Positions 1 through 64,000 of a stretch of DNA of 64,000 nucleotides are shown piece after piece; the first letter of the stretch is position 1, and the number at the start of each line of letters is the position of its first letter. The stretch is from an uncultured Myxococcales bacterium (GTDB lineage: Bacteria; Myxococcota_A; UBA9042). The stretch covers positions 1-64,000 of the forward strand of contig CAIMLR010000026.1 of NCBI GenBank assembly GCA_903842345.1, written 5' to 3'. The notes beneath the pieces are model-generated. The model saw only the letters and a list, made by a program, of their open reading frames with translations, did no database searches and had not been told where the DNA came from. The translations under genes and the position numbers were made by a program.

Positions 1-210
1 CCAACCTTTGGCGGTTCGCGGGGTCCTTGGGTCCCGCTCGCCGCGCCGGCCTGGTTGATGTGGGCTTTGCGTGTCGCTGAGCGCGCGCCCAGTTTTCCGC
101 AAAGCACCGCGCCCGACATGCGCGGCAAAAAGGTATTCGTGGATTTGCGACTTTTGCCGCGCGACGCGATGTCGATTCGGAGAAATTCTTTGCCGCCGCG
201 GCCGATCAGC
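1..210. other. Left edge, no gene recognised
   Basis: This edge lies downstream of the minus-strand lipoprotein gene that stops at 211. The open frames crossing it are antisense to that gene and carry no recognisable protein features. I see no convincing terminator, promoter or RNA gene here. Confidence 0.5.
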
Positions 211-828
211 CTAGTCGACCTTGCGGTGAATGACCGACACCGCATCCAGATCAAAGCCGGCGCCCGGCGGATCCACGGGGTTGTGCCCGCTATCGCGAAT
301 TCGCACGTACCGGGCGGTCGTCATCGTCACATCCGCAAGATCAAAGGCATCGCCGCCGGCGCGCACGGGGTCGGTCGGATCCACGCCATTCTCCGCGTTC
401 GCCAGCACCGCGCGGACGCCTGCGCAATCCGGATAGTCATGGGCCTTGTCCTGCCACGCGCACGGCCATTCGCGCCACGTGACGCCGTCCTCGCTCACCG
501 CCACAAAGCCCGGTTCCTGCCAGCCGGGAAACGGGTTCTCGAAGACGATGAAATCTGGCCCCGGCCCGTCGACGATCTGCATGCCGTCAAAAGCCAGCAC
601 AATCTCCCCGCCTGTCCCAAGCGACACGACGTCCAGACTGCCCGCATCGCTGCCCGCGCCATCGGGCGGCCCCAGCACCACGTCGGGCATCTTCGCCTGC
701 CCAAAAGTCGCCCCCGGCCCCGGCTTGAACGACACCACGCGGTTGGCAAACGGCGCCGGCTGGGTGTCCGCCGGCAAGCCCGTCGCGCAGCCCATCAACA
801 GCAATACGGGCAGGAACGCTTGCCTCAT
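211..828 (-). CDS. Predicted surface lipoprotein (205 aa)
   Basis: The frame is open further upstream, but the start at 828 gives a short leader ending in LLMGC, a lipobox with Cys at about residue 14, and makes a 4-bp ATGA overlap with the stop of the upstream lipoprotein gene. The mature part has the pattern VLGPPDGAG, SLDVVSLGTGGEI and DGPGPDFIVFENPF, which I recognise from secreted cell-surface proteins of myxobacteria and other environmental bacteria; I know no enzymatic function for it. Residues near the C-terminus (ARYVRIRDSG) resemble the edge of a discoidin-like beta sandwich, so a glycan- or surface-binding role is possible but inferred. It is probably cotranslated with the duplicated lipoprotein just upstream. 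Confidence 0.8.
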   Translation of the reverse strand: MRQAFLPVLLLMGCATGLPADTQPAPFANRVVSFKPGPGATFGQAKMPDVVLGPPDGAGSDAGSLDVVSLGTGGEIVLAFDGMQIVDGPGPDFIVFENPFPGWQEPGFVAVSEDGVTWREWPCAWQDKAHDYPDCAGVRAVLANAENGVDPTDPVRAGGDAFDLADVTMTTARYVRIRDSGHNPVDPPGAGFDLDAVSVIHRKVD

Positions 829-1649
829 TGTGGCGTCAACTTGGTCCAGGAGAAGCCGCCACAGCCGGACTTGTCCGGTGCGCTGTCGTCGGCGGTCTTG
901 GTCGTGGCGGCGGCGAGCTCGGCGCTGTCCAGGCCGTAGTCCACGGTGCACGTGTAGAAGCTGCCGGCGACCGGCGCCGTCCAGACCACTTTGCTGAACT
1001 TCGACGGATTGTACTTGTCATCCGCGGCGTTCTGCGTGATGGCGACGCGCTTGGCGTTGTCGTACTGGAACAGCCACGCGGTGTCCCAGAAGCGGCTCGT
1101 GATGACCGACTTGCCGCCAAAGTCGTCCTTGTAGGTGCCGGCGATCTCGATCGCGACCGCGCTGGTCAGCTTTGTCCACGAGAAGCCGCCGCAGCCGGAC
1201 TTGTCGGGCGCGCTGTCGTCGGCGGTCTTGGTCGTCGCGCTGGCCAGCTCCGCGCTGGCGAGGCCGTAGTCAACCATGCACGTGTAGAAGGCGCCGTCCT
1301 TGGGCGCTGTCCAGACGATCTTGTTGAATTTCAGAGGGCTGTACTTGTCGGTGGCGGGATTTTGGGTGATGGCGAAGCGTTTGCCGGCATCCTGGGAGAG
1401 GATGGCCATTTCGTCCCACTGACTCGCCGTGATCTCGCTGTAGCCGCCGAAGTTGCTCGCCCACACGCCGATGATGCCCGCGGACGCGGTCGTGTCCCCG
1501 CTCGCGTCGCTGCTCGTGTCGCTGCTGCCGGCGTCACCAGCGTTCGAGGCTGTGGTGGTACCGCACGCGGCGAGCGCGCAGGTGGCAAACAGGAAGGTGA
1601 AATTGCGAAAAAGGGCCACGGGAACCTCGCGCCAGGACAGTTGCAGCAT
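825..1649 (-). CDS. Lipoprotein with two tandem 104-aa repeats (274 aa)
   Basis: The start at 1649 is chosen because the sequence following it is a lipoprotein leader (FATCALAAC, Cys at about residue 29); a GTG ten codons later is an alternative. A Gly/Ser/Asp/Thr linker (residues 30-58) leads into two repeats, residues 59-162 and 169-272. Both contain an FGG motif, an IT..(F/Q)W motif, AITQN, VWTAP, a Cys in FYTC, and the same ending, in which SGCGGFSWTKLT is identical. The conserved Cys pairs (FYTC and SGCGG) could form one disulfide per repeat. The stop overlaps the next lipoprotein start by ATGA. I do not recognise an enzymatic family; a surface or secreted binding role is inference. Confidence 0.8.
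   Translation of the reverse strand: MLQLSWREVPVALFRNFTFLFATCALAACGTTTASNAGDAGSSDTSSDASGDTTASAGIIGVWASNFGGYSEITASQWDEMAILSQDAGKRFAITQNPATDKYSPLKFNKIVWTAPKDGAFYTCMVDYGLASAELASATTKTADDSAPDKSGCGGFSWTKLTSAVAIEIAGTYKDDFGGKSVITSRFWDTAWLFQYDNAKRVAITQNAADDKYNPSKFSKVVWTAPVAGSFYTCTVDYGLDSAELAAATTKTADDSAPDKSGCGGFSWTKLTPQ
834..1475 (-). repeat. Intragenic tandem duplication, 330-bp period
   Basis: The two protein repeats correspond to DNA at 1164-1475 and 834-1145, offset by 330 bp. Similarity is strongest at the 3-prime ends of the units, where the DNA is almost identical over about 60 bp, while the 5-prime halves have diverged. This suggests an in-frame duplication followed by uneven divergence or partial gene conversion. 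Confidence 0.8.
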
Positions 1650-2013
1650 CGGCAACCCCTTGAACTGGACGCGAGGCAGACCACGTGCGTGGCTCACCTG
1701 TCGGGACACAAACCGCGCTTGGCCGGGCCAAGGCGTATTTGCGAGCCGCTCCCCTTTGACAGCCGGATGGCCGTCACCTCGAGGGCGCGAAAAGCTCAAG
1801 GGGAGTTCCCGACTTACGCTCTTGGCCTGGCGACCACGAGCGCTCACGGTTGCGGGTCAGCGCCGGAATTGCACCGGACTTCCTCCCAAGTCGCATCGGC
1901 ATTCGATCGACTTGCAAAGAGGCTATTGAGGTTGCGCCCAGCCGTCAAGACAGGGCACGATACGGCCCCGTCGACGGACACCGCGTCGCCGATCGCGCCC
2001 AAAGGAGCTCTGG
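1650..2013. other. Divergent intergenic region
   Basis: This 364-bp stretch separates the minus-strand lipoprotein pair from the plus-strand carboxylase operon and should hold both promoters. I could not find a -35/-10 pair that I trust. A good ribosome binding site, AAAGGAG, sits seven bases before the accC start. No protein with recognisable features is encoded here. Confidence 0.5.
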
Positions 2014-3501
2014 ATGCCCAAAGTCCTCATCGCCAACCGCGGCGAAATCGCCTGTCGCGTCATTCGCGCCTGCCGCGAGCTCGGCTTGGGCACGGTCGCG
2101 GTCTACTCCGACGCCGATCGCAATGCCCGGCACGTTTGGCTTGCCGACGAAGCCGTGCGCCTGGGCCCGCCGCCGTCCAAGGATTCCTACCTGCGCGGCG
2201 ATCTCGTCCTTGCCGCGGCCAAGCAGACCGGCGCGACGCTGATCCATCCCGGCTACGGCTTCCTGAGCGAGAACCACGTGTTTCGCGAAGAGTGCGAAGC
2301 CGCAGGTGTGACGTTCATCGGCCCGGGCGCGTACGCCATGCGGCAAATGGGCGTGAAGACGACCGCGCGACAGACGATGCATGCGGCGGGCGTGCCGGTG
2401 GTGCCGGGTTCGCTTGAGCCGATCGCGACGCTGGCGGAAGCCCAGAAACTGTGCGCGGAGATCGGCTACCCGGTGATGTTGAAGGCCGCGTCGGGCGGCG
2501 GCGGGCGCGGCATTCGCATCCTGCACAACCCGGCTGAGCTTCCCGCGGGCTTTGAAGGCGCACAGCGGGAGGCCGGCGCGTACTTTGGCGACGCGACGGT
2601 GTACATCGAAAAGGCGATCCTCAACCCGCGCCACATCGAGATCCAGGTGCTCGCAGACACGCACGGCAACACGATTCACCTGTTTGAGCGCGAATGCTCC
2701 GTACAGCGCCGCAACCAGAAGATCATCGAGGAATCGCCGGCAGCACACCTGAGCCAGTCGACTCGGCTGAAGATGGGCGCGATGGCGGTCAAGGCGGCGC
2801 AGGCCGTGCAATACGTCGGCGCAGGAACGATTGAGTGCCTCGTGGACGAGCACGAGAATTTCTACTTCATGGAAATGAACACGCGCCTGCAGGTTGAGCA
2901 TCCGGTGACGGAACTGGCGACCGGCGTCGACATCGTGTACGAACAGCTGCGCGTCGCGATGGGCGAGAAGCTGTCGGTGACGCAGGCCGACATCGTGCAG
3001 CGCGGCCACGCGATTGAATGCCGGATCTACGCGGAGGATCCGTCGCGTGGTTTTGTGCCGGCGCCCGGTCCGCTGCTCGTGTACCGGCCGCCGATGGGTC
3101 CGGGGCTGCGGATCGACGACGGTTTTGGCGAAGGCGATGAGATTCCGCGCTTCTACGACTCCATGATTGCCAAGCTTTCCGCCTGGGCGCCGGATCGGCC
3201 ACGCGCGATTGCGCGGATGGACGCGGCGCTGGAACGCTTTGAGATCGCGGGATTCGCCCACAACATCGAGCATTTGCGGCAAGTGCTCGGCAGCGATGCC
3301 TTCCAGGTCGGTCCGTACACCACGGGCTTGGTGGCCTCGCTCCCGGCGCTGCGGACGACGCCGGACGACGACGAGTTGGCGAGCGCCTTTGCGGCGATTC
3401 ACACGCACCGGCAGCGGCAGTCGCAGCAGCCGCAGACGACGGGAAGTGGCGAGAGCCTCTGGCAGCAAACGGCGCGGCACGGCAGCCTGCGCGCACGGTA
3501 A
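2014..3501 (+). CDS. accC: Biotin carboxylase subunit of acyl-CoA carboxylase
   Basis: Catalyses ATP- and bicarbonate-dependent carboxylation of biotin on a carrier protein, the first half-reaction of acetyl- or propionyl-CoA carboxylase. The 495-aa protein opens with the typical KVLIANRGEIACRVIRA segment. It has the ATP-grasp glycine-rich loop GGGGRG (161-166) after Lys158, the HIEIQVL strand (207-213), ECSVQRRNQK (228-237), and the catalytic EMNTRLQVEHPVTE segment (287-300) with Arg291. It is somewhat longer than stand-alone AccC (about 450 aa). The C-terminal extension resembles that of alpha subunits of propionyl/acyl-CoA carboxylases but lacks the carrier domain, which is encoded by the next gene 9 bp downstream. 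No carboxyltransferase gene is in the window, so acetyl versus propionyl specificity is undecided. Confidence 0.93.
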   Translation: MPKVLIANRGEIACRVIRACRELGLGTVAVYSDADRNARHVWLADEAVRLGPPPSKDSYLRGDLVLAAAKQTGATLIHPGYGFLSENHVFREECEAAGVTFIGPGAYAMRQMGVKTTARQTMHAAGVPVVPGSLEPIATLAEAQKLCAEIGYPVMLKAASGGGGRGIRILHNPAELPAGFEGAQREAGAYFGDATVYIEKAILNPRHIEIQVLADTHGNTIHLFERECSVQRRNQKIIEESPAAHLSQSTRLKMGAMAVKAAQAVQYVGAGTIECLVDEHENFYFMEMNTRLQVEHPVTELATGVDIVYEQLRVAMGEKLSVTQADIVQRGHAIECRIYAEDPSRGFVPAPGPLLVYRPPMGPGLRIDDGFGEGDEIPRFYDSMIAKLSAWAPDRPRAIARMDAALERFEIAGFAHNIEHLRQVLGSDAFQVGPYTTGLVASLPALRTTPDDDELASAFAAIHTHRQRQSQQPQTTGSGESLWQQTARHGSLRAR

Positions 3502-3510
3502 GGAACGGCA

Positions 3511-4029
3511 ATGGCGACGGAATACCGCGTCAAGCGCGGCGACAAGATCGAGAGCGTGACCATCGTGGAGGACCGCGGTGAGACGGTGATCGTGGAGATC
3601 GACGGGCGGCGTCTGGAGTTGGCGGTGAACCCGCTGCCTGATGGCCGGACCGCGGTGGCGACGAGCGAGCGGCGCGTGGCGTTGCGGGCGTTGCCGACCA
3701 AGGCAGGGCTGCTGATTGTCGACACGCACATGCAGCGGACGTTTGAGGTCGAGGACGCGCGCGTCAGCTGGCTCACCAGCGCGAATGCCGGCAAGGGCGC
3801 CGCGGGTGGGCGCGTGACGGCTTCAATGCCCGGACGCGTCGTGCGCGTGCCCGTGATCCTGGACGAGATCGTGCCGCCCGGTGGCGTTGTCGCCGTCCTG
3901 GAAGCGATGAAGATGGAGAACGATGTGCGCGCGCCCGGTGGCGGTCGGGTCGTGGAGATCGCCGTGAAAGAAGGCGCGGACGTTGAGAGCGGCGCGCTGT
4001 TGGTCCGCCTGGAACCGATCCATGAGTGA
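3511..4029 (+). CDS. Biotin carboxyl carrier protein
   Basis: A 172-aa carrier subunit. Residues about 100-170 form a biotinyl domain with the motif EAMKMEN (131-137); Lys134 is the predicted biotinylation site. The first 90 residues are beta-rich and lack the Ala/Pro linker of E. coli AccB, resembling instead the region before the biotinyl domain in propionyl-CoA carboxylase alpha chains. The gene follows the biotin carboxylase by 9 bp with AAGGAA upstream of its ATG, so the two probably make one complex. The last 8 bp overlap the prmA start. I infer a split alpha subunit of an acyl-CoA carboxylase rather than a classical AccB. Confidence 0.9.
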   Translation: MATEYRVKRGDKIESVTIVEDRGETVIVEIDGRRLELAVNPLPDGRTAVATSERRVALRALPTKAGLLIVDTHMQRTFEVEDARVSWLTSANAGKGAAGGRVTASMPGRVVRVPVILDEIVPPGGVVAVLEAMKMENDVRAPGGGRVVEIAVKEGADVESGALLVRLEPIHE

Positions 4030-4924
4030 AAGCATTGAGAGCGTCGCGCTGCAACTGACCGTCCCGGAGACAGCCGTCGATGGCCTGACCGGCCTGTGCT
4101 GGCTCCTGTCGCCGCGCGGCGTGCTGCTCGAGGACGCGTTTACGCTGGGCAGCGACACCCTGCCTGTCGGCCAGACGCGCATGACGCTGTATGTCCCGCC
4201 GGAGGAAGCGGAATCCGCGCAGGCGTTGCTGAGGAGCGAGTGTGCCGCGGCGCACATTCCCGCCGCGCTCAGCCAGACACCGTTGCCGCACGAAGACTGG
4301 AATCGCGTGTGGAAGCTGCACTACAAGCCGTTCAACCTCGGCCACCATCTGCGGATTGAGCCCGCCTGGATGGTCGAGCCGGAGCAGCCGGGGATGGTGC
4401 GGCTGATCGTCGATCCCGGCCTGGCGTTTGGCACGGGCACGCACGAGACCACGCGGCTCTGCCTGCAGGCCGTGGAGAAGTGGGCGGCGGGGCAGACGGG
4501 CAAGCTGGCTGAAGTGGCGATGCTGGACGTGGGCACGGGCTCGGGCGTGCTGGCGATCCTGGCGGTGCGGCTCGGCGTTGGGCGCGCGGTGGGCACGGAG
4601 ATCGAGCGGGACGCGGTGGCAAGCGCCCAGCGGAACCTGGAACTGAACGGCGTGACGGACCGCGTAACCCTGCACCACACGGGCGATCCGCGCGACGTGG
4701 CCGGGAAATTCCAGCTCGTTGTCGCCAACATCCTGTCGTCCGTGCTGCTGCCGATGGCGCCCAATCTCGCGCGGAAAGTCGCGCCGCACGGGACGCTCAT
4801 CCTCTCCGGGCTGCTGGCGCGCGAGCTGCCGGTGGTGACGGCCGCGTATCAGCGGCACGGCCTGGAGCCCCTTGAACACGTGACGGAAAATGGCTGGGCC
4901 GCGCTGACGCTGCGCCGACCGTAG
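4022..4924 (+). CDS. prmA: Ribosomal protein L11 methyltransferase
   Basis: SAM-dependent trimethylation of ribosomal protein L11. The ATG at 4022 lies inside the carrier-protein gene (8-bp overlap) and gives a 300-aa protein of normal family length. PrmA hallmarks are visible: GTGTHETT (137-144) preceded by DPGLAF, the SAM-binding DVGTGSGVLAI (169-179), and the ANIL motif (235-238) in place of NPPY. The N-terminal 90 residues correspond to the L11-recognition domain. Cotranscription with carboxylase genes and the following rsmE groups two translation-related methyltransferases. The frame extends 39 bp upstream, but the overlapping start fits the family N-terminus better. Confidence 0.92.
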   Translation: MSESIESVALQLTVPETAVDGLTGLCWLLSPRGVLLEDAFTLGSDTLPVGQTRMTLYVPPEEAESAQALLRSECAAAHIPAALSQTPLPHEDWNRVWKLHYKPFNLGHHLRIEPAWMVEPEQPGMVRLIVDPGLAFGTGTHETTRLCLQAVEKWAAGQTGKLAEVAMLDVGTGSGVLAILAVRLGVGRAVGTEIERDAVASAQRNLELNGVTDRVTLHHTGDPRDVAGKFQLVVANILSSVLLPMAPNLARKVAPHGTLILSGLLARELPVVTAAYQRHGLEPLEHVTENGWAALTLRRP

Positions 4925-4933
4925 AGGGGTCCA

Positions 4934-5620
4934 ATGCGCCACCTGTTGCACCCGCTGCCGAACAACGCCGCGGAGATCGCGGTCGACACCGCCGTTCGTC
5001 ATCGCCTGAAACGCGTGCTCCGGCTGGACGATGGCGCGCCGCTGATCCTGTGCGACGGCGCGTTCCGCACGCAGGCCGTCACGTGGCATGGCGACCACTT
5101 TGCCGCGGTCGCTCCGGCGCTGGTTCACGCGCCCGTGGAGCCGCAGCTGCACCTCGCCGTCGGCGTGCTGAAAGGGGAACGGCAGGATTGGCTCGTGGAG
5201 AAAGCGGCCGAACTCGGCGTGGACGAGTTTGTGCCGCTGCTGCTGGACCACGGCGTCGTGCGGGTGCATGACCGTGCGGACAAGCAGGCGCGGTGGCAGG
5301 CAATCGCCGACGGCGCGCTGGAGCAGTGCGGGCGGACATGGCGGATGCGGGTCGTGCTGCCCATGACGCTGAGTGAGTGGCTGCCGGGGCCGCAGTGCTA
5401 CTTTGCCGACGAGACGGGCGGCGCGTCCTGGCGGGATGCGACGGCGACACACGACGTGCTGCCCTGGCGCGTGGCCGTGGGTCCCGAAGGCGGCTGGTCG
5501 GCCAAAGAGCGGACGTTGTTTGGCAATTTTCAGACTCAAGCGATTTCTCTGGGGCCTTTGGTCCTGCGCGCGGAGACCGCCGGCCTGACCGTGGCGGCAA
5601 TTGCCCGCGGACAGGCGTAG
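4934..5620 (+). CDS. rsmE: 16S rRNA (uracil1498-N3)-methyltransferase
   Basis: SPOUT-class methyltransferase modifying U1498 of 16S rRNA. The 228-aa protein has an N-terminal PUA-like part with HRLKRVLRLDDG (residues 23-34). It then shows KGERQDWLVEKAAELGVDEF (80-99), VGPEGGW (182-188) and LGPLVLRAETA (206-216), which form the knotted SAM site. GAGGGG precedes the ATG by five bases. It follows prmA by 9 bp and closes this operon. Length and motif order match the family; I see nothing unusual. Confidence 0.93.
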   Translation: MRHLLHPLPNNAAEIAVDTAVRHRLKRVLRLDDGAPLILCDGAFRTQAVTWHGDHFAAVAPALVHAPVEPQLHLAVGVLKGERQDWLVEKAAELGVDEFVPLLLDHGVVRVHDRADKQARWQAIADGALEQCGRTWRMRVVLPMTLSEWLPGPQCYFADETGGASWRDATATHDVLPWRVAVGPEGGWSAKERTLFGNFQTQAISLGPLVLRAETAGLTVAAIARGQA

Positions 5621-5973
5621 TTGCCTCGACGGCTCCGCCAAAACCGGCGAAAGAGGCCCGATCCGGACGTGACCTCACGCCATGATCGCGACCGTCTGGT
5701 GAGCACCGGATTCTGTCAACTCGGATTGCAACACATGGATATTTAGTCGGTTTTAGAAAACGTGCAAAGCCGCCTGACGCGCTGCGTCACGACGATTCGA
5801 CCGACTCGCAACATTCCGTATTTGCTGTTTTTTTCGCGACAATCGGCAAAAATCTTGACACCAAACACGAAGTCAATTGCCACCGAGCGATTCCTTGGAG
5901 TAAGGTTGCCGTGGTCTTTGAGCGCGCAACATCGCACTTTTCGCGATAAAGCCGAATCAAGACACGGAGTTCA
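5621..5973 (+). promoter_or_regulatory. AT-rich leader upstream of the murein endopeptidase gene
   Basis: About 350 bp without a gene. From roughly 5700 to 5960 the G+C content falls to about 40-45 percent, against about two thirds in the surrounding genes. A perfect TTGACA occurs at 5855-5860, but no good -10 lies 16-18 bp beyond it, so I do not call a precise promoter. CGGAG precedes the start at 5974. The region probably carries the promoter and possibly sites for nucleoid-associated proteins. Confidence 0.5.
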
Positions 5974-7002
5974 ATGACGTTTCGCAAAAACATCTCTGTG
6001 CTGATGACTGCCCTGACGGCGCTCCTGCCGGCAGTTCCAGTCCTCGCACGCGGTGGCAATGCGCCGACAGTGGCGACCCGCGAAGCAACGGCAGAGTCCG
6101 TTGGAACGGGTGAGGAAGATGATGGTGCGCTCTTTGATGCCGCCGCCACCGCTGAACTGAAATTGCCCAATGGCCAGCGCTGGACGCCCGATGACGTGGG
6201 TCCACCCGCGGCTGGCGGGGCCTTCGTGGGTCCACAGGAAATGCCGAACCGCGCGATGCGTTCAGCCGTCCGTGAAGCCGCGTACACCGTCAAGGCCGGC
6301 GATACGTTGCGGGCGGTCGCCTATCGCTACCTGATGTCGCCCGCGGCTGTCGCGGTCCTCAACAACCTCGCGTTCGACGGCCAGCACGATCCACAGCTGA
6401 AGGTCGGCCAAGTCCTCACGCTGCCCATTCTTTCCGGTGCGCCGATTGGCTTCAAGGAAGGCGAGCAACTGACGAGCGGTCCGGGCATCGCGGCGACCAA
6501 GACGGACGACTCCAACTGGGGCCGACCGGAGATGGTGCAGATCCTGCGCACGGCGTTTCGCGAGATGGCCAAGCGCTGGCCGCAGAAGCATCCGGTGTTG
6601 ATCGGTTCGCTCTCCCGTCCCGGTGGCGGCCGCCTGGGCCACCACAAGTCGCACCGCTCGGGGCAGGATGTCGACATCGGGTACCTGACCAATAGCGCCA
6701 ACCGCGACCGCTGGGGCAAGCCGACCGTGGACGAAATCGACTGGCAGCGCATGTGGTTTGTCGTCGACACGCTGGAGCGGTCCGGCCAGCTCGCGGCGAT
6801 CTTCATGGCGCCGCAGTTGCAGCGCAAGCTCTACCAGTACGCCGCGGCGCACGGTGAGACTGAAGCGCGCTTGGAGCACCTGTTCCAATTCGGCCCCAAA
6901 GGCAGTCACGGCGACACGCTCATTCGCAACGCCGCTGGCCACCGGGACCATTTCCACGTCCGCTTCATCACGGCGCGCGACATGGGCGGCCGCGACGCCT
7001 GA
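5974..7002 (+). CDS. LysM domain plus M74 murein endopeptidase (MepA-like)
   Basis: A predicted periplasmic peptidoglycan hydrolase of 342 aa. Residues 1-25 form a signal peptide. A low-complexity stretch leads to a LysM domain at about 104-151 (YTVKAGDTLRAVAYRYL) that should anchor the enzyme to peptidoglycan. The C-terminal half (about 180-338) matches the penicillin-insensitive murein endopeptidase family: SHRSGQDVD (226-234) supplies His227 and Asp234, and HFH (326-328) supplies the remaining zinc His. The family cleaves the D-Ala-meso-DAP cross-link. The LysM fusion distinguishes it from E. coli MepA. It stands alone behind an AT-rich leader and converges on the minus-strand hydrolase. 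Confidence 0.88.
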   Translation: MTFRKNISVLMTALTALLPAVPVLARGGNAPTVATREATAESVGTGEEDDGALFDAAATAELKLPNGQRWTPDDVGPPAAGGAFVGPQEMPNRAMRSAVREAAYTVKAGDTLRAVAYRYLMSPAAVAVLNNLAFDGQHDPQLKVGQVLTLPILSGAPIGFKEGEQLTSGPGIAATKTDDSNWGRPEMVQILRTAFREMAKRWPQKHPVLIGSLSRPGGGRLGHHKSHRSGQDVDIGYLTNSANRDRWGKPTVDEIDWQRMWFVVDTLERSGQLAAIFMAPQLQRKLYQYAAAHGETEARLEHLFQFGPKGSHGDTLIRNAAGHRDHFHVRFITARDMGGRDA

Positions 7003-7010
7003 ATCGGCAG

Positions 7011-7784
7011 CTACCGACCGTCCCTGAGCCAATCGACAACGCGCTGCACGACGTATGGCCCCGCGTCTGTGCGCGGCAGCAAATGTCCGGCATTGGCAAC
7101 GATTTCCACACACGCCGCGGCGCCGAGAAGCCGCCGAGCGACCGCGCACGCGGGTTCACACGGAATCGTCTGGTCCGCTGAACCGTGCAGGACGAGCGCC
7201 GGCATCGGCGGCGTCAACGCGACGACCAAGTCGAGCAGCGCCAGGAACGACTGCGTCGCCCGCAGCGGAATCGCCTGATAGCACGGCGGCTTCTGGCCGT
7301 TGGCGAGGACGGGATCCTGCTTGCCCAGCACTTCCGGCCAGCCAAGGCGCGCCAGCACCGCCAGCGGAACCCGCTGCCACGGCGGCAAGTGAAGCGCCGG
7401 GGCGAGCAGCGCGACGCGGCCAAGGCGCTCCGGCGGGCGATTCCGCGCGACCAGCAGCGTCAGCAGCGCGCCCATGGACAGCCCCACGTGGTGGACGCGA
7501 TCGCAGCGCGCGTCCAGCCAAGCCAGCGCGTCTTCGGTCGATTTCTGCCAGTCGTGCCAATTTGTCTCGTTCAGCGCCTGCACGGACGTTGCGTGGCCCG
7601 CCAGGACCGGCATCGCCACCGTGTATCCCAGGCGCGCGAGCGCGTCGCACACAGGCGCAACCTCCCACGGCGAGCCGGTGAACCCGTGCAGGATCAGCAC
7701 ACCTTCGCGCCCGCCCGCGATCGCCTGCGGCTCGGCGCCGGGCGGACAGCCGTGGGGCGTTTGCAGGGATTGCGGCAAGTTCAT
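7011..7784 (-). CDS. Alpha/beta hydrolase (carboxylesterase-like)
   Basis: A 257-aa hydrolase with the oxyanion strand LILHGFTGSP (30-39), the nucleophile elbow GLSMG (101-105, Ser103), the acid in HGSADQTIP (Asp204) and the base in NAGH (His234). Size and the HGFTGSPWE motif resemble carboxylesterase Est30/monoacylglycerol-lipase-like enzymes. There is no signal peptide, so it is probably cytoplasmic. The start at 7784 is chosen because it forms an ATGA overlap with the stop of the upstream methyltransferase, although the frame is open further. The substrate is unknown. Confidence 0.85.
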   Translation of the reverse strand: MNLPQSLQTPHGCPPGAEPQAIAGGREGVLILHGFTGSPWEVAPVCDALARLGYTVAMPVLAGHATSVQALNETNWHDWQKSTEDALAWLDARCDRVHHVGLSMGALLTLLVARNRPPERLGRVALLAPALHLPPWQRVPLAVLARLGWPEVLGKQDPVLANGQKPPCYQAIPLRATQSFLALLDLVVALTPPMPALVLHGSADQTIPCEPACAVARRLLGAAACVEIVANAGHLLPRTDAGPYVVQRVVDWLRDGR

Positions 7785-8905
7785 CGCGTTCTCCCGGGCG
7801 CGCGCGCGGCAATCGTGCCTGAGATGAGGTAGAGCGACGCCCCGCCGCAATCGACTTGGCGCGATTTCCCGTCGGCGATCGGCAGCTCACGCAGCGCTTG
7901 CGGCTCCGGCGACAGCACGGCAACGCGGGCGCCGGCGGCGTCGCGCAACAACACTGCGGAGAGCCGCTGCAGGAGCCGCCGCGCCTCATTGCGCCCGCCC
8001 AGCCGCTTGCCCCACGGCGGATTGACGACGACGCACGACGGACGGAACCCGTCGCGCAGCTGGCTCGCAACCTCCGTGTGGCGAAAATCGATCGCCGTCG
8101 CGACACCCGCCCGTTCGGCATTGCGCTGCGCCACGCCCAGCACTTCCGGGTCCAGATCGCCCGCGACGATCGGCCCGCGGGCGAATTGCGGCGCCTCGTA
8201 CGGCACAAATCGCGGCGGCAGGGTCCAGGCGTCAACGTCCCAAGACCGCGAGTGCGCCAGTTGCCGCCACGTCGCGGCCTCGATCGCCAGCGTCCCGCTG
8301 CCACACATCGGATCCCAAAGCGCCTGCGTCCCATCGTAGCCCACCGCGTGGAGCATCGCCGCAGCGACCGTTTCACGCAGCGGCGCGTCGCCCTGCTCTG
8401 TCCGCCAACCGCGCTGGTGCATCGGACGCCCCGCCGCGTCCACGGACACTTCCACTTCAGGACCAGTCACGCGCATCAGCAGCGTCAGCGGCGCGTGCTC
8501 GCCTGCTGGGCGCAGCGCGAGGATCCGCTCCGTCTCGTGCGCCAGCCAGCCGGCACGCGCGGACGTCGCCTTGCGCACTGCCCAACGCACAGTCACCGCC
8601 TGCGGCAGCGGCCAGAGCGCCCATGGCAAGGACGCGAGAAGCCGGCGCAATTCCTGGCCATCGCGCACATCTGCGCGCGCCACCCGCACGTACACGCGCG
8701 CCGCGCAACGCAAAGACGCAGTCACGTGCGCCAGTTCAGACCACGGCACAGCAACGTCCGCGCCGCCCTCGACCGTTTCCGGCTCCAGACCCAACGCGTC
8801 GAGTTCATCCCACACGTCAGGCTCCAAACCGGGCGAGGCGGCGACGAAACAGCGGGCGATTTGGGGGTCGGCAAGTTCTGAAATCATGTGAAGTTGTTGT
8901 GGCAT
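7781..8905 (-). CDS. RlmL-like THUMP rRNA/tRNA guanine N2-methyltransferase
   Basis: A 374-aa class I methyltransferase of the COG0116 type, related to the N-terminal half of RlmKL (23S rRNA G2445). Residues 15-155 look like a ferredoxin-like plus THUMP RNA-binding region, and RGWRTEQGDAPLRETVAAAML (165-185) matches the linker. DPMCGSGT (198-205) is the SAM loop and NPPWGKR (295-301) is the catalytic NPPY-type motif. The exact target base cannot be assigned from sequence. A start at 8887 (MISEL) is possible; neither start has a strong ribosome binding site. It is divergent from the large lipoprotein gene. Confidence 0.82.
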   Translation of the reverse strand: MPQQLHMISELADPQIARCFVAASPGLEPDVWDELDALGLEPETVEGGADVAVPWSELAHVTASLRCAARVYVRVARADVRDGQELRRLLASLPWALWPLPQAVTVRWAVRKATSARAGWLAHETERILALRPAGEHAPLTLLMRVTGPEVEVSVDAAGRPMHQRGWRTEQGDAPLRETVAAAMLHAVGYDGTQALWDPMCGSGTLAIEAATWRQLAHSRSWDVDAWTLPPRFVPYEAPQFARGPIVAGDLDPEVLGVAQRNAERAGVATAIDFRHTEVASQLRDGFRPSCVVVNPPWGKRLGGRNEARRLLQRLSAVLLRDAAGARVAVLSPEPQALRELPIADGKSRQVDCGGASLYLISGTIAARAPGRTR

Positions 8906-8929
8906 GGCGCGGCGTACGCAAAAGGACGT

Positions 8930-8957
8930 TTGACGATGGCAGGGGTGTACCGATAAA
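8930..8957 (+). promoter_or_regulatory. Candidate sigma70-type promoter for the 9027 lipoprotein
   Basis: TTGACG (8930-8935), a 16-bp spacer and GATAAA (8952-8957) form a reasonable housekeeping promoter directed at the lipoprotein gene starting at 9027. Pattern match only. Confidence 0.45.
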
Positions 8958-9026
8958 GTAACGTGTTCTTGACCGCGCGGGCCTTCTGCCGCGGTCTCCC
9001 GGATCCCCGCCCCACGAGGCTACTTC

Positions 9027-11552
9027 ATGTTTGCACGTCCGTTCGCCAGCGTCACCACCAAGTCGACGCTTCTCGCCTTCGCGCTTTCTGCCCTCGCGCT
9101 GGGCGCGTGCTCGAACACTGCCGGGAACACCGGCGGCGGCGTCGACGCGGGCTGCTTCCCGAACTGCAAAGCGGACGTGAAGATCGGCGACGGCGGCGAC
9201 ACCGGCGGCGGCGGCGACGACGCGACCGACGAGCCCGACACGACGGGCGGCAACACCGACCAGGGTCCGCCCGCCAACTTCGAGGGCTACCACGCCCAGG
9301 AACTCAACGTCCGCATCGTCGGCCCGAGCGGCCGCGGGCACGCCGTCGTCTCCGGCTCCGTCGTGGAAGTCGCGGGCGTCGTGTTTGGCAAAGCCGACTC
9401 GATCACGTGGTCGACCGTCAACGGCGACAGCGGGAGCGCGCACGGCGCCCCGTTCTTCCAGACGGACGCCATCAAGCTGAACCCGGGCGATAACGTCGTG
9501 ACGGTGACCGCGAAGAACGCCAATGAAACGGTCAGCGACTCGCTCATCGTGACGTATAACCCGACGTTCTCGTTCCAGGATCGCCTGCGCGCCAACCCCA
9601 ACGTCGTGAAAGTCGGCAAGACCGCGACGATCGACGTGGTCATCGCGATCGGCAAGGCCAGCAACATCGTCAAAGGCAGCGTCAAGCTGTTCCGCGTCGA
9701 CGCGCAAGGCAACACGATGACGACCTTCGGGACGATGCTGGATGACGGCCTGAGCGCGACGTCGGGCGACTCAATCGTCGCGGACGGCCTCTACACGCGC
9801 AAGATTCAGGTGACGGAAAACGCCGCGGGCGACGTGCTGTTGCGCGCTTCCGTGCAGGTGCAGACGGGCACGCAGACGTACACCGCGTATTCGGACATCG
9901 CGCACGTGGAAGCCGTCGCGGACTGGAATTCGCAGGAATGCGCCGACGCGATGTCGACCCTCAAGGCGGCAAAGGCGGCGTCTGACGCGGCTGGCGGCGG
10001 CGCGGCGGGCACCAAGGCGGCGATTGACAGCCTCAAGGCCAGCCCGGTCGTCGATCAGGCCGGCGCGGCGAGCCCGATCCCGGGTGGCGCGGACGGCTTT
10101 GGCGCATGGGTCAAGTTCAAGTCTGGCGTCCTCGGCGCAGTCAGCATCGGCGACGGCACGACGCGTGGCGGCGACGGCGCGGGCAGCGGCGGTCCGGCGG
10201 TGGAAACCGGCGCGGCGCTCTCTACGGTGCAACTCCAGTCGCGTCGCGTGCTCATGCTCGACCCGTTCGCGGGCGACTTTGGCGCCGATGAAGTGGCCAG
10301 CGCGGGCAAGCTCGCTGCGTCCAACGGCTGCCCGGCGTTTACGACCGATCAGCCCAAGCCGGCCGACGCCAACCTCCACGCGTTCCGGCATGCCTATGAA
10401 TACGGCATCTTCGCGGTCGCCACGCACGGCGATGCGTACTTCAAGACCCTGGACAAGACTGCCTACGACATGAAGCATCCGGGCTCGCAGGAAGTGCTGT
10501 GGACCGGTCACGTGGTCAATCCCAACTACTTTGGCAAGTCCGGCGCTGCGGCCACGACCTGCAGCGACACCAAGGCGTGCGGCCCCGAGACCGAGTGCTT
10601 CGTCAATGCCGCTGGCGGCAACGGCGTGTGCGTCGACCACTTGACCGCTGACCTCCGCCGCGGCCGCACCATCCTCGGCTCAAACGGCAACTACGGCGTG
10701 ACCGGCCGCTTCTTCAGCCACCACGCGGACGAGAACTTCCCGCGCTCGCTCGAGTACCTCGGCGGTTGCCGGAGCCTCTGGAACGGCACGCTGGCGGGCG
10801 AATTCCTCGCGCTCGGCGCCGCCGCCGTCGCGGGCTACACCGGCTACGTCGCCAACGACTTCGCGGTCAAGTGGGGCGGCACGTTCTTTGACAACCTGAT
10901 CTCGCAGAAGCAGCTCTCGGGCGTCGCCCACGTGCAGATTGAAGACACGACCAATCCCGGCACCGCGTTCGCGCTCATCGGCGCGCAGAACCTCGACGCG
11001 GCGTATTCGGACATGATCAACGCGTCGTTTGAGTCCGGCAACATTGAAGGCTGGCTGAAGACCGGCGACGGCCGCGTGATTTCGCAGCTCGGCGGCACGG
11101 GCGCGGTCGGCGGCAAGTTCATGGCGATCATCTCGACCGGCTTGGGCTACACGGCCGAGAGCGGCGAGCTGAAGCAGGCGTTCTGCATCCCAGCCGGCAA
11201 GACGACCCTCTCCTACTGGTGGAAATACTACAGCGAAGAATTCAAGGAATTCTGCGGCTCGCAGTACCAGGACGAGTTCTACTGCAAGATCGACGTGGCC
11301 GGAAAGTCCAAGACCATCATGGACGTGCGCGTGGACGACCTCTGCGACGGCGGCAAGCAGTTCAAGGGCTTGACCAAGGCGGACGTGGGCTTTGACCAGG
11401 GCGACGTGTGGATGACCCCGTGGGTCCACCAGACTGCCGACATCTCCCCGCTCGCGGGCGGCGCGGCCATCAACCTCCGCTTCTTCGCCACGGACGCGGG
11501 CGACGGCATCTATGACACCGCGGTCCTGATCGACAAGGTCGAGTTCCAGTAG
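9027..11552 (+). CDS. Large secreted lipoprotein with Ig-like domain (841 aa)
   Basis: The N-terminus is a lipoprotein signal (ALSALALGAC, Cys at about residue 28) followed by an extended Gly/Asp/Thr linker with an early Cys pair, a style common in myxobacterial lipoproteins. Residues about 93-175 look like a bacterial Ig-like or IPT domain (SGSVVEVAGVVFG through SDSLIVTYN). A second beta-rich segment follows (about 178-300). The middle region has a Cys-rich patch near residues 505-540 (CSDTKACGPETEC). The last 180 residues contain FESGNIEGW and FCIPAGKTTLSYWWKYYSEEF, resembling the jelly-roll modules of secreted surface proteins. I see no catalytic motif clear enough to name. It is monocistronic, with a candidate promoter upstream and a hairpin directly after the stop. 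Confidence 0.85.
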   Translation: MFARPFASVTTKSTLLAFALSALALGACSNTAGNTGGGVDAGCFPNCKADVKIGDGGDTGGGGDDATDEPDTTGGNTDQGPPANFEGYHAQELNVRIVGPSGRGHAVVSGSVVEVAGVVFGKADSITWSTVNGDSGSAHGAPFFQTDAIKLNPGDNVVTVTAKNANETVSDSLIVTYNPTFSFQDRLRANPNVVKVGKTATIDVVIAIGKASNIVKGSVKLFRVDAQGNTMTTFGTMLDDGLSATSGDSIVADGLYTRKIQVTENAAGDVLLRASVQVQTGTQTYTAYSDIAHVEAVADWNSQECADAMSTLKAAKAASDAAGGGAAGTKAAIDSLKASPVVDQAGAASPIPGGADGFGAWVKFKSGVLGAVSIGDGTTRGGDGAGSGGPAVETGAALSTVQLQSRRVLMLDPFAGDFGADEVASAGKLAASNGCPAFTTDQPKPADANLHAFRHAYEYGIFAVATHGDAYFKTLDKTAYDMKHPGSQEVLWTGHVVNPNYFGKSGAAATTCSDTKACGPETECFVNAAGGNGVCVDHLTADLRRGRTILGSNGNYGVTGRFFSHHADENFPRSLEYLGGCRSLWNGTLAGEFLALGAAAVAGYTGYVANDFAVKWGGTFFDNLISQKQLSGVAHVQIEDTTNPGTAFALIGAQNLDAAYSDMINASFESGNIEGWLKTGDGRVISQLGGTGAVGGKFMAIISTGLGYTAESGELKQAFCIPAGKTTLSYWWKYYSEEFKEFCGSQYQDEFYCKIDVAGKSKTIMDVRVDDLCDGGKQFKGLTKADVGFDQGDVWMTPWVHQTADISPLAGGAAINLRFFATDAGDGIYDTAVLIDKVEFQ

Positions 11553-11553
11553 G

Positions 11554-11571
11554 GCGGGGCTCGTTCCCCGC
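11554..11571 (+). terminator. Hairpin after the lipoprotein stop
   Basis: GCGGGG (11554-11559) and CCCCGC (11566-11571) form a perfect 6-bp stem with a 6-base loop two bases after the stop codon. No T tract follows, so it may be a stability hairpin or an atypical terminator. Confidence 0.5.
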
Positions 11572-11692
11572 AGCGGTCAGCGCCTGATGTGATGCTACCC
11601 AGCGCGCTCGCGCCGGCACGGTCCACGACCGGCGCGACAAACCAAATCCACTTCCCCAATGGGCGACCGTGGGCAAAGCCTGAGTGCAGGCA

Positions 11693-12853
11693 CTACGTCC
11701 GCAGGATGCCCAAGTGCCGCAACAGCGATTCTGCAACCTGGCGAATCGCCGGCGAAACCGTCTCGTCTGACAGCATCTGGGCCGCCTCAGCCGCTTCATT
11801 CAGGCCGTCGAGCGCTTCCATCGCGCGGCGATCGGCCAAGTAGAACGCTGCCATCGCCGTCGCCGCGATCAGGAAACCCGTGGCGTCGCCGACGTCCTGC
11901 GCGTGCAAGACGGCTTCAGCGAGTTGCTGTACCGCGCTGCCGGCATCCCGCGCCTGACAAATATCAATCGGCAGGCCCAACCACGGATCAGGCTGGACGT
12001 GGCGACACGCGCCTTGCACCGCGAGCGCCGCCTGCGCGTGCGCGACCGCCGCGTGAAAATCGCCGGCCTGCGCCGCGAGCGCCGCAATGCAAGCGTGCAC
12101 ATTGGCCAGCTCAGAGGTCGCGTCATGCGCATCCGCGAGCTGTGCCGCCCGCATGAGCGCCGTCGCCGCCTGCGCCCGTTGGTGCGCCCGCAAGTGCAGC
12201 TGCGCGACCGCGAGCGCGGTGGCAAAAGCCGCAAACGCGAGACGGTCATCTTCCGGCAAGCCGAGGCGGCCAAACTGCGCGAGTTCCAAGCGCAGCCGGG
12301 CTTGATCGCCCGTGGCGCCAGCCCATGCGATCCGCGCCAGCGCCACGTCACCTTCGCGGTGCCCAGGGGACAGCGCGGGCGGCAGGTGCGCGAGTTGGGC
12401 ATCCATCGCCCGCACGTCGCGCGACGTGGGCACCGGCGCGTTGTGCGCGAGGAACGGGATGCGCTGCGCGAGGATGGTCACCTGCATGTCGGCATCGCCG
12501 ACTTCAATCGCCCGCACCAGCGCCGCTTCTGACGCTGCGAGCGCCGGCGATGTTTCCCGTGCGGCAAAAGCGATCCGCGCGATCGCGGCGAGCAGGCGAA
12601 CTTCCGTGCGTTCTGGACATTCTTCGCCCAGGCGACCGACGGCGGCGCGCACCGCACCCAGCCATCCGGAGGCCTGCACGATGTTGGACGAGAACGCGGG
12701 AATGCCGTCAACGACGTCCAGCATCGCCTCCGCCGCGACCGCGTCATCGGCGGACGTAATCCGATTCCGGATGCCTGGATGCAGGCCCTGAAGCCATTGC
12801 GCAGGCACGCCCGCGGTAACGGGAGGAACGGAACCGGTCGATCGCTGCGACAT
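11693..12853 (-). CDS. Alpha-helical TPR-like protein (386 aa)
   Basis: The start is set at 12853 because GGAGGT sits four bases upstream; the longer open frame beyond it is antisense to udk. The protein is rich in Ala and Leu and consists of repeated helical pairs (for example around AALVRAIEVGDADMQVTILA and ATALMRAAQLADAHDATSEL), typical of tetratricopeptide-like solenoids. It has no signal peptide and no catalytic motif. Such proteins usually act as scaffolds or regulators; the partner is unknown. It is transcribed divergently from udk, sharing a 132-bp intergenic region that contains a spaced direct repeat. Confidence 0.75.
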   Translation of the reverse strand: MSQRSTGSVPPVTAGVPAQWLQGLHPGIRNRITSADDAVAAEAMLDVVDGIPAFSSNIVQASGWLGAVRAAVGRLGEECPERTEVRLLAAIARIAFAARETSPALAASEAALVRAIEVGDADMQVTILAQRIPFLAHNAPVPTSRDVRAMDAQLAHLPPALSPGHREGDVALARIAWAGATGDQARLRLELAQFGRLGLPEDDRLAFAAFATALAVAQLHLRAHQRAQAATALMRAAQLADAHDATSELANVHACIAALAAQAGDFHAAVAHAQAALAVQGACRHVQPDPWLGLPIDICQARDAGSAVQQLAEAVLHAQDVGDATGFLIAATAMAAFYLADRRAMEALDGLNEAAEAAQMLSDETVSPAIRQVAESLLRHLGILRT

Positions 12854-12917
12854 TGCACCTCCGCGCGGCTTCATGGAAGCCAGCGCATGCACTGATTGTC
12901 GCGATTTGGCCGCCCTT

Positions 12918-12948
12918 GTACAGTCCGAAGGCAAAAGCGTACAGTCCG
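12918..12948. repeat. Direct repeat GTACAGTCCG, 21-bp spacing
   Basis: GTACAGTCCG occurs at 12918-12927 and again at 12939-12948. The 21-bp period is two helical turns, so both copies face the same side of the DNA. They lie between the divergent TPR and udk genes and could be a regulator binding site. Confidence 0.5.
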
Positions 12949-12985
12949 CGGCCGGCGGCAGGTTGTCGCCTGGACGGTTCTCAGC

Positions 12986-13603
12986 ATGCAGCGGCTCATC
13001 ATCGGTATCGCAGGCGGCACGGGCGCGGGGAAGACCACCATCGCGCGCTCCATTGTGGCTGATCTGCCGGCTACTTCCGTCGCGCTGATCGAGCACGACA
13101 TGTACTACTTTGACCACAGCAGCCTGCCGGAAGACGCGCGCGCGCAGGTCAACTACGACCATCCCGACTCGCTGGACAACGCGCTGCTGATCGCGCACCT
13201 GGACGCGCTCAAGGAAGGCCGGGCGATCGAGAGGCCGAACTACGATTTTGTGCATCACGCCCGCAAGGTCGAGACGACGCACGTGAATCCCACGACGGTT
13301 GTCGTCGTCGAGGGCATCCTGATTTTCGCGGACGCGGAGCTGCGCGATCGTTTCGACATCAAGCTCTTTGTCGACACGCCGGCGGACATCCGCCTGCTGC
13401 GGCGCATCCGGCGCGACATGGAACGGCGGGGCCGGACTTTTGACGACGTCCGGCGCCAGTACGCACGCACAGTGCGGCCGATGCACGAGGCGTTCGTGGA
13501 GCCGTCGCGGCGCTTTGCCGACCTGATCATCCCCGAAGGCGGGAACCAGCGCGTGGCGATCGAGATGGTGGTTGACCGCATTCGCCGCCAGCTCGCGTCC
13601 TGA
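12986..13603 (+). CDS. udk: Uridine kinase
   Basis: Phosphorylates uridine and cytidine to the monophosphates in pyrimidine salvage. The start at 12986 gives a 205-aa protein of normal length beginning MQRLIIGIAGGTGAGKTTIA, which contains the P-loop GGTGAGKTT. EHDMYYFDHSSLP, NYDHPDSLDN and the Walker B-like VVVVEGILIF all match the family. RRIRRDMERRGR forms the lid. The frame is open 90 bp upstream, but that part lacks family similarity. No strong ribosome binding site precedes the ATG. A hairpin follows the stop. Confidence 0.93.
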   Translation: MQRLIIGIAGGTGAGKTTIARSIVADLPATSVALIEHDMYYFDHSSLPEDARAQVNYDHPDSLDNALLIAHLDALKEGRAIERPNYDFVHHARKVETTHVNPTTVVVVEGILIFADAELRDRFDIKLFVDTPADIRLLRRIRRDMERRGRTFDDVRRQYARTVRPMHEAFVEPSRRFADLIIPEGGNQRVAIEMVVDRIRRQLAS

Positions 13604-13606
13604 CCC

Positions 13607-13624
13607 TGGGGCGTCGCGACCCCA
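13607..13624 (+). terminator. Hairpin after udk
   Basis: TGGGG (13607-13611) and CCCCA (13620-13624) form a 5-bp stem just after the udk stop, with an 8-base loop. There is no T run; weak terminator candidate. Confidence 0.4.
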
Positions 13625-13812
13625 AGCGACGATTTTCACGGATTCTCGCGGTTGCGTTCGGCCGCGCACCGATCTACCGTGGCAGGCGATGAGCCGCACT
13701 GCGGGGCCCAAAGTGGCGTCGCAGGTGAATCGGCGGAACGTCCTGCGACAGTGGGGTACTGGCGCAGCGACAGAGTTGCACGGATTCCTGAAGGGAATGG
13801 AGAACATACGTC

Positions 13813-14244
13813 ATGCCAAATCGTCGGCAATTTGACCACATTGGTAACTTCAACTTCAAAGTCGAAGTCGAAGGCGTCACCACGGGCGCATTCCGCAACG
13901 TGGAAGGCTTGGATTCTGAAACGGAAGTGATCGAGTACCAGGACGGCGACGACCTGATCCTCCGCAAGCGCCCGGGTCGGACCAAGTACACGAACGTCAC
14001 GCTGAAGCGCGGCTATATCAACAACACCGAGCTCTGGGAATGGCGCAAGAACGTCGTCGAGGGCAAAGTGCAGCGCAAGTCGGGATCGATCATCCTCTGC
14101 GCCGACGATGGCAGCGAGATCATGCGGTACAACTTCTTTGAAGGCTGGCCGACCAAGTGGAAGGGCTTCACCCTCGACGGCAAAGGCACCGACGTCAATG
14201 TCGAAGAGCTTGAACTCGCAGTGGAAAAGATCGAACGCGGTTGA
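13813..14244 (+). CDS. Phage tail tube / contractile injection system tube protein (gp19 family)
   Basis: A 143-aa protein of the T4 gp19-like inner tube family, also used in extracellular contractile injection systems. Family features are the NFNFKVEVEGVTTGAFRNVEGL opening region (residues about 12-33), the EYQDGDD and LRKRPGRTKYTNVTLKRG loop-strand, the WEW segment, and the C-terminal YNFFEGWPTKWKG followed by an ELELAVEKIER strand. Tube proteins normally sit among sheath, baseplate, spike and ATPase genes, but neither neighbour here is a tail gene. GGAG lies about 11 bases before the start. A strong intrinsic terminator follows, so the gene is a self-contained transcription unit. It could be a partner-specific spare tube subunit, a domesticated relic, or part of a scattered system; the sequence does not decide. 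Confidence 0.87.
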   Translation: MPNRRQFDHIGNFNFKVEVEGVTTGAFRNVEGLDSETEVIEYQDGDDLILRKRPGRTKYTNVTLKRGYINNTELWEWRKNVVEGKVQRKSGSIILCADDGSEIMRYNFFEGWPTKWKGFTLDGKGTDVNVEELELAVEKIERG

Positions 14245-14274
14245 GCCAAAGGGCGCGAACGTGAGGTCAGCCGG

Positions 14275-14316
14275 GGGCGTCGATTCCGCGAGGATTCGAC
14301 GCCCTTGAGCGTTTTT
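14275..14316 (+). terminator. Intrinsic terminator of the tube gene
   Basis: GGGCGTCGA (14275-14283) pairs perfectly with TCGACGCCC (14296-14304); the intervening bases can add a TCC/GGA helix capped by GCGA. A T-rich tail ending in GTTTTT (14311-14316) follows. This is the best rho-independent terminator in the window. Confidence 0.85.
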
Positions 14317-14877
14317 GGCGGTCGCGCGGTCTGCCGGACGCATGCCGCCCATCGCGCCGGGGCCGCCCGCCCAGCTTCTGCCGCCCCGCCGAAGGGGGCC
14401 CAGCTTGCGCCGGGCACACCCATCCACCCCTGGGTCCCAGCGTTTCCGCTGCCCAGCCGAGCCTTCGGCCGCCCGTTGGGATTCCCTGATCCCCGTGGCA
14501 GCCCGGCAATGGTTTGTGGGCCCGTGGCTTCACCCGCCGTACGCCGGGGTTGGCCGCGAACGAGAGCACCGACATTGCCCTCAGATGGTATTCGGTGATT
14601 GGGCGGTTTTGCCGCGCGGCGGGCCAGAAGTTTTTCGGAATCGGGTCGCTCGCGGCAGACTGTCGGTGCGAAAGGGATGTGCGCCGCTTCGCGGTCGTGG
14701 CGCGTTTGGCTCGCCAAACGCGTCACGAGTCGGCCCTTCGGGGCCGACCGCCAGCCCGGTCCCGGCGGCAGCCGGGATTCGCCCAGCTCATGTGGCAAAC
14801 GCCGCATCACGCGAGGCGATTCCGGTTGATCCATTCAGTGCAGACGGTGAGGCAGCGAAGGACGGCTCGCACGCGCG
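14317..14877. other. Non-coding, structured intergenic element
   Basis: About 560 bp between the tube-gene terminator and the minus-strand PilZ-like gene. Several frames are open across it on both strands, but their translations are low-complexity and Arg/Pro/Gly-rich with no family features, so I call no protein. The part from about 14680 to 14780 is packed with consecutive inverted repeats. The density of dyads is unlike any other gap in this window. It could be a mobile or REP-like repeat, or a structured RNA. Confidence 0.55.
14695..14747. repeat. Two adjacent strong hairpins
   Basis: TCGTGGCGCGTTTGGC (14695-14710) pairs with 14713-14728 along 16 positions, all Watson-Crick except one G-U, leaving only TC between the arms. 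One base later TCGGCCC (14730-14736), TTCG and GGGCCGA (14741-14747) form a 7-bp stem with a UUCG tetraloop. CCGCC (14748-14752) and GGCGG (14764-14768) can form a third stem. No T tract follows. Confidence 0.85.
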
Positions 14878-15186
14878 CTACTTGCCCAGGGCGCGCATCA
14901 ACCGCCGTTTCTGGTCGGGAAACAGGTGCTTGAACTTGATGTCCAGCGCCAGCGTCAGCGGATCCCGCGGCTGCACTTCGCCGAGCGCGCGGACGGGTTC
15001 GCCCTCGTCGACGTTCAGATCCATCCAAACGTACCGGCCGAGCTCGAGCGCGCCGACGTCGTTCAGGTGCACGCCATCCAGGTCGATGGACTCAGCCTGC
15101 GTCTCCAAGTCCGGCGCCTGATGCGCATTGCCGCGATGGAGCGCGACGCGGTGGTTGTGCAGGGTAATGACGTTGTCCGTGGCCAT
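14878..15186 (-). CDS. Small PilZ-like protein (about 102 aa)
   Basis: The protein is the size of a single PilZ domain. It has a central HLNDVGALELGRYVWMDLNV stretch resembling the (D/N)xSxxG segment and following strand, and its C-terminus (ALDIKFKHLFPDQKRRLMRAL) matches the closing strand and helix of PilZ domains. The N-terminal RxxxR c-di-GMP motif is not evident, so it may be a non-binding or divergent member. The start is uncertain: ATG at 15186 or 15207 and GTG at 15222 are in frame and none has a clear ribosome binding site. Confidence 0.55.
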   Translation of the reverse strand: MATDNVITLHNHRVALHRGNAHQAPDLETQAESIDLDGVHLNDVGALELGRYVWMDLNVDEGEPVRALGEVQPRDPLTLALDIKFKHLFPDQKRRLMRALGK

Positions 15187-15258
15187 CCGTAGAGTCCCAA
15201 GCGGCATCGGCCGCGTGCCCACAGGATGGCGCGACTGGCGCGCCGGTCAATTATTTCG

Positions 15259-15987
15259 CTAGCCGCCAAGGGCTCGGTCGATCGCGTTTCGGTCAAAACC
15301 CGTTATGATTTTGCCCTTCACTGCCAAGATCGGCACGCCCTGCAAGGACGACTGCGGCACACCCGCTCTTTGCGCCCGCGCCAGCATGTCCTGACGCGCC
15401 TTGGGGTCTTTCTCAATGTCCTTCTCAACGAACTTCACGCCCTTGGCCCGCAAGTACTCGGCGGCCTTCTTGCAGTAGCCGCACCACGACGTCCGGTAGA
15501 TGATGACGTCGTTGTCGCGCGCGGCCACTGCCGCAGGTTGCTGCGCAGGCTGCCCCGCTACGGCAGGGGCCTCCGGCGCGTGTCCGGCCGCGGCTTCCGG
15601 TGCAGCTGCTGCGGGTTCCGGCGCCGGCTTGGCGGCGGCCAGCTGCTTGTCAATTTCGGCGCGGTCGATGACCCGCACTTCATAGCCATTGCCCGTCTTC
15701 CTGGTCAGGTCGGCGACAAACAGCCACGGTCCCTGCAGATTCGGGTCCTCCGGCGCCACGAGCACTTGCCCGCGCGCGCCTTCCGGCACCTCAGCGGGCG
15801 TCTTTGCGGCAACGAATTCGCCAGCCGCCGCTGAGAAGTACCGCAGCACGTAGGCCCCGCCTGAGTCAGAAACCGCGGGCGGTTTCGGCAACGCCACGGG
15901 TGCCGCCTGTTCTTCTTGTGGTTCTGATGACTTGCCACAGCCGTGGGCTGTGACCGCAAGCAGCAGGACGGTCAGGACTCGGTTCAC
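15259..15987 (-). CDS. Exported lipoprotein with C-terminal glutaredoxin domain
   Basis: A 242-aa protein starting at GTG with GGAGGT five bases upstream; the GTG overlaps the stop of the preceding gene as GTGA. The leader ends in VTAHGC, giving lipidated Cys at about residue 17. Residues about 45-115 form a small domain of unknown type, followed by an Ala/Pro linker (about 116-155). The last 85 residues are a glutaredoxin fold: DNDVIIYRTSWCGYCKKAAE with the CGYC redox pair, then the GVP(I/Q) cis-Pro segment (QGVPILAVKGKIITGF). Thiol-disulfide exchange at the envelope is likely; a glutathione supply there is not known. It is cotranscribed with two HEAT-repeat proteins. Confidence 0.82.
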   Translation of the reverse strand: MNRVLTVLLLAVTAHGCGKSSEPQEEQAAPVALPKPPAVSDSGGAYVLRYFSAAAGEFVAAKTPAEVPEGARGQVLVAPEDPNLQGPWLFVADLTRKTGNGYEVRVIDRAEIDKQLAAAKPAPEPAAAAPEAAAGHAPEAPAVAGQPAQQPAAVAARDNDVIIYRTSWCGYCKKAAEYLRAKGVKFVEKDIEKDPKARQDMLARAQRAGVPQSSLQGVPILAVKGKIITGFDRNAIDRALGG

Positions 15988-16754
15988 TTCACACCTCCCG
16001 CCAGCAACTGTTCGACTTCGTAGCGAAATGCCGGCGTCCGCGCCGCCAGCTCACTGATCTTCCCCGCCACCAGCGCCGTACGCGCCACCGGCGTCAGCGC
16101 CCGCAGCGCCGCCAGCTGCACCACCGGGGAAGCATCCGCCAGCGCCGTCGTCAGCGCCTGTTGAACGCCCGGATCCTGCACCGCCGACGCCAACGCCCGC
16201 GCTGCCTCCGCACGCAACAACTCCGTACCCCGGGTCAAATCTTCCAGCAGCGCTGGCCGTACGGTCGCATCGCCTGCCCGCCCCAGCGCCAGCCGCGCCG
16301 TCGCGGCCAGCGATTCATCCTTGTGGGCGGCAAACAGCCGCAGCGCGACAGTGACCTCGTCGTTCGGCTTCTTCGCCGTCACAGCCGCCAGCCCGTCGAT
16401 CGCCGCCAGCTTCTGGCCATTCGTCGTCGTGTCGCTGGCGAGCGCCGCCAGCAGCGGCTTCAGGGCTTCCGCCTGCACCGGGGCGTCCGCCGCCGCCAGC
16501 CGCTCGACGAGCAGCGCGCGCGTCACCCGCTCATCGGTCGTCAGCAGGCCAAAGCAAGTGCCCAGCGTGCACACCGCTCGCACCGCGCCTTCCTGGCAAT
16601 CACGGTCGTTGCGGCACGTCTGGCTCGGCCCCAGGCCGTGCAGCAGCGCGTCTGCCTCCAGTGGATAGTCGCGGACCGCCAGCGGCGCGGGCGCCTGCGT
16701 ACAGCCCGCCAGGAGCATTGGAACCAGCAACCATCGGTGCGTCGACTTCTGCAA
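15984..16754 (-). CDS. HEAT-repeat lipoprotein (256 aa)
   Basis: Begins at TTG four bases after the stop of the upstream HEAT gene. The leader WLLVPMLLAGC is a clear lipobox (Cys at about residue 18). A Cys-rich patch (CRNDRDC through CTLGTC, about 46-67) resembles small disulfide motifs common in myxobacterial lipoproteins. The rest (about 75-250) is a series of Ala/Leu-rich helical pairs of HEAT type, suggesting a protein-binding scaffold anchored to a membrane. It lies between a larger HEAT protein and the exported glutaredoxin, with overlapping or nearly overlapping ends, so the three probably act together. The TTG start is inferred from the lipobox position. Confidence 0.75.
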   Translation of the reverse strand: MQKSTHRWLLVPMLLAGCTQAPAPLAVRDYPLEADALLHGLGPSQTCRNDRDCQEGAVRAVCTLGTCFGLLTTDERVTRALLVERLAAADAPVQAEALKPLLAALASDTTTNGQKLAAIDGLAAVTAKKPNDEVTVALRLFAAHKDESLAATARLALGRAGDATVRPALLEDLTRGTELLRAEAARALASAVQDPGVQQALTTALADASPVVQLAALRALTPVARTALVAGKISELAARTPAFRYEVEQLLAGGVK

Positions 16755-16757
16755 GAC

Positions 16758-18638
16758 TCAGCCGCCCAGGAGCGTCAGCGCGGCCGACACCCGCACGCGC
16801 TCGTCGGTGTCGTCCAGGAACTTCACGAGCAGCTCCGTCGCTTCCTTGTCGCCTTTGAGCTTGCCGAGCATCCGGATCGCCGCCACGCGCGAACGCGGAC
16901 CCGACGACAGCGCCAGCGACTTGATCTCCGGCGCGACCTTCTTGCCTTCCAGCGCGAACAGCGCGGTCAGCATGCGAATCCGCAGGTCTTCGTCGTCGGA
17001 ATTCTGCAGCACTTTGTGCAGCACCTTGCCCTCCGACTCCGGCAGCAGATGCAGCCCGATCAACGCCTCCTCGCGCAACGCCTGGCCATTTTCGTCCGCG
17101 CCCGACTTGAACAGCGCGATCTCCAGGAAGCCTTCCATCGTCTTGGTCAGCTCGTGGGTCAGTTCCAGCATCACGCCACGCGGCAGCCACTTGAGCGCGC
17201 GCTCCCAAATCTTCACCGCCTGCGCGATGTCGCTCAGGATGAAGCCGCGCACGGCCTCCGCGCGAATCCGCGGGTCATTGTCGTTCAGCGCGTTCTGCAG
17301 GCCCGGCCGCACCGCCGACTCGCCCGACTCCGCCAGCGCCCGCACAACCGTTCGCCGCACCAGCGGATCTTTCTCGCGGGTGAAGAACATCAGCGCTTCA
17401 TACGCGGTCTTGGACTTGATCGACGCCAGCGCCTTGATCAGCTCCAAGCGCACGCTTTCGCTCTGCTCGCGCTCGATGGCTTCCTTGATCGGCGCCACGG
17501 ACACCGGCGACTGGATGTAGCCGAGCACGCGCGCGGCCGCCAGACGCACCGCGGGGATGCCGTCGTCCAGGTACTGGTGCATTTCCTTCAGCCGACCCGG
17601 GCCGCTGACCCAGCCGAGGTAGAACACGCCGGTCGCGCGCACATCCGTGTCCGTCGATTCCGCCAGCTTGGCCGCTTCCTGCGACATCGAGCGATCGCCG
17701 AGGCGCGCGAGGATTTCATACACCGCGAAGAGCAGATCCGGCGATGGCGCGCCGTTGATGATCGACTTCAGGCCGCTCACGTCATCTTTGCCCGCGACGC
17801 GGCGAAACGCGTTCAGCAGCTCAACCTGGTCCTTGCCCGTCGCCTTTTGGCACACCGCGAGCAGCGCCTTGGCCACCGTGCGGTCATCGTGCAGCGCGCG
17901 AATGGCCAGCGCCCGGGCCGCGAGGAGCGGATCCTTGGACTTCACCGCGCTCAGGAACGCGACCGGCACGCGATCGTCCGTCTTCTCAGCGACCGCCAGC
18001 AGCGACTTCACGACGTCGTCGTTCCCGCCCTGCGCCTTCGCCACCGCGTCGAGCACCTTGGGCTGCAGCACCGGGTCCAACTGCGCCACGCCCTTGACCG
18101 CCGTCGCCTGCGCGAGCGAATCCTTGGAATTGAGCGCAGCCACCAGCACCGCCGCGAGGTTGGGCCGATTGCGGTTGACCAGCGCGGTCATGATCTTGTC
18201 CTGCAGCGGGTTTTCCTTGTCGGAAAGCACGGCCAGCAGCAGCGGAATCGCGTCCTTGTCGGCAATCTCATCGAGCGCCGGCAGCGTGTCGTACGGCGAG
18301 ATCACCGCGAGCCCCAGCGCTTCCTTGATAATCTGCGCCCACTTGGAGTTCTTGCTCGCATACATGGCTTCCGCCACGCCGCGCCGCACGACCCATTGCG
18401 GGTCCAGCATGCCGTCTTCCAGCTGCTTCTGCAGATCCTTGTTGGCCTTGTCGAACGCTGCGCCGCGATACGCCATGCCGCGCGCGGCAAAATCCGCCGA
18501 CTTGAGCGCATTGTGCAGGATCGAGAGCGCCTGATCCTTGGGCTTCAGCACCACTTTGGGCGCCGCGAGCGCGGGCACGGCGAGGGCCGGCAGGGTCAGG
18601 GCAATGGACAAGCGAAGGGCAAAGCGAGAAAGGCGCAT
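16758..18638 (-). CDS. Secreted HEAT-repeat protein (626 aa)
   Basis: The start at 18638 has AGGA seven bases upstream and begins a signal peptide (MRLSRFALRLSIALTLPAL, cleavage probably after ALAAP). The remainder is a solenoid of about fifteen HEAT-type helical repeats, many with the signature of a helix, a turn with D/N and Pro, and an Ala/Leu-rich helix (for example DPLVRRTVVRALAESGE and DNDPRIRAEAVRGFI). No catalytic motif is visible. It is probably a periplasmic or surface scaffold and heads an operon with the HEAT lipoprotein and the glutaredoxin lipoprotein. Confidence 0.82.
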   Translation of the reverse strand: MRLSRFALRLSIALTLPALAVPALAAPKVVLKPKDQALSILHNALKSADFAARGMAYRGAAFDKANKDLQKQLEDGMLDPQWVVRRGVAEAMYASKNSKWAQIIKEALGLAVISPYDTLPALDEIADKDAIPLLLAVLSDKENPLQDKIMTALVNRNRPNLAAVLVAALNSKDSLAQATAVKGVAQLDPVLQPKVLDAVAKAQGGNDDVVKSLLAVAEKTDDRVPVAFLSAVKSKDPLLAARALAIRALHDDRTVAKALLAVCQKATGKDQVELLNAFRRVAGKDDVSGLKSIINGAPSPDLLFAVYEILARLGDRSMSQEAAKLAESTDTDVRATGVFYLGWVSGPGRLKEMHQYLDDGIPAVRLAAARVLGYIQSPVSVAPIKEAIEREQSESVRLELIKALASIKSKTAYEALMFFTREKDPLVRRTVVRALAESGESAVRPGLQNALNDNDPRIRAEAVRGFILSDIAQAVKIWERALKWLPRGVMLELTHELTKTMEGFLEIALFKSGADENGQALREEALIGLHLLPESEGKVLHKVLQNSDDEDLRIRMLTALFALEGKKVAPEIKSLALSSGPRSRVAAIRMLGKLKGDKEATELLVKFLDDTDERVRVSAALTLLGG

Positions 18639-18728
18639 GGCTATCCTGGTCCGCAAGCGCGCGGGCGCGGGCATGATCGTTGGCCGCTGCGGCAGTGTCA
18701 ACACGTGGGCGAGCGGCGGATTGGCGGG

Positions 18729-19793
18729 CTACGCGTCGCTGCGCGAGACCGCCCGGAGCTCGTCCAAACGCTCCGGCGTCAGCTGCAGCGCGGCAGGCGA
18801 TCGCAGGAACGTTCGGATGCGCGCGGAATCGCCGAGGCTCAGCAGGCACGACGCTTGGACCTGCGCCATCTCCGGCGAATTGGGCACGCGTTCAGCGAAC
18901 CGGATCGCGTCGTCCAGATCGCCCACGCTCGCCGCCGAGATCGCAAGGATGTGCCATGTGTGGCGAATCTCGGCTGGCGACAGCTCCGGCTCCGCGCGGG
19001 CTTGATGGCAGAACCGCATCGCGGCTTCAAAGTCGCGCGCCTCAAACGCCGTTCGCGCCTGCCGCAGCAATTCGCCGACGCGCTCATGCGGTCGATCCGC
19101 GCGGTAATCGGCGTCCATGTTGTTGACGTTCTGCAGCGCGCGGTAGTTCTCAAACGCCGCGAGGCCCAGCAGCACCGCGCCAAACACGCTGTGGAACTGC
19201 ACGGCAAAGAACACGGCCATCACGGCGCCCAGCACCAGCCCGACCCGGTGCGTCCAGCGATCGGCATTCAGCGACTTCTTGACGAACCGCCGCAACGTCA
19301 CGCGCAGCAGTTGCCCGCCATCCAGCGGCATGATCGGCAGGAGGTTGTAGACACCCCAGAAAATGTTGAGAAAAATGATCTGCGACATCAGCACTTGGGC
19401 AAACCCCGTATCGCCTTCCTCACCCGCAAACGCCGCGTGCAGGCCAAACAGGCAGCCCGCGAGCACAAAGTTCATCGTTGGCCCGGCCGCCACGACCAGG
19501 AACTCGTCCCGCGGCCGCCGCGCCGGCTGATGCGAGGTGAAGCCGCCAAAGCCGGTCAGGACGACGGTCGGCTGCAGGCCAAAATGCCGACTCGTCAGCG
19601 CATGGCCCATCTCATGCAAGAAGACCGAGGCGCTCGCGGCGAACAGCATCGCCAAGCCGAACTCCACGCCGTTCTGGAACGAGGTTTGAAAGAAGAAGAG
19701 CAGCGTCAGCAAGTGCCAAATCGACACATGCACCGGAATGCCGAAGACAGAAAACAGCGGCTGACCCACGGAGACCTTGTTCGCCGCTGTCAC
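18729..19793 (-). CDS. M50 (site-2 protease-type) membrane metalloprotease
   Basis: A 354-aa integral membrane protease. The zinc motif HEMGH lies at about residues 60-64 in the first conserved membrane segment, and the second motif NLLPIMPLDGG (about 166-176) supplies the Asp ligand. Several hydrophobic helices fall between residues 20 and 225. The C-terminal 120 residues are soluble and helical with TPR-like character (ARTAFEARDFEAAMRFCHQA), not a PDZ or CBS domain. The family cleaves substrates within the membrane. The start is a GTG at 19793, twelve bases after the preceding stop, without a strong ribosome binding site. It ends a run of minus-strand genes. Confidence 0.85.
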   Translation of the reverse strand: MTAANKVSVGQPLFSVFGIPVHVSIWHLLTLLFFFQTSFQNGVEFGLAMLFAASASVFLHEMGHALTSRHFGLQPTVVLTGFGGFTSHQPARRPRDEFLVVAAGPTMNFVLAGCLFGLHAAFAGEEGDTGFAQVLMSQIIFLNIFWGVYNLLPIMPLDGGQLLRVTLRRFVKKSLNADRWTHRVGLVLGAVMAVFFAVQFHSVFGAVLLGLAAFENYRALQNVNNMDADYRADRPHERVGELLRQARTAFEARDFEAAMRFCHQARAEPELSPAEIRHTWHILAISAASVGDLDDAIRFAERVPNSPEMAQVQASCLLSLGDSARIRTFLRSPAALQLTPERLDELRAVSRSDA

Positions 19794-19805
19794 ACGGCAC
19801 TTGGG

Positions 19806-21674
19806 CTAATGTAGCACGGTTGGCGCCAGTGGCACGCGCTGCACCTGTGGCGGTTGCTGGGGAATGGGCACGGCGAGGCGCATGGGCGCGTCCACCGGCA
19901 GTTGCTCCGGCGGCGGCGGCGCGGCATCCACGCAGCGGATATTCCACCCGAGCCGCGCGCGCGCCTGCATCGTCTCCACCTGTTCGGGCGGCATCTGCAC
20001 CGGCACCAGGCCGATCATCGCCGTCGCGCAAGCCGTCATCCGCTCCGTCTGCGGCGTCAGCCAGACCGGCGGCGGCCAGGTCGTGGCGCGCAGGTTCTGG
20101 TAAATCTCCCACATGTCCCGGCTGTAAAGGCGCGGCAACGGCTTGAACTGCTTGGCGATCTGATCCACAGCCACGCCGGGATCGCGAAACACCGCGATGT
20201 ACGCACACGCGCGCGCATCGTCGAGGCGCACATCCTGGGCGCGCGGGAGGTACGGCAGATGGCCGTTGGCGTACTCCACAACCGGGGTCCACAGCACGTC
20301 CGGCACCGGCTCGTTGACGAGGCCGCCGCGCAGAATCAGCGGCCACGCCGCCAGATCGTCGTGCACGCCCGCGCGGACATGCCGCACATCGCTGCGCGCC
20401 GACACCGTACACACCCGCTGATCAACCGGCAGCGTGGCGAGCGCCTGCGTCATCGACCCGAACCCGACGCTGTCCAACAGCAGTGAACGCATTGCAAACG
20501 CCGGCAGGATCGCCACGACGATCCCGAGCACGGCGGAGGCCGACCACGTCCGGATCCGCATGGACGGCGGCGGCGCCAGCGGGTCCAGTGGCAGCGCCAG
20601 GGCCGCGAGCATCCCGATGACCGGCGGCAGCAGGCCGGAAAATTGCAGCAGCGGAATCGGCGCAATCAGCCGCGCCGGCAGGAGGAAATACGCGAGCGTC
20701 AGGGCCGCGAGCGCATGCGCCGGATGCGGATTGGCAAGCTCGTGCTGCGGCACCGGTCGCTCGCGCGCCTGACGCATCGCCGCCGCCAGCCACACCATCA
20801 GCACCAGCAGCCAGGCAAACGCGAGCATTTCCCCCACGCGCTCGCGCATTTCCTTGAGCGAATCGATCCGCGGGCCGTGGTTGCCAAAGCCATCCAGGGA
20901 CAAGTCGGCGAGCTGGCGGAAGTTGTCGCCCGGCAGCCACCACTCACTGCGCCAGGCGTGGGCAAACGCGTGCGCGCCGCCGAGCGAGGCGAAAATCTTG
21001 CCGATCCAGGGCACCAGCAGCGCGATCGCCGGCAATAGCGCGAGCAGCGTCAGAAGCAGGGACCGCAACGCCGACCGCCAGCCCGCGCGACCGATCTGGA
21101 GGATCGCGAGGATCGGCAGCAACCCGAGGATCGTCAGGAACGCCACGGGCTGGGTCACCGCCAGCAGCGCCACCGGCACCGCCAGCCGCAGCCACCGCCA
21201 CGCGCCGCCCTCTCGCATCGCCTGCAACTGCGCCGCGAGCGCCCAGAACCACAGGGGCCACGCCACAAGCAGCGGCAGGTCGCCCTGCAGGTACGCCGGT
21301 CCCAGGAGCCACGGAAGCGCCGCCACAACCAGCCACGGACTGCGTCCCGACGCCCGCAGCCAGCCAATCCAGGCCCACGGCAGTGCGAACAGCGCCAACG
21401 TCGCGATCAGCCGCGCCGCCATGGCGAAGCCCAGCTTGGGCCCCAGCAGCGCGAGCGCGTACGGCACCAACGTCACCGGCGTCGGCACCCAGAGTCGGCC
21501 ATGCAGCGCGTCGGGGCCCCGCGTCATCACGTCGGAGAGCACGCGCGCCACGTGCAGATTCTGCGTCCAGCCCGCTGCGGGCAGCACGTGCACAAGCCAA
21601 AGCGGCAGCGTCACCAGGGCGGAAATGCCCAGGACCAGCGTGTAGAGCGGCCAGCGCCAACGAACAACCGGCAT
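19806..21674 (-). CDS. Polytopic membrane protein, possibly GT-C-like (622 aa)
   Basis: I do not recognise a specific family. The first 400 residues hold about ten to twelve hydrophobic helices, with a conserved-looking loop near residues 38-60 (AAGWTQNLHVARVLSDVM) and a soluble segment around SEWWLPGDNF. The last 200 residues are soluble and end in a Pro-rich tail. This layout resembles GT-C glycosyltransferases and related YfhO-like proteins, but I see no diagnostic Asp-containing loop I would rely on. It starts three bases after the fumC stop, so it is probably cotranscribed with fumC and the M50 protease. Confidence 0.7.
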   Translation of the reverse strand: MPVVRWRWPLYTLVLGISALVTLPLWLVHVLPAAGWTQNLHVARVLSDVMTRGPDALHGRLWVPTPVTLVPYALALLGPKLGFAMAARLIATLALFALPWAWIGWLRASGRSPWLVVAALPWLLGPAYLQGDLPLLVAWPLWFWALAAQLQAMREGGAWRWLRLAVPVALLAVTQPVAFLTILGLLPILAILQIGRAGWRSALRSLLLTLLALLPAIALLVPWIGKIFASLGGAHAFAHAWRSEWWLPGDNFRQLADLSLDGFGNHGPRIDSLKEMRERVGEMLAFAWLLVLMVWLAAAMRQARERPVPQHELANPHPAHALAALTLAYFLLPARLIAPIPLLQFSGLLPPVIGMLAALALPLDPLAPPPSMRIRTWSASAVLGIVVAILPAFAMRSLLLDSVGFGSMTQALATLPVDQRVCTVSARSDVRHVRAGVHDDLAAWPLILRGGLVNEPVPDVLWTPVVEYANGHLPYLPRAQDVRLDDARACAYIAVFRDPGVAVDQIAKQFKPLPRLYSRDMWEIYQNLRATTWPPPVWLTPQTERMTACATAMIGLVPVQMPPEQVETMQARARLGWNIRCVDAAPPPPEQLPVDAPMRLAVPIPQQPPQVQRVPLAPTVLH

Positions 21675-21677
21675 GCG

Positions 21678-23057
21678 TCAGCGCTCCGACGCCGGCGCGG
21701 TCATGCGCTCGGGAGCGAGAAGTTCGTCCAGGGTCGCCGCGTCCAGCACCTGCAGTTGCAGCGCGGCTTCGCGGATCGTCAGATCCTGCGCCTGCGCGAA
21801 CTTGGCCACTTCCGCCGCGCGCTCGTAGCCAATCCGCGGCGTCAGCGCGGTGACGAGCATCAGGCTGCGGTCCAGATGCGCGGCAATCGCCTTGCGGTTG
21901 ATTTCAAGCCCGACGATGCAGTTCACGTCAAAACTCGCGCAGACGTCCGCGAGCAGCCCGATCGACTCGATGACCGTGTGCAAGATGACCGGCTTGCACG
22001 CGTTGAGCTGCAGCAATCCTTGGCTGCCCGCGATCCCGACCGTCACGTCATTGCCCATCACCCGCATCGCCACCATCGCCAGCGCCTCCGCCTGCGTGGG
22101 ATTGACCTTGCCGGGCATGATCGAGCTCCCCGGCTCATTGCTCGGCAGGATCAGCTCGCCCAGGCCACCGCGCGGACCACTCGCGAGGATCCGCACGTCG
22201 GTGGCGATCTTCAGCAGGCTCACGGCCAACCGCTTGAGCGCGCCGTGCAACTCGACGAGCGCGTCGTGGCTCGCCAGCGCCTCAAACCGGTTCGGCGCGG
22301 GCACAAACCGGATCTGCGTGTAGCCCGCGATCTCCCACGTCACGTCGTCACCGAATTTCGCCGGCGCATTCAGCCCCGTCCCCACCGCAGTGCCGCCGAT
22401 GGCCAGCTCCTGCACGTGCGCGAGGCCGTTGCGAATCGCCTGCAGGCCGTGGTCCAGCTGGCTCACCCACGCGGACAACTCCTGGCCCACGGTCAGCGGC
22501 ACCGCGTCCATGCCATGCGTGCGCCCCAGCTTCACCACGTCCTTGAACTCGAGCGACTTGCCTTCCACGTGATTGCGCAGCGCCAGCACCGCCGGCAGCA
22601 GCTTCAGGCGCACGTCTTCCACCGCCGCGATGTGCATCGCCGTCGGCATCACGTCATTGGACGACTGACTGCGGTTGACGTGGTCATTGGGGTGCACGGG
22701 CTGGCCGAGCCGCTGACTGGCGACAAACGCAATGACTTCGTTCGCGTTCATGTGAGTCTGCGTGCCGGAGCCCGTCTGCCAAATGACCAGCGGGAAATGG
22801 CTGTCCAGGCTGCCGTCGATCACCTGATCAGCCGCGGCGACGATGGCGTCCCGCATCGGCTCGGTCAGCAAGCCGTCCCGCGCATTCACGATCGCGGCGC
22901 TGCGTTTGACGATGGCCAACGCGCGCAGGAGCGACCGCGGCCACCGCTCGTGGCCGATGCGAAAGTGCTCCAGGCTCCGCTGCGTTTGCGCGCCCCAGAA
23001 GCGGTCGGACGGCACGGCGATGGCGCCGAGGGAATCGTGTTCAAGGCGGGTGGACAT
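21678..23057 (-). CDS. fumC: Class II fumarate hydratase
   Basis: Reversible hydration of fumarate to malate in the citric acid cycle. The 459-aa length is normal. Key segments are TGSGTQTHMNANEV (95-108), NRSQSSNDVMPT (128-139), GRTHGMDA (178-185) with the family His181, and the superfamily signature GSSIMPGKVNP (310-320). The start at 23057 has AGGAG eight bases upstream; an in-frame ATG ten codons earlier is less likely. Neighbours are a pseudokinase gene upstream and a membrane protein gene downstream, not citric acid cycle genes. Confidence 0.93.
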   Translation of the reverse strand: MSTRLEHDSLGAIAVPSDRFWGAQTQRSLEHFRIGHERWPRSLLRALAIVKRSAAIVNARDGLLTEPMRDAIVAAADQVIDGSLDSHFPLVIWQTGSGTQTHMNANEVIAFVASQRLGQPVHPNDHVNRSQSSNDVMPTAMHIAAVEDVRLKLLPAVLALRNHVEGKSLEFKDVVKLGRTHGMDAVPLTVGQELSAWVSQLDHGLQAIRNGLAHVQELAIGGTAVGTGLNAPAKFGDDVTWEIAGYTQIRFVPAPNRFEALASHDALVELHGALKRLAVSLLKIATDVRILASGPRGGLGELILPSNEPGSSIMPGKVNPTQAEALAMVAMRVMGNDVTVGIAGSQGLLQLNACKPVILHTVIESIGLLADVCASFDVNCIVGLEINRKAIAAHLDRSLMLVTALTPRIGYERAAEVAKFAQAQDLTIREAALQLQVLDAATLDELLAPERMTAPASER

Positions 23058-23108
23058 GCGCGGCTCCTGAATCAGGCGCGAGAGCATAGCAGGATTGCCG
23101 CGCGGCGG

Positions 23109-24437
23109 TTACTCCGGCGGCGGCGTCTCAAACAGCACGCGCGGCTTGGGCAACGGCTTGATGGGCGGCGGCGCGAGCGTATCGGCCGCCCGCTGGGGAT
23201 GCAGCGCGAGCTGCGCACGGTGGGCTTGACGCACCGCCGTCGCCGCGATGGCCGCAGCGAGCAAGCCAAAGAGCGCGACGATGATGAGCCGCGAGAGGAC
23301 GTTGCGCCCCTGGGTTTCCGCTTGCGTCTGGCCGCGACGGCGCTCCAGTTCGAGCTCGTCCAGAGCGGCGCGCAGCTTGGCCTGACCTTCCGGACCGGCA
23401 GCGGCTGCGGCGCTGGAGGCGACAACGACGGCGCTCTCCGGAAACTGTGCGGACCACGGCACCGACGACGCATACGCGGCGAGGGCGATGAGCGGCGAAC
23501 CGGGCGCCCACGGCGCGAGCACCGTCCGCTCATCGGCGAGCGTCGTCGGCAAGCCGCCACAGCGGGCGGTCAGCGCTTCGATCAGCTCCGCCAGCACACC
23601 CGCGCGCGCCCACGGCTGCGCCGCCAGACCGCGTTGGAGGATCGCCGCCAAATGGGGCGCCGTGCTCGTCAATTCCGCCATGGCCGTCGGCGCCGGCCCT
23701 TGCGCCATCGCCGCCCGCAGCGCCGCGGTACTCGCCGCCTCAAAGACCGGGCGCCCCAGAAGCGTCCCGGCGAGCACTGCGCAAAGCGCAAAGAGATCCG
23801 CCGCAGGCGTCGGTGCCTGACCGGCGAGGACCTCCGGAGCCACGACCTCAGGCACCGCCAGCAGCTGGCCCAGGCGCGGATTGGCCACGTCGCCCAGCGG
23901 CCCGCTCGCGGCGATCACGATGCCCGGCAAACCGGCGTCGACAAGCAGCAGCGGCGCGGCATCGTCCTGACCCGGCGGACAGAGCAGCAGCGTCTCTGCA
24001 CTCAGGTTGCCGGCCACAAGGCCAGCGGCGTGCAGCTCCGCGAGCCCCTTGGCCAGATCGACAAACAGCGCGGCCACGGCGTCCTCGCCCAGCGCCGCCC
24101 GCGGCAACACCTGGGCAAGCGGCGTCCCGCGCGGCAGCGGCCTCTCCAGCCGCAGCACTTGCCCTGGACTCCCAGCCGGCTGTGCGACGGTGCCATGCTG
24201 CAGCGTGTGCAAAGTGGGATGGTGAAAGGCCCGCCACGCCTCGACAAGCGCCAGCGCGCCGTCCACCTCACCCGGCCGCACCGCGATTTCATGCACCAGC
24301 CGCGCGCCCTGCCCGTCCACCGATTCCTGCACCAGCGTCTGGCCCCAGGTGCCCACGCGCAGCAGTTTCTGCACGGAACGGTCGCGCGCCGCGCCGTTGC
24401 GTCCCGCGGGCAGCGGAGAATCGCCAGCGTCCGTCAT
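23109..24437 (-). CDS. Membrane-anchored protein pseudokinase (442 aa)
   Basis: Residues about 24-290 follow the plan of a bacterial Ser/Thr protein kinase. A glycine-loop remnant appears near 28-36. The catalytic loop aligns as AGNLSAET (142-149) against HRDLKPEN, so the catalytic Asp is Asn, the Lys is Ser and the Mg-binding Asn is Thr. DFG has become DAG (167-169) and APEVL (200-204) is kept. No VAIK lysine is apparent. A hydrophobic segment (about 383-402) near the end is a single transmembrane helix followed by a short Pro-rich tail. The protein is therefore probably a catalytically dead scaffold or allosteric partner. Its start overlaps the aldolase stop as ATGA. Confidence 0.78.
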   Translation of the reverse strand: MTDAGDSPLPAGRNGAARDRSVQKLLRVGTWGQTLVQESVDGQGARLVHEIAVRPGEVDGALALVEAWRAFHHPTLHTLQHGTVAQPAGSPGQVLRLERPLPRGTPLAQVLPRAALGEDAVAALFVDLAKGLAELHAAGLVAGNLSAETLLLCPPGQDDAAPLLLVDAGLPGIVIAASGPLGDVANPRLGQLLAVPEVVAPEVLAGQAPTPAADLFALCAVLAGTLLGRPVFEAASTAALRAAMAQGPAPTAMAELTSTAPHLAAILQRGLAAQPWARAGVLAELIEALTARCGGLPTTLADERTVLAPWAPGSPLIALAAYASSVPWSAQFPESAVVVASSAAAAAGPEGQAKLRAALDELELERRRGQTQAETQGRNVLSRLIIVALFGLLAAAIAATAVRQAHRAQLALHPQRAADTLAPPPIKPLPKPRVLFETPPPE

Positions 24438-25177
24438 CGGCGACCCAGCGCGGCCAACACCGCCTGGACAAGCCGTTCATCGACCGGCACCTGCGGCTCC
24501 GGCGACGGACATGCGGCGCCCGGCTGGCGGTACAGCGGCACTTGCGGCTTGGCGATTGCGAACAGCTTGTCGACCTCGCGCGGCGCGATCGGCTGCGCGC
24601 CGCCCATCATCTTCACTGTGCAGTAGATGAGCGCCGTGTGTTCCAGCGCGTCCAGCCGGACCAGCGCGGCATCGAGGTCGTGCCCCAGCGTCACCGAACC
24701 GTGGCGCTCCATCAGGATCACGTCATAGCAGCGCAGGAACGGCGCGAGCACTTGCGGAACCTGTTGCGTCGTCGGCGTCGAGTACGGCGCCGTCGCGATC
24801 AGCCCACACGCGAACACGACTTCGCTCACCAGCACTTCCGACAGCAGGCCACCGGCGAGCTGGTACGCAATCGCCATCGGCGGATGCGCGTGAATCACCG
24901 CGTCCACGTCCGGCCGCGCCTGATACGCCGCCAGATGCAGCGCCAGTTCGCTCGACGGCTTGCCCGGCCCCACGGTCTTGCCCGCAGCGTCGACAATCAC
25001 CACATCTTCCGGGCGCATGCGGCCCTTGTGCACGCCCGTCGGCGTCGTGGCGATCCGGCCGTCGGTCAAACGCACGCTGAGATTGCCATCCGACGCACCG
25101 GACAGCTTGCGGCCGTAGATTTCCCGCGCGACTTCAGCGATCTGGCGGCGTGCGGTGTTTTCGTCTTGAGCGGGCAT
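24434..25177 (-). CDS. Class II aldolase/adducin family protein
   Basis: A 247-aa zinc-dependent enzyme of the fuculose-phosphate aldolase fold. Visible active-site elements are SGASDGNLSVR (26-36), TPTGVHKG (45-52), SSELALH with Glu77, the zinc motif HAHPP (His96, His98) and the third zinc ligand in MERHGSV (His159). Members include fuculose- and rhamnulose-phosphate aldolases, ribulose-phosphate epimerase and methylthioribulose-phosphate dehydratase; the sequence does not fix the substrate. The last 40 residues are Pro-rich. The gene is coupled to the pseudokinase by an ATGA overlap. Confidence 0.85.
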   Translation of the reverse strand: MPAQDENTARRQIAEVAREIYGRKLSGASDGNLSVRLTDGRIATTPTGVHKGRMRPEDVVIVDAAGKTVGPGKPSSELALHLAAYQARPDVDAVIHAHPPMAIAYQLAGGLLSEVLVSEVVFACGLIATAPYSTPTTQQVPQVLAPFLRCYDVILMERHGSVTLGHDLDAALVRLDALEHTALIYCTVKMMGGAQPIAPREVDKLFAIAKPQVPLYRQPGAACPSPEPQVPVDERLVQAVLAALGRR

Positions 25178-25225
25178 GGCAGGCTGAATCTCCAGCTCGG
25201 AAGTGGCACGAATCCGCCGGTCGCG

Positions 25226-26623
25226 TCAAATCCGATCGGTCGCGCCGATGAGAATCTGCCCAACGAACCGCACCAGCACCTCAAGTCGCTGGCCCGCGGC
25301 GCGCACGCGCTCGACCGTCAACTGCTTGATTTCAATACGCACCGGCAGCTTCTGCCCGTCCACGTCGAGCGGCTGCGCGAGGCCCAGCACCGCCGTGCGC
25401 GCCTGCGCCTCGATGCTGTCCCGCGGAATCCGCACTTGCGCGGCGATCTGCGCGGTCAGGTCGGCATTCTTCAGCGCAACCGCCAGCTCCACAAGCCGAT
25501 CGTCGGTCTGCATGTCCAGATGCACGTCGGTCAGGTGGATCTCCGTCGGCGTCACTTCCGGCACGCCCCAGATGATGAACTCGCCTTCGATCTTGCGGTG
25601 GATCGGAATCCACAGGAAAGAATCGGCGATTTCGCCGTGGACGCGCACGTGCATCAGCAGCGCGCCCTTGGCGGAATCGAGGCGGATGCCGTCCAGTTGG
25701 ATCCAGCCGCGATCCTCGCCGGGCTTGCCCAGCGGCAGCGGCTTTCCGGTTATCAGTTGCTTCTCGGTCTGGGCGCGCACCGCGTCGAGGGAAATGCCGA
25801 TCGGCAGCAACAGGCGGGTCTCCGGCACGTTCAGCTCGCGCGCCACGTGGATCGCAACCGGCAACTGCGGCGCGACGTCCGCCACCAACACGCACGGCTG
25901 TTCGACGGTCGGCAGCGCCGCGACAACGATCGCCAGGCGCAGCGCGCTGGGATCGACTTCCGGCTGGGTCGCGGTGATGCCCTGCGCGCGCAATTTCAGG
26001 CACCCTTGCTGCTGCAACGGCATCGGCCGATTCATCGCCGCCGTCATCGGCGCGACGGCGCTCGCCACCGGCAGGCTCACCTTGCTGATCAGGTCAGTCA
26101 GCTGCCGCGCCAGCAGGTTCTGGAGCGCATCGACGGCGACGTTGGACAGCAAGCTCAGCGGTCCGGGCAGGTTCAGGTTCTGCAGGCTCACGCGCGCCAC
26201 GACGCCATTGAGGTGCAGGTCGCCGTTGGGACTGAGCGCCGGCTGCGCACAGAGGTCGATGTCCGCGTTCAGCGTCTTGTCCAAGCTGCTGCCAAACGCC
26301 TGCGCGCGCGCCAGCACGCGGAACGGCACCAGCAGGCACAAGGCGCCGTTGTCCGACCGCGGCGTCACGATTCCGGCGCGCGTGACGTCGACGCTCCAGC
26401 GCACAAGCCCAGATTCGCCATCGCGATGGACCGGCGCCAGCGCGTACCGCTCCACAAGGCCCGCCAACTGCCCAAGCGGCAAGCGCGCCACGGCCGCGAT
26501 GAACGACGTTTCCGCAGCCGGTTCAACGGGCTGCAACGTGCGAACATCCGGCTCAGGCGCGACGACGTGCAGCGTGCACGCCGAGAACGCGAGCGGCAGA
26601 AGGAGAAGACCGAGGCGACGCAT
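25226..26623 (-). CDS. DUF4403 family lipoprotein
   Basis: A 465-aa protein with a lipoprotein-like leader (LLLLPLAFSAC, Cys16). The body matches the DUF4403 pattern: a repeated beta-rich architecture with alternating long strands, and the C-terminal segment in which a domain beginning LDGIRLDSAKGALLMHVRVHG is followed by repeated amphipathic strands and helices. DUF4403 proteins are envelope proteins of unknown role; a lipid-binding tubular fold has been suggested for related families, which I treat as inference. The start overlaps the stop of the FKBP gene by one base (TGATG). Confidence 0.72.
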   Translation of the reverse strand: MRRLGLLLLPLAFSACTLHVVAPEPDVRTLQPVEPAAETSFIAAVARLPLGQLAGLVERYALAPVHRDGESGLVRWSVDVTRAGIVTPRSDNGALCLLVPFRVLARAQAFGSSLDKTLNADIDLCAQPALSPNGDLHLNGVVARVSLQNLNLPGPLSLLSNVAVDALQNLLARQLTDLISKVSLPVASAVAPMTAAMNRPMPLQQQGCLKLRAQGITATQPEVDPSALRLAIVVAALPTVEQPCVLVADVAPQLPVAIHVARELNVPETRLLLPIGISLDAVRAQTEKQLITGKPLPLGKPGEDRGWIQLDGIRLDSAKGALLMHVRVHGEIADSFLWIPIHRKIEGEFIIWGVPEVTPTEIHLTDVHLDMQTDDRLVELAVALKNADLTAQIAAQVRIPRDSIEAQARTAVLGLAQPLDVDGQKLPVRIEIKQLTVERVRAAGQRLEVLVRFVGQILIGATDRI

Positions 26624-26961
26624 CAGCCGACGGCGAGGAGTTCGACGTCAAACACCAATTCCGAGTTGCCGGGGATGACGGGCGGATAGCCGCGCACGCC
26701 GTAGCCGAGCGCCGCGGGGATGTTGAGGGTGCGGCGGCCGCCGACCTGCATGCTCGCGACGCCTTCGTCCCAGCCCTTGATGACCTGACCGACGCCGATC
26801 ACGAAGGTGAAGGGTTCGCCGCGATCGCGCGAGCTGTCGAACTTGCTGCCGTTGGTCAGCGTGCCGGTGTAGTGGACGGTGACGCGCTTGCCGGTGGTCG
26901 GCGTGGCGCCGGTGCCAACGGTGATGTCTTCAAAGCGGAGGCCGGAGGGGAGCGTGGGCAT
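26623..26961 (-). CDS. FKBP-type peptidyl-prolyl isomerase
   Basis: A single-domain 112-aa FKBP. The canonical sequence is present: [41 protein letters not shown], and [26 protein letters not shown]. It accelerates cis-trans isomerisation of Xaa-Pro bonds. No signal peptide is present from the chosen start at 26961, so it is probably cytoplasmic; the frame extends 42 bp upstream without adding a clear signal. It is translationally coupled to the DUF4403 lipoprotein gene. Confidence 0.92.
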
Positions 26962-27031
26962 GATGGGTGTCCGTGGGGTCAGAGGGTTGAACGGGACGCG
27001 CACGCTACCAGAAGTGACCCCGCGGCGAAAG

Positions 27032-28210
27032 TCAGGCGGCGGCGTGCAGCACGATGCGCGTCAGCTCCGATGGCGCGCCCAAACGCATCGGCGGGCCCCA
27101 ATAGCCCGTGCCGCGGCTCACGTAAATCCACGTGTCCTTGTGCTGCGCCAAGCCCGCAACGTAGGGCTGCTGGAGGCCGACAAGATACGAGAACGGCCAC
27201 AGCTGCCCGCCGTGCGTGTGCCCCGAGAGCTGCAGGCTGACGCCGTGCGCGGCCGCTTCTTCAATGCTCTTGGGCTGGTGCGCCAGCAGGATCACGGCGC
27301 GATCCGGCACGCGGTTGGCCATCGCCTTGGGCATGTCGTGGCCATGGCCGTTGCCAAACCGCCCCGCCTGCCAGTCGTCGACGCCCGCCAGATCGATCGC
27401 GTCAGCACCCGTGCCGATGGTCACCCGCTCGTTGCGGAGCACCGTCACGCCCTGCTGCCGCCACCACGCCAGCCAACTGTCAACACCCGAGTAGTATTCG
27501 TGATTTCCCGTAACAAAGAAGACGCCGTGCTTGCTCTTCAGGCGCTTGAACGCGGTCATCTCTGGACCCAGCGCTGCCACTGAACCGTCGACCAGATCGC
27601 CGGTCAGCACCACGATGTCCGGCTGCAGCGCGTTGACGCGATCGACGAGCGCTTCCACCACGTCGCGCCGAATCGTCGGGCCAACGTGCAGATCGCTGAT
27701 TTGAATGATCGTGAGTCCGTGCAAGGACTTGGGCAGTTGCTTCAGCGCCACGACCACGTCGACGAGCTTGGCTTCATGGAGCGCTGAGCGCAGCGCCGCC
27801 GTGCCGGCAACCGCCGTGAACGCCGCAACGCCGCCGCCCATGGTGCGCGCGAGAAACAGCCGGCGGTTGGGATCGGGCTCCAGGCTGCGGAAGGACGCGA
27901 ACAGGCGATCGCCCAGATGCAGCAGATCCGCGGCGCCCAGGCCGAGCAACAGGAAGAACGCGAGGCCCATCCAGACGTAGCCGACAAAGGACAACGCACG
28001 CGACCACGGCGCGTCGACGAGCTGGTGCACGATGAGGCTCGCCGGCATGACAAGCCCGCCCGTGACAAGGAGCGCGGTGACGATCGCGCGCCAGGGCGTA
28101 TCGAGCGAAGTCGCGCGGACGAGGCGGGTCCACAGGAAATAGTGCGAGCCGCCGGCGATCAGCGCGATGACGGCGAGGAAGATCAGGATCATGGGCAACG
28201 GACGGGACAT
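27032..28210 (-). CDS. Membrane-anchored metallophosphoesterase
   Basis: A 392-aa protein. The first 115 residues form about four transmembrane helices, then a possible twin-arginine-like segment ([12 protein letters not shown]) precedes the calcineurin-like phosphoesterase domain. Metal-binding motifs occur in order: DLHVGP, GDLVDG, GNHEYY, then LLAHQP and SGHTHGGQ near the C-terminus. This layout is that of the YkuE/YaeI-like group, in which phosphodiesterase or lipid-pyrophosphatase activity is proposed. The start at 28210 follows a long open frame whose first 67 codons lack any sensible protein features. Confidence 0.87.
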
Positions 28211-28334
28211 GCGCGGCTTCCTCGGGCGGATGGGACGATGCGGCGCGGGCCGATGGCGGCGCCGACCCAGAGATTCGCGCAGGGCCAACACGCGCGGCAA
28301 GACGTTTGTTCCCAAATGGCGACAGCAAGCCCCG

Positions 28335-28967
28335 TCAATCGGCGGCGGCGATCGCGATTTCAGCAAATTCGCCACAGAGCACCGACAGCGCCACGACTTC
28401 CTCCGACCCATCGGCCGTCAGCAGGGTTGCGCATCGCTCGCCCCCGACCATCGCCACAGCGCAGACGACCGCCGCACGGGGCCGGCCATGCCGTTCCGTC
28501 GGTGTGTCGTCGCCACCACCGGCAATCACGGTGTGGCCGGCGGCCATCGCGGCAACGAGCGTTGTCCAGGTCAGCGCAAGATCGCGCGTCGCGACGATCG
28601 TCGGTGCCTGCCCCGTCAGCGCCTGCAGCACCTCGCCCGCGCGGCTGTGTCCATGCACGGCCAGATGCGCGCGCAACGCGTCCGTCCGGGCCTGCCCGCG
28701 CACGGACGGCGGCGCCATCGACACCGCACCCGCCTGGCTCCACGTTAGCGCGCCGGGCATCGCGTTGGGCGTCTTGCCCGCCAGCGCCATCAGCACCGCG
28801 CCGAGCTTGTCCTGCGGCGTTTGGCTCTCCGTCGCCGGTTCCTGTGACTTGCCGGGCTGCGGCCGTTGCGGCATCCGCGGGCTGGCGGCTTGGCTCTCAC
28901 GCGCCTGCTCCTGCGCATGGACGGGCTTGCGCGCTTGCTTGTCAGGTCGCTGATCCAGTCCGCTCAT
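28335..28967 (-). CDS. Hypothetical protein (210 aa)
   Basis: I do not recognise this protein. The first 60 residues are hydrophilic, rich in Gln, Lys, Pro and Arg, and probably disordered. From about residue 55 (LGAVLMALAGK) to the end it looks like a compact alpha/beta domain, with a conspicuous HTVIAGGGDD stretch and hydrophobic strands at the C-terminus. There is no signal peptide or membrane helix. The ATG at 28967 is preferred to an in-frame TTG 27 bp upstream. It lies alone between the SDR gene and the phosphoesterase gene on the same strand. Confidence 0.6.
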   Translation of the reverse strand: MSGLDQRPDKQARKPVHAQEQARESQAASPRMPQRPQPGKSQEPATESQTPQDKLGAVLMALAGKTPNAMPGALTWSQAGAVSMAPPSVRGQARTDALRAHLAVHGHSRAGEVLQALTGQAPTIVATRDLALTWTTLVAAMAAGHTVIAGGGDDTPTERHGRPRAAVVCAVAMVGGERCATLLTADGSEEVVALSVLCGEFAEIAIAAAD

Positions 28968-29027
28968 CGCCGCCTCACGCGTCAGCTTGCCCAATGCCCG
29001 CCGCGAACGCCAGTCGCGGGGCGCCGG

Positions 29028-29903
29028 TCAGGTCAGCGGAAAGTCCGCGGCGAGGCCCGCATAGACGTCGGGGTAGACCGGCTGCCAGCCGAGCTGCTGG
29101 CGAATCGCGTCGGCGCGAATGGTCCGATCCGGCGGTTGCCCCGCGCCGGCCCGCGGCTGCCGGGAAGCCGTGGCGGTCTCATCCAAGACCGGCGTACCGA
29201 CCTGCAACCGCGCACAAATCCAGCGTGCGAGATCCGCCTTGACCACCGGCCGTCCATCCGTGACGTTCAACGTGTACGAACCCGTGGGCGCCAGCGCCGC
29301 CGCCAGCACCGCCGAAGCCGCGTCGTCGCGATGCAGGTAGTTGATGCGATGGCTCGTCTGCCCCGCGATGACGCGATTGCCGTTGGCGATCTGGACGTAG
29401 AGATAATGCCGCCCCGGACCGTAGAGGCCGCCAAGGCGCAGGACCGCGCGCGTGGCAAAGTGCGAGGTGAGCACAAGGTTTTCGCCTTCCACAAGGATGT
29501 CCGCCGTCCCGGATCCGCCCACCACTGCGTGCTCGTCGACTTCACCGTCCTGGCGATACACGCCCGTCGAACTTGTGAACACAAAGCTGCGCGCGCCCAC
29601 CGCTTCCGCCCACTGGAGCGCGGCGCGCACGCCGTCAACGTACGCTGAACGATAGCCGTCGAGCCCACCGCCACCCGCGCTTGCGGCATACACGACCAGG
29701 TCGAACGGTCCGGCGACCCGCGCCAACTCACCCGCGACGATGTCCGCACGCACGGCCTCAATCCCTTCTGCCGCGAGGCGGGCGCGCGAGGCCTCAGAAC
29801 GCACGACGCCAACCGCGCGCAATCCGGCGGCTCGCGCTTGTCGGCAGACCGCCGCGCCAACGTAGCCACAGCCGAGCACAGCGAGTGAGGGATTTTGCGA
29901 CAT
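29028..29903 (-). CDS. NAD(P)-dependent SDR/epimerase-like protein
   Basis: A 291-aa Rossmann-fold protein of the extended SDR type. The nucleotide-binding motif GCGYVG is at 10-15. VVYAASAGG, FVFTSSTGVYRQ and RLGGLYGPGRHYL correspond to the usual epimerase segments. The standard Tyr-x3-Lys catalytic pair is not evident where expected, as in the YeeZ-like subgroup, so it may act on an unusual substrate or be non-catalytic. The start at 29903 follows a frame open 30 bp further. It is divergent from the desaturase gene. Confidence 0.78.
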   Translation of the reverse strand: MSQNPSLAVLGCGYVGAAVCRQARAAGLRAVGVVRSEASRARLAAEGIEAVRADIVAGELARVAGPFDLVVYAASAGGGGLDGYRSAYVDGVRAALQWAEAVGARSFVFTSSTGVYRQDGEVDEHAVVGGSGTADILVEGENLVLTSHFATRAVLRLGGLYGPGRHYLYVQIANGNRVIAGQTSHRINYLHRDDAASAVLAAALAPTGSYTLNVTDGRPVVKADLARWICARLQVGTPVLDETATASRQPRAGAGQPPDRTIRADAIRQQLGWQPVYPDVYAGLAADFPLT

Positions 29904-30010
29904 GACGAGGTGGCTCCAGCGAGAGTGGCCCATGACCGTAACAGAGCGGCACGAAGGCCGGTGGCATTTTCACGGTTCAGTCACGGATCGTTCGCAAAAC
30001 GCCCGCAGCG

Positions 30011-30039
30011 TTGAGTCTGCAGCCCGCGCTTGCTATCGA
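30011..30039 (+). promoter_or_regulatory. Candidate promoter for the desaturase gene
   Basis: TTGAGT (30011-30016), a 17-bp spacer and TATCGA (30034-30039) preceded by TGC, an extended -10 form. The position 24 bp before the likely start at 30063 is sensible. Pattern match only. Confidence 0.4.
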
Positions 30040-30062
30040 CTGTCTGCCGCGCGTTCTCGCGG

Positions 30063-30917
30063 ATGAGTGACCGCCGCATGACCTTCTTTCGCTTTCCCGA
30101 GGACCGCATTCCGGTCCTGCTCTTCGCCACCTACTTTGCCGCCGACCTCTGGGTCCTGTTCACGGCCACGACCTGGTGGTTCCCCATCCTCTGGTTCGGC
30201 TTGGGCATCATCCCCAAGGGCTGGATCTGCTCCTGGAATCATCACCACCAGCACCTGACGTTCTTCCGGGTGGCGTGGGCCAATCGCCTGCTGGAAATCA
30301 TGTTCGGTTTCCAGACGGGCGTAACCTCGCACGCGTGGTTCCTCCACCACGTCGTCGGTCATCATCGCAACTACTTGAACCAGGATCTGGATGAGTCGCG
30401 CTGGGCGCGCGAGGACGGTTCCATCATGCGCGAGTCGGAATACAGTATCATCGGCGCGCTGACGGCGTATCCGCGCTGCTATGCGGTCGGCAAGAAGCAC
30501 CCGCTCCAGCAGCGGATCTTTCTTGCGATGGGCGCGCTGCAGGTCGCGCTGCTGATCGGCGCGTTCGTGCTGCGGCCGTACAACGCGCTGTTCGTGCTCG
30601 CGCTGCCGATGGCGACGTCCCTGTACGTGACGGTGTGGGCGACGTATTTCCACCACGCGGGGCTGCGCACGGACGACCACCTGCGGGCGTCCTACAACAT
30701 CCTCCACCGCGGCTACAACCTGGCGACGGGCAACCTGGGCTACCACACCGCCCACCACAGCCGTCACGGGATGCACTGGTCGCGGCTGCCGGCCTACCAC
30801 GCGGAGATCGCCGCCGGGATTCCCAGCAATCTCTACCGCAATCCGGGCATTCCATTCATCTGGTCGGGGACGGAATCGGTGCTGGACCTGACGCCGGAGC
30901 AAGCCGCGGGGCTCTGA
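30063..30917 (+). CDS. Membrane fatty acid desaturase
   Basis: A 284-aa integral membrane di-iron desaturase. Three histidine boxes are visible: HHHQH (60-64), HHVVGHH (95-101) and HTAHHSRHGMHW (228-239), separated by hydrophobic segments. The family introduces double bonds into acyl chains or hydroxylates related substrates; regiospecificity cannot be read from sequence. Starts at 30063 and 30078 (MTFFRF) are both possible and neither has a strong ribosome binding site. The gene ends 6 bp before the convergent stop of the MYXO-CTERM gene. Confidence 0.87.
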   Translation: MSDRRMTFFRFPEDRIPVLLFATYFAADLWVLFTATTWWFPILWFGLGIIPKGWICSWNHHHQHLTFFRVAWANRLLEIMFGFQTGVTSHAWFLHHVVGHHRNYLNQDLDESRWAREDGSIMRESEYSIIGALTAYPRCYAVGKKHPLQQRIFLAMGALQVALLIGAFVLRPYNALFVLALPMATSLYVTVWATYFHHAGLRTDDHLRASYNILHRGYNLATGNLGYHTAHHSRHGMHWSRLPAYHAEIAAGIPSNLYRNPGIPFIWSGTESVLDLTPEQAAGL

Positions 30918-30923
30918 ATCGCG

Positions 30924-33900
30924 CTAGCTCGGGCGGGCAGTGCGGGAGCGCCGGATCAGCCAGAGGCACGCCGCCAGGAACCAAACGCCGCCGACGGGAA
31001 TGCTGTTGTGCGTCCCGGCGACGCGGCAGCCGCAGCCCTCGTTTTCCCGCTGTGGCAGGCTGTCGACATCACCGCCGCTTCCGCTGGCATCCTGACCCGT
31101 GAGATCGCCAGCGTTGCAGGCCGTTGCACTGAACGGCGGTGCGCCGCAGACGTGCAAGGTCATGTCGACCGCCGCGGCGTGCTGCGCGCCATCCCGCACC
31201 TCCACGTGCACAACGTAATCGTCGGGCGGCAAAGGCTGGCCAGCATCCGTCGCCGTCAGCCAGGTCTCGTTCAGGTGCACATCGGGCTGCGCCGTATTGC
31301 CCCGCTTCTGCCACAGCGGCGTCGTCCCTCCCACCGGCGTGATCTGGACGCGCCAATCGCGCACCAACGTCTTGTCGTGCAAGTCCGCAAGGATCTTAAC
31401 CGGTTGACCGGCCTGCACGGCGAACGGCACGAGCTGCTGTCCGTCGATCCACGGCGGCGACGCATCGACGATCGTCACGCCGTCAGACAGCGTCGTCGGG
31501 GCAAAAGCCTGATTGGGACCCGCCGCGGAGTACGCCTGGACCGCGACCTGATAGTGCTGCCCGAGGTGCATGGTCAGTCCCGTGAGCGTCGCTTGCGCCC
31601 CGGCGCCATACGACTGGGCCGGCAAAATCGTCGCGCCATTTTGGTCGAGTACGGAGACTGCATAGCCCTCTGCGCCCGCTTCCGGTGCCCAGTTCACGTG
31701 CAGCGTGCGCGCGTCCTCCTGCGTATCGATGTCAGCCGCATCATCCAGCGCCGGGCCGTTGCCAACGTTTTCCCGGACCCACGCGACCGCGGGAACATTG
31801 CTGTGGTCAAAAGCGTAGAGCGCGCCGTCGGACGCGACAGCGAGCAGCTCGAGTTCGCCATCGCCGTCGATGTCGGCAACGACCGGATCGGCAAACGCGC
31901 CGCCCCAATTGAGCGACCAATCGATCGCGCCCGTCAGCGCGTTGACGCAGTACAGGTAGCCTTCCGTGGTGCGAAACAGCAGCGAGGGATGCCCCGCGCC
32001 AGTCAAATCCGCGGCGGCAAGCAAGCCCGCCGAGGCAAAACCAGACTTTGCAGCAACGTCGACGGCGACCTGCTGCCCGCCGAGATAGCCGGAATTCCAG
32101 ACAGCAGCGCCGGTCTTGGCCGCGACAACGTGGACGGTCGGCTGCGTCAGGCTCGCGTGCGCCGCCAGCGGCTGTGCCCCCACGAGCACGAGCGCGCCTG
32201 ATGCGTGGTAGGAACCCGGGATCGGCGCCTGCCACAGCGTCTGGAAACCGACGGTCTTCTCCGCCGCCAGGCCTTCGCTGGAGCCGCAGAGGACGTGCTC
32301 CTGCGCGCCGTCGCCGTCCAGGTCGGTCAACATGGAAACGCCGTAGCGCGGCTCTTTGCCGATGAATTCCTCGGTGATCTTGCCGGTCGCGGCGTCGCAC
32401 GTGTAGCGATAATTGTAGACGGAGCTGACGATGCGCATCGGTGCCGCAAGGAGGTCAAGGCTGAACGCTGTGGCGCCGAGGCGGCATTTGGCGTCCGTGG
32501 GCCAAAGATCGGCGCCCGTCTTGCCGGAGATGACCGTCATGAACTTGTTTTGGCCGGTCGCGCCGAGCAAGTCCCATTCGCAAATCAGGTCCTCCGCGCC
32601 GTCGCCATTGACGTCGGCGATGACGAACGGATCGCCCTCCGTTCCGCCCCACGCCCACGGTCCGTCTGGATGCGTGTACGTCCACATGGGCGCGCCGCTC
32701 AGGGCAAACGCAGCGAGTGAAACGACCTGGTTCTTGCTGACGGAGCGCACGACGATGTCACGCTGGCCATCGCCATTGACGTCGGCGAAGTTCGCGCGCG
32801 GGGCGAGCGTGGGCAGCGCGAGATCCAGCGCGACGGTGGGCGCGTTCATCGGCCCCGCCGCCGTCGTGTCGAGCAGGTGCGCGCTGTCACCCACGGACAC
32901 CAGGATTCGCCCACGCTTCTCCGCATCCGTCGCGGGTGCGATGGCGAGGTAGGCGCTCACCACGCCGCCAAAACGCAGATCGCCGAGGCCGTCGCCGTTG
33001 GCGTCGTTGGCCGGGGCGCCAGTCGGCGCGGGGAAAAAGCCGACCGTGCCATCGACAAGACTGCGCACGAGCGCGTTGGCCTGCCCCGCGCCCGTCGCGG
33101 CCATGCCCAGCAGTTGCGCGCCGCGCGGCAGGGGCAGCTTGCCGACGCTTGTGATCTCGCCCGCGTCGCCGATCCGCAGGTTGTCCACGCTGTCGACCGC
33201 GTTGTCGCCGTCGGTGTCGCGCAGGATCAGCAGATCCCGGTGCGGCGCCTGCAGGTCGCCCCACGGTCGGAGCGTCGCAAGCGGATCCGCGTTGGCCACC
33301 AGCGCCGCGCCGTTGGCCGTGTGCCAGTTGGCGGTGGAGAGCCCACCCACGCCCAAATCGGCGTACTGCACAAAACCGCCCTTGCGCGTCCACTGCCAAA
33401 GCGTGAGCGGCCCCATCGCCGGCGCCGCGCCCGCGTCGACGCGCTGCACCACAAGGCTCGCGTGTGCGTCCGCCGTCATCCGCGCGATTCCGCGCAGGTA
33501 GGGTCCGCCCGTCGCGACGCCCGGCATTTGCGCCGCGCTCAGCGTTTGGAGCACCGCGCCCGTCGCCGCATCGCGGGCCTCCAACTGCCACACGCCCTTG
33601 TCAAAGACCGCCGCGATCACTTCGCCAACGCCGTCGCCATCCAGATCCGCGATGCTGCCCGGCACGGTCACAAAGTGCTGCGTCGCCAGTTCCGGCAGGA
33701 GGTTGGACCACAGGAGCTTCAGCGCGCCGTCCTGCAGTTGCAGCGCCGCAACGCCATGCCACAGGTAGCTCGCGAGCGCGAGATCGCCGGCGTAGAGGAC
33801 GATTGGCGCCTTGGCGGCATCCGGACGGAAGGAACCGCAGCTCTGCGGCTGCTGGCCAATCGTCGTGAACGCCGGCGACTGACCGAGCAGTTGGCCGGTC

Positions 33901-34640
33901 TTGCCCGAGTACGCGTAGAAATGCGTGCCGCCCGGCAGCAGGAAGTCCAGCAGACCGTCGCCGTCGATGTCCAGCGGGCATTGGCTGTCGATGAAGGGCT
34001 TGTCCTCGCTGGTGGCGGCCTGCGCCGTCGTCGCGAGGAGTTTTGCCCCACCAACAAAGCCAAAGATGTGCGTCACGGGCTGGGGCACCGGCGTTCCGCC
34101 CTGGCTGGCGCCGATCGCAGCGTCCAGAATGCCATCGCCGTCGAAGTCGCTCAGCGCGAGATACCCCAACGCCGGCGTCTGGATGTCCGACGACCAAAGC
34201 ACGACGCCGTCGCTCGCCCGCACGATGTGCGCTCGATTGGCCGCGGCGACTGCGACGTCGGCGGTCCCGTCGCCATCCACATCGCCGATTCCGGCAATCG
34301 CGGTCGCAGCCAGTTGCGCCGAGCCCCAGAGCACTTGTCCCTTCGCGCCGCGCGCCGTCACGCGTCCGCCTTCGATCGAGACCACGTCGTCAACGCCGTC
34401 GAGGTCGACGTCAAACATCCGCGCCGCCACGGTCCTGCCGCCCAGCGGCAAGCGCCATTTCACCGTCGGCGCGTCGAGGTGACCCTTGCCGGGCGAGAAA
34501 TTCGTGTGCGCCGGGTCATGGCGGAACTGCGGCCAATACAGATCCAGCGGTGCTGCCAGCGCGTTCTGCGCCAACGCCGCGGTTCCGATGACCACGCACA
34601 GGCGGACCCAACGCGGCGGATGACTGGACAACTGGTGCAT
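30924..34640 (-). CDS. FG-GAP/VCBS-repeat surface protein with MYXO-CTERM-like tail
   Basis: A 1238-aa exported protein. A signal peptide (to about residue 30) is followed by PLDLYWPQFRHDPAHTNFSPG, a start typical of PQQ-like or FG-GAP propellers. Many repeats carry calcium-binding DxDxDG loops (DVDLDGVDDV, DVDGDGTADV, DFDGDGILDA, DANGDGLGDL, DINGDGE-like). Residues about 980-1190 hold two fibronectin/Ig-like modules. The C-terminus has GCGC, a hydrophobic helix (PVGGVWFLAACLWLI) and an RRSR cluster, the pattern of the MYXO-CTERM sorting signal, in which the Cys is lipidated or processed at the surface. A good ribosome binding site, GGGGAGGT, precedes the ATG by five bases. It is probably a surface adhesin or scaffold. 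Confidence 0.87.
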   Translation of the reverse strand: MHQLSSHPPRWVRLCVVIGTAALAQNALAAPLDLYWPQFRHDPAHTNFSPGKGHLDAPTVKWRLPLGGRTVAARMFDVDLDGVDDVVSIEGGRVTARGAKGQVLWGSAQLAATAIAGIGDVDGDGTADVAVAAANRAHIVRASDGVVLWSSDIQTPALGYLALSDFDGDGILDAAIGASQGGTPVPQPVTHIFGFVGGAKLLATTAQAATSEDKPFIDSQCPLDIDGDGLLDFLLPGGTHFYAYSGKTGQLLGQSPAFTTIGQQPQSCGSFRPDAAKAPIVLYAGDLALASYLWHGVAALQLQDGALKLLWSNLLPELATQHFVTVPGSIADLDGDGVGEVIAAVFDKGVWQLEARDAATGAVLQTLSAAQMPGVATGGPYLRGIARMTADAHASLVVQRVDAGAAPAMGPLTLWQWTRKGGFVQYADLGVGGLSTANWHTANGAALVANADPLATLRPWGDLQAPHRDLLILRDTDGDNAVDSVDNLRIGDAGEITSVGKLPLPRGAQLLGMAATGAGQANALVRSLVDGTVGFFPAPTGAPANDANGDGLGDLRFGGVVSAYLAIAPATDAEKRGRILVSVGDSAHLLDTTAAGPMNAPTVALDLALPTLAPRANFADVNGDGQRDIVVRSVSKNQVVSLAAFALSGAPMWTYTHPDGPWAWGGTEGDPFVIADVNGDGAEDLICEWDLLGATGQNKFMTVISGKTGADLWPTDAKCRLGATAFSLDLLAAPMRIVSSVYNYRYTCDAATGKITEEFIGKEPRYGVSMLTDLDGDGAQEHVLCGSSEGLAAEKTVGFQTLWQAPIPGSYHASGALVLVGAQPLAAHASLTQPTVHVVAAKTGAAVWNSGYLGGQQVAVDVAAKSGFASAGLLAAADLTGAGHPSLLFRTTEGYLYCVNALTGAIDWSLNWGGAFADPVVADIDGDGELELLAVASDGALYAFDHSNVPAVAWVRENVGNGPALDDAADIDTQEDARTLHVNWAPEAGAEGYAVSVLDQNGATILPAQSYGAGAQATLTGLTMHLGQHYQVAVQAYSAAGPNQAFAPTTLSDGVTIVDASPPWIDGQQLVPFAVQAGQPVKILADLHDKTLVRDWRVQITPVGGTTPLWQKRGNTAQPDVHLNETWLTATDAGQPLPPDDYVVHVEVRDGAQHAAAVDMTLHVCGAPPFSATACNAGDLTGQDASGSGGDVDSLPQRENEGCGCRVAGTHNSIPVGGVWFLAACLWLIRRSRTARPS

Positions 34641-34674
34641 GCGGACCTCCCCTTCGAGCCAGATTCACGCGCCA

Positions 34675-34736
34675 CCCCTCCGGCGTCGCGTGCTCACTCT
34701 GGGTTGCGAGCGTCGCGGCCCGGGGTCCCGGAGGGG
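34675..34736 (-). repeat. Long-range inverted repeat in the leader of the FG-GAP gene
   Basis: CCCCTCCGG (34675-34683) and CCGGAGGGG (34728-34736) are perfect 9-bp complements separated by 44 bp, beginning 35 bp upstream of the start codon. They could fold in the 5-prime untranslated RNA or mark a regulator site. Confidence 0.5.
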
Positions 34737-34832
34737 CGCTGTTTCTTCACACGTTGACACAACTGCTGCGGTGGCAGACTACGCGCCGCGCCCGACGCCG
34801 TCCATTGCGCGCCATTCGCCGCCAAAACGCCA

Positions 34833-34866
34833 ACGGGGGCGACCGCTCGTCCGCGATCACCCCCGT
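34833..34866 (-). terminator. Possible terminator downstream of the VWA gene
   Basis: ACGGGGG (34833-34839) and CCCCCGT (34860-34866) form a 7-bp stem; read on the minus strand it is followed by TTGGCGTTTTGG. The 20-base loop is long and the T content modest, so this is a weak call. Confidence 0.4.
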
Positions 34867-34920
34867 CCGGGCGCGTGGCACCCACCTCCGCGCCTGACGC
34901 GGTCGCCCGAGCCTCCGGAC

Positions 34921-36087
34921 TTACTTGCCCGGCTTCTCCTCGGTCCGCTTGAATTTGCGCGTCTCCAGCTGCGTCTCCAGCACCTTGCGCACCGCCGAAT
35001 CAAACGTATTGCGATCTTTCAGCGCATTCTTCGCCCGTTCGCCCATCTCAAACGTTCGGCGCTTCTGCTCCAGTTCCGCCATTTCCTTCTGCAGTTGCGT
35101 GCGTTCCGCGGCTTTTTGCTTCACGAACGCGTCGCGCTGCTCCGGCGCCAACTTGGCCATTTCCGGCGGCAGGTCTTCCGGCTTGGCGTCCCGGAAACTC
35201 ACGCCTTTTTCCTCCAGCGCGTCGACGACGTCCCAGTCCGCGTTGGCGTACATCTTGGCCGACGCCTTGACCGACGCGCGCCCGACCGCCGATCCCGCCA
35301 TCTTGGCGTTGCTATCCTGCGCCACCTGCCGCGCCTTCTTGCTCGCGCCGCTCTTGCCGTAGCCCACATACGTCTCGCTCAACTTGTCGCTCTTCTTGAC
35401 GATCTCATCGTCGTACGGCGTCGCCACGTGCAACTGCGCCACGTTCGGGTCGATGCTCAGGTACGCGCCGCCGCCCAGCCGCGCGCCTTCTTGCCAGCCC
35501 GTCTGCGCGCCTTCCGTGAAACCGCCGCAGTGGATCGTGTTGACCGCGACGTGGCGTGCCGCCGCCTTGGCGACCGACTTCTGAAAATCGACCGTGCCCT
35601 GCGTGAATGGCTCGTTGCCGGCGATGAAGATCGCGCGAAAATCGGCCGGATCGGCGCTCCAGTTCAATTCGCCCATCGCGCGATCGATGACCTGGCCGCA
35701 AAATTCATCGCCGCCATTTGTCGTCAGCGCAAACAACGCCTCGCTGATCACGTCCAGATCCGTCGTGAACGGGCTGACCTGGCGGATGAAACCCTCGCTC
35801 GCCGGCAGCGACTGCTTGCCATATTCGTACAGCGCCACCTGCACGAGCGGCGCCTGGCCGTTTTTCTGGTACGTGCCGATTTCATGGACGATCCGCCAGA
35901 GTTCGGCTTTTGCCTGCGCGATCAGGCCATCCATGGAGTTGCTGGTGTCCAGCAGGATCGCGATTTGCACGATGGGCCGCCGCTGCGCCATGTGCGTGAG
36001 ATCCGGCGGCATCGGCGCGTCGGCGAACGCCGGCAACGCGGTCAAGGACAGGACAACGGACAACGCGGACAACAGCTTGCGGTTCAT
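34921..36087 (-). CDS. Secreted von Willebrand factor A domain protein (388 aa)
   Basis: The start at 36087 has GGAGGT five bases upstream and begins a signal peptide (MNRKLLSALSVVLSLTALPAF, cut after ADA). A VWA domain occupies about residues 38-225, with the metal-ion site motif DTSNS (47-51), then TTNGGDEFCG and FIAGNEPF at the positions of the other coordinating loops. The C-terminal third (about 290-388) is highly charged and helical (KQKAAERTQLQKEMAELEQKRR), likely a coiled coil. VWA domains mediate metal-dependent protein binding. A hairpin lies immediately before the ribosome binding site. No partner such as a MoxR ATPase is adjacent. Confidence 0.85.
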   Translation of the reverse strand: MNRKLLSALSVVLSLTALPAFADAPMPPDLTHMAQRRPIVQIAILLDTSNSMDGLIAQAKAELWRIVHEIGTYQKNGQAPLVQVALYEYGKQSLPASEGFIRQVSPFTTDLDVISEALFALTTNGGDEFCGQVIDRAMGELNWSADPADFRAIFIAGNEPFTQGTVDFQKSVAKAAARHVAVNTIHCGGFTEGAQTGWQEGARLGGGAYLSIDPNVAQLHVATPYDDEIVKKSDKLSETYVGYGKSGASKKARQVAQDSNAKMAGSAVGRASVKASAKMYANADWDVVDALEEKGVSFRDAKPEDLPPEMAKLAPEQRDAFVKQKAAERTQLQKEMAELEQKRRTFEMGERAKNALKDRNTFDSAVRKVLETQLETRKFKRTEEKPGK

Positions 36088-36098
36088 GATGACCTCCC

Positions 36099-36121
36099 GA
36101 CGGCCGGTGGGTGTGGCCGTC
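36099..36121 (-). promoter_or_regulatory. Leader hairpin before the VWA gene
   Basis: GACGGCC (36099-36105) and GGCCGTC (36115-36121) form a perfect 7-bp stem with a 9-base loop, abutting the GGGAGGT ribosome binding site on the minus strand. It may affect ribosome access or mRNA stability. Confidence 0.45.
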
Positions 36122-36227
36122 TGAACCCTTCGACGCGTCACCGCAACAAACGATCTGACTGGCTCAATGAGGCCGGATCGCCTACACTCCGCGCCGCCCG
36201 CTGTCCGGGCAGGACCTCCGTATCGCC

Positions 36228-37943
36228 ATGGCATTTTCGATCCACCAACGCCCCGCCATGATCCTCCGGCTGCAGTCGGAAATCTTTGACATGGTCGTTG
36301 TCGGCGGCGGGATCACGGGCGCAGGCGTGGCCCGCGACGCCGCGTTGCGCGGCCTGAAAGTGGCGCTGATTGAACGCGGCGATTTCGCCATTGGCACCAG
36401 TTCGCGCTCCTCCAAGCTCATCCACGGCGGCGTGCGCTATCTGGAAATGGGCGATGTGGCGCTGGTTTTTGAAGCCGTGCGCGAGCGGCAGCGGTTGATG
36501 CGCTTGGCGCCGCACCTCGCGCGTCCCCAGTCGTTCCTGCTGCCCGTCTATGAGGCGCGCAAGAAGCACAGCGTATTTATTCTGGATCTCGGCCTGACGC
36601 TCTACGACCTGCTGGCGTCTTTTTCCGGCGTGATGCACCACCGCGCGCTCCGCACCAAGCCGATGAAGCGCCTCGAGCCGCTGCTGAAGTCCGCGGGGCT
36701 GGACGGCGGCGTGCGTTTCTGGGACGCCATGACCGATGACGGCCGCCTCGTGATGGCCAACCTGCGCGGGGCCCTGCAAGCGGGCGCCCTGCCCGTGTCG
36801 CGCGTGTCGTTTGTGGAGCCGGTCTGGAAGAACAACCGCCTGCTGTCCGTGCGCCTGCGCGACGAACTGACCGGCCAGACGTTCCTCGTGGCGACGCAGA
36901 CCGTGGTATCCGCGACGGGGCCGTGGACCGATGAAATGCACGGCAAGTGGAAGCACGCGCCGACCACGCAGACGCTGCGGCCGTCCAAGGGCGTCCACAT
37001 CGTTGTACCGCGCGATCGCCTGCCGCTGACGCAAGCGGTGATGATGACCGCCGCCGATGGCCGCGTGGTTTTTGCCCTGCCGTGGCCGAATGCGACCGTG
37101 CTGGGTACGACAGACACGCTGTACCACGGCGACATTCGCGAGCCGGAAGCGACGTTTGCCGACGCGAACTACCTGCTCGACACCGCCAATCAGCACTTTG
37201 ACGCGCCGGATCGGCCGTTGGCGCTGAGCGACGTCGTGAGCTCGTGGGCCGGCATCCGGCCTCTCGTCGCGAACGCGTCGGAGTCCAGCTACAAAACGTC
37301 GCGCGAACACGCGATTTCGACCGATCCGCGCGGGCTCGTGACCGTGGCGGGCGGCAAGCTGACGACGTATCGGGTCATGGCCGAACAAACCGTGGACGCT
37401 GCGCTGAAGCTGCTTCCGGCGCAGCTGGTTGCGGAACTGAAGCCGAGCCCGACCGCGACGCTGCCGTTGCCGGGCGCGGACCAGCTGGTGGGTGTGATTC
37501 GGCCGCTAGAGACGCTCTCGGGCCGCCTGCAGGGCCAGTACAAGGTGACGGAAGCGGTGGCGTGGCATCTGGCGCGCAGCTACGGCAGCGATGCCGAGGA
37601 CGTGCTGGCGGCCTGCGACGCTGAGCCCGATGGCCGAACGCCCGTGCTCCCGGACTTGCCGTACCTGTGGGGCGAGCTGGCGTGGCTGACCCGGGAAGAA
37701 ATGGTGCTGACGCTGACGGATCTGTGTGTGCGCCGGACGCAGCTGTACTATCTTGCAGGCGAGCGGTTGCTGACGGTGGCGCCGCAAATGGCCGAGCGTC
37801 TGGGCGCGTGGTGCGATGCGCCGCCTGCCCGCCGGAAGGAATGGATCGCTGAACTGGCGGCTTTCATCGAGGCGCGCAAGATCCGCGACGAAGCCGCCCC
37901 CGATGCGGCGACACCCGAGGCCAAGTCCGCCCATGTCGCATGA
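36228..37943 (+). CDS. glpD: Glycerol-3-phosphate dehydrogenase
   Basis: FAD-dependent, respiratory-chain-linked oxidation of glycerol-3-phosphate to dihydroxyacetone phosphate. The 571-aa protein has the FAD-binding VVVGGGITGAGVARDAALRG (about 23-42), the GlpD signature TSSRSSKLIHGGVRYLE (57-73) and WAGIRPLV near the substrate site. The C-terminal helical domain is present, so length is normal. It shows no membrane helix, as expected for a peripheral membrane enzyme. No glpF, glpK or glpR is adjacent; the gene overlaps the next by 11 bp. Confidence 0.92.
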   Translation: MAFSIHQRPAMILRLQSEIFDMVVVGGGITGAGVARDAALRGLKVALIERGDFAIGTSSRSSKLIHGGVRYLEMGDVALVFEAVRERQRLMRLAPHLARPQSFLLPVYEARKKHSVFILDLGLTLYDLLASFSGVMHHRALRTKPMKRLEPLLKSAGLDGGVRFWDAMTDDGRLVMANLRGALQAGALPVSRVSFVEPVWKNNRLLSVRLRDELTGQTFLVATQTVVSATGPWTDEMHGKWKHAPTTQTLRPSKGVHIVVPRDRLPLTQAVMMTAADGRVVFALPWPNATVLGTTDTLYHGDIREPEATFADANYLLDTANQHFDAPDRPLALSDVVSSWAGIRPLVANASESSYKTSREHAISTDPRGLVTVAGGKLTTYRVMAEQTVDAALKLLPAQLVAELKPSPTATLPLPGADQLVGVIRPLETLSGRLQGQYKVTEAVAWHLARSYGSDAEDVLAACDAEPDGRTPVLPDLPYLWGELAWLTREEMVLTLTDLCVRRTQLYYLAGERLLTVAPQMAERLGAWCDAPPARRKEWIAELAAFIEARKIRDEAAPDAATPEAKSAHVA

Positions 37944-38790
37944 CCCGCAAAAGCCCCGCGTAGACCTGCAAGCGCACCAGACGCTGCCCGATCTCCGCGC
38001 GGTCGTTGAGGTTGTGGAGGGCGCGTCGCAGCTGGTGCTGGAGCTGCTGCGCAATCCGATTCGCGACTGGGCCAAGGGCGACGCTTCGCCGGTGACGAGC
38101 ATCGACATCGCGGTCGACCGTTTTTTGTACAAGCAGCTCCGGCCCCTGTTGCCGGCCGCGGGCTGGCTGAGTGAAGAAACCGCCGACAACATGGAGCGGC
38201 TCAATTACCGCTACCTGTGGGTCGTCGATCCGATCGATGGCACGCGCGCGCTCATCGCCGGTCAACCGGAATTCTGCGTGAGCGTCGGTCTCGTCGAGAC
38301 GGGCGTTGGCCCGCTGATCGGCATCATCGCCAATCCGTCGACGGGCGAACTGTTCTACGGCGTGAAGGGCCGCGGCGCATTTGACCGCGATGGCGCGCGC
38401 CTGCGGGTCAAGCGCACCTGGGATCTGCCGAACGCCAAAGTGCTCGTCTCGCGCAGCGATCTGGCGCGCGGCCTGTGGCACGGCTTGCACGATGAACAGC
38501 ACCTCCAGCCGTTGGGCAGCCTCGCGTACAAGATGGCGCTCGTGGCGCAAGGGCGCTTTGACGGTCACGCCACGCCGGCGCCGCGTTCTGAGTGGGACGC
38601 CGCCGCGGGCATGCTGCTGATGAACGAAGCCGGCGGAATTTCAACGGATGCTCACGGCCGGATCCTGCGTTTCAATCAGCGCAAGCCGCTGTATGATGGC
38701 GTCGTCGTCGCGTCCCCGTTGGCGCATCCGCAGATGATGCTGTGGGTGCAGGAATCAGCGCGGATTTGGACGGCGCGACAGACGGAGTGA
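37933..38790 (+). CDS. Inositol monophosphatase-family phosphatase
   Basis: A 285-aa member of the Mg-dependent, Li-sensitive phosphatase superfamily. Metal ligands are seen in SEET (80-83), DPIDGTRA (99-106, motif DPxDGT) and SEWDAAAGMLLMNEAGG (219-235, motif WDxAAG). The EET rather than GEE form and the spacing fit CysQ (3-prime,5-prime-bisphosphate nucleotidase) or a general sugar/inositol phosphatase. The start at 37933 lies within glpD (11-bp overlap), giving translational coupling; the frame is open further upstream but antecedent residues are not family-like. Confidence 0.85.
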   Translation: MSHDPQKPRVDLQAHQTLPDLRAVVEVVEGASQLVLELLRNPIRDWAKGDASPVTSIDIAVDRFLYKQLRPLLPAAGWLSEETADNMERLNYRYLWVVDPIDGTRALIAGQPEFCVSVGLVETGVGPLIGIIANPSTGELFYGVKGRGAFDRDGARLRVKRTWDLPNAKVLVSRSDLARGLWHGLHDEQHLQPLGSLAYKMALVAQGRFDGHATPAPRSEWDAAAGMLLMNEAGGISTDAHGRILRFNQRKPLYDGVVVASPLAHPQMMLWVQESARIWTARQTE

Positions 38791-38793
38791 CGC

Positions 38794-39009
38794 GTGCGTG
38801 TCCTGCGAATTCCCGGTAGCGGTCTGCTCCTTGCTCTCGCGCTGCTGGCGGGCTGCGATCGCCCGTGCCATGAACTCGCTGACACGCTCTGCAGCCAACC
38901 GGGCACCGACGAACGCACCTGTGATGCCTGGCGGGAGCGCGCCAGCCGCGTGCCGACGCAAACCTGTGAACTGGCGCTCCGCACGTGGAAGCGCGACCGG
39001 ACGCGATGA
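38794..39009 (+). CDS. Small Cys-rich lipoprotein (71 aa)
   Basis: Starts at GTG three bases after the phosphatase stop. LLLALALLAGC is a clear lipobox (lipidated Cys at residue 21). The mature 51 residues contain four further cysteines (in DRPCHELADTLC, RTCDAW and TQTCELAL), a spacing compatible with two disulfides in a helical hairpin. No family is recognised. The stop overlaps the ATG of the CPBP protease gene as ATGA, so the two are probably made together. Confidence 0.75.
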   Translation: MRVLRIPGSGLLLALALLAGCDRPCHELADTLCSQPGTDERTCDAWRERASRVPTQTCELALRTWKRDRTR

Positions 39010-40565
39010 CGGACCAGCCCCAGCATGACGATCGCCAGCCGCCCGTCGGTTTGCCGCGGGAACGCCTGCTGCTGCCAGGGCCGCGCGCGCTGTGGTGGGC
39101 GTTCGCGTTCCTGACGATGGCGGTGCCTTTGGCGGCGCACCTGCTCGGTGGCGCACCGACAGCGATTGAACAGCCCGACGCGCTGACGGCGGAACTGCGC
39201 GGCCGCACGTTCATCTGGCGGCTGATGACCAATACGCAGCCGCAGCCGATGGCGACCGCCAAGAAGCCGAGCGCCGGCAAGCCCGAGCCGGTCGACAGCG
39301 GCGCGGTACAGGTGAAGAAGGCGGAGGACGACGACTGGCGCGATCTGGTCGAGCACGCGCGCAAGATCGACGCGGGCCACGGCAAGCACGCCGCGAGTGC
39401 GCGCGAGCAGGTGATCGTGCACGCACTGGCGGTGGAGCACCCGGAACGCGCCGTGGCGCTGGCGAGAGAAGTGACGGCGCCGTCGCTGGATGTGCGCGCG
39501 CTCCTCACGGGCCTGCCAGAAGCGCCGACCGCGAGCGTGCTGGACGGCAAGGCGGCGCTCGCCCAGCTGCGATCGCGCGGCTTTGGGCGCACGTGGAGCG
39601 CGTACCAGCGCGATCACGCCCGCCAGTTGGCTTACGAGCGGCTCAACGATCTGGACTCCGCCCGCGTCGTCAACACCTCGCTGCGCCAGCGGGACAACCG
39701 CGTGGTGCCCGCCTGGTCGGCGGCGGCGCTGCTGTTCCTTGTGGCGCTGTTCATCGGCGGCGCGTTCTGGTTTGGCGCGTTCCTGCGCACGCTGGCGGCG
39801 CCTCCGGGCTCCCACGCCGCACGCGAATGGGTGCGCGCGCGCTACCCGGGTCTGCCGCGCGACCTGCCGTACCTGACCGACCCGCTGGTGCCGTGGCTGG
39901 GCTTTGGCGGCTGGCTGACCGGCTACCTGGTTGCGAGCCTCGGTCTCGCCGCGCTGGCCGGGCAGCGCTCCATGTCCGGGCTGGGCGTGCTGTTCCAATC
40001 CGGCGTTGGCGCCATGGCCGCGATCGCCATCGTCCAGACGTTCGCCCGCCACCATCCCGGCCTGCCGCACGCCGCGCGCTTGAGCATCGCGCCGCCGTCG
40101 CCCCATGAAAGTCCGCAGATTTCCCTGCCGCAGGCGTTTCTCGCCGCGCTCCGCGTACTGGCGGCGCTGCTGCCGGTGATGGTCGTGGCCGTGCTTGTCC
40201 TCGCGCTGTTCGGCGTCACGACAAACGAGCATCCCGTCTCCGGTCTTGTCTTCGCCGACGTCGATCCGCTGCAGCTTTCGGCCATCGGCGTCGCCGTCTC
40301 CCTGCTCGCGCCGCTGGGCGAAGAGCTGATTTTCCGCGGCTTTCTCTACCGCGCGCTGCGGATGCGCATCGGCGTCTGGCCAGCCGTGCTGGTGACGTCG
40401 CTCGCGTTCTCGTCGCTGCATCCGTCGCTTGGCCCGTATCTGGTGTTGAGCGCGGCTTTTTGCCTCGCCTACGAGTGGACCGGATCGCTCTGGACTTCGA
40501 TCCTGTTGCACGGCCTCTGGAACGGCCTCTCGTTCGCGGTGCTCGTCGGCGTCGCGCTCTCTTAG
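39006..40565 (+). CDS. CPBP-family intramembrane metalloprotease (519 aa)
   Basis: The C-terminal third contains the CPBP (CAAX protease/bacteriocin-processing) motifs in membrane helices: EELIFRG (439-445, EExxxR), SSLHP (His472) and LHGLWNG (His502, Asn506). These form the metal/glutamate active site used to cleave in or near the membrane. The N-terminal half is unusual: one early transmembrane helix (about 29-46), a charged soluble region of about 180 residues, then further helices from about 235. The soluble insert has no recognised domain. Translation is coupled to the small lipoprotein upstream, which might be a regulator or substrate (inference). Confidence 0.83.
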   Translation: MTDQPQHDDRQPPVGLPRERLLLPGPRALWWAFAFLTMAVPLAAHLLGGAPTAIEQPDALTAELRGRTFIWRLMTNTQPQPMATAKKPSAGKPEPVDSGAVQVKKAEDDDWRDLVEHARKIDAGHGKHAASAREQVIVHALAVEHPERAVALAREVTAPSLDVRALLTGLPEAPTASVLDGKAALAQLRSRGFGRTWSAYQRDHARQLAYERLNDLDSARVVNTSLRQRDNRVVPAWSAAALLFLVALFIGGAFWFGAFLRTLAAPPGSHAAREWVRARYPGLPRDLPYLTDPLVPWLGFGGWLTGYLVASLGLAALAGQRSMSGLGVLFQSGVGAMAAIAIVQTFARHHPGLPHAARLSIAPPSPHESPQISLPQAFLAALRVLAALLPVMVVAVLVLALFGVTTNEHPVSGLVFADVDPLQLSAIGVAVSLLAPLGEELIFRGFLYRALRMRIGVWPAVLVTSLAFSSLHPSLGPYLVLSAAFCLAYEWTGSLWTSILLHGLWNGLSFAVLVGVALS

Positions 40566-40684
40566 CTCCGGTTGTGGCAGTCTCGTGACACCACCTTGAC
40601 GCAGTGCAGCAACGACGGCGACACTCCCGCCCCGGTGGTTCTTGGCCTGTGCGCAGCCTCCTGGCTGCTTTGATGGATTGGACG

Positions 40685-41953
40685 ATGAGCGAACGCAAGA
40701 AAGTGGTTTTGGCCTACTCCGGTGGCCTGGATACGTCGGTGATGTTGCACTGGCTGAAATACGACCAGGGCTACGACGTCGTCTGCATGACGGCGGACGT
40801 GGGCCAGGGTGAAGAGCTCGACGGCCTGCGCGACAAAGCCATGAAGTCCGGAGCCATCGGCCTGCACGTCCTCGATCTGCGCGAGACTTTCGTGCGCGAC
40901 TACGTGTTCCCGGCGATCCAGGCCAACGCCGTGTACGAAGGCTACTACCTGCTCGGCACGTCGCTCGCGCGTCCGCCGATCGCCAAGGCGCTGGTTGAAG
41001 TGGCCGTTGCGGAAGGCGCGTTCGCGATCTCCCATGGCGCGACCGGCAAGGGCAACGATCAGGTGCGGTTTGAGCTGGGCGCGTACGCGCTGAAGCCGGA
41101 CATCCAGGTCATTGCGCCGTGGCGCACGTGGCCGTATCGCTCGCGCTCGGACCTCATCGAGTACTGCCGCCAGCACAACATTCCGATCACCGCGACGGCG
41201 GAGAAGCCGTACTCCACCGACCGCAACTTGCTGCACATCTCCTTTGAGGGCGGCATCCTGGAGGATCCGTGGGCGGCACCGCCGGAAGACATGTACCGGC
41301 TGACGGTGAATCCGCAGAACGCGCCGAACGAGGCCGAAGACGTGGAGATCACGTTCGAAGACGGCATTCCCGTCGCCGTGAATGGCGAAGTGCTCGGTCC
41401 GGTCGCGCTGCTGGAGAAGGTCAACGCGCTCGGCGGCAAGCACGGCATCGGCCGCGTGGACATCGTGGAGAACCGCTACGTCGGCATCAAGTCGCGCGGC
41501 GTGTACGAGACGCCCGGTGGCACGCTGCTGCTCCATGCGCACCGCGCGGTGGAATCGCTCGTGCTTGATCGCGAGGTGATGAGCCTGCGCGACGGCCTGG
41601 TGCCGCAGTTCACGCGCATGATCTACAACGGCTACTGGTTCAGCCCGGAAATGACGCAACTGCTCGGGTTTATGCGCAACTTGCAGAAGGGCGTGTCCGG
41701 CGTGGCGCGGATGCAGCTCTACAAGGGCAACTGCATGGTCACCGGCCGCCGCGCGCGCAACTCGTTGTACAATCCGGAGTATTCGACCTTCGAGGCGGAT
41801 CGCGTCTACAACCAGGCGGACGCCGACGGCTTCATCAAGCTGAACGCGCTGCGCTTGAAGCTGTCGACCTACCGCGACCGCGCGATGCTGGCCGATCCGA
41901 CGCCAGATGTTGCTGAGAATATTGGCGAAATGCGCCGTCAGTTCATCGAGTGA
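40685..41953 (+). CDS. argG: Argininosuccinate synthase
   Basis: ATP-dependent condensation of citrulline and aspartate, the penultimate step of arginine synthesis. The 422-aa protein has the P-loop-like YSGGLDTS (11-18), [14 protein letters not shown] (117-130) for substrate and nucleotide binding, and [20 protein letters not shown] and YNPEYSTF typical of the family. In-frame ATGs at 40673 and 40685 are possible; the second matches the family N-terminus. No other arg gene is nearby; prs follows 46 bp downstream. Confidence 0.93.
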
Positions 41954-41999
41954 TGCGCTGAGCCAATCCACCTCTCATCAAAGCTGAACGGGGCCTGAG

Positions 42000-42935
42000 A
42001 TGAACGCTCGTATCAAAATCTTTGCCGGCTCCAGTCACCCTGAGTTGGCGCAGGCGATCTGCCACCATCTGGACGCGCCGCTGTCCCGGTCGGAGACGAT
42101 CAAGTTCAGCAATGAAAACCTGATGGTCCGGATCCAGGAAAACGTCCGCGAATGCGACGTGTTCTACATTCAGACCTCAGCGCCGCCGGTGAATGAAGCG
42201 ATCATCGAGACGCTGATCGCCATCGACGCGCTGAAATCGGCGTCAGCGGCGCGCGTGACGGCGGTGCTGCCGTACCTGTTCTACGCCCGCAGCGACAAGA
42301 AGGACCAGCCGCGCATCTCCATCACGGCGCGGCTCATGGCTGACCTGCTGCAGACCGCCGGCGCGGATCGCGTGCTGACGATGGACCTGCACTCGCCGCA
42401 AATCCAGGGCTTTTTCCGGATTCCGGTCGACCAACTGGTGGCGTCGCCGATCCTGTGCGAGCACCTGAAGACGGGCGATCTGACCGACACCGTGCTCGTC
42501 GCGGGCGACGTCGGCGAGGCGAAGGAGCTCGGGCGCTTTGCCAATGTGCTGCACCTGCCGGTCGCCGTCGTGGACAAGCGCCGCTACGGCAACGACGACC
42601 ATGCGGTCGCGACCAATCTGATCGGCGACGTGGACGGCATGCACGCGATCATCGTCGACGACGAAATCGCGACGGGCGGCACGATCATCGAAGCGGCCAA
42701 CTTCCTGATGGCCCGCGGCGCCAAAAGCGTGCGCGTGGTTGCGACCCACGGCGTGCTCTCCGGCCCGGCGATCGACCGCATCAACGGCAGCAACATCCTC
42801 AGCGTCATCGTCACGGACACGATTCCGATCCGCGAGAAGAAGTCCAGCAAAGTGGAAGTCTTGTCGGTCGCGCCGTTGTTCGCCAAGGCGATTCGCCGCA
42901 TCCATGACGGCGACTCCGTGAGCGACCTGTTTTAG
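42000..42935 (+). CDS. prs: Ribose-phosphate pyrophosphokinase
   Basis: Makes PRPP from ribose-5-phosphate and ATP for nucleotide, histidine and tryptophan synthesis. The 311-aa length is normal. Family motifs are IFAGSSHPELA (7-17), KFSNEN (35-40), PYLFYARSDKKDQPR (91-105), DLHSPQIQGFF (129-139, with His131) and the PRPP loop VDDEIATGGT (219-228). The usual ARQD appears as ARSD, a mild change in the flexible loop. It is downstream of argG in the same direction and could be cotranscribed. Confidence 0.93.
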   Translation: MNARIKIFAGSSHPELAQAICHHLDAPLSRSETIKFSNENLMVRIQENVRECDVFYIQTSAPPVNEAIIETLIAIDALKSASAARVTAVLPYLFYARSDKKDQPRISITARLMADLLQTAGADRVLTMDLHSPQIQGFFRIPVDQLVASPILCEHLKTGDLTDTVLVAGDVGEAKELGRFANVLHLPVAVVDKRRYGNDDHAVATNLIGDVDGMHAIIVDDEIATGGTIIEAANFLMARGAKSVRVVATHGVLSGPAIDRINGSNILSVIVTDTIPIREKKSSKVEVLSVAPLFAKAIRRIHDGDSVSDLF

Positions 42936-42993
42936 TCCGATTCAAACCGGCTGATCTTCAAGCTATTTCACACGACCGAACTGTTGAATTGGC

Positions 42994-43022
42994 TTGACCG
43001 GCGCTCCGGCGGGCCTTAGCTT
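42994..43022 (+). promoter_or_regulatory. Candidate promoter of the TonB-like gene
   Basis: TTGACC (42994-42999), a 17-bp spacer and TAGCTT (43017-43022). The expected start point, about seven bases past the -10, falls at the ATG (43029), and no ribosome binding site precedes it, so the transcript could be leaderless. Confidence 0.4.
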
Positions 43023-43028
43023 GGCCTT

Positions 43029-44192
43029 ATGAGGAGCGGCGAACGCATCCACAATCTTTTGCGCAGGACCTTCGCCCTTCTGGTGGCGGCGTTGCTGACT
43101 TTTGCCCTGATGCTGGGGCTATCTGAGCTGATGAACGGCGCGCCCGACGGCAAACGTTCAACGGCATCCATGCAAGCCAAGGCGAACGCGGTGCGGATCG
43201 CCAACGCCAAAGCCGCGGCGCAGAAGAACAAGGGCGTCGGCAAGTCGCGCGTGCATTTGGCCATGGCCGCGCTGCCGCGGGCGGAAGAAAAGCCCAAGGC
43301 GGACAAGCCCAAGCCGCCGCCGCCCGACGACAAGCTCAACGGCCAGGTTGTCGAGACGGCCAAGCCGCTCGTGGAAGAGGCGCCGCAGAACGCAAAATAC
43401 CTGGGCAAATACGACGTGACGACGGCGCACGACACGAAGAGCAAGGGCCAAAAGGCCATCGGGGCGAACTCGGGGCGGATGGCCCTGAAGGATCCGTCGG
43501 CGCTGCAGAGCCCGCAATCGACAAGCCGGGATCCGACGCAGGTGCCACAGCACGCCCACAAGCCGGTCGCGGGCAGCACGGGCGCGAGCGGGCAGGAGAC
43601 GGCGACGCCCGCGCCGGTGATGGCGCCGGGCGTGCGGCAGGAGGCCGAGATCGGCGACGGCAAGGCGCGGCCGACCTCGCCGGTGATTGTCGGCGCGAAC
43701 GACGGTCTGCTCCTGCCTTCGACGTCCGCGCGCAACGTGATGCACAACATTCAGGCGCTTTCCGGCAGTCCGGGCGGCAATGACTACCTGCCCGACGTGG
43801 ACGACGAAGGCGACACCAACGTCTTGAATACCCGAAAGTTCCGCTACTGGGACTTCTTCCACAAGATCCAGGACAAGATCGCCAACGAATGGGAGCCGAA
43901 CGAAGTCTGGCGCGCCCACGACCCCACCGGCCAGAAGTACGGCGTCAAGGACCGCTACACCGTGCTCCGCGTCACGCTCGACCGCGAGGGCGCCGTGAAA
44001 AAAGTGCGGGTCACGCGCGAATCCGGCCTGGATTTTCTGGATCAGGAAGCCTCGCGCGCCTTCATCGCCGCAAGCCCGTTTCCCAATCCGCCCAAAGGGT
44101 TGCAGAACGCAGAAGGCGAGGTCGACGTCCCCTTCGGCTTCATGTTTGAGATCTCCAATCGCCAGTTCCGCTTCCTGCCGCCGCACATGTAG
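43029..44192 (+). CDS. TonB-like energy-transduction protein (387 aa)
   Basis: A protein with a single N-terminal membrane anchor (about residues 14-36, LLVAALLTFALMLGLSEL). It has a long Lys/Pro/Ala-rich periplasmic linker (about 45-240, including KPKADKPKPPPP) and a C-terminal domain (about 270-380) resembling TonB: helix WDFFHKIQDKIANEW, then strands TVLRVTLDREGAVKKVRV and the ending FPNPP with FGFMFEISN. The family links inner-membrane proton-driven complexes to outer-membrane transporters. No exbB, exbD or receptor gene is adjacent. The ATG has no ribosome binding site. Confidence 0.75.
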   Translation: MRSGERIHNLLRRTFALLVAALLTFALMLGLSELMNGAPDGKRSTASMQAKANAVRIANAKAAAQKNKGVGKSRVHLAMAALPRAEEKPKADKPKPPPPDDKLNGQVVETAKPLVEEAPQNAKYLGKYDVTTAHDTKSKGQKAIGANSGRMALKDPSALQSPQSTSRDPTQVPQHAHKPVAGSTGASGQETATPAPVMAPGVRQEAEIGDGKARPTSPVIVGANDGLLLPSTSARNVMHNIQALSGSPGGNDYLPDVDDEGDTNVLNTRKFRYWDFFHKIQDKIANEWEPNEVWRAHDPTGQKYGVKDRYTVLRVTLDREGAVKKVRVTRESGLDFLDQEASRAFIAASPFPNPPKGLQNAEGEVDVPFGFMFEISNRQFRFLPPHM

Positions 44193-44281
44193 CCCTGCCC
44201 GGTCCGCTTGACGCGCACGGTTCGGCGGCCTTTCGTGGTCAAACGCCGGTCCCGCAGCCACTGCGCCCGCCGCTGAGGACT

Positions 44282-45382
44282 ATGGCTCGCATCAACGGTG
44301 TCTTTTTGAGAATGCGGCTGCTGCTGCTCGGCCTCGCGCTGACGGCGGCGCTGCCCGCGCATGGGCTCACGCCGCTGCCGGACTTCACCATGGCAGAGCA
44401 GGCGACCCGGCAGCTGCGGCTGGACGTGGTGCTGCACGACGTCGATGAGGACCGTCGCCGGCCGTTGGAGAAACTGACGCGGCAGGCGCTGTCGGCGGTG
44501 CAAACGGACCTGCAAACGCTGCTGGTCGGCGAATTGCACGTCGATTTTGTCGGCTCGCCGGGGACTTTTGCTGACGTGATGACCGAGCACGGCGCGTTTG
44601 GCTGGCCAGAATCGTGGATTTCCGGGCTGGCGATCCTCGATCAGGACCGCATCATCGTGCAGGTGAACGGCCCGGGCGCGCTGCTGACCGGCGAGACGGT
44701 GCGGCATGAGCTGGCGCACGTCGCGATTCACGCGCTGACGGCCGGCAAGGCGTCCCTGCCCCGCTGGTACCACGAGGGCGTGGCGACCTGGCTGGCGGGC
44801 GAGGATGTGTCCTCCCGGCTGCGGGAAGGCCTGCCGGAGCTCGACGCCCACGGCACGCTGGCGCAGTTGGACAAGCGCTTCTCAGACAGCCACAAGACCG
44901 TCCAGACCGCGTATGCGACCGCGGCGAGCTTTGTGCGCTTTGCCCTGAAACGCGGCGGCGGCGCGCATGCCCTGCTGGACCTGCACACGCGGATGCGCGC
45001 GGGCCTGGACTTCAGCCCGGCCTTCACGGCGACGTTTGGCATGGATCCGGAGGCGCTGTACCAGCTGTACGGCGCGCTGACGACGACGCCCGATCCGTCC
45101 TGGCTCAAGCTTTTTGGCGACAACTCGCTGCTGCCGATCGCGTCGCTTTTCGGGGCGTTCATCCTGGTCTGGCGCGTGTGGCGGCGGCCGCGCCTCGTCG
45201 CCGAACAGGGGCCGCTGGATCTGGAAGCGATCGCGACGGCGGGCGCCGTGGCCTTGCGACCCTGGCGGCGGCCGGATTTTCAGTTGCCGCAGCCGGTGCC
45301 GGCGGACCTTGCCGTGACCGAGTCGGGAGCCCAGGAACAGGCCGAGGAAATCGTTGACAGCGCGGCGACGCCGGACCTATAA
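44282..45382 (+). CDS. Secreted/membrane peptidase-MA-like metalloprotease (366 aa)
   Basis: A predicted gluzincin. A signal peptide (about 12-28) precedes a mixed region and the zinc motif HELAH (142-146), followed by WYHEG (162-166) whose Glu165 is the likely third ligand; this spacing matches the peptidase MA family. A hydrophobic segment near 275-293 (SLFGAFILVWRVW) anchors the catalytic domain, leaving an acidic C-terminal tail on the other side. It follows the TonB-like gene by 89 bp with GAGG near the start, so an operon is likely. Substrate unknown. Confidence 0.8.
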   Translation: MARINGVFLRMRLLLLGLALTAALPAHGLTPLPDFTMAEQATRQLRLDVVLHDVDEDRRRPLEKLTRQALSAVQTDLQTLLVGELHVDFVGSPGTFADVMTEHGAFGWPESWISGLAILDQDRIIVQVNGPGALLTGETVRHELAHVAIHALTAGKASLPRWYHEGVATWLAGEDVSSRLREGLPELDAHGTLAQLDKRFSDSHKTVQTAYATAASFVRFALKRGGGAHALLDLHTRMRAGLDFSPAFTATFGMDPEALYQLYGALTTTPDPSWLKLFGDNSLLPIASLFGAFILVWRVWRRPRLVAEQGPLDLEAIATAGAVALRPWRRPDFQLPQPVPADLAVTESGAQEQAEEIVDSAATPDL

Positions 45383-45417
45383 GCCGCCATCCGCGTCCCA
45401 TTCGCGCACCTTTTGCC

Positions 45418-46644
45418 ATGCATTCAAACGTCGTCCGCCTTCAGCCGCACCTGCTCCGCGCCGCGCACTTGCGCGTGCTTGTGGCTGCGGTTGATCAAGC
45501 GCAGATGGCCTTTGACGACGCGGAAGTGCTCATTGCCGCCGGCCGATTCTTTGGCCGCGACGCTTTTGCCTCGGCAGACACCCTGCAGCACTGGCTGGAC
45601 GAACACGACGCTCACGCGCAATTTCTGCCATGGCTGCTGTGGGACGCCAATGGCGGCGCCGACGCGATCGACGTGCCGCAGCACCAGTTGGTCAAGCGGC
45701 TGCGCCGGCAGTTCCGCTCGGGACCGGAGAAGACGGTGCTCAAAGCGCTGTGCGCGACCCGCCCGGACGTGTACGCGGTGGCGGCGGTTGACGGCAAAAC
45801 GACGACGATGGAGCGCCTGCGCGATCGCGTCGAGATCGTTGTGCACGAGCCCGTGTTGCGGTCGATGGCCGCAGTGGGTGAAGTCTTTGTCGCGCGGGTT
45901 GTTGAAGTGGCCGGGCTGCACCTGCTCGACGCCGTTCATGCCAGCCTGCCGGCGATCTGCCGTCCTGCGATGTTGCGCATCGCCAAGCGGCTGGAAGCGA
46001 TGCCGAGCGAACGCCGCTTGCCGACGCTGTTGAACGCCGCCAGTCGCAGCCTGAACCGCGTACGGCCGACGCCGGCGCGCTTTGCCGGTCCCGCAGGCCG
46101 GATGCGTTGGACGATGGTCTTTGCGGTGGATGACGCCGAGCGCGTGCAGGAAGCGCTGCGGCGCGCGACGCTGGAAGGCCAACTGGCGCGCCTTGCGCCC
46201 AACCGCTTTGCCGTGCTCGATCCCACGCTGGGGCCGATTGGCGCGACGCTGCGTTTGTCGGGCACCCGCTTCTTTGCTGCGACGAGCGCGCCCGGCGGCG
46301 TGACGCGGCTGCGCAGTGGCCTGCCGCCGCTCATCGGGCTGGAGCCACAGGCGACGCTGGTACGCGATCTGGAGCCGCTGTTTGACGCGCGTCGCCGCAG
46401 CGAATGGAGTTCGAGCGAGCTGCAGTCCGTGGCGCGCGAGTGGATGGGCGAATGCCTGACCGCGTTCCAGGACACGGCCCAGCCTTGGCTTGACGGTGCG
46501 ACGCCGCGCGAAGCGGTGCGCACGGCCGATGGCCGGATTCGCGTCAAAGCGTGGCTGAGCCATGTGGAAGTCGTCGGCGAAGTGGCGGGCCCCGGCTACA
46601 ACACGGCCGTCCAGCGCCTCTGGCGCGAACTCGCGGACGCGTAG
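45418..46644 (+). CDS. Protein of unknown function (408 aa)
   Basis: I do not recognise a known family over the full length. It has no signal peptide or membrane helix. It is a mixed alpha/beta protein with two likely lobes, about 1-225 and 226-408, joined near GPAGRMRWTMVFAV. Near the C-terminus, QPWLDGATPREAVRTADGR (about 362-380) matches a short motif found at the ends of several otherwise unrelated bacterial proteins, including some antitoxin-like and SEC-C-like ones; here no metal-binding Cys cluster accompanies it. It follows the metalloprotease by 35 bp on the same strand, and another frame open across its first half is a shadow. Confidence 0.7.
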   Translation: MHSNVVRLQPHLLRAAHLRVLVAAVDQAQMAFDDAEVLIAAGRFFGRDAFASADTLQHWLDEHDAHAQFLPWLLWDANGGADAIDVPQHQLVKRLRRQFRSGPEKTVLKALCATRPDVYAVAAVDGKTTTMERLRDRVEIVVHEPVLRSMAAVGEVFVARVVEVAGLHLLDAVHASLPAICRPAMLRIAKRLEAMPSERRLPTLLNAASRSLNRVRPTPARFAGPAGRMRWTMVFAVDDAERVQEALRRATLEGQLARLAPNRFAVLDPTLGPIGATLRLSGTRFFAATSAPGGVTRLRSGLPPLIGLEPQATLVRDLEPLFDARRRSEWSSSELQSVAREWMGECLTAFQDTAQPWLDGATPREAVRTADGRIRVKAWLSHVEVVGEVAGPGYNTAVQRLWRELADA

Positions 46645-46647
46645 GCT

Positions 46648-46917
46648 TCAGCTTCCAGTCGGCTCAAACGCTTTGCAGAACGCTGGTTCGCCCTTGGCGT
46701 CGAGGATCGCGATCGCGTCGGCGTTCAGCACGTCCACCGTCCAGCCCAACGTACAGGCGTCCCGGGACGGCGCAAAATAGACGCAATCGCGGCACCGGAA
46801 CTCGAGGCGGTACTTGGTCACGTCGGCGAGAAACTGCGCGTTGAGGCCGGCGACGGTCTCGCCCGGATGCACGAGCTGGGGCTGAAACACGGGGCGGTTG
46901 CCAAGTCCTCGGCTCAT
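46648..46917 (-). CDS. Small four-cysteine protein (89 aa)
   Basis: An 89-residue protein with CRDC (about 42-45), then single cysteines in DACTLGW and AFCKAFE, a C-x2-C-x8-10-C-x24-26-C pattern that could bind zinc or an iron-sulfur cluster. No family is recognised. It has no signal peptide. Its ATG overlaps the stop of the upstream secreted protein as ATGA, and its stop is 3 bp from the convergent 408-aa gene stop. Confidence 0.65.
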   Translation of the reverse strand: MSRGLGNRPVFQPQLVHPGETVAGLNAQFLADVTKYRLEFRCRDCVYFAPSRDACTLGWTVDVLNADAIAILDAKGEPAFCKAFEPTGS

Positions 46918-47654
46918 TCTGCGGCTCCCGGCGCCGTCGTCGGCAGCGTCACGTTCAGCATCCTGGCCACCTGCTGCGCCAATGCCACCTCCTCAGGCGA
47001 CGCCGCGCCGCGCCACGCCATCCAGCAATGCGCACGCGCCCCTGGCGGCTGGCCCGCCAACGCCCGCAGCAGCGCCGCGCGCGGCCCCGTCACGGTCTGA
47101 TCGATCGCCTCGAGACCGGCCTGCCAGCGACCCGCGATTTGCGCTTTCAACAGCCCGAGCGTCAGCCGCGACTGCGCGTCGTGCGAGAGCAGCGCCAGAT
47201 CCGCGACAAAAACGACCGCCTGCTGCGGCTGCTTGGCGCGAATGCACGCCTCCACCGCGAGCGCGCGCATGCCCTGGGACGGCACGAACGTCTCCTGGAC
47301 GATTTGCAGCATGGGCTTGGGACCCTCGACGTGGGTCGTGAGAAAGTGCGAGACGCCCTCGACGTCGCCGCCGCGTCGGCGGTCCGGCTGGTAGAACAGC
47401 GGCGCGGCCTTGTGGAGCAAATCCAGCCGCAGCTTGGCGATCTGGGTGCACGCCTGCGGATAGCGCTTGTGGTCGATGAGCTTGGCGATGGCCAGGAGCG
47501 GCGGCGCCAGGCTCTCGCGCCGGGCGCGCAGGGGCTGCAGCCGGGCGATGAGATCGGCGTCGAGCGCGACCGACTCAACCGCACTCGCCGAAGGGGCGGC
47601 CGACGGCGCTGCGATCAGCACGACAATCGTCCATAGAACCATGAGGGTAGACAT
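46914..47654 (-). CDS. Secreted helical protein of unknown function (246 aa)
   Basis: The start at 47654 gives a signal peptide (MSTLMVLWTIVVLIAAPSAA); the frame is open 84 bp further but that part overlaps the divergent ABC promoter. The mature protein is almost entirely helical and Ala/Leu/Arg-rich, with two-helix units reminiscent of TPR or HEAT repeats (for example CIRAKQPQQAVVFVADLALL). No catalytic motif is seen. It is coupled to the small Cys protein downstream and is divergent from the gldA-like operon. Confidence 0.7.
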   Translation of the reverse strand: MSTLMVLWTIVVLIAAPSAAPSASAVESVALDADLIARLQPLRARRESLAPPLLAIAKLIDHKRYPQACTQIAKLRLDLLHKAAPLFYQPDRRRGGDVEGVSHFLTTHVEGPKPMLQIVQETFVPSQGMRALAVEACIRAKQPQQAVVFVADLALLSHDAQSRLTLGLLKAQIAGRWQAGLEAIDQTVTGPRAALLRALAGQPPGARAHCWMAWRGAASPEEVALAQQVARMLNVTLPTTAPGAAE

Positions 47655-47679
47655 CGCGAGGCCACTTCCTTCGGCCGCC

Positions 47680-47707
47680 TTGACAGCCTGAGGCGTTATC
47701 CTATCGT
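47680..47707 (+). promoter_or_regulatory. Promoter of the Gld-like ABC operon
   Basis: TTGACA (47680-47685), a 16-bp spacer and TATCGT (47702-47707) make a strong match to the housekeeping promoter. AAGGAG (47725-47730) sits six bases before the ATG at 47737, leaving a leader of about 23 bases. Confidence 0.6.
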
Positions 47708-47736
47708 GCGCACGCTTTGCGGGAAAGGAGAGTTGC

Positions 47737-48699
47737 ATGACGTCAGCGGCGATGATTCAGGTGCGGGACCTCGTGAAAACGTACGGCGACAAAAATGCCC
47801 TGAACGGCGTGAGCTTTGACGCGCGGGCTGGCGAGATCCTCGGGCTGCTCGGTCCCAATGGCGCGGGCAAGTCCACGACGATGAAGATCCTCACGACGTA
47901 CCTGTCGGCGACGTCGGGTTCGGTCACGGTCGATGGCATGGACGCTGCGGCAAACCCGCTGGCGGTCCGCGCGATGCTCGGCTATCTACCTGAGTCTACG
48001 CCGCTTTATTCTGACATGGCGGTTTACGACTACCTGCTCTGGTGCGGTGAGATGCGCGGCCTCGCGCGCGCCGACGTGCGCAAGCGCATGGCTGAGGTCG
48101 CGCGCGTCGTTGGCCTGGAAAACGTCATGGGCCAAGTCATCGGCACGCTGTCCAAGGGGTACAAGCAGCGCGTCGGCCTGGCGCAGGCGATGCTGCACAA
48201 CCCCAAGATCCTGATTCTCGACGAGCCGACGTCTGGCCTCGATCCCAATCAAATCATTGAAATTCGCAACCTGATTCGGTCCTTGGGACAGAATCACACG
48301 CTGATCCTGTCCAGCCACAACTTGGCGGAAGTGCGCCAGATCTGCGACCGCGTGGTGATCATCCATCAGGGCGCGGTCGTCGCCGATGGCACGCTCGACG
48401 AGTTGGAGGGCCGCGTGGCGAGCCGCCATCACTTGATCGTCGGCGTGCAGACGACTCCGCAGCAGGACGCCGAGGCGCTCAGGACGCTGCTGGCCCAGAC
48501 GCCGGGCGCGGTGCGCGTGTCCTTCAGCCACAGCTCTCAGGCCCCCGTGCCCACAGCGTTTTTTGACGTCGAGGCCGATACCGACATCCGCACCGCGCTC
48601 TTTGAACGGATCCGAGGCGCGGACCTGACGCTGCTGGAACTTCGGCGCAAGTCTTTGGATCTGGAAGGTATCTTCCAGTCGCTCACGCAAAGTGTCTAA
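47737..48699 (+). CDS. ABC transporter ATP-binding protein, GldA-like
   Basis: A 320-aa nucleotide-binding subunit. Walker A GPNGAGKST (39-47), a signature loop LSKGYKQR (138-145, replacing LSGGQ), Walker B with LILDEPTSGLDP (160-170) and the H-loop SSHNLAEV are all present. The KGYKQR signature and a long C-terminal extension (about 225-320) are typical of the CcmA/GldA branch. It drives the permease and auxiliary protein encoded downstream. In Bacteroidota GldA belongs to the gliding machinery, but homologous gene sets occur widely with unknown substrates, so gliding should not be assumed. Confidence 0.88.
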   Translation: MTSAAMIQVRDLVKTYGDKNALNGVSFDARAGEILGLLGPNGAGKSTTMKILTTYLSATSGSVTVDGMDAAANPLAVRAMLGYLPESTPLYSDMAVYDYLLWCGEMRGLARADVRKRMAEVARVVGLENVMGQVIGTLSKGYKQRVGLAQAMLHNPKILILDEPTSGLDPNQIIEIRNLIRSLGQNHTLILSSHNLAEVRQICDRVVIIHQGAVVADGTLDELEGRVASRHHLIVGVQTTPQQDAEALRTLLAQTPGAVRVSFSHSSQAPVPTAFFDVEADTDIRTALFERIRGADLTLLELRRKSLDLEGIFQSLTQSV

Positions 48700-48738
48700 C
48701 CGTTCCAGCCCAGCGCGCGCCACAAGAGGTTCACGACC

Positions 48739-49470
48739 ATGAAGCCAGTTTGGATTCTCGCCCGCCGGGAAATGGCGGCGACGTTTGACTCGCCCATCGC
48801 CTACATCGCCGGCACGCTTTTCCTCGTCGCCACCGGTTTGCTGTTCTTTTTTGGCTTGGGCGGCACCGACGACTTCTTCGCCGGCCGCGAAGCGACGGTG
48901 CGGCCCCTGTTTGACTACGCGCCGTGGGTGCTCGCCGTGATCCTGCCCGCGGTGACGATGCGGCTGCTGGCCGAGGAGAAGCGCCAGGGGACGCTGGAGC
49001 TGCTCGTGACGCTGCCCGTGACGGATTTGCAGATCGTGCTGGGCAAGCTGCTGGGCGCCGTCGGCTTCCTCGTCGTGGCGCTGGCGATGACGCTCGTGCT
49101 GCCGGCGCTGGTTCTGTCGATCGGCCATCCGGACATCGGCGCCATCGTCGGCGGCTACGTCGGGCTGCTGCTCATCGGCACGACGTTCCTCGCGCTGGGC
49201 GTGATGGCCTCGACCTGGACCCAGAACCAGATCGTGGCGTTCATCGTCGGCTTGATGCTCTGCATGTTCTTCTGGACCGCGACGGACGCCCTGCTCCGCC
49301 TCGTCTTTGACCAGCCGCCGCCGGCGCTCGCGCTCTTGAGCTTCCAAAGCCAGTTCGCGGATTTCGCGCGCGGCGTCATCGATTTGCGCAGCGTTCTCTA
49401 CTTTTTGAGCGTCACGACCCTCGCGGTCCTGGCGTCGACCTACGCGCTGCGATCGCGCCACTGGCAGTAG
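48739..49470 (+). CDS. ABC-2 type permease, GldF-like
   Basis: A 243-aa integral membrane protein with about six hydrophobic helices (segments near 20-40, 60-80, 95-130, 135-155, 165-190 and 215-235). ILARREMAATFDSPIAYIAGTLFL at the N-terminus and RLLAEEKRQGTLELLVTLPVTD after the second helix are typical of this permease family. It is preceded by AGAGG and lies 39 bp after the ATPase gene; the GldG-like gene follows. It forms the membrane channel part of the complex. Confidence 0.87.
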   Translation: MKPVWILARREMAATFDSPIAYIAGTLFLVATGLLFFFGLGGTDDFFAGREATVRPLFDYAPWVLAVILPAVTMRLLAEEKRQGTLELLVTLPVTDLQIVLGKLLGAVGFLVVALAMTLVLPALVLSIGHPDIGAIVGGYVGLLLIGTTFLALGVMASTWTQNQIVAFIVGLMLCMFFWTATDALLRLVFDQPPPALALLSFQSQFADFARGVIDLRSVLYFLSVTTLAVLASTYALRSRHWQ

Positions 49471-49494
49471 TCGGCCCTGCAAACGGAGATGAAC

Positions 49495-51948
49495 ATGGCT
49501 GAGACAAAGAACAAGTCGAACGGTCGCGTGGACGGGCTGGTGATGCTGGGGGCAGCGATCGGCGTCGCCGTGCTGGTGAACGCGCTCGCCGTCTCGACCG
49601 CAGTGCGGCTGGACCTGACGGAGCAGCAGGTGCACACGCTGTCGGAGGCGAGCGTCACTGCGGCCAGGGCGCTGGACGACGTGACCGTGACGGTCTTCAT
49701 CTCCAGGAAGCTGCCAGAGACGATCCCGACGCCGCAGGGCAAGGTGCCGCTGAAGGGAATCGACCGGGCGTTTCGCGACAAGTTGGCGGAGTACGCGCGC
49801 GCGGCGGGCGGCCACCTGAAGCTCGTGTACGCCGAGGATGGCAGTCCGGGCGTGGGCACGATCGAGGAGCAAGGCGAGGCAGCCAAGCTGGAGACGTTTT
49901 CTTCGACGGAAGCGCAGGTCACGGGCAGCACGCTGAAGTTCCAGAAGTACGTGCTGGGCGCGACGTTCCACTACAAGACGGTGAGTGAAGTGCTGCCCAA
50001 GGCGCTGAGCCCGGGCTTCTACGAGTTTGAGATGACGCAAATCCTGCTGCGCCTCAAGGAGAAGTACGAACAGAGCCAGCTCATGAAGGAGCCGTTGGCG
50101 CAGGGCAAGGCGATCTTTGACGGCGTGAAGCGCTGCAATGAGGCCGTGCAGCAGGCCGCGAAGGTGGAGGAAGCCAAGGAGCAGGACGCGGGACTGTCGC
50201 TCAAGGGTGGCAACGATCCGAACCAGAAGCGCCTGAACGCGATGCAGGCCGCGGCGGCGGATCTGGACAAAGCGTGCGCGCCGATCAGCGGGCTCGTGGC
50301 GGGCGATGGCGCGAAGCTCAAGGGCAAGAACCGGTTTGGCGACCACCTCGTCGACAACGCTGCGGAATTCGACAAAGCGTGGCAGGAACTGAAGCGCGCG
50401 ACGTCCGGCCAGGCGTCGGCGGAAGGCCAGCCGCCGCCCGCGATCATGGTGCAGCAACTGGCGCTGATGCTGGACCAGCTGTTCCACGAAGTGGACCGCG
50501 CGCATCAGACCCTGACGGACAGCCCGGGGCGCAAGGCGATTGGCTTTCTGTGTGGCCACGATGAATTCTGCCCGTTCGCTGAGGCGAGCCCGCTCGTGGA
50601 TCCGTCCGTCGCGGCAATGCTGGGTCAGAACAACCCGATGATGAAGCAGATTGTCCAAGCGGCAGCGCAGATCAGCCAGGCGATCGACGAGACCAACGCC
50701 AAGATCGGCGACAACCTGTTCACCAAGCGCGGCTACGCGATCCGCCGGATCGGCCCGGACGAGGCGATTCCCGACGACGTCGCCGCGCTCATCGTCTACG
50801 CGCCGCGCAAGCCGCTGGGCGAATACGCGCGCTACCAGCTGGACCAGGCGCTGCTGGCGGGCAAGCCCGTGGTGGTGCTGGCGCAGGCGTGGCAGGTCGC
50901 GTTGCTGAACATGCAAGCCCCCGAGGATTTGGGCAATGAGATGCGCACGGACTGGTCGGCGATGGTGGCGACGGCCGGCAACCTCGACGAAGTGCTGAAG
51001 GCGTATGGCGTGGAGTTGAGCAAGGACCCGATCCTGGACTCCAAGCACGTCGAGACCGTGCGCGTGACGGGACTTGTGAACAAGGGCGGCCTGCAGTTCC
51101 AGACGCAACAGGATTTTCCCTACGCGCTGATTCCGGTCGCGAGCGATTTTGACCGCACGCATGCGCTGACGCGGTCGATCACCAGCCTGTCGCTGCCGTA
51201 CACGACAAGCGTCGAGCCGAGCAAGGAGCTGGCCGCGAACGAGGCGTTTGAGGTGTCGCGGGTGATTCGCTCGTCGACGTCGTCGCTCAGGAAGCCGGGC
51301 CCGGTGGCGGTGGTGCCGCAGACGCTCAAGCAATGGGTGCTGGATACGCCGCCGAACGGCCCGCATACGCTGGCGCTGGCGGTGAGCGGGCCGTTCAAGT
51401 CGGCGTTCGCGGGCAGGGAAATTCCCAAGCGACCGGCGCAGGCGGTTGACCCGAAGGATCCGGCGAGCGCCGGGCAGAAGCCGACGGACGCCGAATATGA
51501 GTTGGCCAAGCGGGCGTTCAAGGCGGAGGGCAAGGGCAAGCTGCTGGTCATTGCCTCCAACCTCGGCATCGAAGGCCTGAGCCGGAGCGACGTGCTGGCG
51601 GGCTTCGACCTCGGCAAGTTCCAGCAGTTCAGCCCGGATTCGATCAAGGCGTTCACGCAGTGGCAGGCCAACTTCCAGAACTGGCAGATCCGCATCGGTC
51701 AGGTTTCGCACTTGCTCAACGAGAACCTGCAGTTCCTCTCCAATATCCTCGACTGGGCGAGCGCGCACGAGGCGCTCGTGGCGATCCGCTCCAAAGGCGA
51801 CGCGCGGCGGCCGATGGACGATCTGGACCCGGACAAGCAGAAGTCCCTGCGTTTGGCCGCGCTCATCGGCTCGCCGCTGTTGCTGATCCTGCTCGGACTG
51901 GTGCGCTGGCGGCTGCGGCTGGCGCGGAACCGTTCGCTAAACGTCTGA
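49495..51948 (+). CDS. GldG-like ABC auxiliary protein (817 aa)
   Basis: The ATG at 49495 is chosen because GGAG lies six bases upstream; another ATG at 49489 is too close to it. An N-terminal helix (about 16-36) precedes LDLTEQQVHTLSEASV, the hallmark of GldG/ABC_transp_aux proteins. An extracytoplasmic domain follows, then a C-terminal helix (near 785-805, LIGSPLLLILLGLVRW). At 817 aa it is clearly longer than many GldG proteins, mainly because of a Lys/Ala-rich helical insertion at about 190-320. It should be an integral partner of the GldF-like permease. Confidence 0.82.
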   Translation: MAETKNKSNGRVDGLVMLGAAIGVAVLVNALAVSTAVRLDLTEQQVHTLSEASVTAARALDDVTVTVFISRKLPETIPTPQGKVPLKGIDRAFRDKLAEYARAAGGHLKLVYAEDGSPGVGTIEEQGEAAKLETFSSTEAQVTGSTLKFQKYVLGATFHYKTVSEVLPKALSPGFYEFEMTQILLRLKEKYEQSQLMKEPLAQGKAIFDGVKRCNEAVQQAAKVEEAKEQDAGLSLKGGNDPNQKRLNAMQAAAADLDKACAPISGLVAGDGAKLKGKNRFGDHLVDNAAEFDKAWQELKRATSGQASAEGQPPPAIMVQQLALMLDQLFHEVDRAHQTLTDSPGRKAIGFLCGHDEFCPFAEASPLVDPSVAAMLGQNNPMMKQIVQAAAQISQAIDETNAKIGDNLFTKRGYAIRRIGPDEAIPDDVAALIVYAPRKPLGEYARYQLDQALLAGKPVVVLAQAWQVALLNMQAPEDLGNEMRTDWSAMVATAGNLDEVLKAYGVELSKDPILDSKHVETVRVTGLVNKGGLQFQTQQDFPYALIPVASDFDRTHALTRSITSLSLPYTTSVEPSKELAANEAFEVSRVIRSSTSSLRKPGPVAVVPQTLKQWVLDTPPNGPHTLALAVSGPFKSAFAGREIPKRPAQAVDPKDPASAGQKPTDAEYELAKRAFKAEGKGKLLVIASNLGIEGLSRSDVLAGFDLGKFQQFSPDSIKAFTQWQANFQNWQIRIGQVSHLLNENLQFLSNILDWASAHEALVAIRSKGDARRPMDDLDPDKQKSLRLAALIGSPLLLILLGLVRWRLRLARNRSLNV

Positions 51949-51984
51949 GGCCGCGGCCAGAGAACCTACCGGAGATTCGCCACG

Positions 51985-53547
51985 ATGACGCGCTCGACCT
52001 GGATCACCCTCGGCATTTTCGCCCTGCTCTTGGGCCTCTGGTTCGTGCAGTCGCGACCCAGGACCGTCGACACGCCGGTGCCGCTGTCGATCGACGGCTA
52101 CATCGGCAACGTCGGTATCGAGGAAGCGCGCACGCTTGGCCAGAAGCAGCCGCCACCGTACACGCACATCACGCTGACGCGCACGGACGCCAAGGCCGGG
52201 AAGGAAGTGATTGAGCTGACGAAGGACGATGCGCCGGTGCCGCCGCCGACTGCCGGTGACAAGACGCCGCCGCCGGAAGCCAGGTGGCTGGCCAAGCGCA
52301 CCGTGGGCGGCAAAACGACGACGTGGAAGGCCCAGGGCTTTCGCGCGACGACAATGGCGGAGCAGTTGCAGCGGTCGATTCGCAGCAATTTTGCCGTCAG
52401 GATCGCCGGCAAACTGGCGGAAGAGTACGGTTTGGACGCGCAGCACGCACTGGACGTGACGCTGGCGGGCCGCGGCAAGCCTGCGGTCAGGCTGCGCGTT
52501 GGCCTGCTGCAGAAAGCGGAGCACGACGGCGAGGCGACGACCTGGCTGGCCGATCCCGCACGGCCGGACGTGGCGTATCAGGTCGCGGGGCGGGACCTGC
52601 GCACCGCGTTTGACGTGAGTTGGAACGAGCTGCGCGACAGGCAACTGCTGACGCTGGATCTCGCAAGCGTTGACCGCCTGGAGTTGCGCCGCCCCGGGCA
52701 GACGCCGGAGCGCCTCGTCGTGACGCGACCGCCCCTCACGGCGGGCAAAGCGCCGCAGGCTGCCCGCGAATGGACCCTCGCGGAGCCGCCCGGCGTGCCC
52801 GCGGGCGACATCGAGGAGTGGCTGAAGGCCATCGAGCGGCTGAGCGCCGCTGAGTTTGTCGCGGCGGACGATCCAGCGCTCGCGAACAGTGGTTTGGAGG
52901 AGGCGACGGCGACAACTTTGACGATCACCAATATTTCGGGGGCGACGACGTTGACCTTTGGCCACGAGGATGCGACGCGCCCGAACAAAGAGACGTGGTT
53001 GCGGATAGTTGGCCGTGATGAGGCGTACCGCATCAGCAGTTTCCAGCGCGATCAGGTTCTGCGGACGTTGGCGCAGTTGCGCGACCGCCATCTCTTCGCC
53101 GGGAAGTCCGCGAAGGACTTGCAATCATTCGTGGTCACTGGCCCTACTGGCCGATTCTCCGCGACGCGCGGGGCGAGCGGCTGGGACACAACGGTGACGA
53201 AATCAGCCGTGGATGTGCAGAAAATCACGGCATTCATCGATGCTGCGGCGGCACTGAAAGTCGACTTTGTCATGGATTTGTCAGAGGCGACTGCGCACGA
53301 AGGTCCCAAATGGACGATTCAGCTAAATTTCAGCAATGGCTTTCAGCAGGTTACGCTATTTGACGGCGCCAACGACAATGTGTACGGGCAGCTGCTGGGG
53401 CGCGATGGCGAACCGCAGTTTTTCAAGTTGCCGGCCCGAACAGCCAAGCAATTGCAGAAGCAACCATCTGATTTTATTGCACACGACCCGACTGCCTCTC
53501 CTGTCACGAACGGGCCGCCCGCGACAATGAATGGCGCCGCGCCGTAG
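51985..53547 (+). CDS. DUF4340 domain protein (520 aa)
   Basis: A membrane-anchored extracytoplasmic protein: a single N-terminal helix (about 5-21), then a long beta-rich region. DUF4340 proteins regularly follow GldFG-type genes, as here, and have repeated units beginning with strands such as VDRLELRRPGQTPERLVVTR and ending with a W-containing turn (EWTLAEPPG). Function is unknown; it probably works with the ABC complex. GGAG precedes the ATG. The last third of the gene is visibly less G+C-rich than the upstream operon. Confidence 0.8.
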   Translation: MTRSTWITLGIFALLLGLWFVQSRPRTVDTPVPLSIDGYIGNVGIEEARTLGQKQPPPYTHITLTRTDAKAGKEVIELTKDDAPVPPPTAGDKTPPPEARWLAKRTVGGKTTTWKAQGFRATTMAEQLQRSIRSNFAVRIAGKLAEEYGLDAQHALDVTLAGRGKPAVRLRVGLLQKAEHDGEATTWLADPARPDVAYQVAGRDLRTAFDVSWNELRDRQLLTLDLASVDRLELRRPGQTPERLVVTRPPLTAGKAPQAAREWTLAEPPGVPAGDIEEWLKAIERLSAAEFVAADDPALANSGLEEATATTLTITNISGATTLTFGHEDATRPNKETWLRIVGRDEAYRISSFQRDQVLRTLAQLRDRHLFAGKSAKDLQSFVVTGPTGRFSATRGASGWDTTVTKSAVDVQKITAFIDAAAALKVDFVMDLSEATAHEGPKWTIQLNFSNGFQQVTLFDGANDNVYGQLLGRDGEPQFFKLPARTAKQLQKQPSDFIAHDPTASPVTNGPPATMNGAAP

Positions 53548-53636
53548 GCCGCAATCCTGGCCCGCAGAACCGCGCATTGCCGCTCGAATTGCCGAGACAC
53601 TTGCGAAGTGAGGCGTGTTTCTGGTAGGAAGAGCAC

Positions 53637-54386
53637 ATGATCGAGTTGCATCGCGTGAGCAAAAATTACGACCATCTTGAACAGCCGGTAACCGCACTCC
53701 GGGACATTGATTTGTCGGTCGGACGCGGAGAATTTGTAGCGATTATGGGGCCTTCTGGCAGCGGCAAATCAACGCTGCTGAATTTGCTCAGCGCGCTCGA
53801 CAAGCCCACCTCCGGGCGGATCGTGCTCGCTGGCGCGGATATCGGCGCGATGACCGACGACGCGGTGACGCTGTTCCGCCGCGAGAAGATCGGCCTCATC
53901 TTCCAGTTCTTCAATTTGCTGCCGACGATGACGGCAGTAGAAAACGTGCTGCTCCCCGTGCTTTTGGCGCGCCGTGCTCAGGATGCTGACCGGGAGAAGG
54001 CGGTGCGGTTGCTGGAGCAGGTCGGCCTTGGGCACCGGTTGACGCACAAGCCAAGCGCCATGAGCGGCGGTGAAATGCAGCGTGTGGCCGTGGCGCGGGC
54101 GTTCATGACTGCGCCGCCGATCCTTTTGGCCGACGAGCCGACAGGCAATCTCGATTCAAATTCCGGAACGGAAGTGCTGCGTTTGCTGCGCCGACAGGCG
54201 GAGGAACACGGCACGACGGTGGTCATGGTGACCCACGACGCCAACGCGGCGCGGGTCGGAAGCCGCCTGATCGTCATTCGCGACGGCCGCATCCAGTCGG
54301 ATGCAGCCGTCCCCCAGAGCGCCCCCAGCGCAGGTCCGGCGGCTCACGCGCCGGAGCAGGCAAGTCCAGCAGCCCCAACTGCTTGA
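53637..54386 (+). CDS. LolD/MacB-type ABC ATPase without adjacent permease
   Basis: A 249-aa ATP-binding subunit with Walker A GPSGSGKST (38-46), LIFQFFNLLPTMTAVENV (Q-loop region), the signature MSGGEMQRVAVARA and LADEPTGNLDS. These place it in the LolD/MacB/FtsE-like group whose partner is a four-helix FtsX-type permease. No such permease is encoded on either side; the next genes are unrelated. A disordered Ala/Pro tail (about 222-249) follows the domain. AGGAAG precedes the ATG. Function could be lipoprotein release, drug efflux or mechanotransmission. Confidence 0.85.
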   Translation: MIELHRVSKNYDHLEQPVTALRDIDLSVGRGEFVAIMGPSGSGKSTLLNLLSALDKPTSGRIVLAGADIGAMTDDAVTLFRREKIGLIFQFFNLLPTMTAVENVLLPVLLARRAQDADREKAVRLLEQVGLGHRLTHKPSAMSGGEMQRVAVARAFMTAPPILLADEPTGNLDSNSGTEVLRLLRRQAEEHGTTVVMVTHDANAARVGSRLIVIRDGRIQSDAAVPQSAPSAGPAAHAPEQASPAAPTA

Positions 54387-54929
54387 TTTTACTGACCACG
54401 AAGGACAAAAGATCGGGCACTCCGTGCACGACCGCAATTGTCATGCTTTCTTGTTTCATGGTTCCGTGATGGAGATCCGCGCGATTTCCCAATCCGAGAA
54501 GCATGGGTCGCCTTGGTATCCGCAGCACTTCTCCGCGTAATGGACGTTGTACTGCGTTGGTTATTGGGGTCAATGGTGTATGAAAGTGAAGACCAGCGTT
54601 GAAGACGCGAGAATACCACCGCTCGCAGCGGAACAGGCCAACGGCGGCCCCAAGCACGCCCTTGCACCTCGCGCTGCGACAGACTGCGCACGATCGATCT
54701 TCCGAATTTCAGCAATGAATTCAGTCGATCCGGGAGAGCGCCGAAAGCCAGTCGGGGAGTGTTTCGCGTCCAGACCCGCCGCCCCGCCGCGCCCGAAAGC
54801 GTGGCGGGATTGCGCGGTTTGAGCTCCGGGGCGCGCATTGATCGAAACATTCTGGAAATGGTGGAATTGAGCACGGCGCGTTCAGACGCCGCGTTCAGAC
54901 GAAAGACGGCTGGAACAGACGAGGACAAC
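54387..54929. other. Less G+C-rich gap upstream of the AT-hook gene
   Basis: This 543-bp region has about 50 percent G+C over 54361-54600, well below the surroundings. Short open frames exist on both strands (for example plus 54547-54822) but none has family features, a good start or codon use like the neighbours. I see no promoter I would trust. It may hold the AT-hook gene promoter, a decayed insertion, or an undetected small RNA. Confidence 0.45.
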
Positions 54930-56084
54930 ATGAAATTGGATTTGCAGTTGTATGGTATCAACGTTTCGGCGACGCAGTCGGGCGTGACGCTTGTGCTGAA
55001 CGGCACGGCGTTGCGGCTGAGCAGCGCCGAGTTTGGCGCGTTGGCCCACGCCCTCGCGTCGGTCCAGGAAATCCTGGTTCGCTCGACCTACTCCGGCCAC
55101 GTGCCGGAAGCCCGGGAGCACGCGGTCGAGAGCGCGATTGCGCCCGTCGAGGCAAGCGTCAAGCTCCGCGGGCGCCCGCCGAAAGGCAGCGCGGTTGCGG
55201 CGTTCACCCCGCCGGCGGTCGCGGTCGCGACGACGACCGCCATCTCCCCGATCACGGGCAAGAAACGCGGGCGTCCGCCCAAGAACCCGCAGGTCAGCGC
55301 GCCGATCGCTGCAGCCATTCCGGTTGCGGCTGCGGTGCCTGCCCCGACGGGGACGGCGGCGCCGAAGAAGCGCGGTCGTCCGCCCAAGAACGCTGGCGCG
55401 GCGCCTGTCGTGACCGCGGCGATCGCGGAAGCCGCAGTGCCTCGCAAGCGCGGTCGTCCGCCCAAGAACGCTGCGGCGGCGATTGCCGCAAAGCAGACTG
55501 CGCCGGAAGCGCCGCGCAAGCGGGGCCGTCCGCCCAAGAACGCGGCCACCGTGACTGCGGCAACGCAGGCCGCACCGGAAGCGCCGCGCAAGCGCGGTCG
55601 TCCGCCCAAGAACCCGCAGGTCGCCGCGGCTGTCATCGCCGCCAACGTCGCGCCGAAGCGCCGGGGTCGTCCGCCCAAGAATCCGGGCACCGCGGTTGCC
55701 GCCAAGGCCAAGCCTTTGGTTGCCGCGCCTTCCGAGGGCGCCAAGCGCGGTCCAGGGCGGCCGCGGACCGATGGGACGGCAGTCGGGGCGCCGCGGCTCG
55801 TGGACATCGTCGACGCGTGGATGGCTGAGCACCCGGGACCCAAGTCAATGGTGGAACTGGCCAACGCGGCCGAGGCGAACCAGTGGGTTGAAGCGGCGCA
55901 CGCCGCCGAGTATCTGGACCGCCACGTACCGCGCGCCCCGCACCTCTTTGTGCGGATGCCGGACGGCCGTTTCCGCCGCCGCGCCGACAAGACGCCCGTG
56001 GAAGCGCCCAAGGCAGCCAAGGTGCTGCGTCGCCGCGGTCACGATGAGATTGCGATCGTTCGCGTGGAAGCGCCGGGGACCTGA
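54930..56084 (+). CDS. AT-hook repeat DNA-binding protein (384 aa)
   Basis: The start at 54930 has GAGG five bases upstream. An N-terminal domain (1-65, MKLDLQLYGINVSATQSGVT) is followed by eight AT-hook motifs. Seven are RGRPPK, at residues 80-85, 113-118, 148-153, 174-179, 198-203, 222-227 and 245-250, and one is a GPGRPR variant at 274-279. Ala/Pro-rich linkers make most periods 23-35 residues. The C-terminal domain (about 286-384) looks helical with a possible winged-helix-like part (VDIVDAWMAEHPGPKSMVEL). AT-hooks bind the minor groove of AT-rich DNA, so in this high-GC genome it should favour AT-rich patches. A chromatin or architectural role is inferred, by analogy with myxobacterial CarD. 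Confidence 0.85.
   Translation: MKLDLQLYGINVSATQSGVTLVLNGTALRLSSAEFGALAHALASVQEILVRSTYSGHVPEAREHAVESAIAPVEASVKLRGRPPKGSAVAAFTPPAVAVATTTAISPITGKKRGRPPKNPQVSAPIAAAIPVAAAVPAPTGTAAPKKRGRPPKNAGAAPVVTAAIAEAAVPRKRGRPPKNAAAAIAAKQTAPEAPRKRGRPPKNAATVTAATQAAPEAPRKRGRPPKNPQVAAAVIAANVAPKRRGRPPKNPGTAVAAKAKPLVAAPSEGAKRGPGRPRTDGTAVGAPRLVDIVDAWMAEHPGPKSMVELANAAEANQWVEAAHAAEYLDRHVPRAPHLFVRMPDGRFRRRADKTPVEAPKAAKVLRRRGHDEIAIVRVEAPGT
55167..55766 (+). repeat. Tandem AT-hook coding repeats
   Basis: Eight AT-hook-coding units with recurring AAGCGCGGTCGTCCGCCCAA-like cores; most spacings are 69-105 bp. The near-identical cores indicate repeated unit duplication within the gene, making copy number a possible source of strain variation. 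Confidence 0.75.
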
Positions 56085-56174
56085 GTGCCGATGGGGCAGA
56101 AGTCGCGCGCCCGGGTCTGTCGCAAGGCAACCCGGGCGCGCTGCGTTTTGGCAGGCCCGGTGCGGCTTGCGACG

Positions 56175-56831
56175 CTACGCGAAAGGCCGGCGGCCGAGGC
56201 GGGCGAACAAGGCGGCCTCGCGCAGGCGGAAAACCATCTGCAGCAGCCGGTCCTCGTCGGCGGACTTCAGCTCGACGAACTCAAGCGCCAGTTCGCGGCC
56301 GGATTCGGGCAGCAGCTCGCGCACGACCCGCGCCAGCGCGGTGATCGTCGCGGCGCGCCCCTCGGCGTGCTGATCCATGCGGAGCGTGACCTCCAGCAAG
56401 TCGCCTTCCGTCGCGACAAGGTCCGTCGCCGCACGCATCCCGGAGGCTGACAACTCCACGGACATGACCTTGAAGGCCCCGCGGGGCTGGCTCTTGGGTG
56501 TCAGCCGCACTTGCAGGTCGGCCGTCGCGCGCACGAACTCGCGGCGCTCCCCGTCGCGCGGATCCTGCAGCGACACGAGGTAGTAGCTCGTCGGAAGGAC
56601 TTCCTCAACGCGCATCGGCCAGCGAAAGAGTCGGCTCTGATGCACAAACAGCACGTCGGCTTCGCCCTGCGGCTCAACGCCCCAGCGGCGCTCATCGGCC
56701 TTGCGCGGCACAATCAGCGTCGAGGGCGTCACGCGGCCCGCCCGCGCCACGTGCGTCACCGGATGGTCGCCAACGACCACCAGCACGGTGATCTGGCTCC
56801 CCTCAGTGGGGCGAACGGGAATGGTGCTCAA
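56175..56831 (-). CDS. PilZ-domain protein (218 aa)
   Basis: Translation is called from TTG at 56831 because GGAGG lies six bases upstream; an upstream in-frame TTG (56852) is less likely. Residues about 1-75 form a beta-rich domain resembling YcgR-N-like regions (ITVLVVVGDHPVTHVARAG). The PilZ domain (about 88-200) begins RREFVRAT, matching the RxxxR c-di-GMP motif, and has VELSASGMRAATD, in which the usual D/N-x-S-x-x-G has Glu at the first position. Binding of c-di-GMP is plausible but should be tested because of this change. Its neighbour upstream on the same strand is the FHA protein, 25 bp away. Confidence 0.8.
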   Translation of the reverse strand: MSTIPVRPTEGSQITVLVVVGDHPVTHVARAGRVTPSTLIVPRKADERRWGVEPQGEADVLFVHQSRLFRWPMRVEEVLPTSYYLVSLQDPRDGERREFVRATADLQVRLTPKSQPRGAFKVMSVELSASGMRAATDLVATEGDLLEVTLRMDQHAEGRAATITALARVVRELLPESGRELALEFVELKSADEDRLLQMVFRLREAALFARLGRRPFA

Positions 56832-56856
56832 GGACGGCCTCCGGGCGTGCAATCAG

Positions 56857-58773
56857 TCATTCGCGTGTGACGGACTTGCGGAGCGCCAGCACAAGGTTCT
56901 TCAGGTCCGTCGTGCGCGTCGTGCACGCCTCCAGACCTTCGCGCAACGTCGAGTAGGCCTCCGCCCGCTCGTTGTCGTCCTCGCTCGTCAACTGCTCGGC
57001 GGCATCGGTCACAGTCAGGAAGTCGTTGCGGAAGCTCGAGACCACCTCATTGAGCTCCTCAACCAGCCGCTCCAGTTCCGGCGAGGGCGCAGCCCCCTGC
57101 TGGGCCTGCAGCGCGGCGATCTCCGCCTGCAGCGCCACGATCTGCGCCTGGAGCACCGCCGTCTGCGCCGCGTCCGCCTTGCCAGAATCCGCGCCGTTGC
57201 GCGCTTCTTCGGCGTCCCGCAGCAGCTTCTGGATCCGCTTCATGTTGGCGCTCGCGGACGCCTCCAGCTCGCGGTTCGTCGCCGTCAGCCGCTCCACCTG
57301 AGCGCGCAGCTTGTCGGCATCGACCGGTTCCGCCGCTGGCGCCGCTTGGGCCGCCTCTGCCACTTCCGCCCGTTTCTGCGCCGCAGCCAACTGCGTGCGG
57401 ACGTCGTCAGCTTCCTGACGCGCCTTCAGCAGCTGCTCGGAAGTCTCCGCCGCGCGGGCCTTCTCCGCTTTCAGCTGCGCGTGGGCAACCGCCAGGGCCT
57501 CGCTGTCCTCTGCCGGCGCGATGGCTTCCGGCGCCGGCACGAACTCGGCCGCGCGCGCTTCCGCCGCCGCCCGCGCCGCTTCCGCAGCCTCCGCACGACC
57601 GCGCAACAGCCCGGCAAGCTCTTCCGCGTTGCGACGTCCCGCCCGCGCCTCTTCAAACTTCTCGCGCGCTTCGTCTGCCTTCTCTTGCGCCTGCGCCGCT
57701 GCGGCCTGCGCTTCCCCAATGTGCGCGCGCAAGGACGCGGCTTCCTGACGCACGGCGTCCAACTCGGCCAGATCGGCAGCAAGGGCACCGTTTTCAGCCG
57801 GCCCCTGCGCGGACTGGAGCCGCTCCACATCCGCGCGCAGCACGGCGAGGTCCGCTTCCGCGTCGTTCAGCCTGGCCTGCAAGTCGTCCCGTTCAGCTTC
57901 CACGCGCTGCGCTTCCGCCTGCCACTGGCTGGCCACTTCGATCTGCTCATTGAGCTGCGCATCCAGCCGGGCAATCTCGTCATGCAGCGGCGCGGCATCT
58001 TCCGCCGACGGCACCATCTCGGTCGGCGTACCGATGTCGGAAAGCCGGCGGGACACGGAATCCAGCTCAATCTGCAGCTGCTGGATGCGCGTATCGCGAT
58101 CAGCGACCGACTTGTTCAAGCCCTCAATCATCCGCGTCTGTTCCGCGACAGCACCGCGCAGGTCCGCCAGAAGGCCAGCATCCGCGGTGTTCTCACTCCC
58201 GGGCTGCGACGAGCGCGCGGGTGGAGGCGGCGGAGGAGGAGGAGGCGGCGGTGGAGGAAGCGGCGCGGAAGCGCGGTTTTCCGGCGGCGGCGGCGGCGGC
58301 GGCGGCGGGGGCGGCGGCGGGGGCGGCGGTGGCGGCGGAGGGGGCGGAGGCGCGCCCTGCGAGTACTCCCAATCGGCGGAGGCAAAGCGCGTCGCTTCGT
58401 CGGTGCCGGATTCCTGATAGCCGTAGTCGCCACCGGCGTAGCCGCCAGCGCTGCCACGCGCGAGGTCCTCGGCGTCGTACTGGAACGCCATCTCAAAGTT
58501 GCCGCACATCAGAACTTCGCCGCTCTGAACCTGGACCGGCACCTGCGCTTCAAGCCGCTGATTCTGGTAGAAAGTGCCGTTGGACGAGCCGTTGTCCTGC
58601 AGCCAGTACGATTCTCCGTCAAAGAAGATCCGCGCGTGCTGCCGCGAAACGCTCGGATTGGCCGTGCGGATCGAGCATGTCCGGTGCCGACCGACCATCA
58701 GGTCCGGGTTCTCCGGTCCGATCACGATTTCCAGTTCTTCGCCTGCGTCGCCCAGATACCGGATAACCGCCAC
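56857..58773 (-). CDS. FHA domain, polyproline and coiled-coil protein (638 aa)
   Basis: The GTG at 58773 is chosen because GGAGGAAGCT ends just before it; a TTG four codons earlier is possible. Residues 1-95 form a phosphothreonine-binding FHA domain with GRH (28-30), SRQHARI (43-49) and NGSSNGTF (61-68). After a Gly/Tyr-rich stretch come 23 consecutive prolines (142-164), an eight-residue spacer and 13 more prolines (173-185). The remaining 450 residues are a long coiled coil rich in Ala, Glu and Gln. Such a layout suits a phospho-dependent scaffold holding large assemblies at a distance. Translation of the runs should depend on EF-P. Confidence 0.85.
   Translation of the reverse strand: MAVIRYLGDAGEELEIVIGPENPDLMVGRHRTCSIRTANPSVSRQHARIFFDGESYWLQDNGSSNGTFYQNQRLEAQVPVQVQSGEVLMCGNFEMAFQYDAEDLARGSAGGYAGGDYGYQESGTDEATRFASADWEYSQGAPPPPPPPPPPPPPPPPPPPPPPPENRASAPLPPPPPPPPPPPPPARSSQPGSENTADAGLLADLRGAVAEQTRMIEGLNKSVADRDTRIQQLQIELDSVSRRLSDIGTPTEMVPSAEDAAPLHDEIARLDAQLNEQIEVASQWQAEAQRVEAERDDLQARLNDAEADLAVLRADVERLQSAQGPAENGALAADLAELDAVRQEAASLRAHIGEAQAAAAQAQEKADEAREKFEEARAGRRNAEELAGLLRGRAEAAEAARAAAEARAAEFVPAPEAIAPAEDSEALAVAHAQLKAEKARAAETSEQLLKARQEADDVRTQLAAAQKRAEVAEAAQAAPAAEPVDADKLRAQVERLTATNRELEASASANMKRIQKLLRDAEEARNGADSGKADAAQTAVLQAQIVALQAEIAALQAQQGAAPSPELERLVEELNEVVSSFRNDFLTVTDAAEQLTSEDDNERAEAYSTLREGLEACTTRTTDLKNLVLALRKSVTRE
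58219..58350 (-). repeat. Polyproline codon tract
   Basis: Two runs of proline codons, 23 (58282-58350) and 13 (58219-58257), mostly CCG with some CCC, CCT and CCA. The mixed third bases are not a simple mononucleotide run but form a (GGC/GCC)n-like tract prone to length change. Confidence 0.9.
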
Positions 58774-59049
58774 AGCTTCCTCCAAGAAATCAGAGTCTTG
58801 ACAGCCTCGCTTGGACGCTCGCCGAGGTGCGCGCGTGGGTCAGCCAAGGTCGGCGGAGAAGGTACCAGAGGACGGCGGGCGCGACAACCGCACGGCAATC
58901 GCGCACGGGCGCGTTTGGATGCCTTGACAGCGCGCTTTGGCGCCTTACCTTGGATTTAGTTCGGCCGATAGTAAACGGCTGTAAATACAGCGTCTTGGAG
59001 CGAAAACAGCGGTTTTCGACCAGCGCAGCTAACCCGATGGAGCAAGACA
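58774..59049 (+). promoter_or_regulatory. dnaK regulatory region with promoter and two dyads
   Basis: TTGACA (58924-58929), a 16-bp spacer and TACCTT (58946-58951) form a candidate promoter. Downstream, GCTGTA-AA-TACAGC (58978-58991) is a perfect 6-bp dyad and CGAAAAC-AGCG-GTTTTCG (59001-59018) is a perfect 7-bp hairpin. A CIRCE element is not present. A purine-rich GGAGCAAGACA precedes the ATG. The first dyad could be an operator; the hairpin lies in the predicted leader RNA. Confidence 0.55.
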
Positions 59050-60936
59050 ATGGGCAAGATTATCGGCATCGACCTCGGCACGACGAACTCAGTCGTCGCG
59101 ATCATGGAAGGCGGTCAGCCGGTCGTCATCGCCAACCAGGAAGGCGGTCGCACGACTCCGTCCGTGGTGGCATGGAACGACAAGAATGAGACGCTGGTGG
59201 GCCAGATTGCGCTGCGTCAGGCTGTGGTCAACGCGCGCAACACGGTCTACTCGGCCAAGCGCCTGATCGGTCGCAAGTTCAGCGAAGTGGGCGAGGAGAT
59301 CAAACGCCTCCCGTACGGCGTGGAGCCGGCGGACAACGGCGACGCGCACATTGTGGTCAACGGCCGCAAGATGTCGCCGCCGGAAGTGTCGGCGAAGGTG
59401 CTGGCGAAACTGAAAGCCGCGGCAGAAGCCTACCTCGGCGAGTCGGTGACGCAGGCCGTGATCACGGTCCCGGCGTACTTCAACGACAGCCAGCGCAATG
59501 CGACGAAGGACGCGGGCAAGATCGCCGGTCTGGAAGTGCTGCGCATCGTCAACGAGCCGACGGCGGCGGCGCTGGCGTATGGCACGGACAAGAAGGGCGA
59601 TGAGCTCGTCGTCGTCTTCGACTTGGGCGGCGGCACGTTTGACGTGTCGATTCTCGAGATCAGCGATCACGTCGTGGAAGTGAAGGCGACCAACGGCGAC
59701 ACGCATCTGGGCGGTGACGACATCGACAACGCGATCATCGACTTCCTGGTCGCTGAGTTCAAGCGCGATCAGGGCCTCGACCTCGGCAATGACGTCATGG
59801 CCAAGCAGCGCCTGAAGGAAGCGGCGGAGAAGGCCAAGATCGAGCTGTCGCAGGCGATGGAGACGGAGATCAACCTCCCGTTCATCACGATGGACGCGAC
59901 GGGACCGAAGCACCTGCAGGTGAAGCTGACGCGCGCCAAGATGGAAGCGATCTGCGAGCCGCTGTTCTCGCGCGTGCTCGAGCCGTGCAAGAAGGCGCTC
60001 AAGGATGCCGGCAAGCAGCCGAAGGACATCGACGAGGTCATCCTGGTCGGCGGTTCGACGCGCGTGCCCAAGATTCAGGAGATGGTGAAGGCGTTCTTTG
60101 GCAAGGAGCCGAATCGTTCCGTGAATCCGGATGAAGTCGTGGCGCTGGGCGCGGCGGTGCAGGCGGGCGTGCTCGCGGGCGACGTCAAGGACATGCTGCT
60201 GCTGGATGTGACGCCACTGTCCTTGGGCGTGGAAACGCTGGGCGGCATCATGACGGCGCTGATCAAGCGCAACACCACGATTCCGCACCGCAAGACCGAG
60301 GTCTTCTCGACCGCGGATGACATGCAGACGGCCGTGACGGTCAAGGTGTACCAGGGCGAGCGCGAGATGGCGCGGGACAACAAGCTGTTGGGCCAGTTCA
60401 ATCTGGAAGGCATTCCGCCGTCCCCGCGCGGCGTGCCGCAGATTGAAGTGACGTTGGACATCGATGCCAACGGCATCCTGAACGTCCACGCCAAGGACAA
60501 GGCGACCGGCAAGGAGAACAAGATCACCGTGCAGGGCGGCTCCGGCCTCTCCAAGGACGACGTCGACAAGCTGGTGAAGGAAGCCGCCGCGCACGCTGAA
60601 GAAGACAAGAAGTCGCGCGAGAAGGTCGAAACCAAGAACCAGGCCGAGGCGACGATCTACCAGGTGGAGAAGACGCTGAAGGACAACGGCGAGAAGCTCG
60701 CGGCGGCCGACAAGGCCAACGTCGAGGCCGCGCTGCTGAAGGCGAAGGAAGCGCTGAAGTCCGAGGACGTCGACCAGATCAAGGCGACGCAGGAGGAACT
60801 GAAGCAGGCGACGTTCAAGCTGTCTGAGGCCATGTACGCCAATGCGACGCCGCCGACTGAGGGCGGTGAAGCGCCGGCGACGGATACCGCGGCCAAGAAG
60901 GACGGCAGCGACGTCGTGGACGCCGAGTTCGAATAA
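59050..60936 (+). CDS. dnaK: Hsp70 chaperone DnaK
   Basis: ATP-dependent chaperone. The 628-aa protein starts with [20 protein letters not shown], and contains [44 protein letters not shown] and [11 protein letters not shown] of the nucleotide-binding domain. It is followed by [14 protein letters not shown] at the linker and a substrate-binding domain with [13 protein letters not shown]. The C-terminal tail ends in [10 protein letters not shown], the acidic tail used in client binding. Length is normal. dnaJ follows after a hairpin; grpE and hrcA are not in the window. Confidence 0.95.
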
Positions 60937-60954
60937 GCGAGAGACGCGGACGAC

Positions 60955-60980
60955 GCCCCGGCTCATCTCTGGGCCGGGGC
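60955..60980 (+). terminator. Hairpin between dnaK and dnaJ
   Basis: GCCCCGGC (60955-60962) and GCCGGGGC (60973-60980) form a perfect 8-bp stem with a 10-base loop 19 bp after the dnaK stop. No T tract follows, so it may attenuate read-through or protect the dnaK message. Confidence 0.6.
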
Positions 60981-61027
60981 GGACCGTGTGTCGACAATCA
61001 GCAGGCCCAAGCCAAATCAGGTGATGC

Positions 61028-61969
61028 GTGGCGACCAAGACCGACTACTACGCCCTGCTGGGAATTCCGCGGGAAGCGACGCCGGACGAGATCAAGAAGG
61101 CGTATCGCAAGTTGGCGATGCAATATCACCCCGACCGCAATCAGGGCGACAAGGCCGCCGAAGAAAAGTTCAAGGAGATGTCGGAGGCCTACGCCGTCCT
61201 CTCCGACCCGGACAAGCGCAAGAAATACGACGCCTACGGGTCAGCGGACGCGTTCTCCCAGAACGTCTCGACGGACGATATCTTCAAGGACTTCAATCTT
61301 GACGACATCCTGTCGCAGTTCGGGATGCGCAGCTCCGGATGGGGCAATTTCAAGACGCGGCGCACGGCGGCGACGCCCAATCACGGTGGCGGGTCAGTCT
61401 TTGACGACCTGTTCAGCGGCGGGGCGACGGCCACGCGTGAGCGCGCGCCCAAGAAGGGCCAGGACGCCGAACTGCCGCTGACGATCCCGTTTCACGATGC
61501 CATGTTTGGCGGCGAAAGGCCCATCGCGCTGCACATTGACGGCGAAGAGCGGCGGCTGACGGTGCGCGTACCGGCGGGGATTGCGACCGGCAAGAAGCTG
61601 CGCGTCAAAGGTGAAGGCCACAAGGCACCGGGCGGTCGCGGCGATTTGCACCTGCTGGTGACGGTCGAGGAAGATCCGCGGTTTGAGCGCAAGGGCGACG
61701 ATTTGCACACGACCGCGCACATTACGCCGTCGACGCTGCTGCTTGGCGGTTCCGCGGACGTGGAAACGCTGCACGGCCGCAAGCGCATCAAGGTCTCCGG
61801 CGGCGCTCCGTCCGGCACACAGGTGCGTGTGCGCGGGCAAGGTGCGCCGGTGCTGGGCAAGGCGGACGCGCGCGGCGATCTCTACGTGCGCCTGGAAGTA
61901 CAGGTGGAGATGCCGCTGACGGACGAACAGCGCGCTGCGGTGGAACATTTGCGGGAAGTTGGCCTGTAG
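61028..61969 (+). CDS. DnaJ-family cochaperone without zinc finger (CbpA-like)
   Basis: A 313-aa J protein starting at GTG. The J domain (about 5-70) has [21 protein letters not shown] and the HPD motif (34-36) that stimulates DnaK ATPase. A Gly/Phe-containing linker follows, then two beta-rich client-binding domains (about 145-305). The four CxxCxGxG repeats of class I DnaJ are absent, so this is a class II (CbpA/DjlA-like) partner. It follows dnaK by 91 bp, past a hairpin, and was probably cotranscribed with it in part. Confidence 0.9.
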
Positions 61970-62007
61970 CAGCCCTTGACATTCGGACGGCTCCAGACGC
62001 ACAACCA

Positions 62008-62029
62008 CGGCGCGCATTTCTACGCGCCG
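62008..62029 (+). promoter_or_regulatory. Hairpin in the leader of the 62041 gene
   Basis: CGGCGCG (62008-62014) and CGCGCCG (62023-62029) form a perfect 7-bp stem with an 8-base loop; GGCTCC (61989-61994) and GGAGCC (62029-62034) can pair around it. TTGACA lies at 61976-61981 but has no clear -10. It may serve as the dnaJ terminator or as a leader structure. Confidence 0.45.
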
Positions 62030-62040
62030 GAGCCACCGTC

Positions 62041-62868
62041 ATGCGCCCTTTTCTGCCTTTTCGCCTGCTCACGGCCCTCGCCTGCCTCACCATCCCGCTG
62101 ACCGCCGTCGCGGGCGGTGACGCCTCCCTGACGCTGACCGACCCCGCCGGCGACGACAACGGCCCTGGCACCTACAAATACCCGACCGCGCCCGTCTACT
62201 CCAAAGGCAGCTTTGACCTGCGCAAGCTGGAAATCGTCGACAAGGGCGACAAGGTCGAGTTCCGCGTGACCGTCGGCGCGCGCATCGAAGACCCGTGGAA
62301 CTCCAAGGACTGGGACGGCAACGGCTTTTCCATCCAGTTCGCGCAAATCTACATCGACACCGACCATGAAGCGGGCAAGGGCTTCACCGGCCCGCTGCCG
62401 GGCTTGGGCGCGTTGAAGTGGGCCGATGACGAGGCGTGGGACAAGGTCGTCCTGCTCTCCCCGCAAGGCCGCGCCAAGCTTTCCAGCGAGTTGCGCAAGG
62501 CTGGCGCGATGAAGTCCGCGGCGATCATCCCGACCGTGACGCGCGCGCAAGGCTCCACGCTGATTGCCACGGTGAAAAAGTCCGACCTGGGCAGCACGCC
62601 GCTCAACAAGTGGGGCGTGAACGTCGCGATGCAGTCCAACGAGGGCTTCCCGCTGTCCAGCGATTTGCTGACGCGGCCGGTCAATGAAACCGGCGGCGAG
62701 CACCGCTTCGGCGGCGGCGCGGACGGCGATTGCGACCCACAAGTCATCGACATCTTTGCCGGCAAGGGCAAAGGCGACGCGAGCGAAGCGGCCGAGCAGC
62801 ACAAAGCGCTGGCGTACAAATGTGGCAGTCAAGTCGCGCACATGCCGATGATTTACCCGGGGCAGTAG
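62041..62868 (+). CDS. Secreted glucodextranase-C-like domain protein (275 aa)
   Basis: A signal peptide (to about residue 25, LTAVAGG) precedes one beta-sandwich domain. TLTDPAGDDNGPGTYKYPTAPVY, then SFDLRKLEIVDKGDKVEFRVTVG and FAQIYIDTDHEAGKGF match the C-terminal binding domain of glucodextranase-like proteins (Glucodextran_C, related to DOMON domains). Here no catalytic glycosidase part accompanies it. A Cys pair sits in the last 50 residues (GDCDPQ and KCGSQ). It is probably a carbohydrate-binding or envelope protein; it lies five bases before the barrel-like gene and the two are likely partners. Confidence 0.8.
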   Translation: MRPFLPFRLLTALACLTIPLTAVAGGDASLTLTDPAGDDNGPGTYKYPTAPVYSKGSFDLRKLEIVDKGDKVEFRVTVGARIEDPWNSKDWDGNGFSIQFAQIYIDTDHEAGKGFTGPLPGLGALKWADDEAWDKVVLLSPQGRAKLSSELRKAGAMKSAAIIPTVTRAQGSTLIATVKKSDLGSTPLNKWGVNVAMQSNEGFPLSSDLLTRPVNETGGEHRFGGGADGDCDPQVIDIFAGKGKGDASEAAEQHKALAYKCGSQVAHMPMIYPGQ

Positions 62869-62872
62869 CAGG

Positions 62873-64000
62873 ATGCCCAAGCACTTCCGCGCATGCCCGC
62901 GCCTCGTGGCCCTGCTCTGCCTCGCGTCCAGCGTCTGGGCCGGCGCCGCGTTCGCGGACTTGGCGAAATTCGAGATCGACGGCCGCATCTACACCAAGCA
63001 CATGTACCAGAACGACGACAGCCAGGGCATCCTCTCCCTCGGCAATCCGTTCTGGCCGGACAAGGTCTCCGGCCACAACGGCGTCGGCTCGGAATTTGAG
63101 CTGTCGTTCCGCGGCAAAGTCAGCGACTCCGTCGAAGCCGGCGCGCGCATCGCATCCCGCTTTGGCCAACGCTGGCAGGATTGGTGGGAATCCGGCGCGA
63201 GCGATTTTGGCGGTCAGGAAAACACGTCAGGCGACTCCGCCGGCATGAACCGCGCGGCGTACATGCAGTTGCGCGGCTCGTACGTGCAGTTGAACACGCG
63301 GATGCCCGGCTTGGACTGGTTCCGGGTCGGCAGCTCCGATTTTGGCATGTTCAACCCGTGGACCGTCGGCAAGGTCCGCTACATCGACCGCGACAATGGC
63401 CGCGGCTATTTCGCCTCGGGCCACTTTGGCAAGGACGACCAGTTCCAGTACCACGCCGGCATCATCGCGATGCCCAAGCTCTTCGTCGGTCCGGGCTGGT
63501 CCACGGGCCTGGGCGACCCGAACCTCGGCGGCAACGCGTTTTGGTCGCGCGACTGGGCGTATGCGGCGTCCGTGCGCTGGCAGCCGCGCGAGGAGACAAC
63601 CGTGCGCTGGGTCGCCGACTTCACGCAGGATTTGGAGGTCGACAAGGCTGATGCCGACGCCGTCGGCTCGACCAACCCGACGTGTCTCGACCAGCTCGGC
63701 CAGGCGATTCCCGGCTGCGTCATCAACCACGCGGTCGACATGCTCTCGCGCTACTCGAGCTGGAACTCGACGCTCGACATCGACCACACGTTCCTCGACG
63801 TCTGGCGCGTCCAAGGCCTCATCGCGCTGAGCGGCCAGCGCATCGACCCGACGCTCGCGGCCAACGGCGTCGCGCTCAACCAAGGCGTCTTTCCGCTTGT
63901 CTACAAGGACACGGACGCGTTTGCCGGCACGCTGCGGCTGACCGGCAACGACCCATGGGGCACAGGTCTCACGCTGCAAGCCGAGTACTTCAACATCGGC
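62873..64000 (+). CDS. Outer-membrane barrel-like protein, 3-prime end beyond window
   Basis: An uninterrupted reading frame from ATG at 62873 to the window edge (376 codons) with no stop. A signal peptide (about 1-28, ending in GAAFA) is followed by aromatic-rich alternating strands typical of outer-membrane beta barrels (KFEIDGRIYTKHMYQND, SEFELSFRGKVSDSVEAGARI, YMQLRGSYVQL, WAYAASVRWQPREETTVRW). Strand ends carry many Trp and Tyr. There is one Cys pair near 263-272. I cannot name the family. It follows the glucodextranase-C-like gene after four bases, suggesting a carbohydrate-linked channel or surface assembly. Confidence 0.75.
   Translation, partial: MPKHFRACPRLVALLCLASSVWAGAAFADLAKFEIDGRIYTKHMYQNDDSQGILSLGNPFWPDKVSGHNGVGSEFELSFRGKVSDSVEAGARIASRFGQRWQDWWESGASDFGGQENTSGDSAGMNRAAYMQLRGSYVQLNTRMPGLDWFRVGSSDFGMFNPWTVGKVRYIDRDNGRGYFASGHFGKDDQFQYHAGIIAMPKLFVGPGWSTGLGDPNLGGNAFWSRDWAYAASVRWQPREETTVRWVADFTQDLEVDKADADAVGSTNPTCLDQLGQAIPGCVINHAVDMLSRYSSWNSTLDIDHTFLDVWRVQGLIALSGQRIDPTLAANGVALNQGVFPLVYKDTDAFAGTLRLTGNDPWGTGLTLQAEYFNIG

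Follow-up and report, generated by a model that had tools for sequence, protein, structure and literature searches.

The gap behind the tube gene holds two repeated elements

The locus described here lies in a 64,000-nucleotide stretch of DNA from an uncultured Myxococcales bacterium (the window), in which a tube gene of the T4 gp19 family and a convergent gene for a 114-aa protein face each other across a gap (14245-14877). A sequence-only reading had described consecutive inverted repeats in this gap; they are indeed present, and the gap contains two separate multicopy elements, A on the minus strand and B on the plus strand. A and B are independent of each other and lineage-specific; both are repeats from a single family of uncultured Myxococcota and seem not to have been described before. 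The features are:

13813-14244, plus strand: tube gene, T4 gp19 family
14275-14316, plus strand: terminator-like stem (14275-14304) and T-rich tail (TTGAGCGTTTTT) of the tube gene, recognised by eye
14343-14586, minus strand: element A, a non-coding RNA candidate with approximate ends, from the match to model R3, alignments and pair counts
14587-14615, minus strand: promoter-like motif of element A, GCGGCAAAA-N12-CGAATACC, from motif counts and position before genes
14666-14786, plus strand: element B (core 14668-14784), a member of a dispersed cloverleaf family, from matches to covariance models R1 and R2 and common ends in the alignment
14668-14672 with 14778-14782, plus strand: closing helix P0 (GCGAA/UUCGC), covarying in 61 copies
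14674-14676 with 14755-14757, an A.G mismatch, 14678-14679 with 14752-14753, and 14681-14683 with 14749-14751, plus strand: helix P1
14684-14694, plus strand: hairpin P2 (CCGC-TTC-GCGG)
14695-14728, plus strand: hairpin P3, a 16-position stem
14729-14748, plus strand: hairpin P4, 8 bp with a UUCG loop
14760-14777, plus strand: hairpin P5 (TCCCGGC-GGCA-GCCGGGA)
14878-15222, minus strand: convergent 114-aa gene
1-160, minus strand: second copy of element A, cut by the contig start (R3 match 1-131, 66 bits; motif 132-160, C26:132-160)

Searches with the gap DNA returned scattered partial matches in congeners that sort into two modules: module A (roughly 14333-14635), found again in all four congeners, and module B (14668-14786), found again in congener G002 with sharp common ends. 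Besides the two main stems, inverted repeats lie at 14275-14304, 14355-14391 and 14533-14548. The gap as a whole folds with a z-score of -3.4 against 20 shuffles, and the segment 14670-14790 reaches -74.9 kcal/mol compared with -57.0 +/- 4.1 for 200 shuffled sequences, none of which folded as well (z -4.4). A terminator search found no terminator-like site in the gap. By eye, TTGAGCGTTTTT stands after the stem at 14275-14304, which is probably the tube gene's own terminator; similar stems, again by eye, lie behind the orthologous tube genes.

Neither element reaches the gathering threshold of any family in Rfam 15, and the matches to CC3552 and c-di-GMP-I-GGC are weak and far below threshold; the sole gathering-level match within the window is a cobalamin riboswitch (1790-1922, minus strand). 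A tRNA-like identity was rejected, as ARAGORN finds no tRNA within the window. Open papers on repeats in myxobacteria, on surveys of structured RNAs and on cloverleaf repeats, covered mostly at title and abstract level, yielded no published match for A or B, which is weak evidence that none exists. In amino acid sequence the tube protein is 99-100% identical across five species, and it has two remoter paralogues on this genome's own contigs (C26:64958-65380 and C5:36966-37379; 44% and 27%). None of the eight proteins checked at 48.7-64 kb is encoded by a contractile-injection gene.

Element B is a conserved cloverleaf

Element B consists of the closing helix P0, one A, helix P1 (GGG/CCC, the A.G mismatch, two more pairs, a bulge and the inner pairs), the hairpins P2, P3 and P4 side by side, GG, and finally P5. 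The sequence-only reading had singled out two of these hairpins. The stem of P3 (14695-14710 with 14713-14728) is as it described, with 16 positions, 94% complementarity and 2 nt between the arms, and the UUCG-capped stem that follows is real as well, with a length of 8 bp (14729-14736 with 14741-14748) rather than 7 bp.

The fold is conserved across many copies. Over the outer 13 pairs in 61 copies, 99.5% of pairings are standard and 10 of the 13 pairs have changed on both sides, compared with 25-52% paired and 0-3 double changes when partners are slid. Extending the count to all 41 pairs and to 115 distinct copies gives 93.1% standard pair cells and double changes in 38 pairs, against 35-47% and 16-23 in the slid control; since this alignment was fitted to the model and its outer columns are nearly ungapped, those outer columns carry more weight. 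The segment is not single-copy sequence, a reading ruled out by the multiple copies in this genome and its congeners and by the abundance of compensatory change. Conserved folds and compensatory changes likewise support the earlier suggestion of a structured RNA, which would presumably be transcribed. Cells with G.U and A.G outnumber those with A.C and C.U, which suggests that it is the reported strand that folds; the bias is weak when the count is confined to the 13 pairs with the least ambiguity (10 G.U vs 5 A.C).

In 111 copies the conserved ends read GCG..(A/G)A and CGCCCA(A/G)A. There is no conserved motif upstream of B, so a promoter of its own was rejected. A subtype starting with GCGC(A/G)AGGG (loci L094, L095, L104, L145, L146 and L150-L152) has an extra common upstream block, roughly CGCGCGGCCCG followed by GCGCCAG, and the unit may thus extend 5' in those copies.

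Element B is dispersed and lies near gene ends

Covariance model R1, built from four B copies, found diverged copies across the family, and a second model, R2, was built from 61 copies. R2 has 54 matches in G002 and 17 in G006; this genome has 9 and eight others have 2-6 each, with none in congener G004; because the genomes are draft assemblies in many contigs, these copy numbers are rough lower bounds, and the E-values come from short calibrations. Among congeners the number is very uneven (54, 9, 5, 3 and 0), and an exact B pattern found only contigs of G002. Outside its family, B has no match among 52 genomes of the class, and in the phylum it was matched in 9 of 189 genomes, all of this same family.

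With genes called by a purpose-written codon-usage script, B is intergenic. The 93 copies with both neighbours called occupy 45 convergent, 34 tandem and 14 divergent gaps, counts that include orthologues, so that not all copies are independent. Placement within the gap is not random: a stop codon that the 3' end of B faces lies at a median of 30 nt (IQR 24-51, n=61) and one that the 5' end faces at 78 nt (n=63; p about 1e-5), and in 34 of 45 convergent gaps it is the 3' end that lies nearer (p 8e-4). Orientation in tandem gaps is even (18 sense, 16 antisense). The tube gene is not a constant companion, as B copies elsewhere adjoin unrelated genes, and no common theme was found among the neighbouring proteins.

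Ten loci contain head-to-head pairs whose 5' ends face each other over 23-106 nt. Two of these, L150 and L161, are the loci with a gene between the copies; in both it is a cysteine-rich lipoprotein-like gene with the same neighbours, in two species, and B as the end of a gene-carrying transposon was rejected. A B copy is kept in the rpoB-rpoC spacer (identified by Pfam matches and position) of four species, and in that of G003 the sequences of P3, P4 and P5 differ yet still pair, with the outer core kept. At the tube locus, B is absent from the orthologous gap of G003 and was not detected there in three other congeners.

Element A is a multicopy non-coding RNA candidate

Element A is a structured sequence of ~245 nt. 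Model R3 recovers the window copy, which is one of its nine sequences, at 14343-14587 with 220.6 bits, and finds 14 matches in this genome and 10-17 in three congeners. One other genus gives six matches, weak and mostly partial, and the rest of the 35 genomes sampled give none. For 63 predicted pairs in nine close members, 90.9% of cells are paired and 28 pairs show double changes, whereas sliding the partners gives 5-13. In the first hairpin 100% of cells are paired, five of seven pairs have changed on both sides and the loop is constant. A coding role was rejected: the window copy has a 102-aa frame, and other copies show, by eye, early stops, lost starts and frame-breaking indels.

Several assembly contigs start (C18, C34, C14 and the window's own) or end (C28 and C3) inside a copy of A, as expected if this repeat broke the assembly. 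A-type sequence is found at the tube locus of all five species; it lies on the minus strand here and in G003 but on the plus strand in the other three, G001, G002 and G004 (L207-L210), which suggests inversion or replacement by a paralogue.

A promoter-like motif links element A to DNA-uptake genes

On the window's plus strand, the A copies that were examined finish with GGTATTCG-N12-TTTTGCCGC, which on the other strand is GCGGCAAAA-N12-CGAATACC. Searched with up to 3 mismatches, this 29-mer has 30 copies in this genome, and four congeners have 14-29 copies each; it is absent from five genomes outside the genus, and a reversed-pattern control gave zero matches. Eight copies in this genome lie 27-78 nt upstream of a start codon. 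The genes that follow encode DprA (PF02481, E 1e-37), ComEC (PF03772, E 8e-22), a protein with a NuiA domain (PF07924, E 7e-26) that we take to be of the nuiA/comJ type, a ComF-like phosphoribosyltransferase (its PF00156 match falls just short of the cut-off), a helicase that on inspection is RecQ-like, and further a 127-aa uncharacterised protein and a lipoprotein-like protein. Other motif copies have no close gene and are instead joined to the aligned ~245-nt sequence, and many precede uncharacterised genes or no gene. In G003 (L124), the start of a Y1 (HUH) transposase-like gene lies 92 nt downstream from an A-type motif (1928-1957), raising the possibility that a single-strand-DNA enzyme shares the regulon.

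We propose that A is transcribed leftwards from a putative GCGGCAAAA-N12-CGAATACC promoter, most likely read by a putative alternative sigma factor. As the same factor would also drive DNA-uptake genes, A may be a competence-linked multicopy regulatory RNA. The motif might instead mark a general stress or other regulon in which competence genes are a minority of targets, as the 127-aa protein, the lipoprotein-like protein and the G003 transposase among the targets would allow. We hold this to be unlikely: two of the eight close targets have strong competence domains (DprA and ComEC) and one a NuiA domain, to which inspection adds the ComF-like and RecQ-like proteins.

Discussion

What the computations show is the dispersal, the conserved folds, the placement of B and the motif with its location ahead of genes; transcription, a function as RNA, the sigma factor, competence control and the way in which copies arise are inferred. 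We lean towards a reading in which B is a cloverleaf acting in RNA near gene ends and A a competence-linked multicopy regulatory RNA with an alternative-sigma promoter. The single-strand fold of B would be kept by selection and would most likely serve as a compact, GC-rich structure in untranslated RNA, where it could shield or delimit transcripts in the manner proposed for REP/BIME repeats; new copies would arise by a non-autonomous route. What sits oddly with action in one mRNA strand is that copies in tandem gaps are antisense about as often as sense (16 vs 18). The weak wobble-pair bias in the least ambiguous helices of B, and the many motif copies that stand before uncharacterised genes or none, also speak against this reading.

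That even orientation is among the points that favour the main rival, in which B is non-autonomous mobile DNA and a recombinase or HUH transposase supplied in trans recognises its single-strand cloverleaf. The fold would then be kept for mobility, and the placement near stop codons would reflect targeting or purifying selection. The very uneven copy number between congeners, the head-to-head pairs, as in REP doublets, and the missing or undetected B in the orthologous tube-locus gaps all fit. However, the flanking genes are ordinary, no target duplication was noticed, copies persist at orthologous positions in different species with their hairpins re-paired, and a partner enzyme is lacking: no transposase was seen beside B copies, which also leaves the earlier suggestion of a mobile-element end unsupported, and there is no B at the five Y1-transposase loci. 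We consider mobile DNA rather doubtful as the explanation of B. A transcription terminator, or a structure delimiting the end of the convergent gene whose stop lies ~30 nt away, would account for the tight spacing to stop codons and the strong GC-rich hairpins. It is nevertheless improbable, given that B has no T tract (the search for a GC-rich hairpin followed by a T tract gave no site in the gap) and that many copies have no stop close to their 3' end; since rpoB and rpoC are normally transcribed together, the copy in their spacer makes termination less likely still.

A bolder combination, which we offer only tentatively, would make A a competence-induced multicopy ncRNA under a new alternative-sigma promoter shared with dprA, comEC and the nuiA/comJ-type gene, and B a self-spreading cloverleaf element of RNA or single-stranded DNA unlike REPs. 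If this is true, natural transformation in these Myxococcota has in A an arm made of RNA. The motif of A provides a concrete genome-wide entry to possible competence control in uncultured Myxococcota, and suggests several RNA genes in a competence regulon. The conserved architecture of B is far more elaborate than that of a REP, so its many copies form a natural experiment on RNA versus mobile DNA, a question that the copy retained in the rpoB-rpoC spacer of four species makes testable.

Among known systems, integron attC sites carry terminal RYYYAAC / GTTRRRY boxes in cassette arrays, and no boxes of this type are found among the conserved ends of B. REP, BIME and REPIN sequences are extragenic and dispersed, with a single 20-40-nt hairpin, a GTAG/CGTC tag and head-to-head doublets (PMC3733652, PMC2817692). 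B resembles them in its extragenic dispersal in tens of copies, its head-to-head doublets, its compensatory changes and its position near gene 3' ends in convergent gaps, so that the REP/BIME-like label of the sequence-only reading holds for dispersal and placement. It fails for REP identity: B is a ~120-nt multi-hairpin cloverleaf (model matches of 89-169 nt, with a closing stem and four hairpins) instead of a 20-40-nt single hairpin, there is no GTAG or CGTC tag at the conserved ends of 111 copies, and no RAYT gene flanked by B turned up, the five Y1_Tnp loci in six genomes having no B match nearby. In size and in its many intergenic copies, B is also similar to the enterobacterial small mobile sequences RU-1, RU-2 and RU-3, summarised as 103-168 bp with many intergenic copies (PMC2759123), a likeness of description.

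For element A, one parallel is the streptococcal CIN-box, TACGAATA, found in late competence promoters and read by SigX/ComX (PMC6224593). The motif of A likewise has CGAATA close before DNA-uptake genes, including those of dprA and comEC type, a likeness that may be chance. It differs in belonging to another phylum, in the conserved GCGGCAAAA block 12 nt upstream and in a leading TA that is not conserved. Streptococci also encode csRNAs, several paralogous small RNAs per genome that are connected with competence control. At ~245 nt and with no homology shown, A differs from these, but it shares with them the presence of several paralogues per genome and a possible link to competence.
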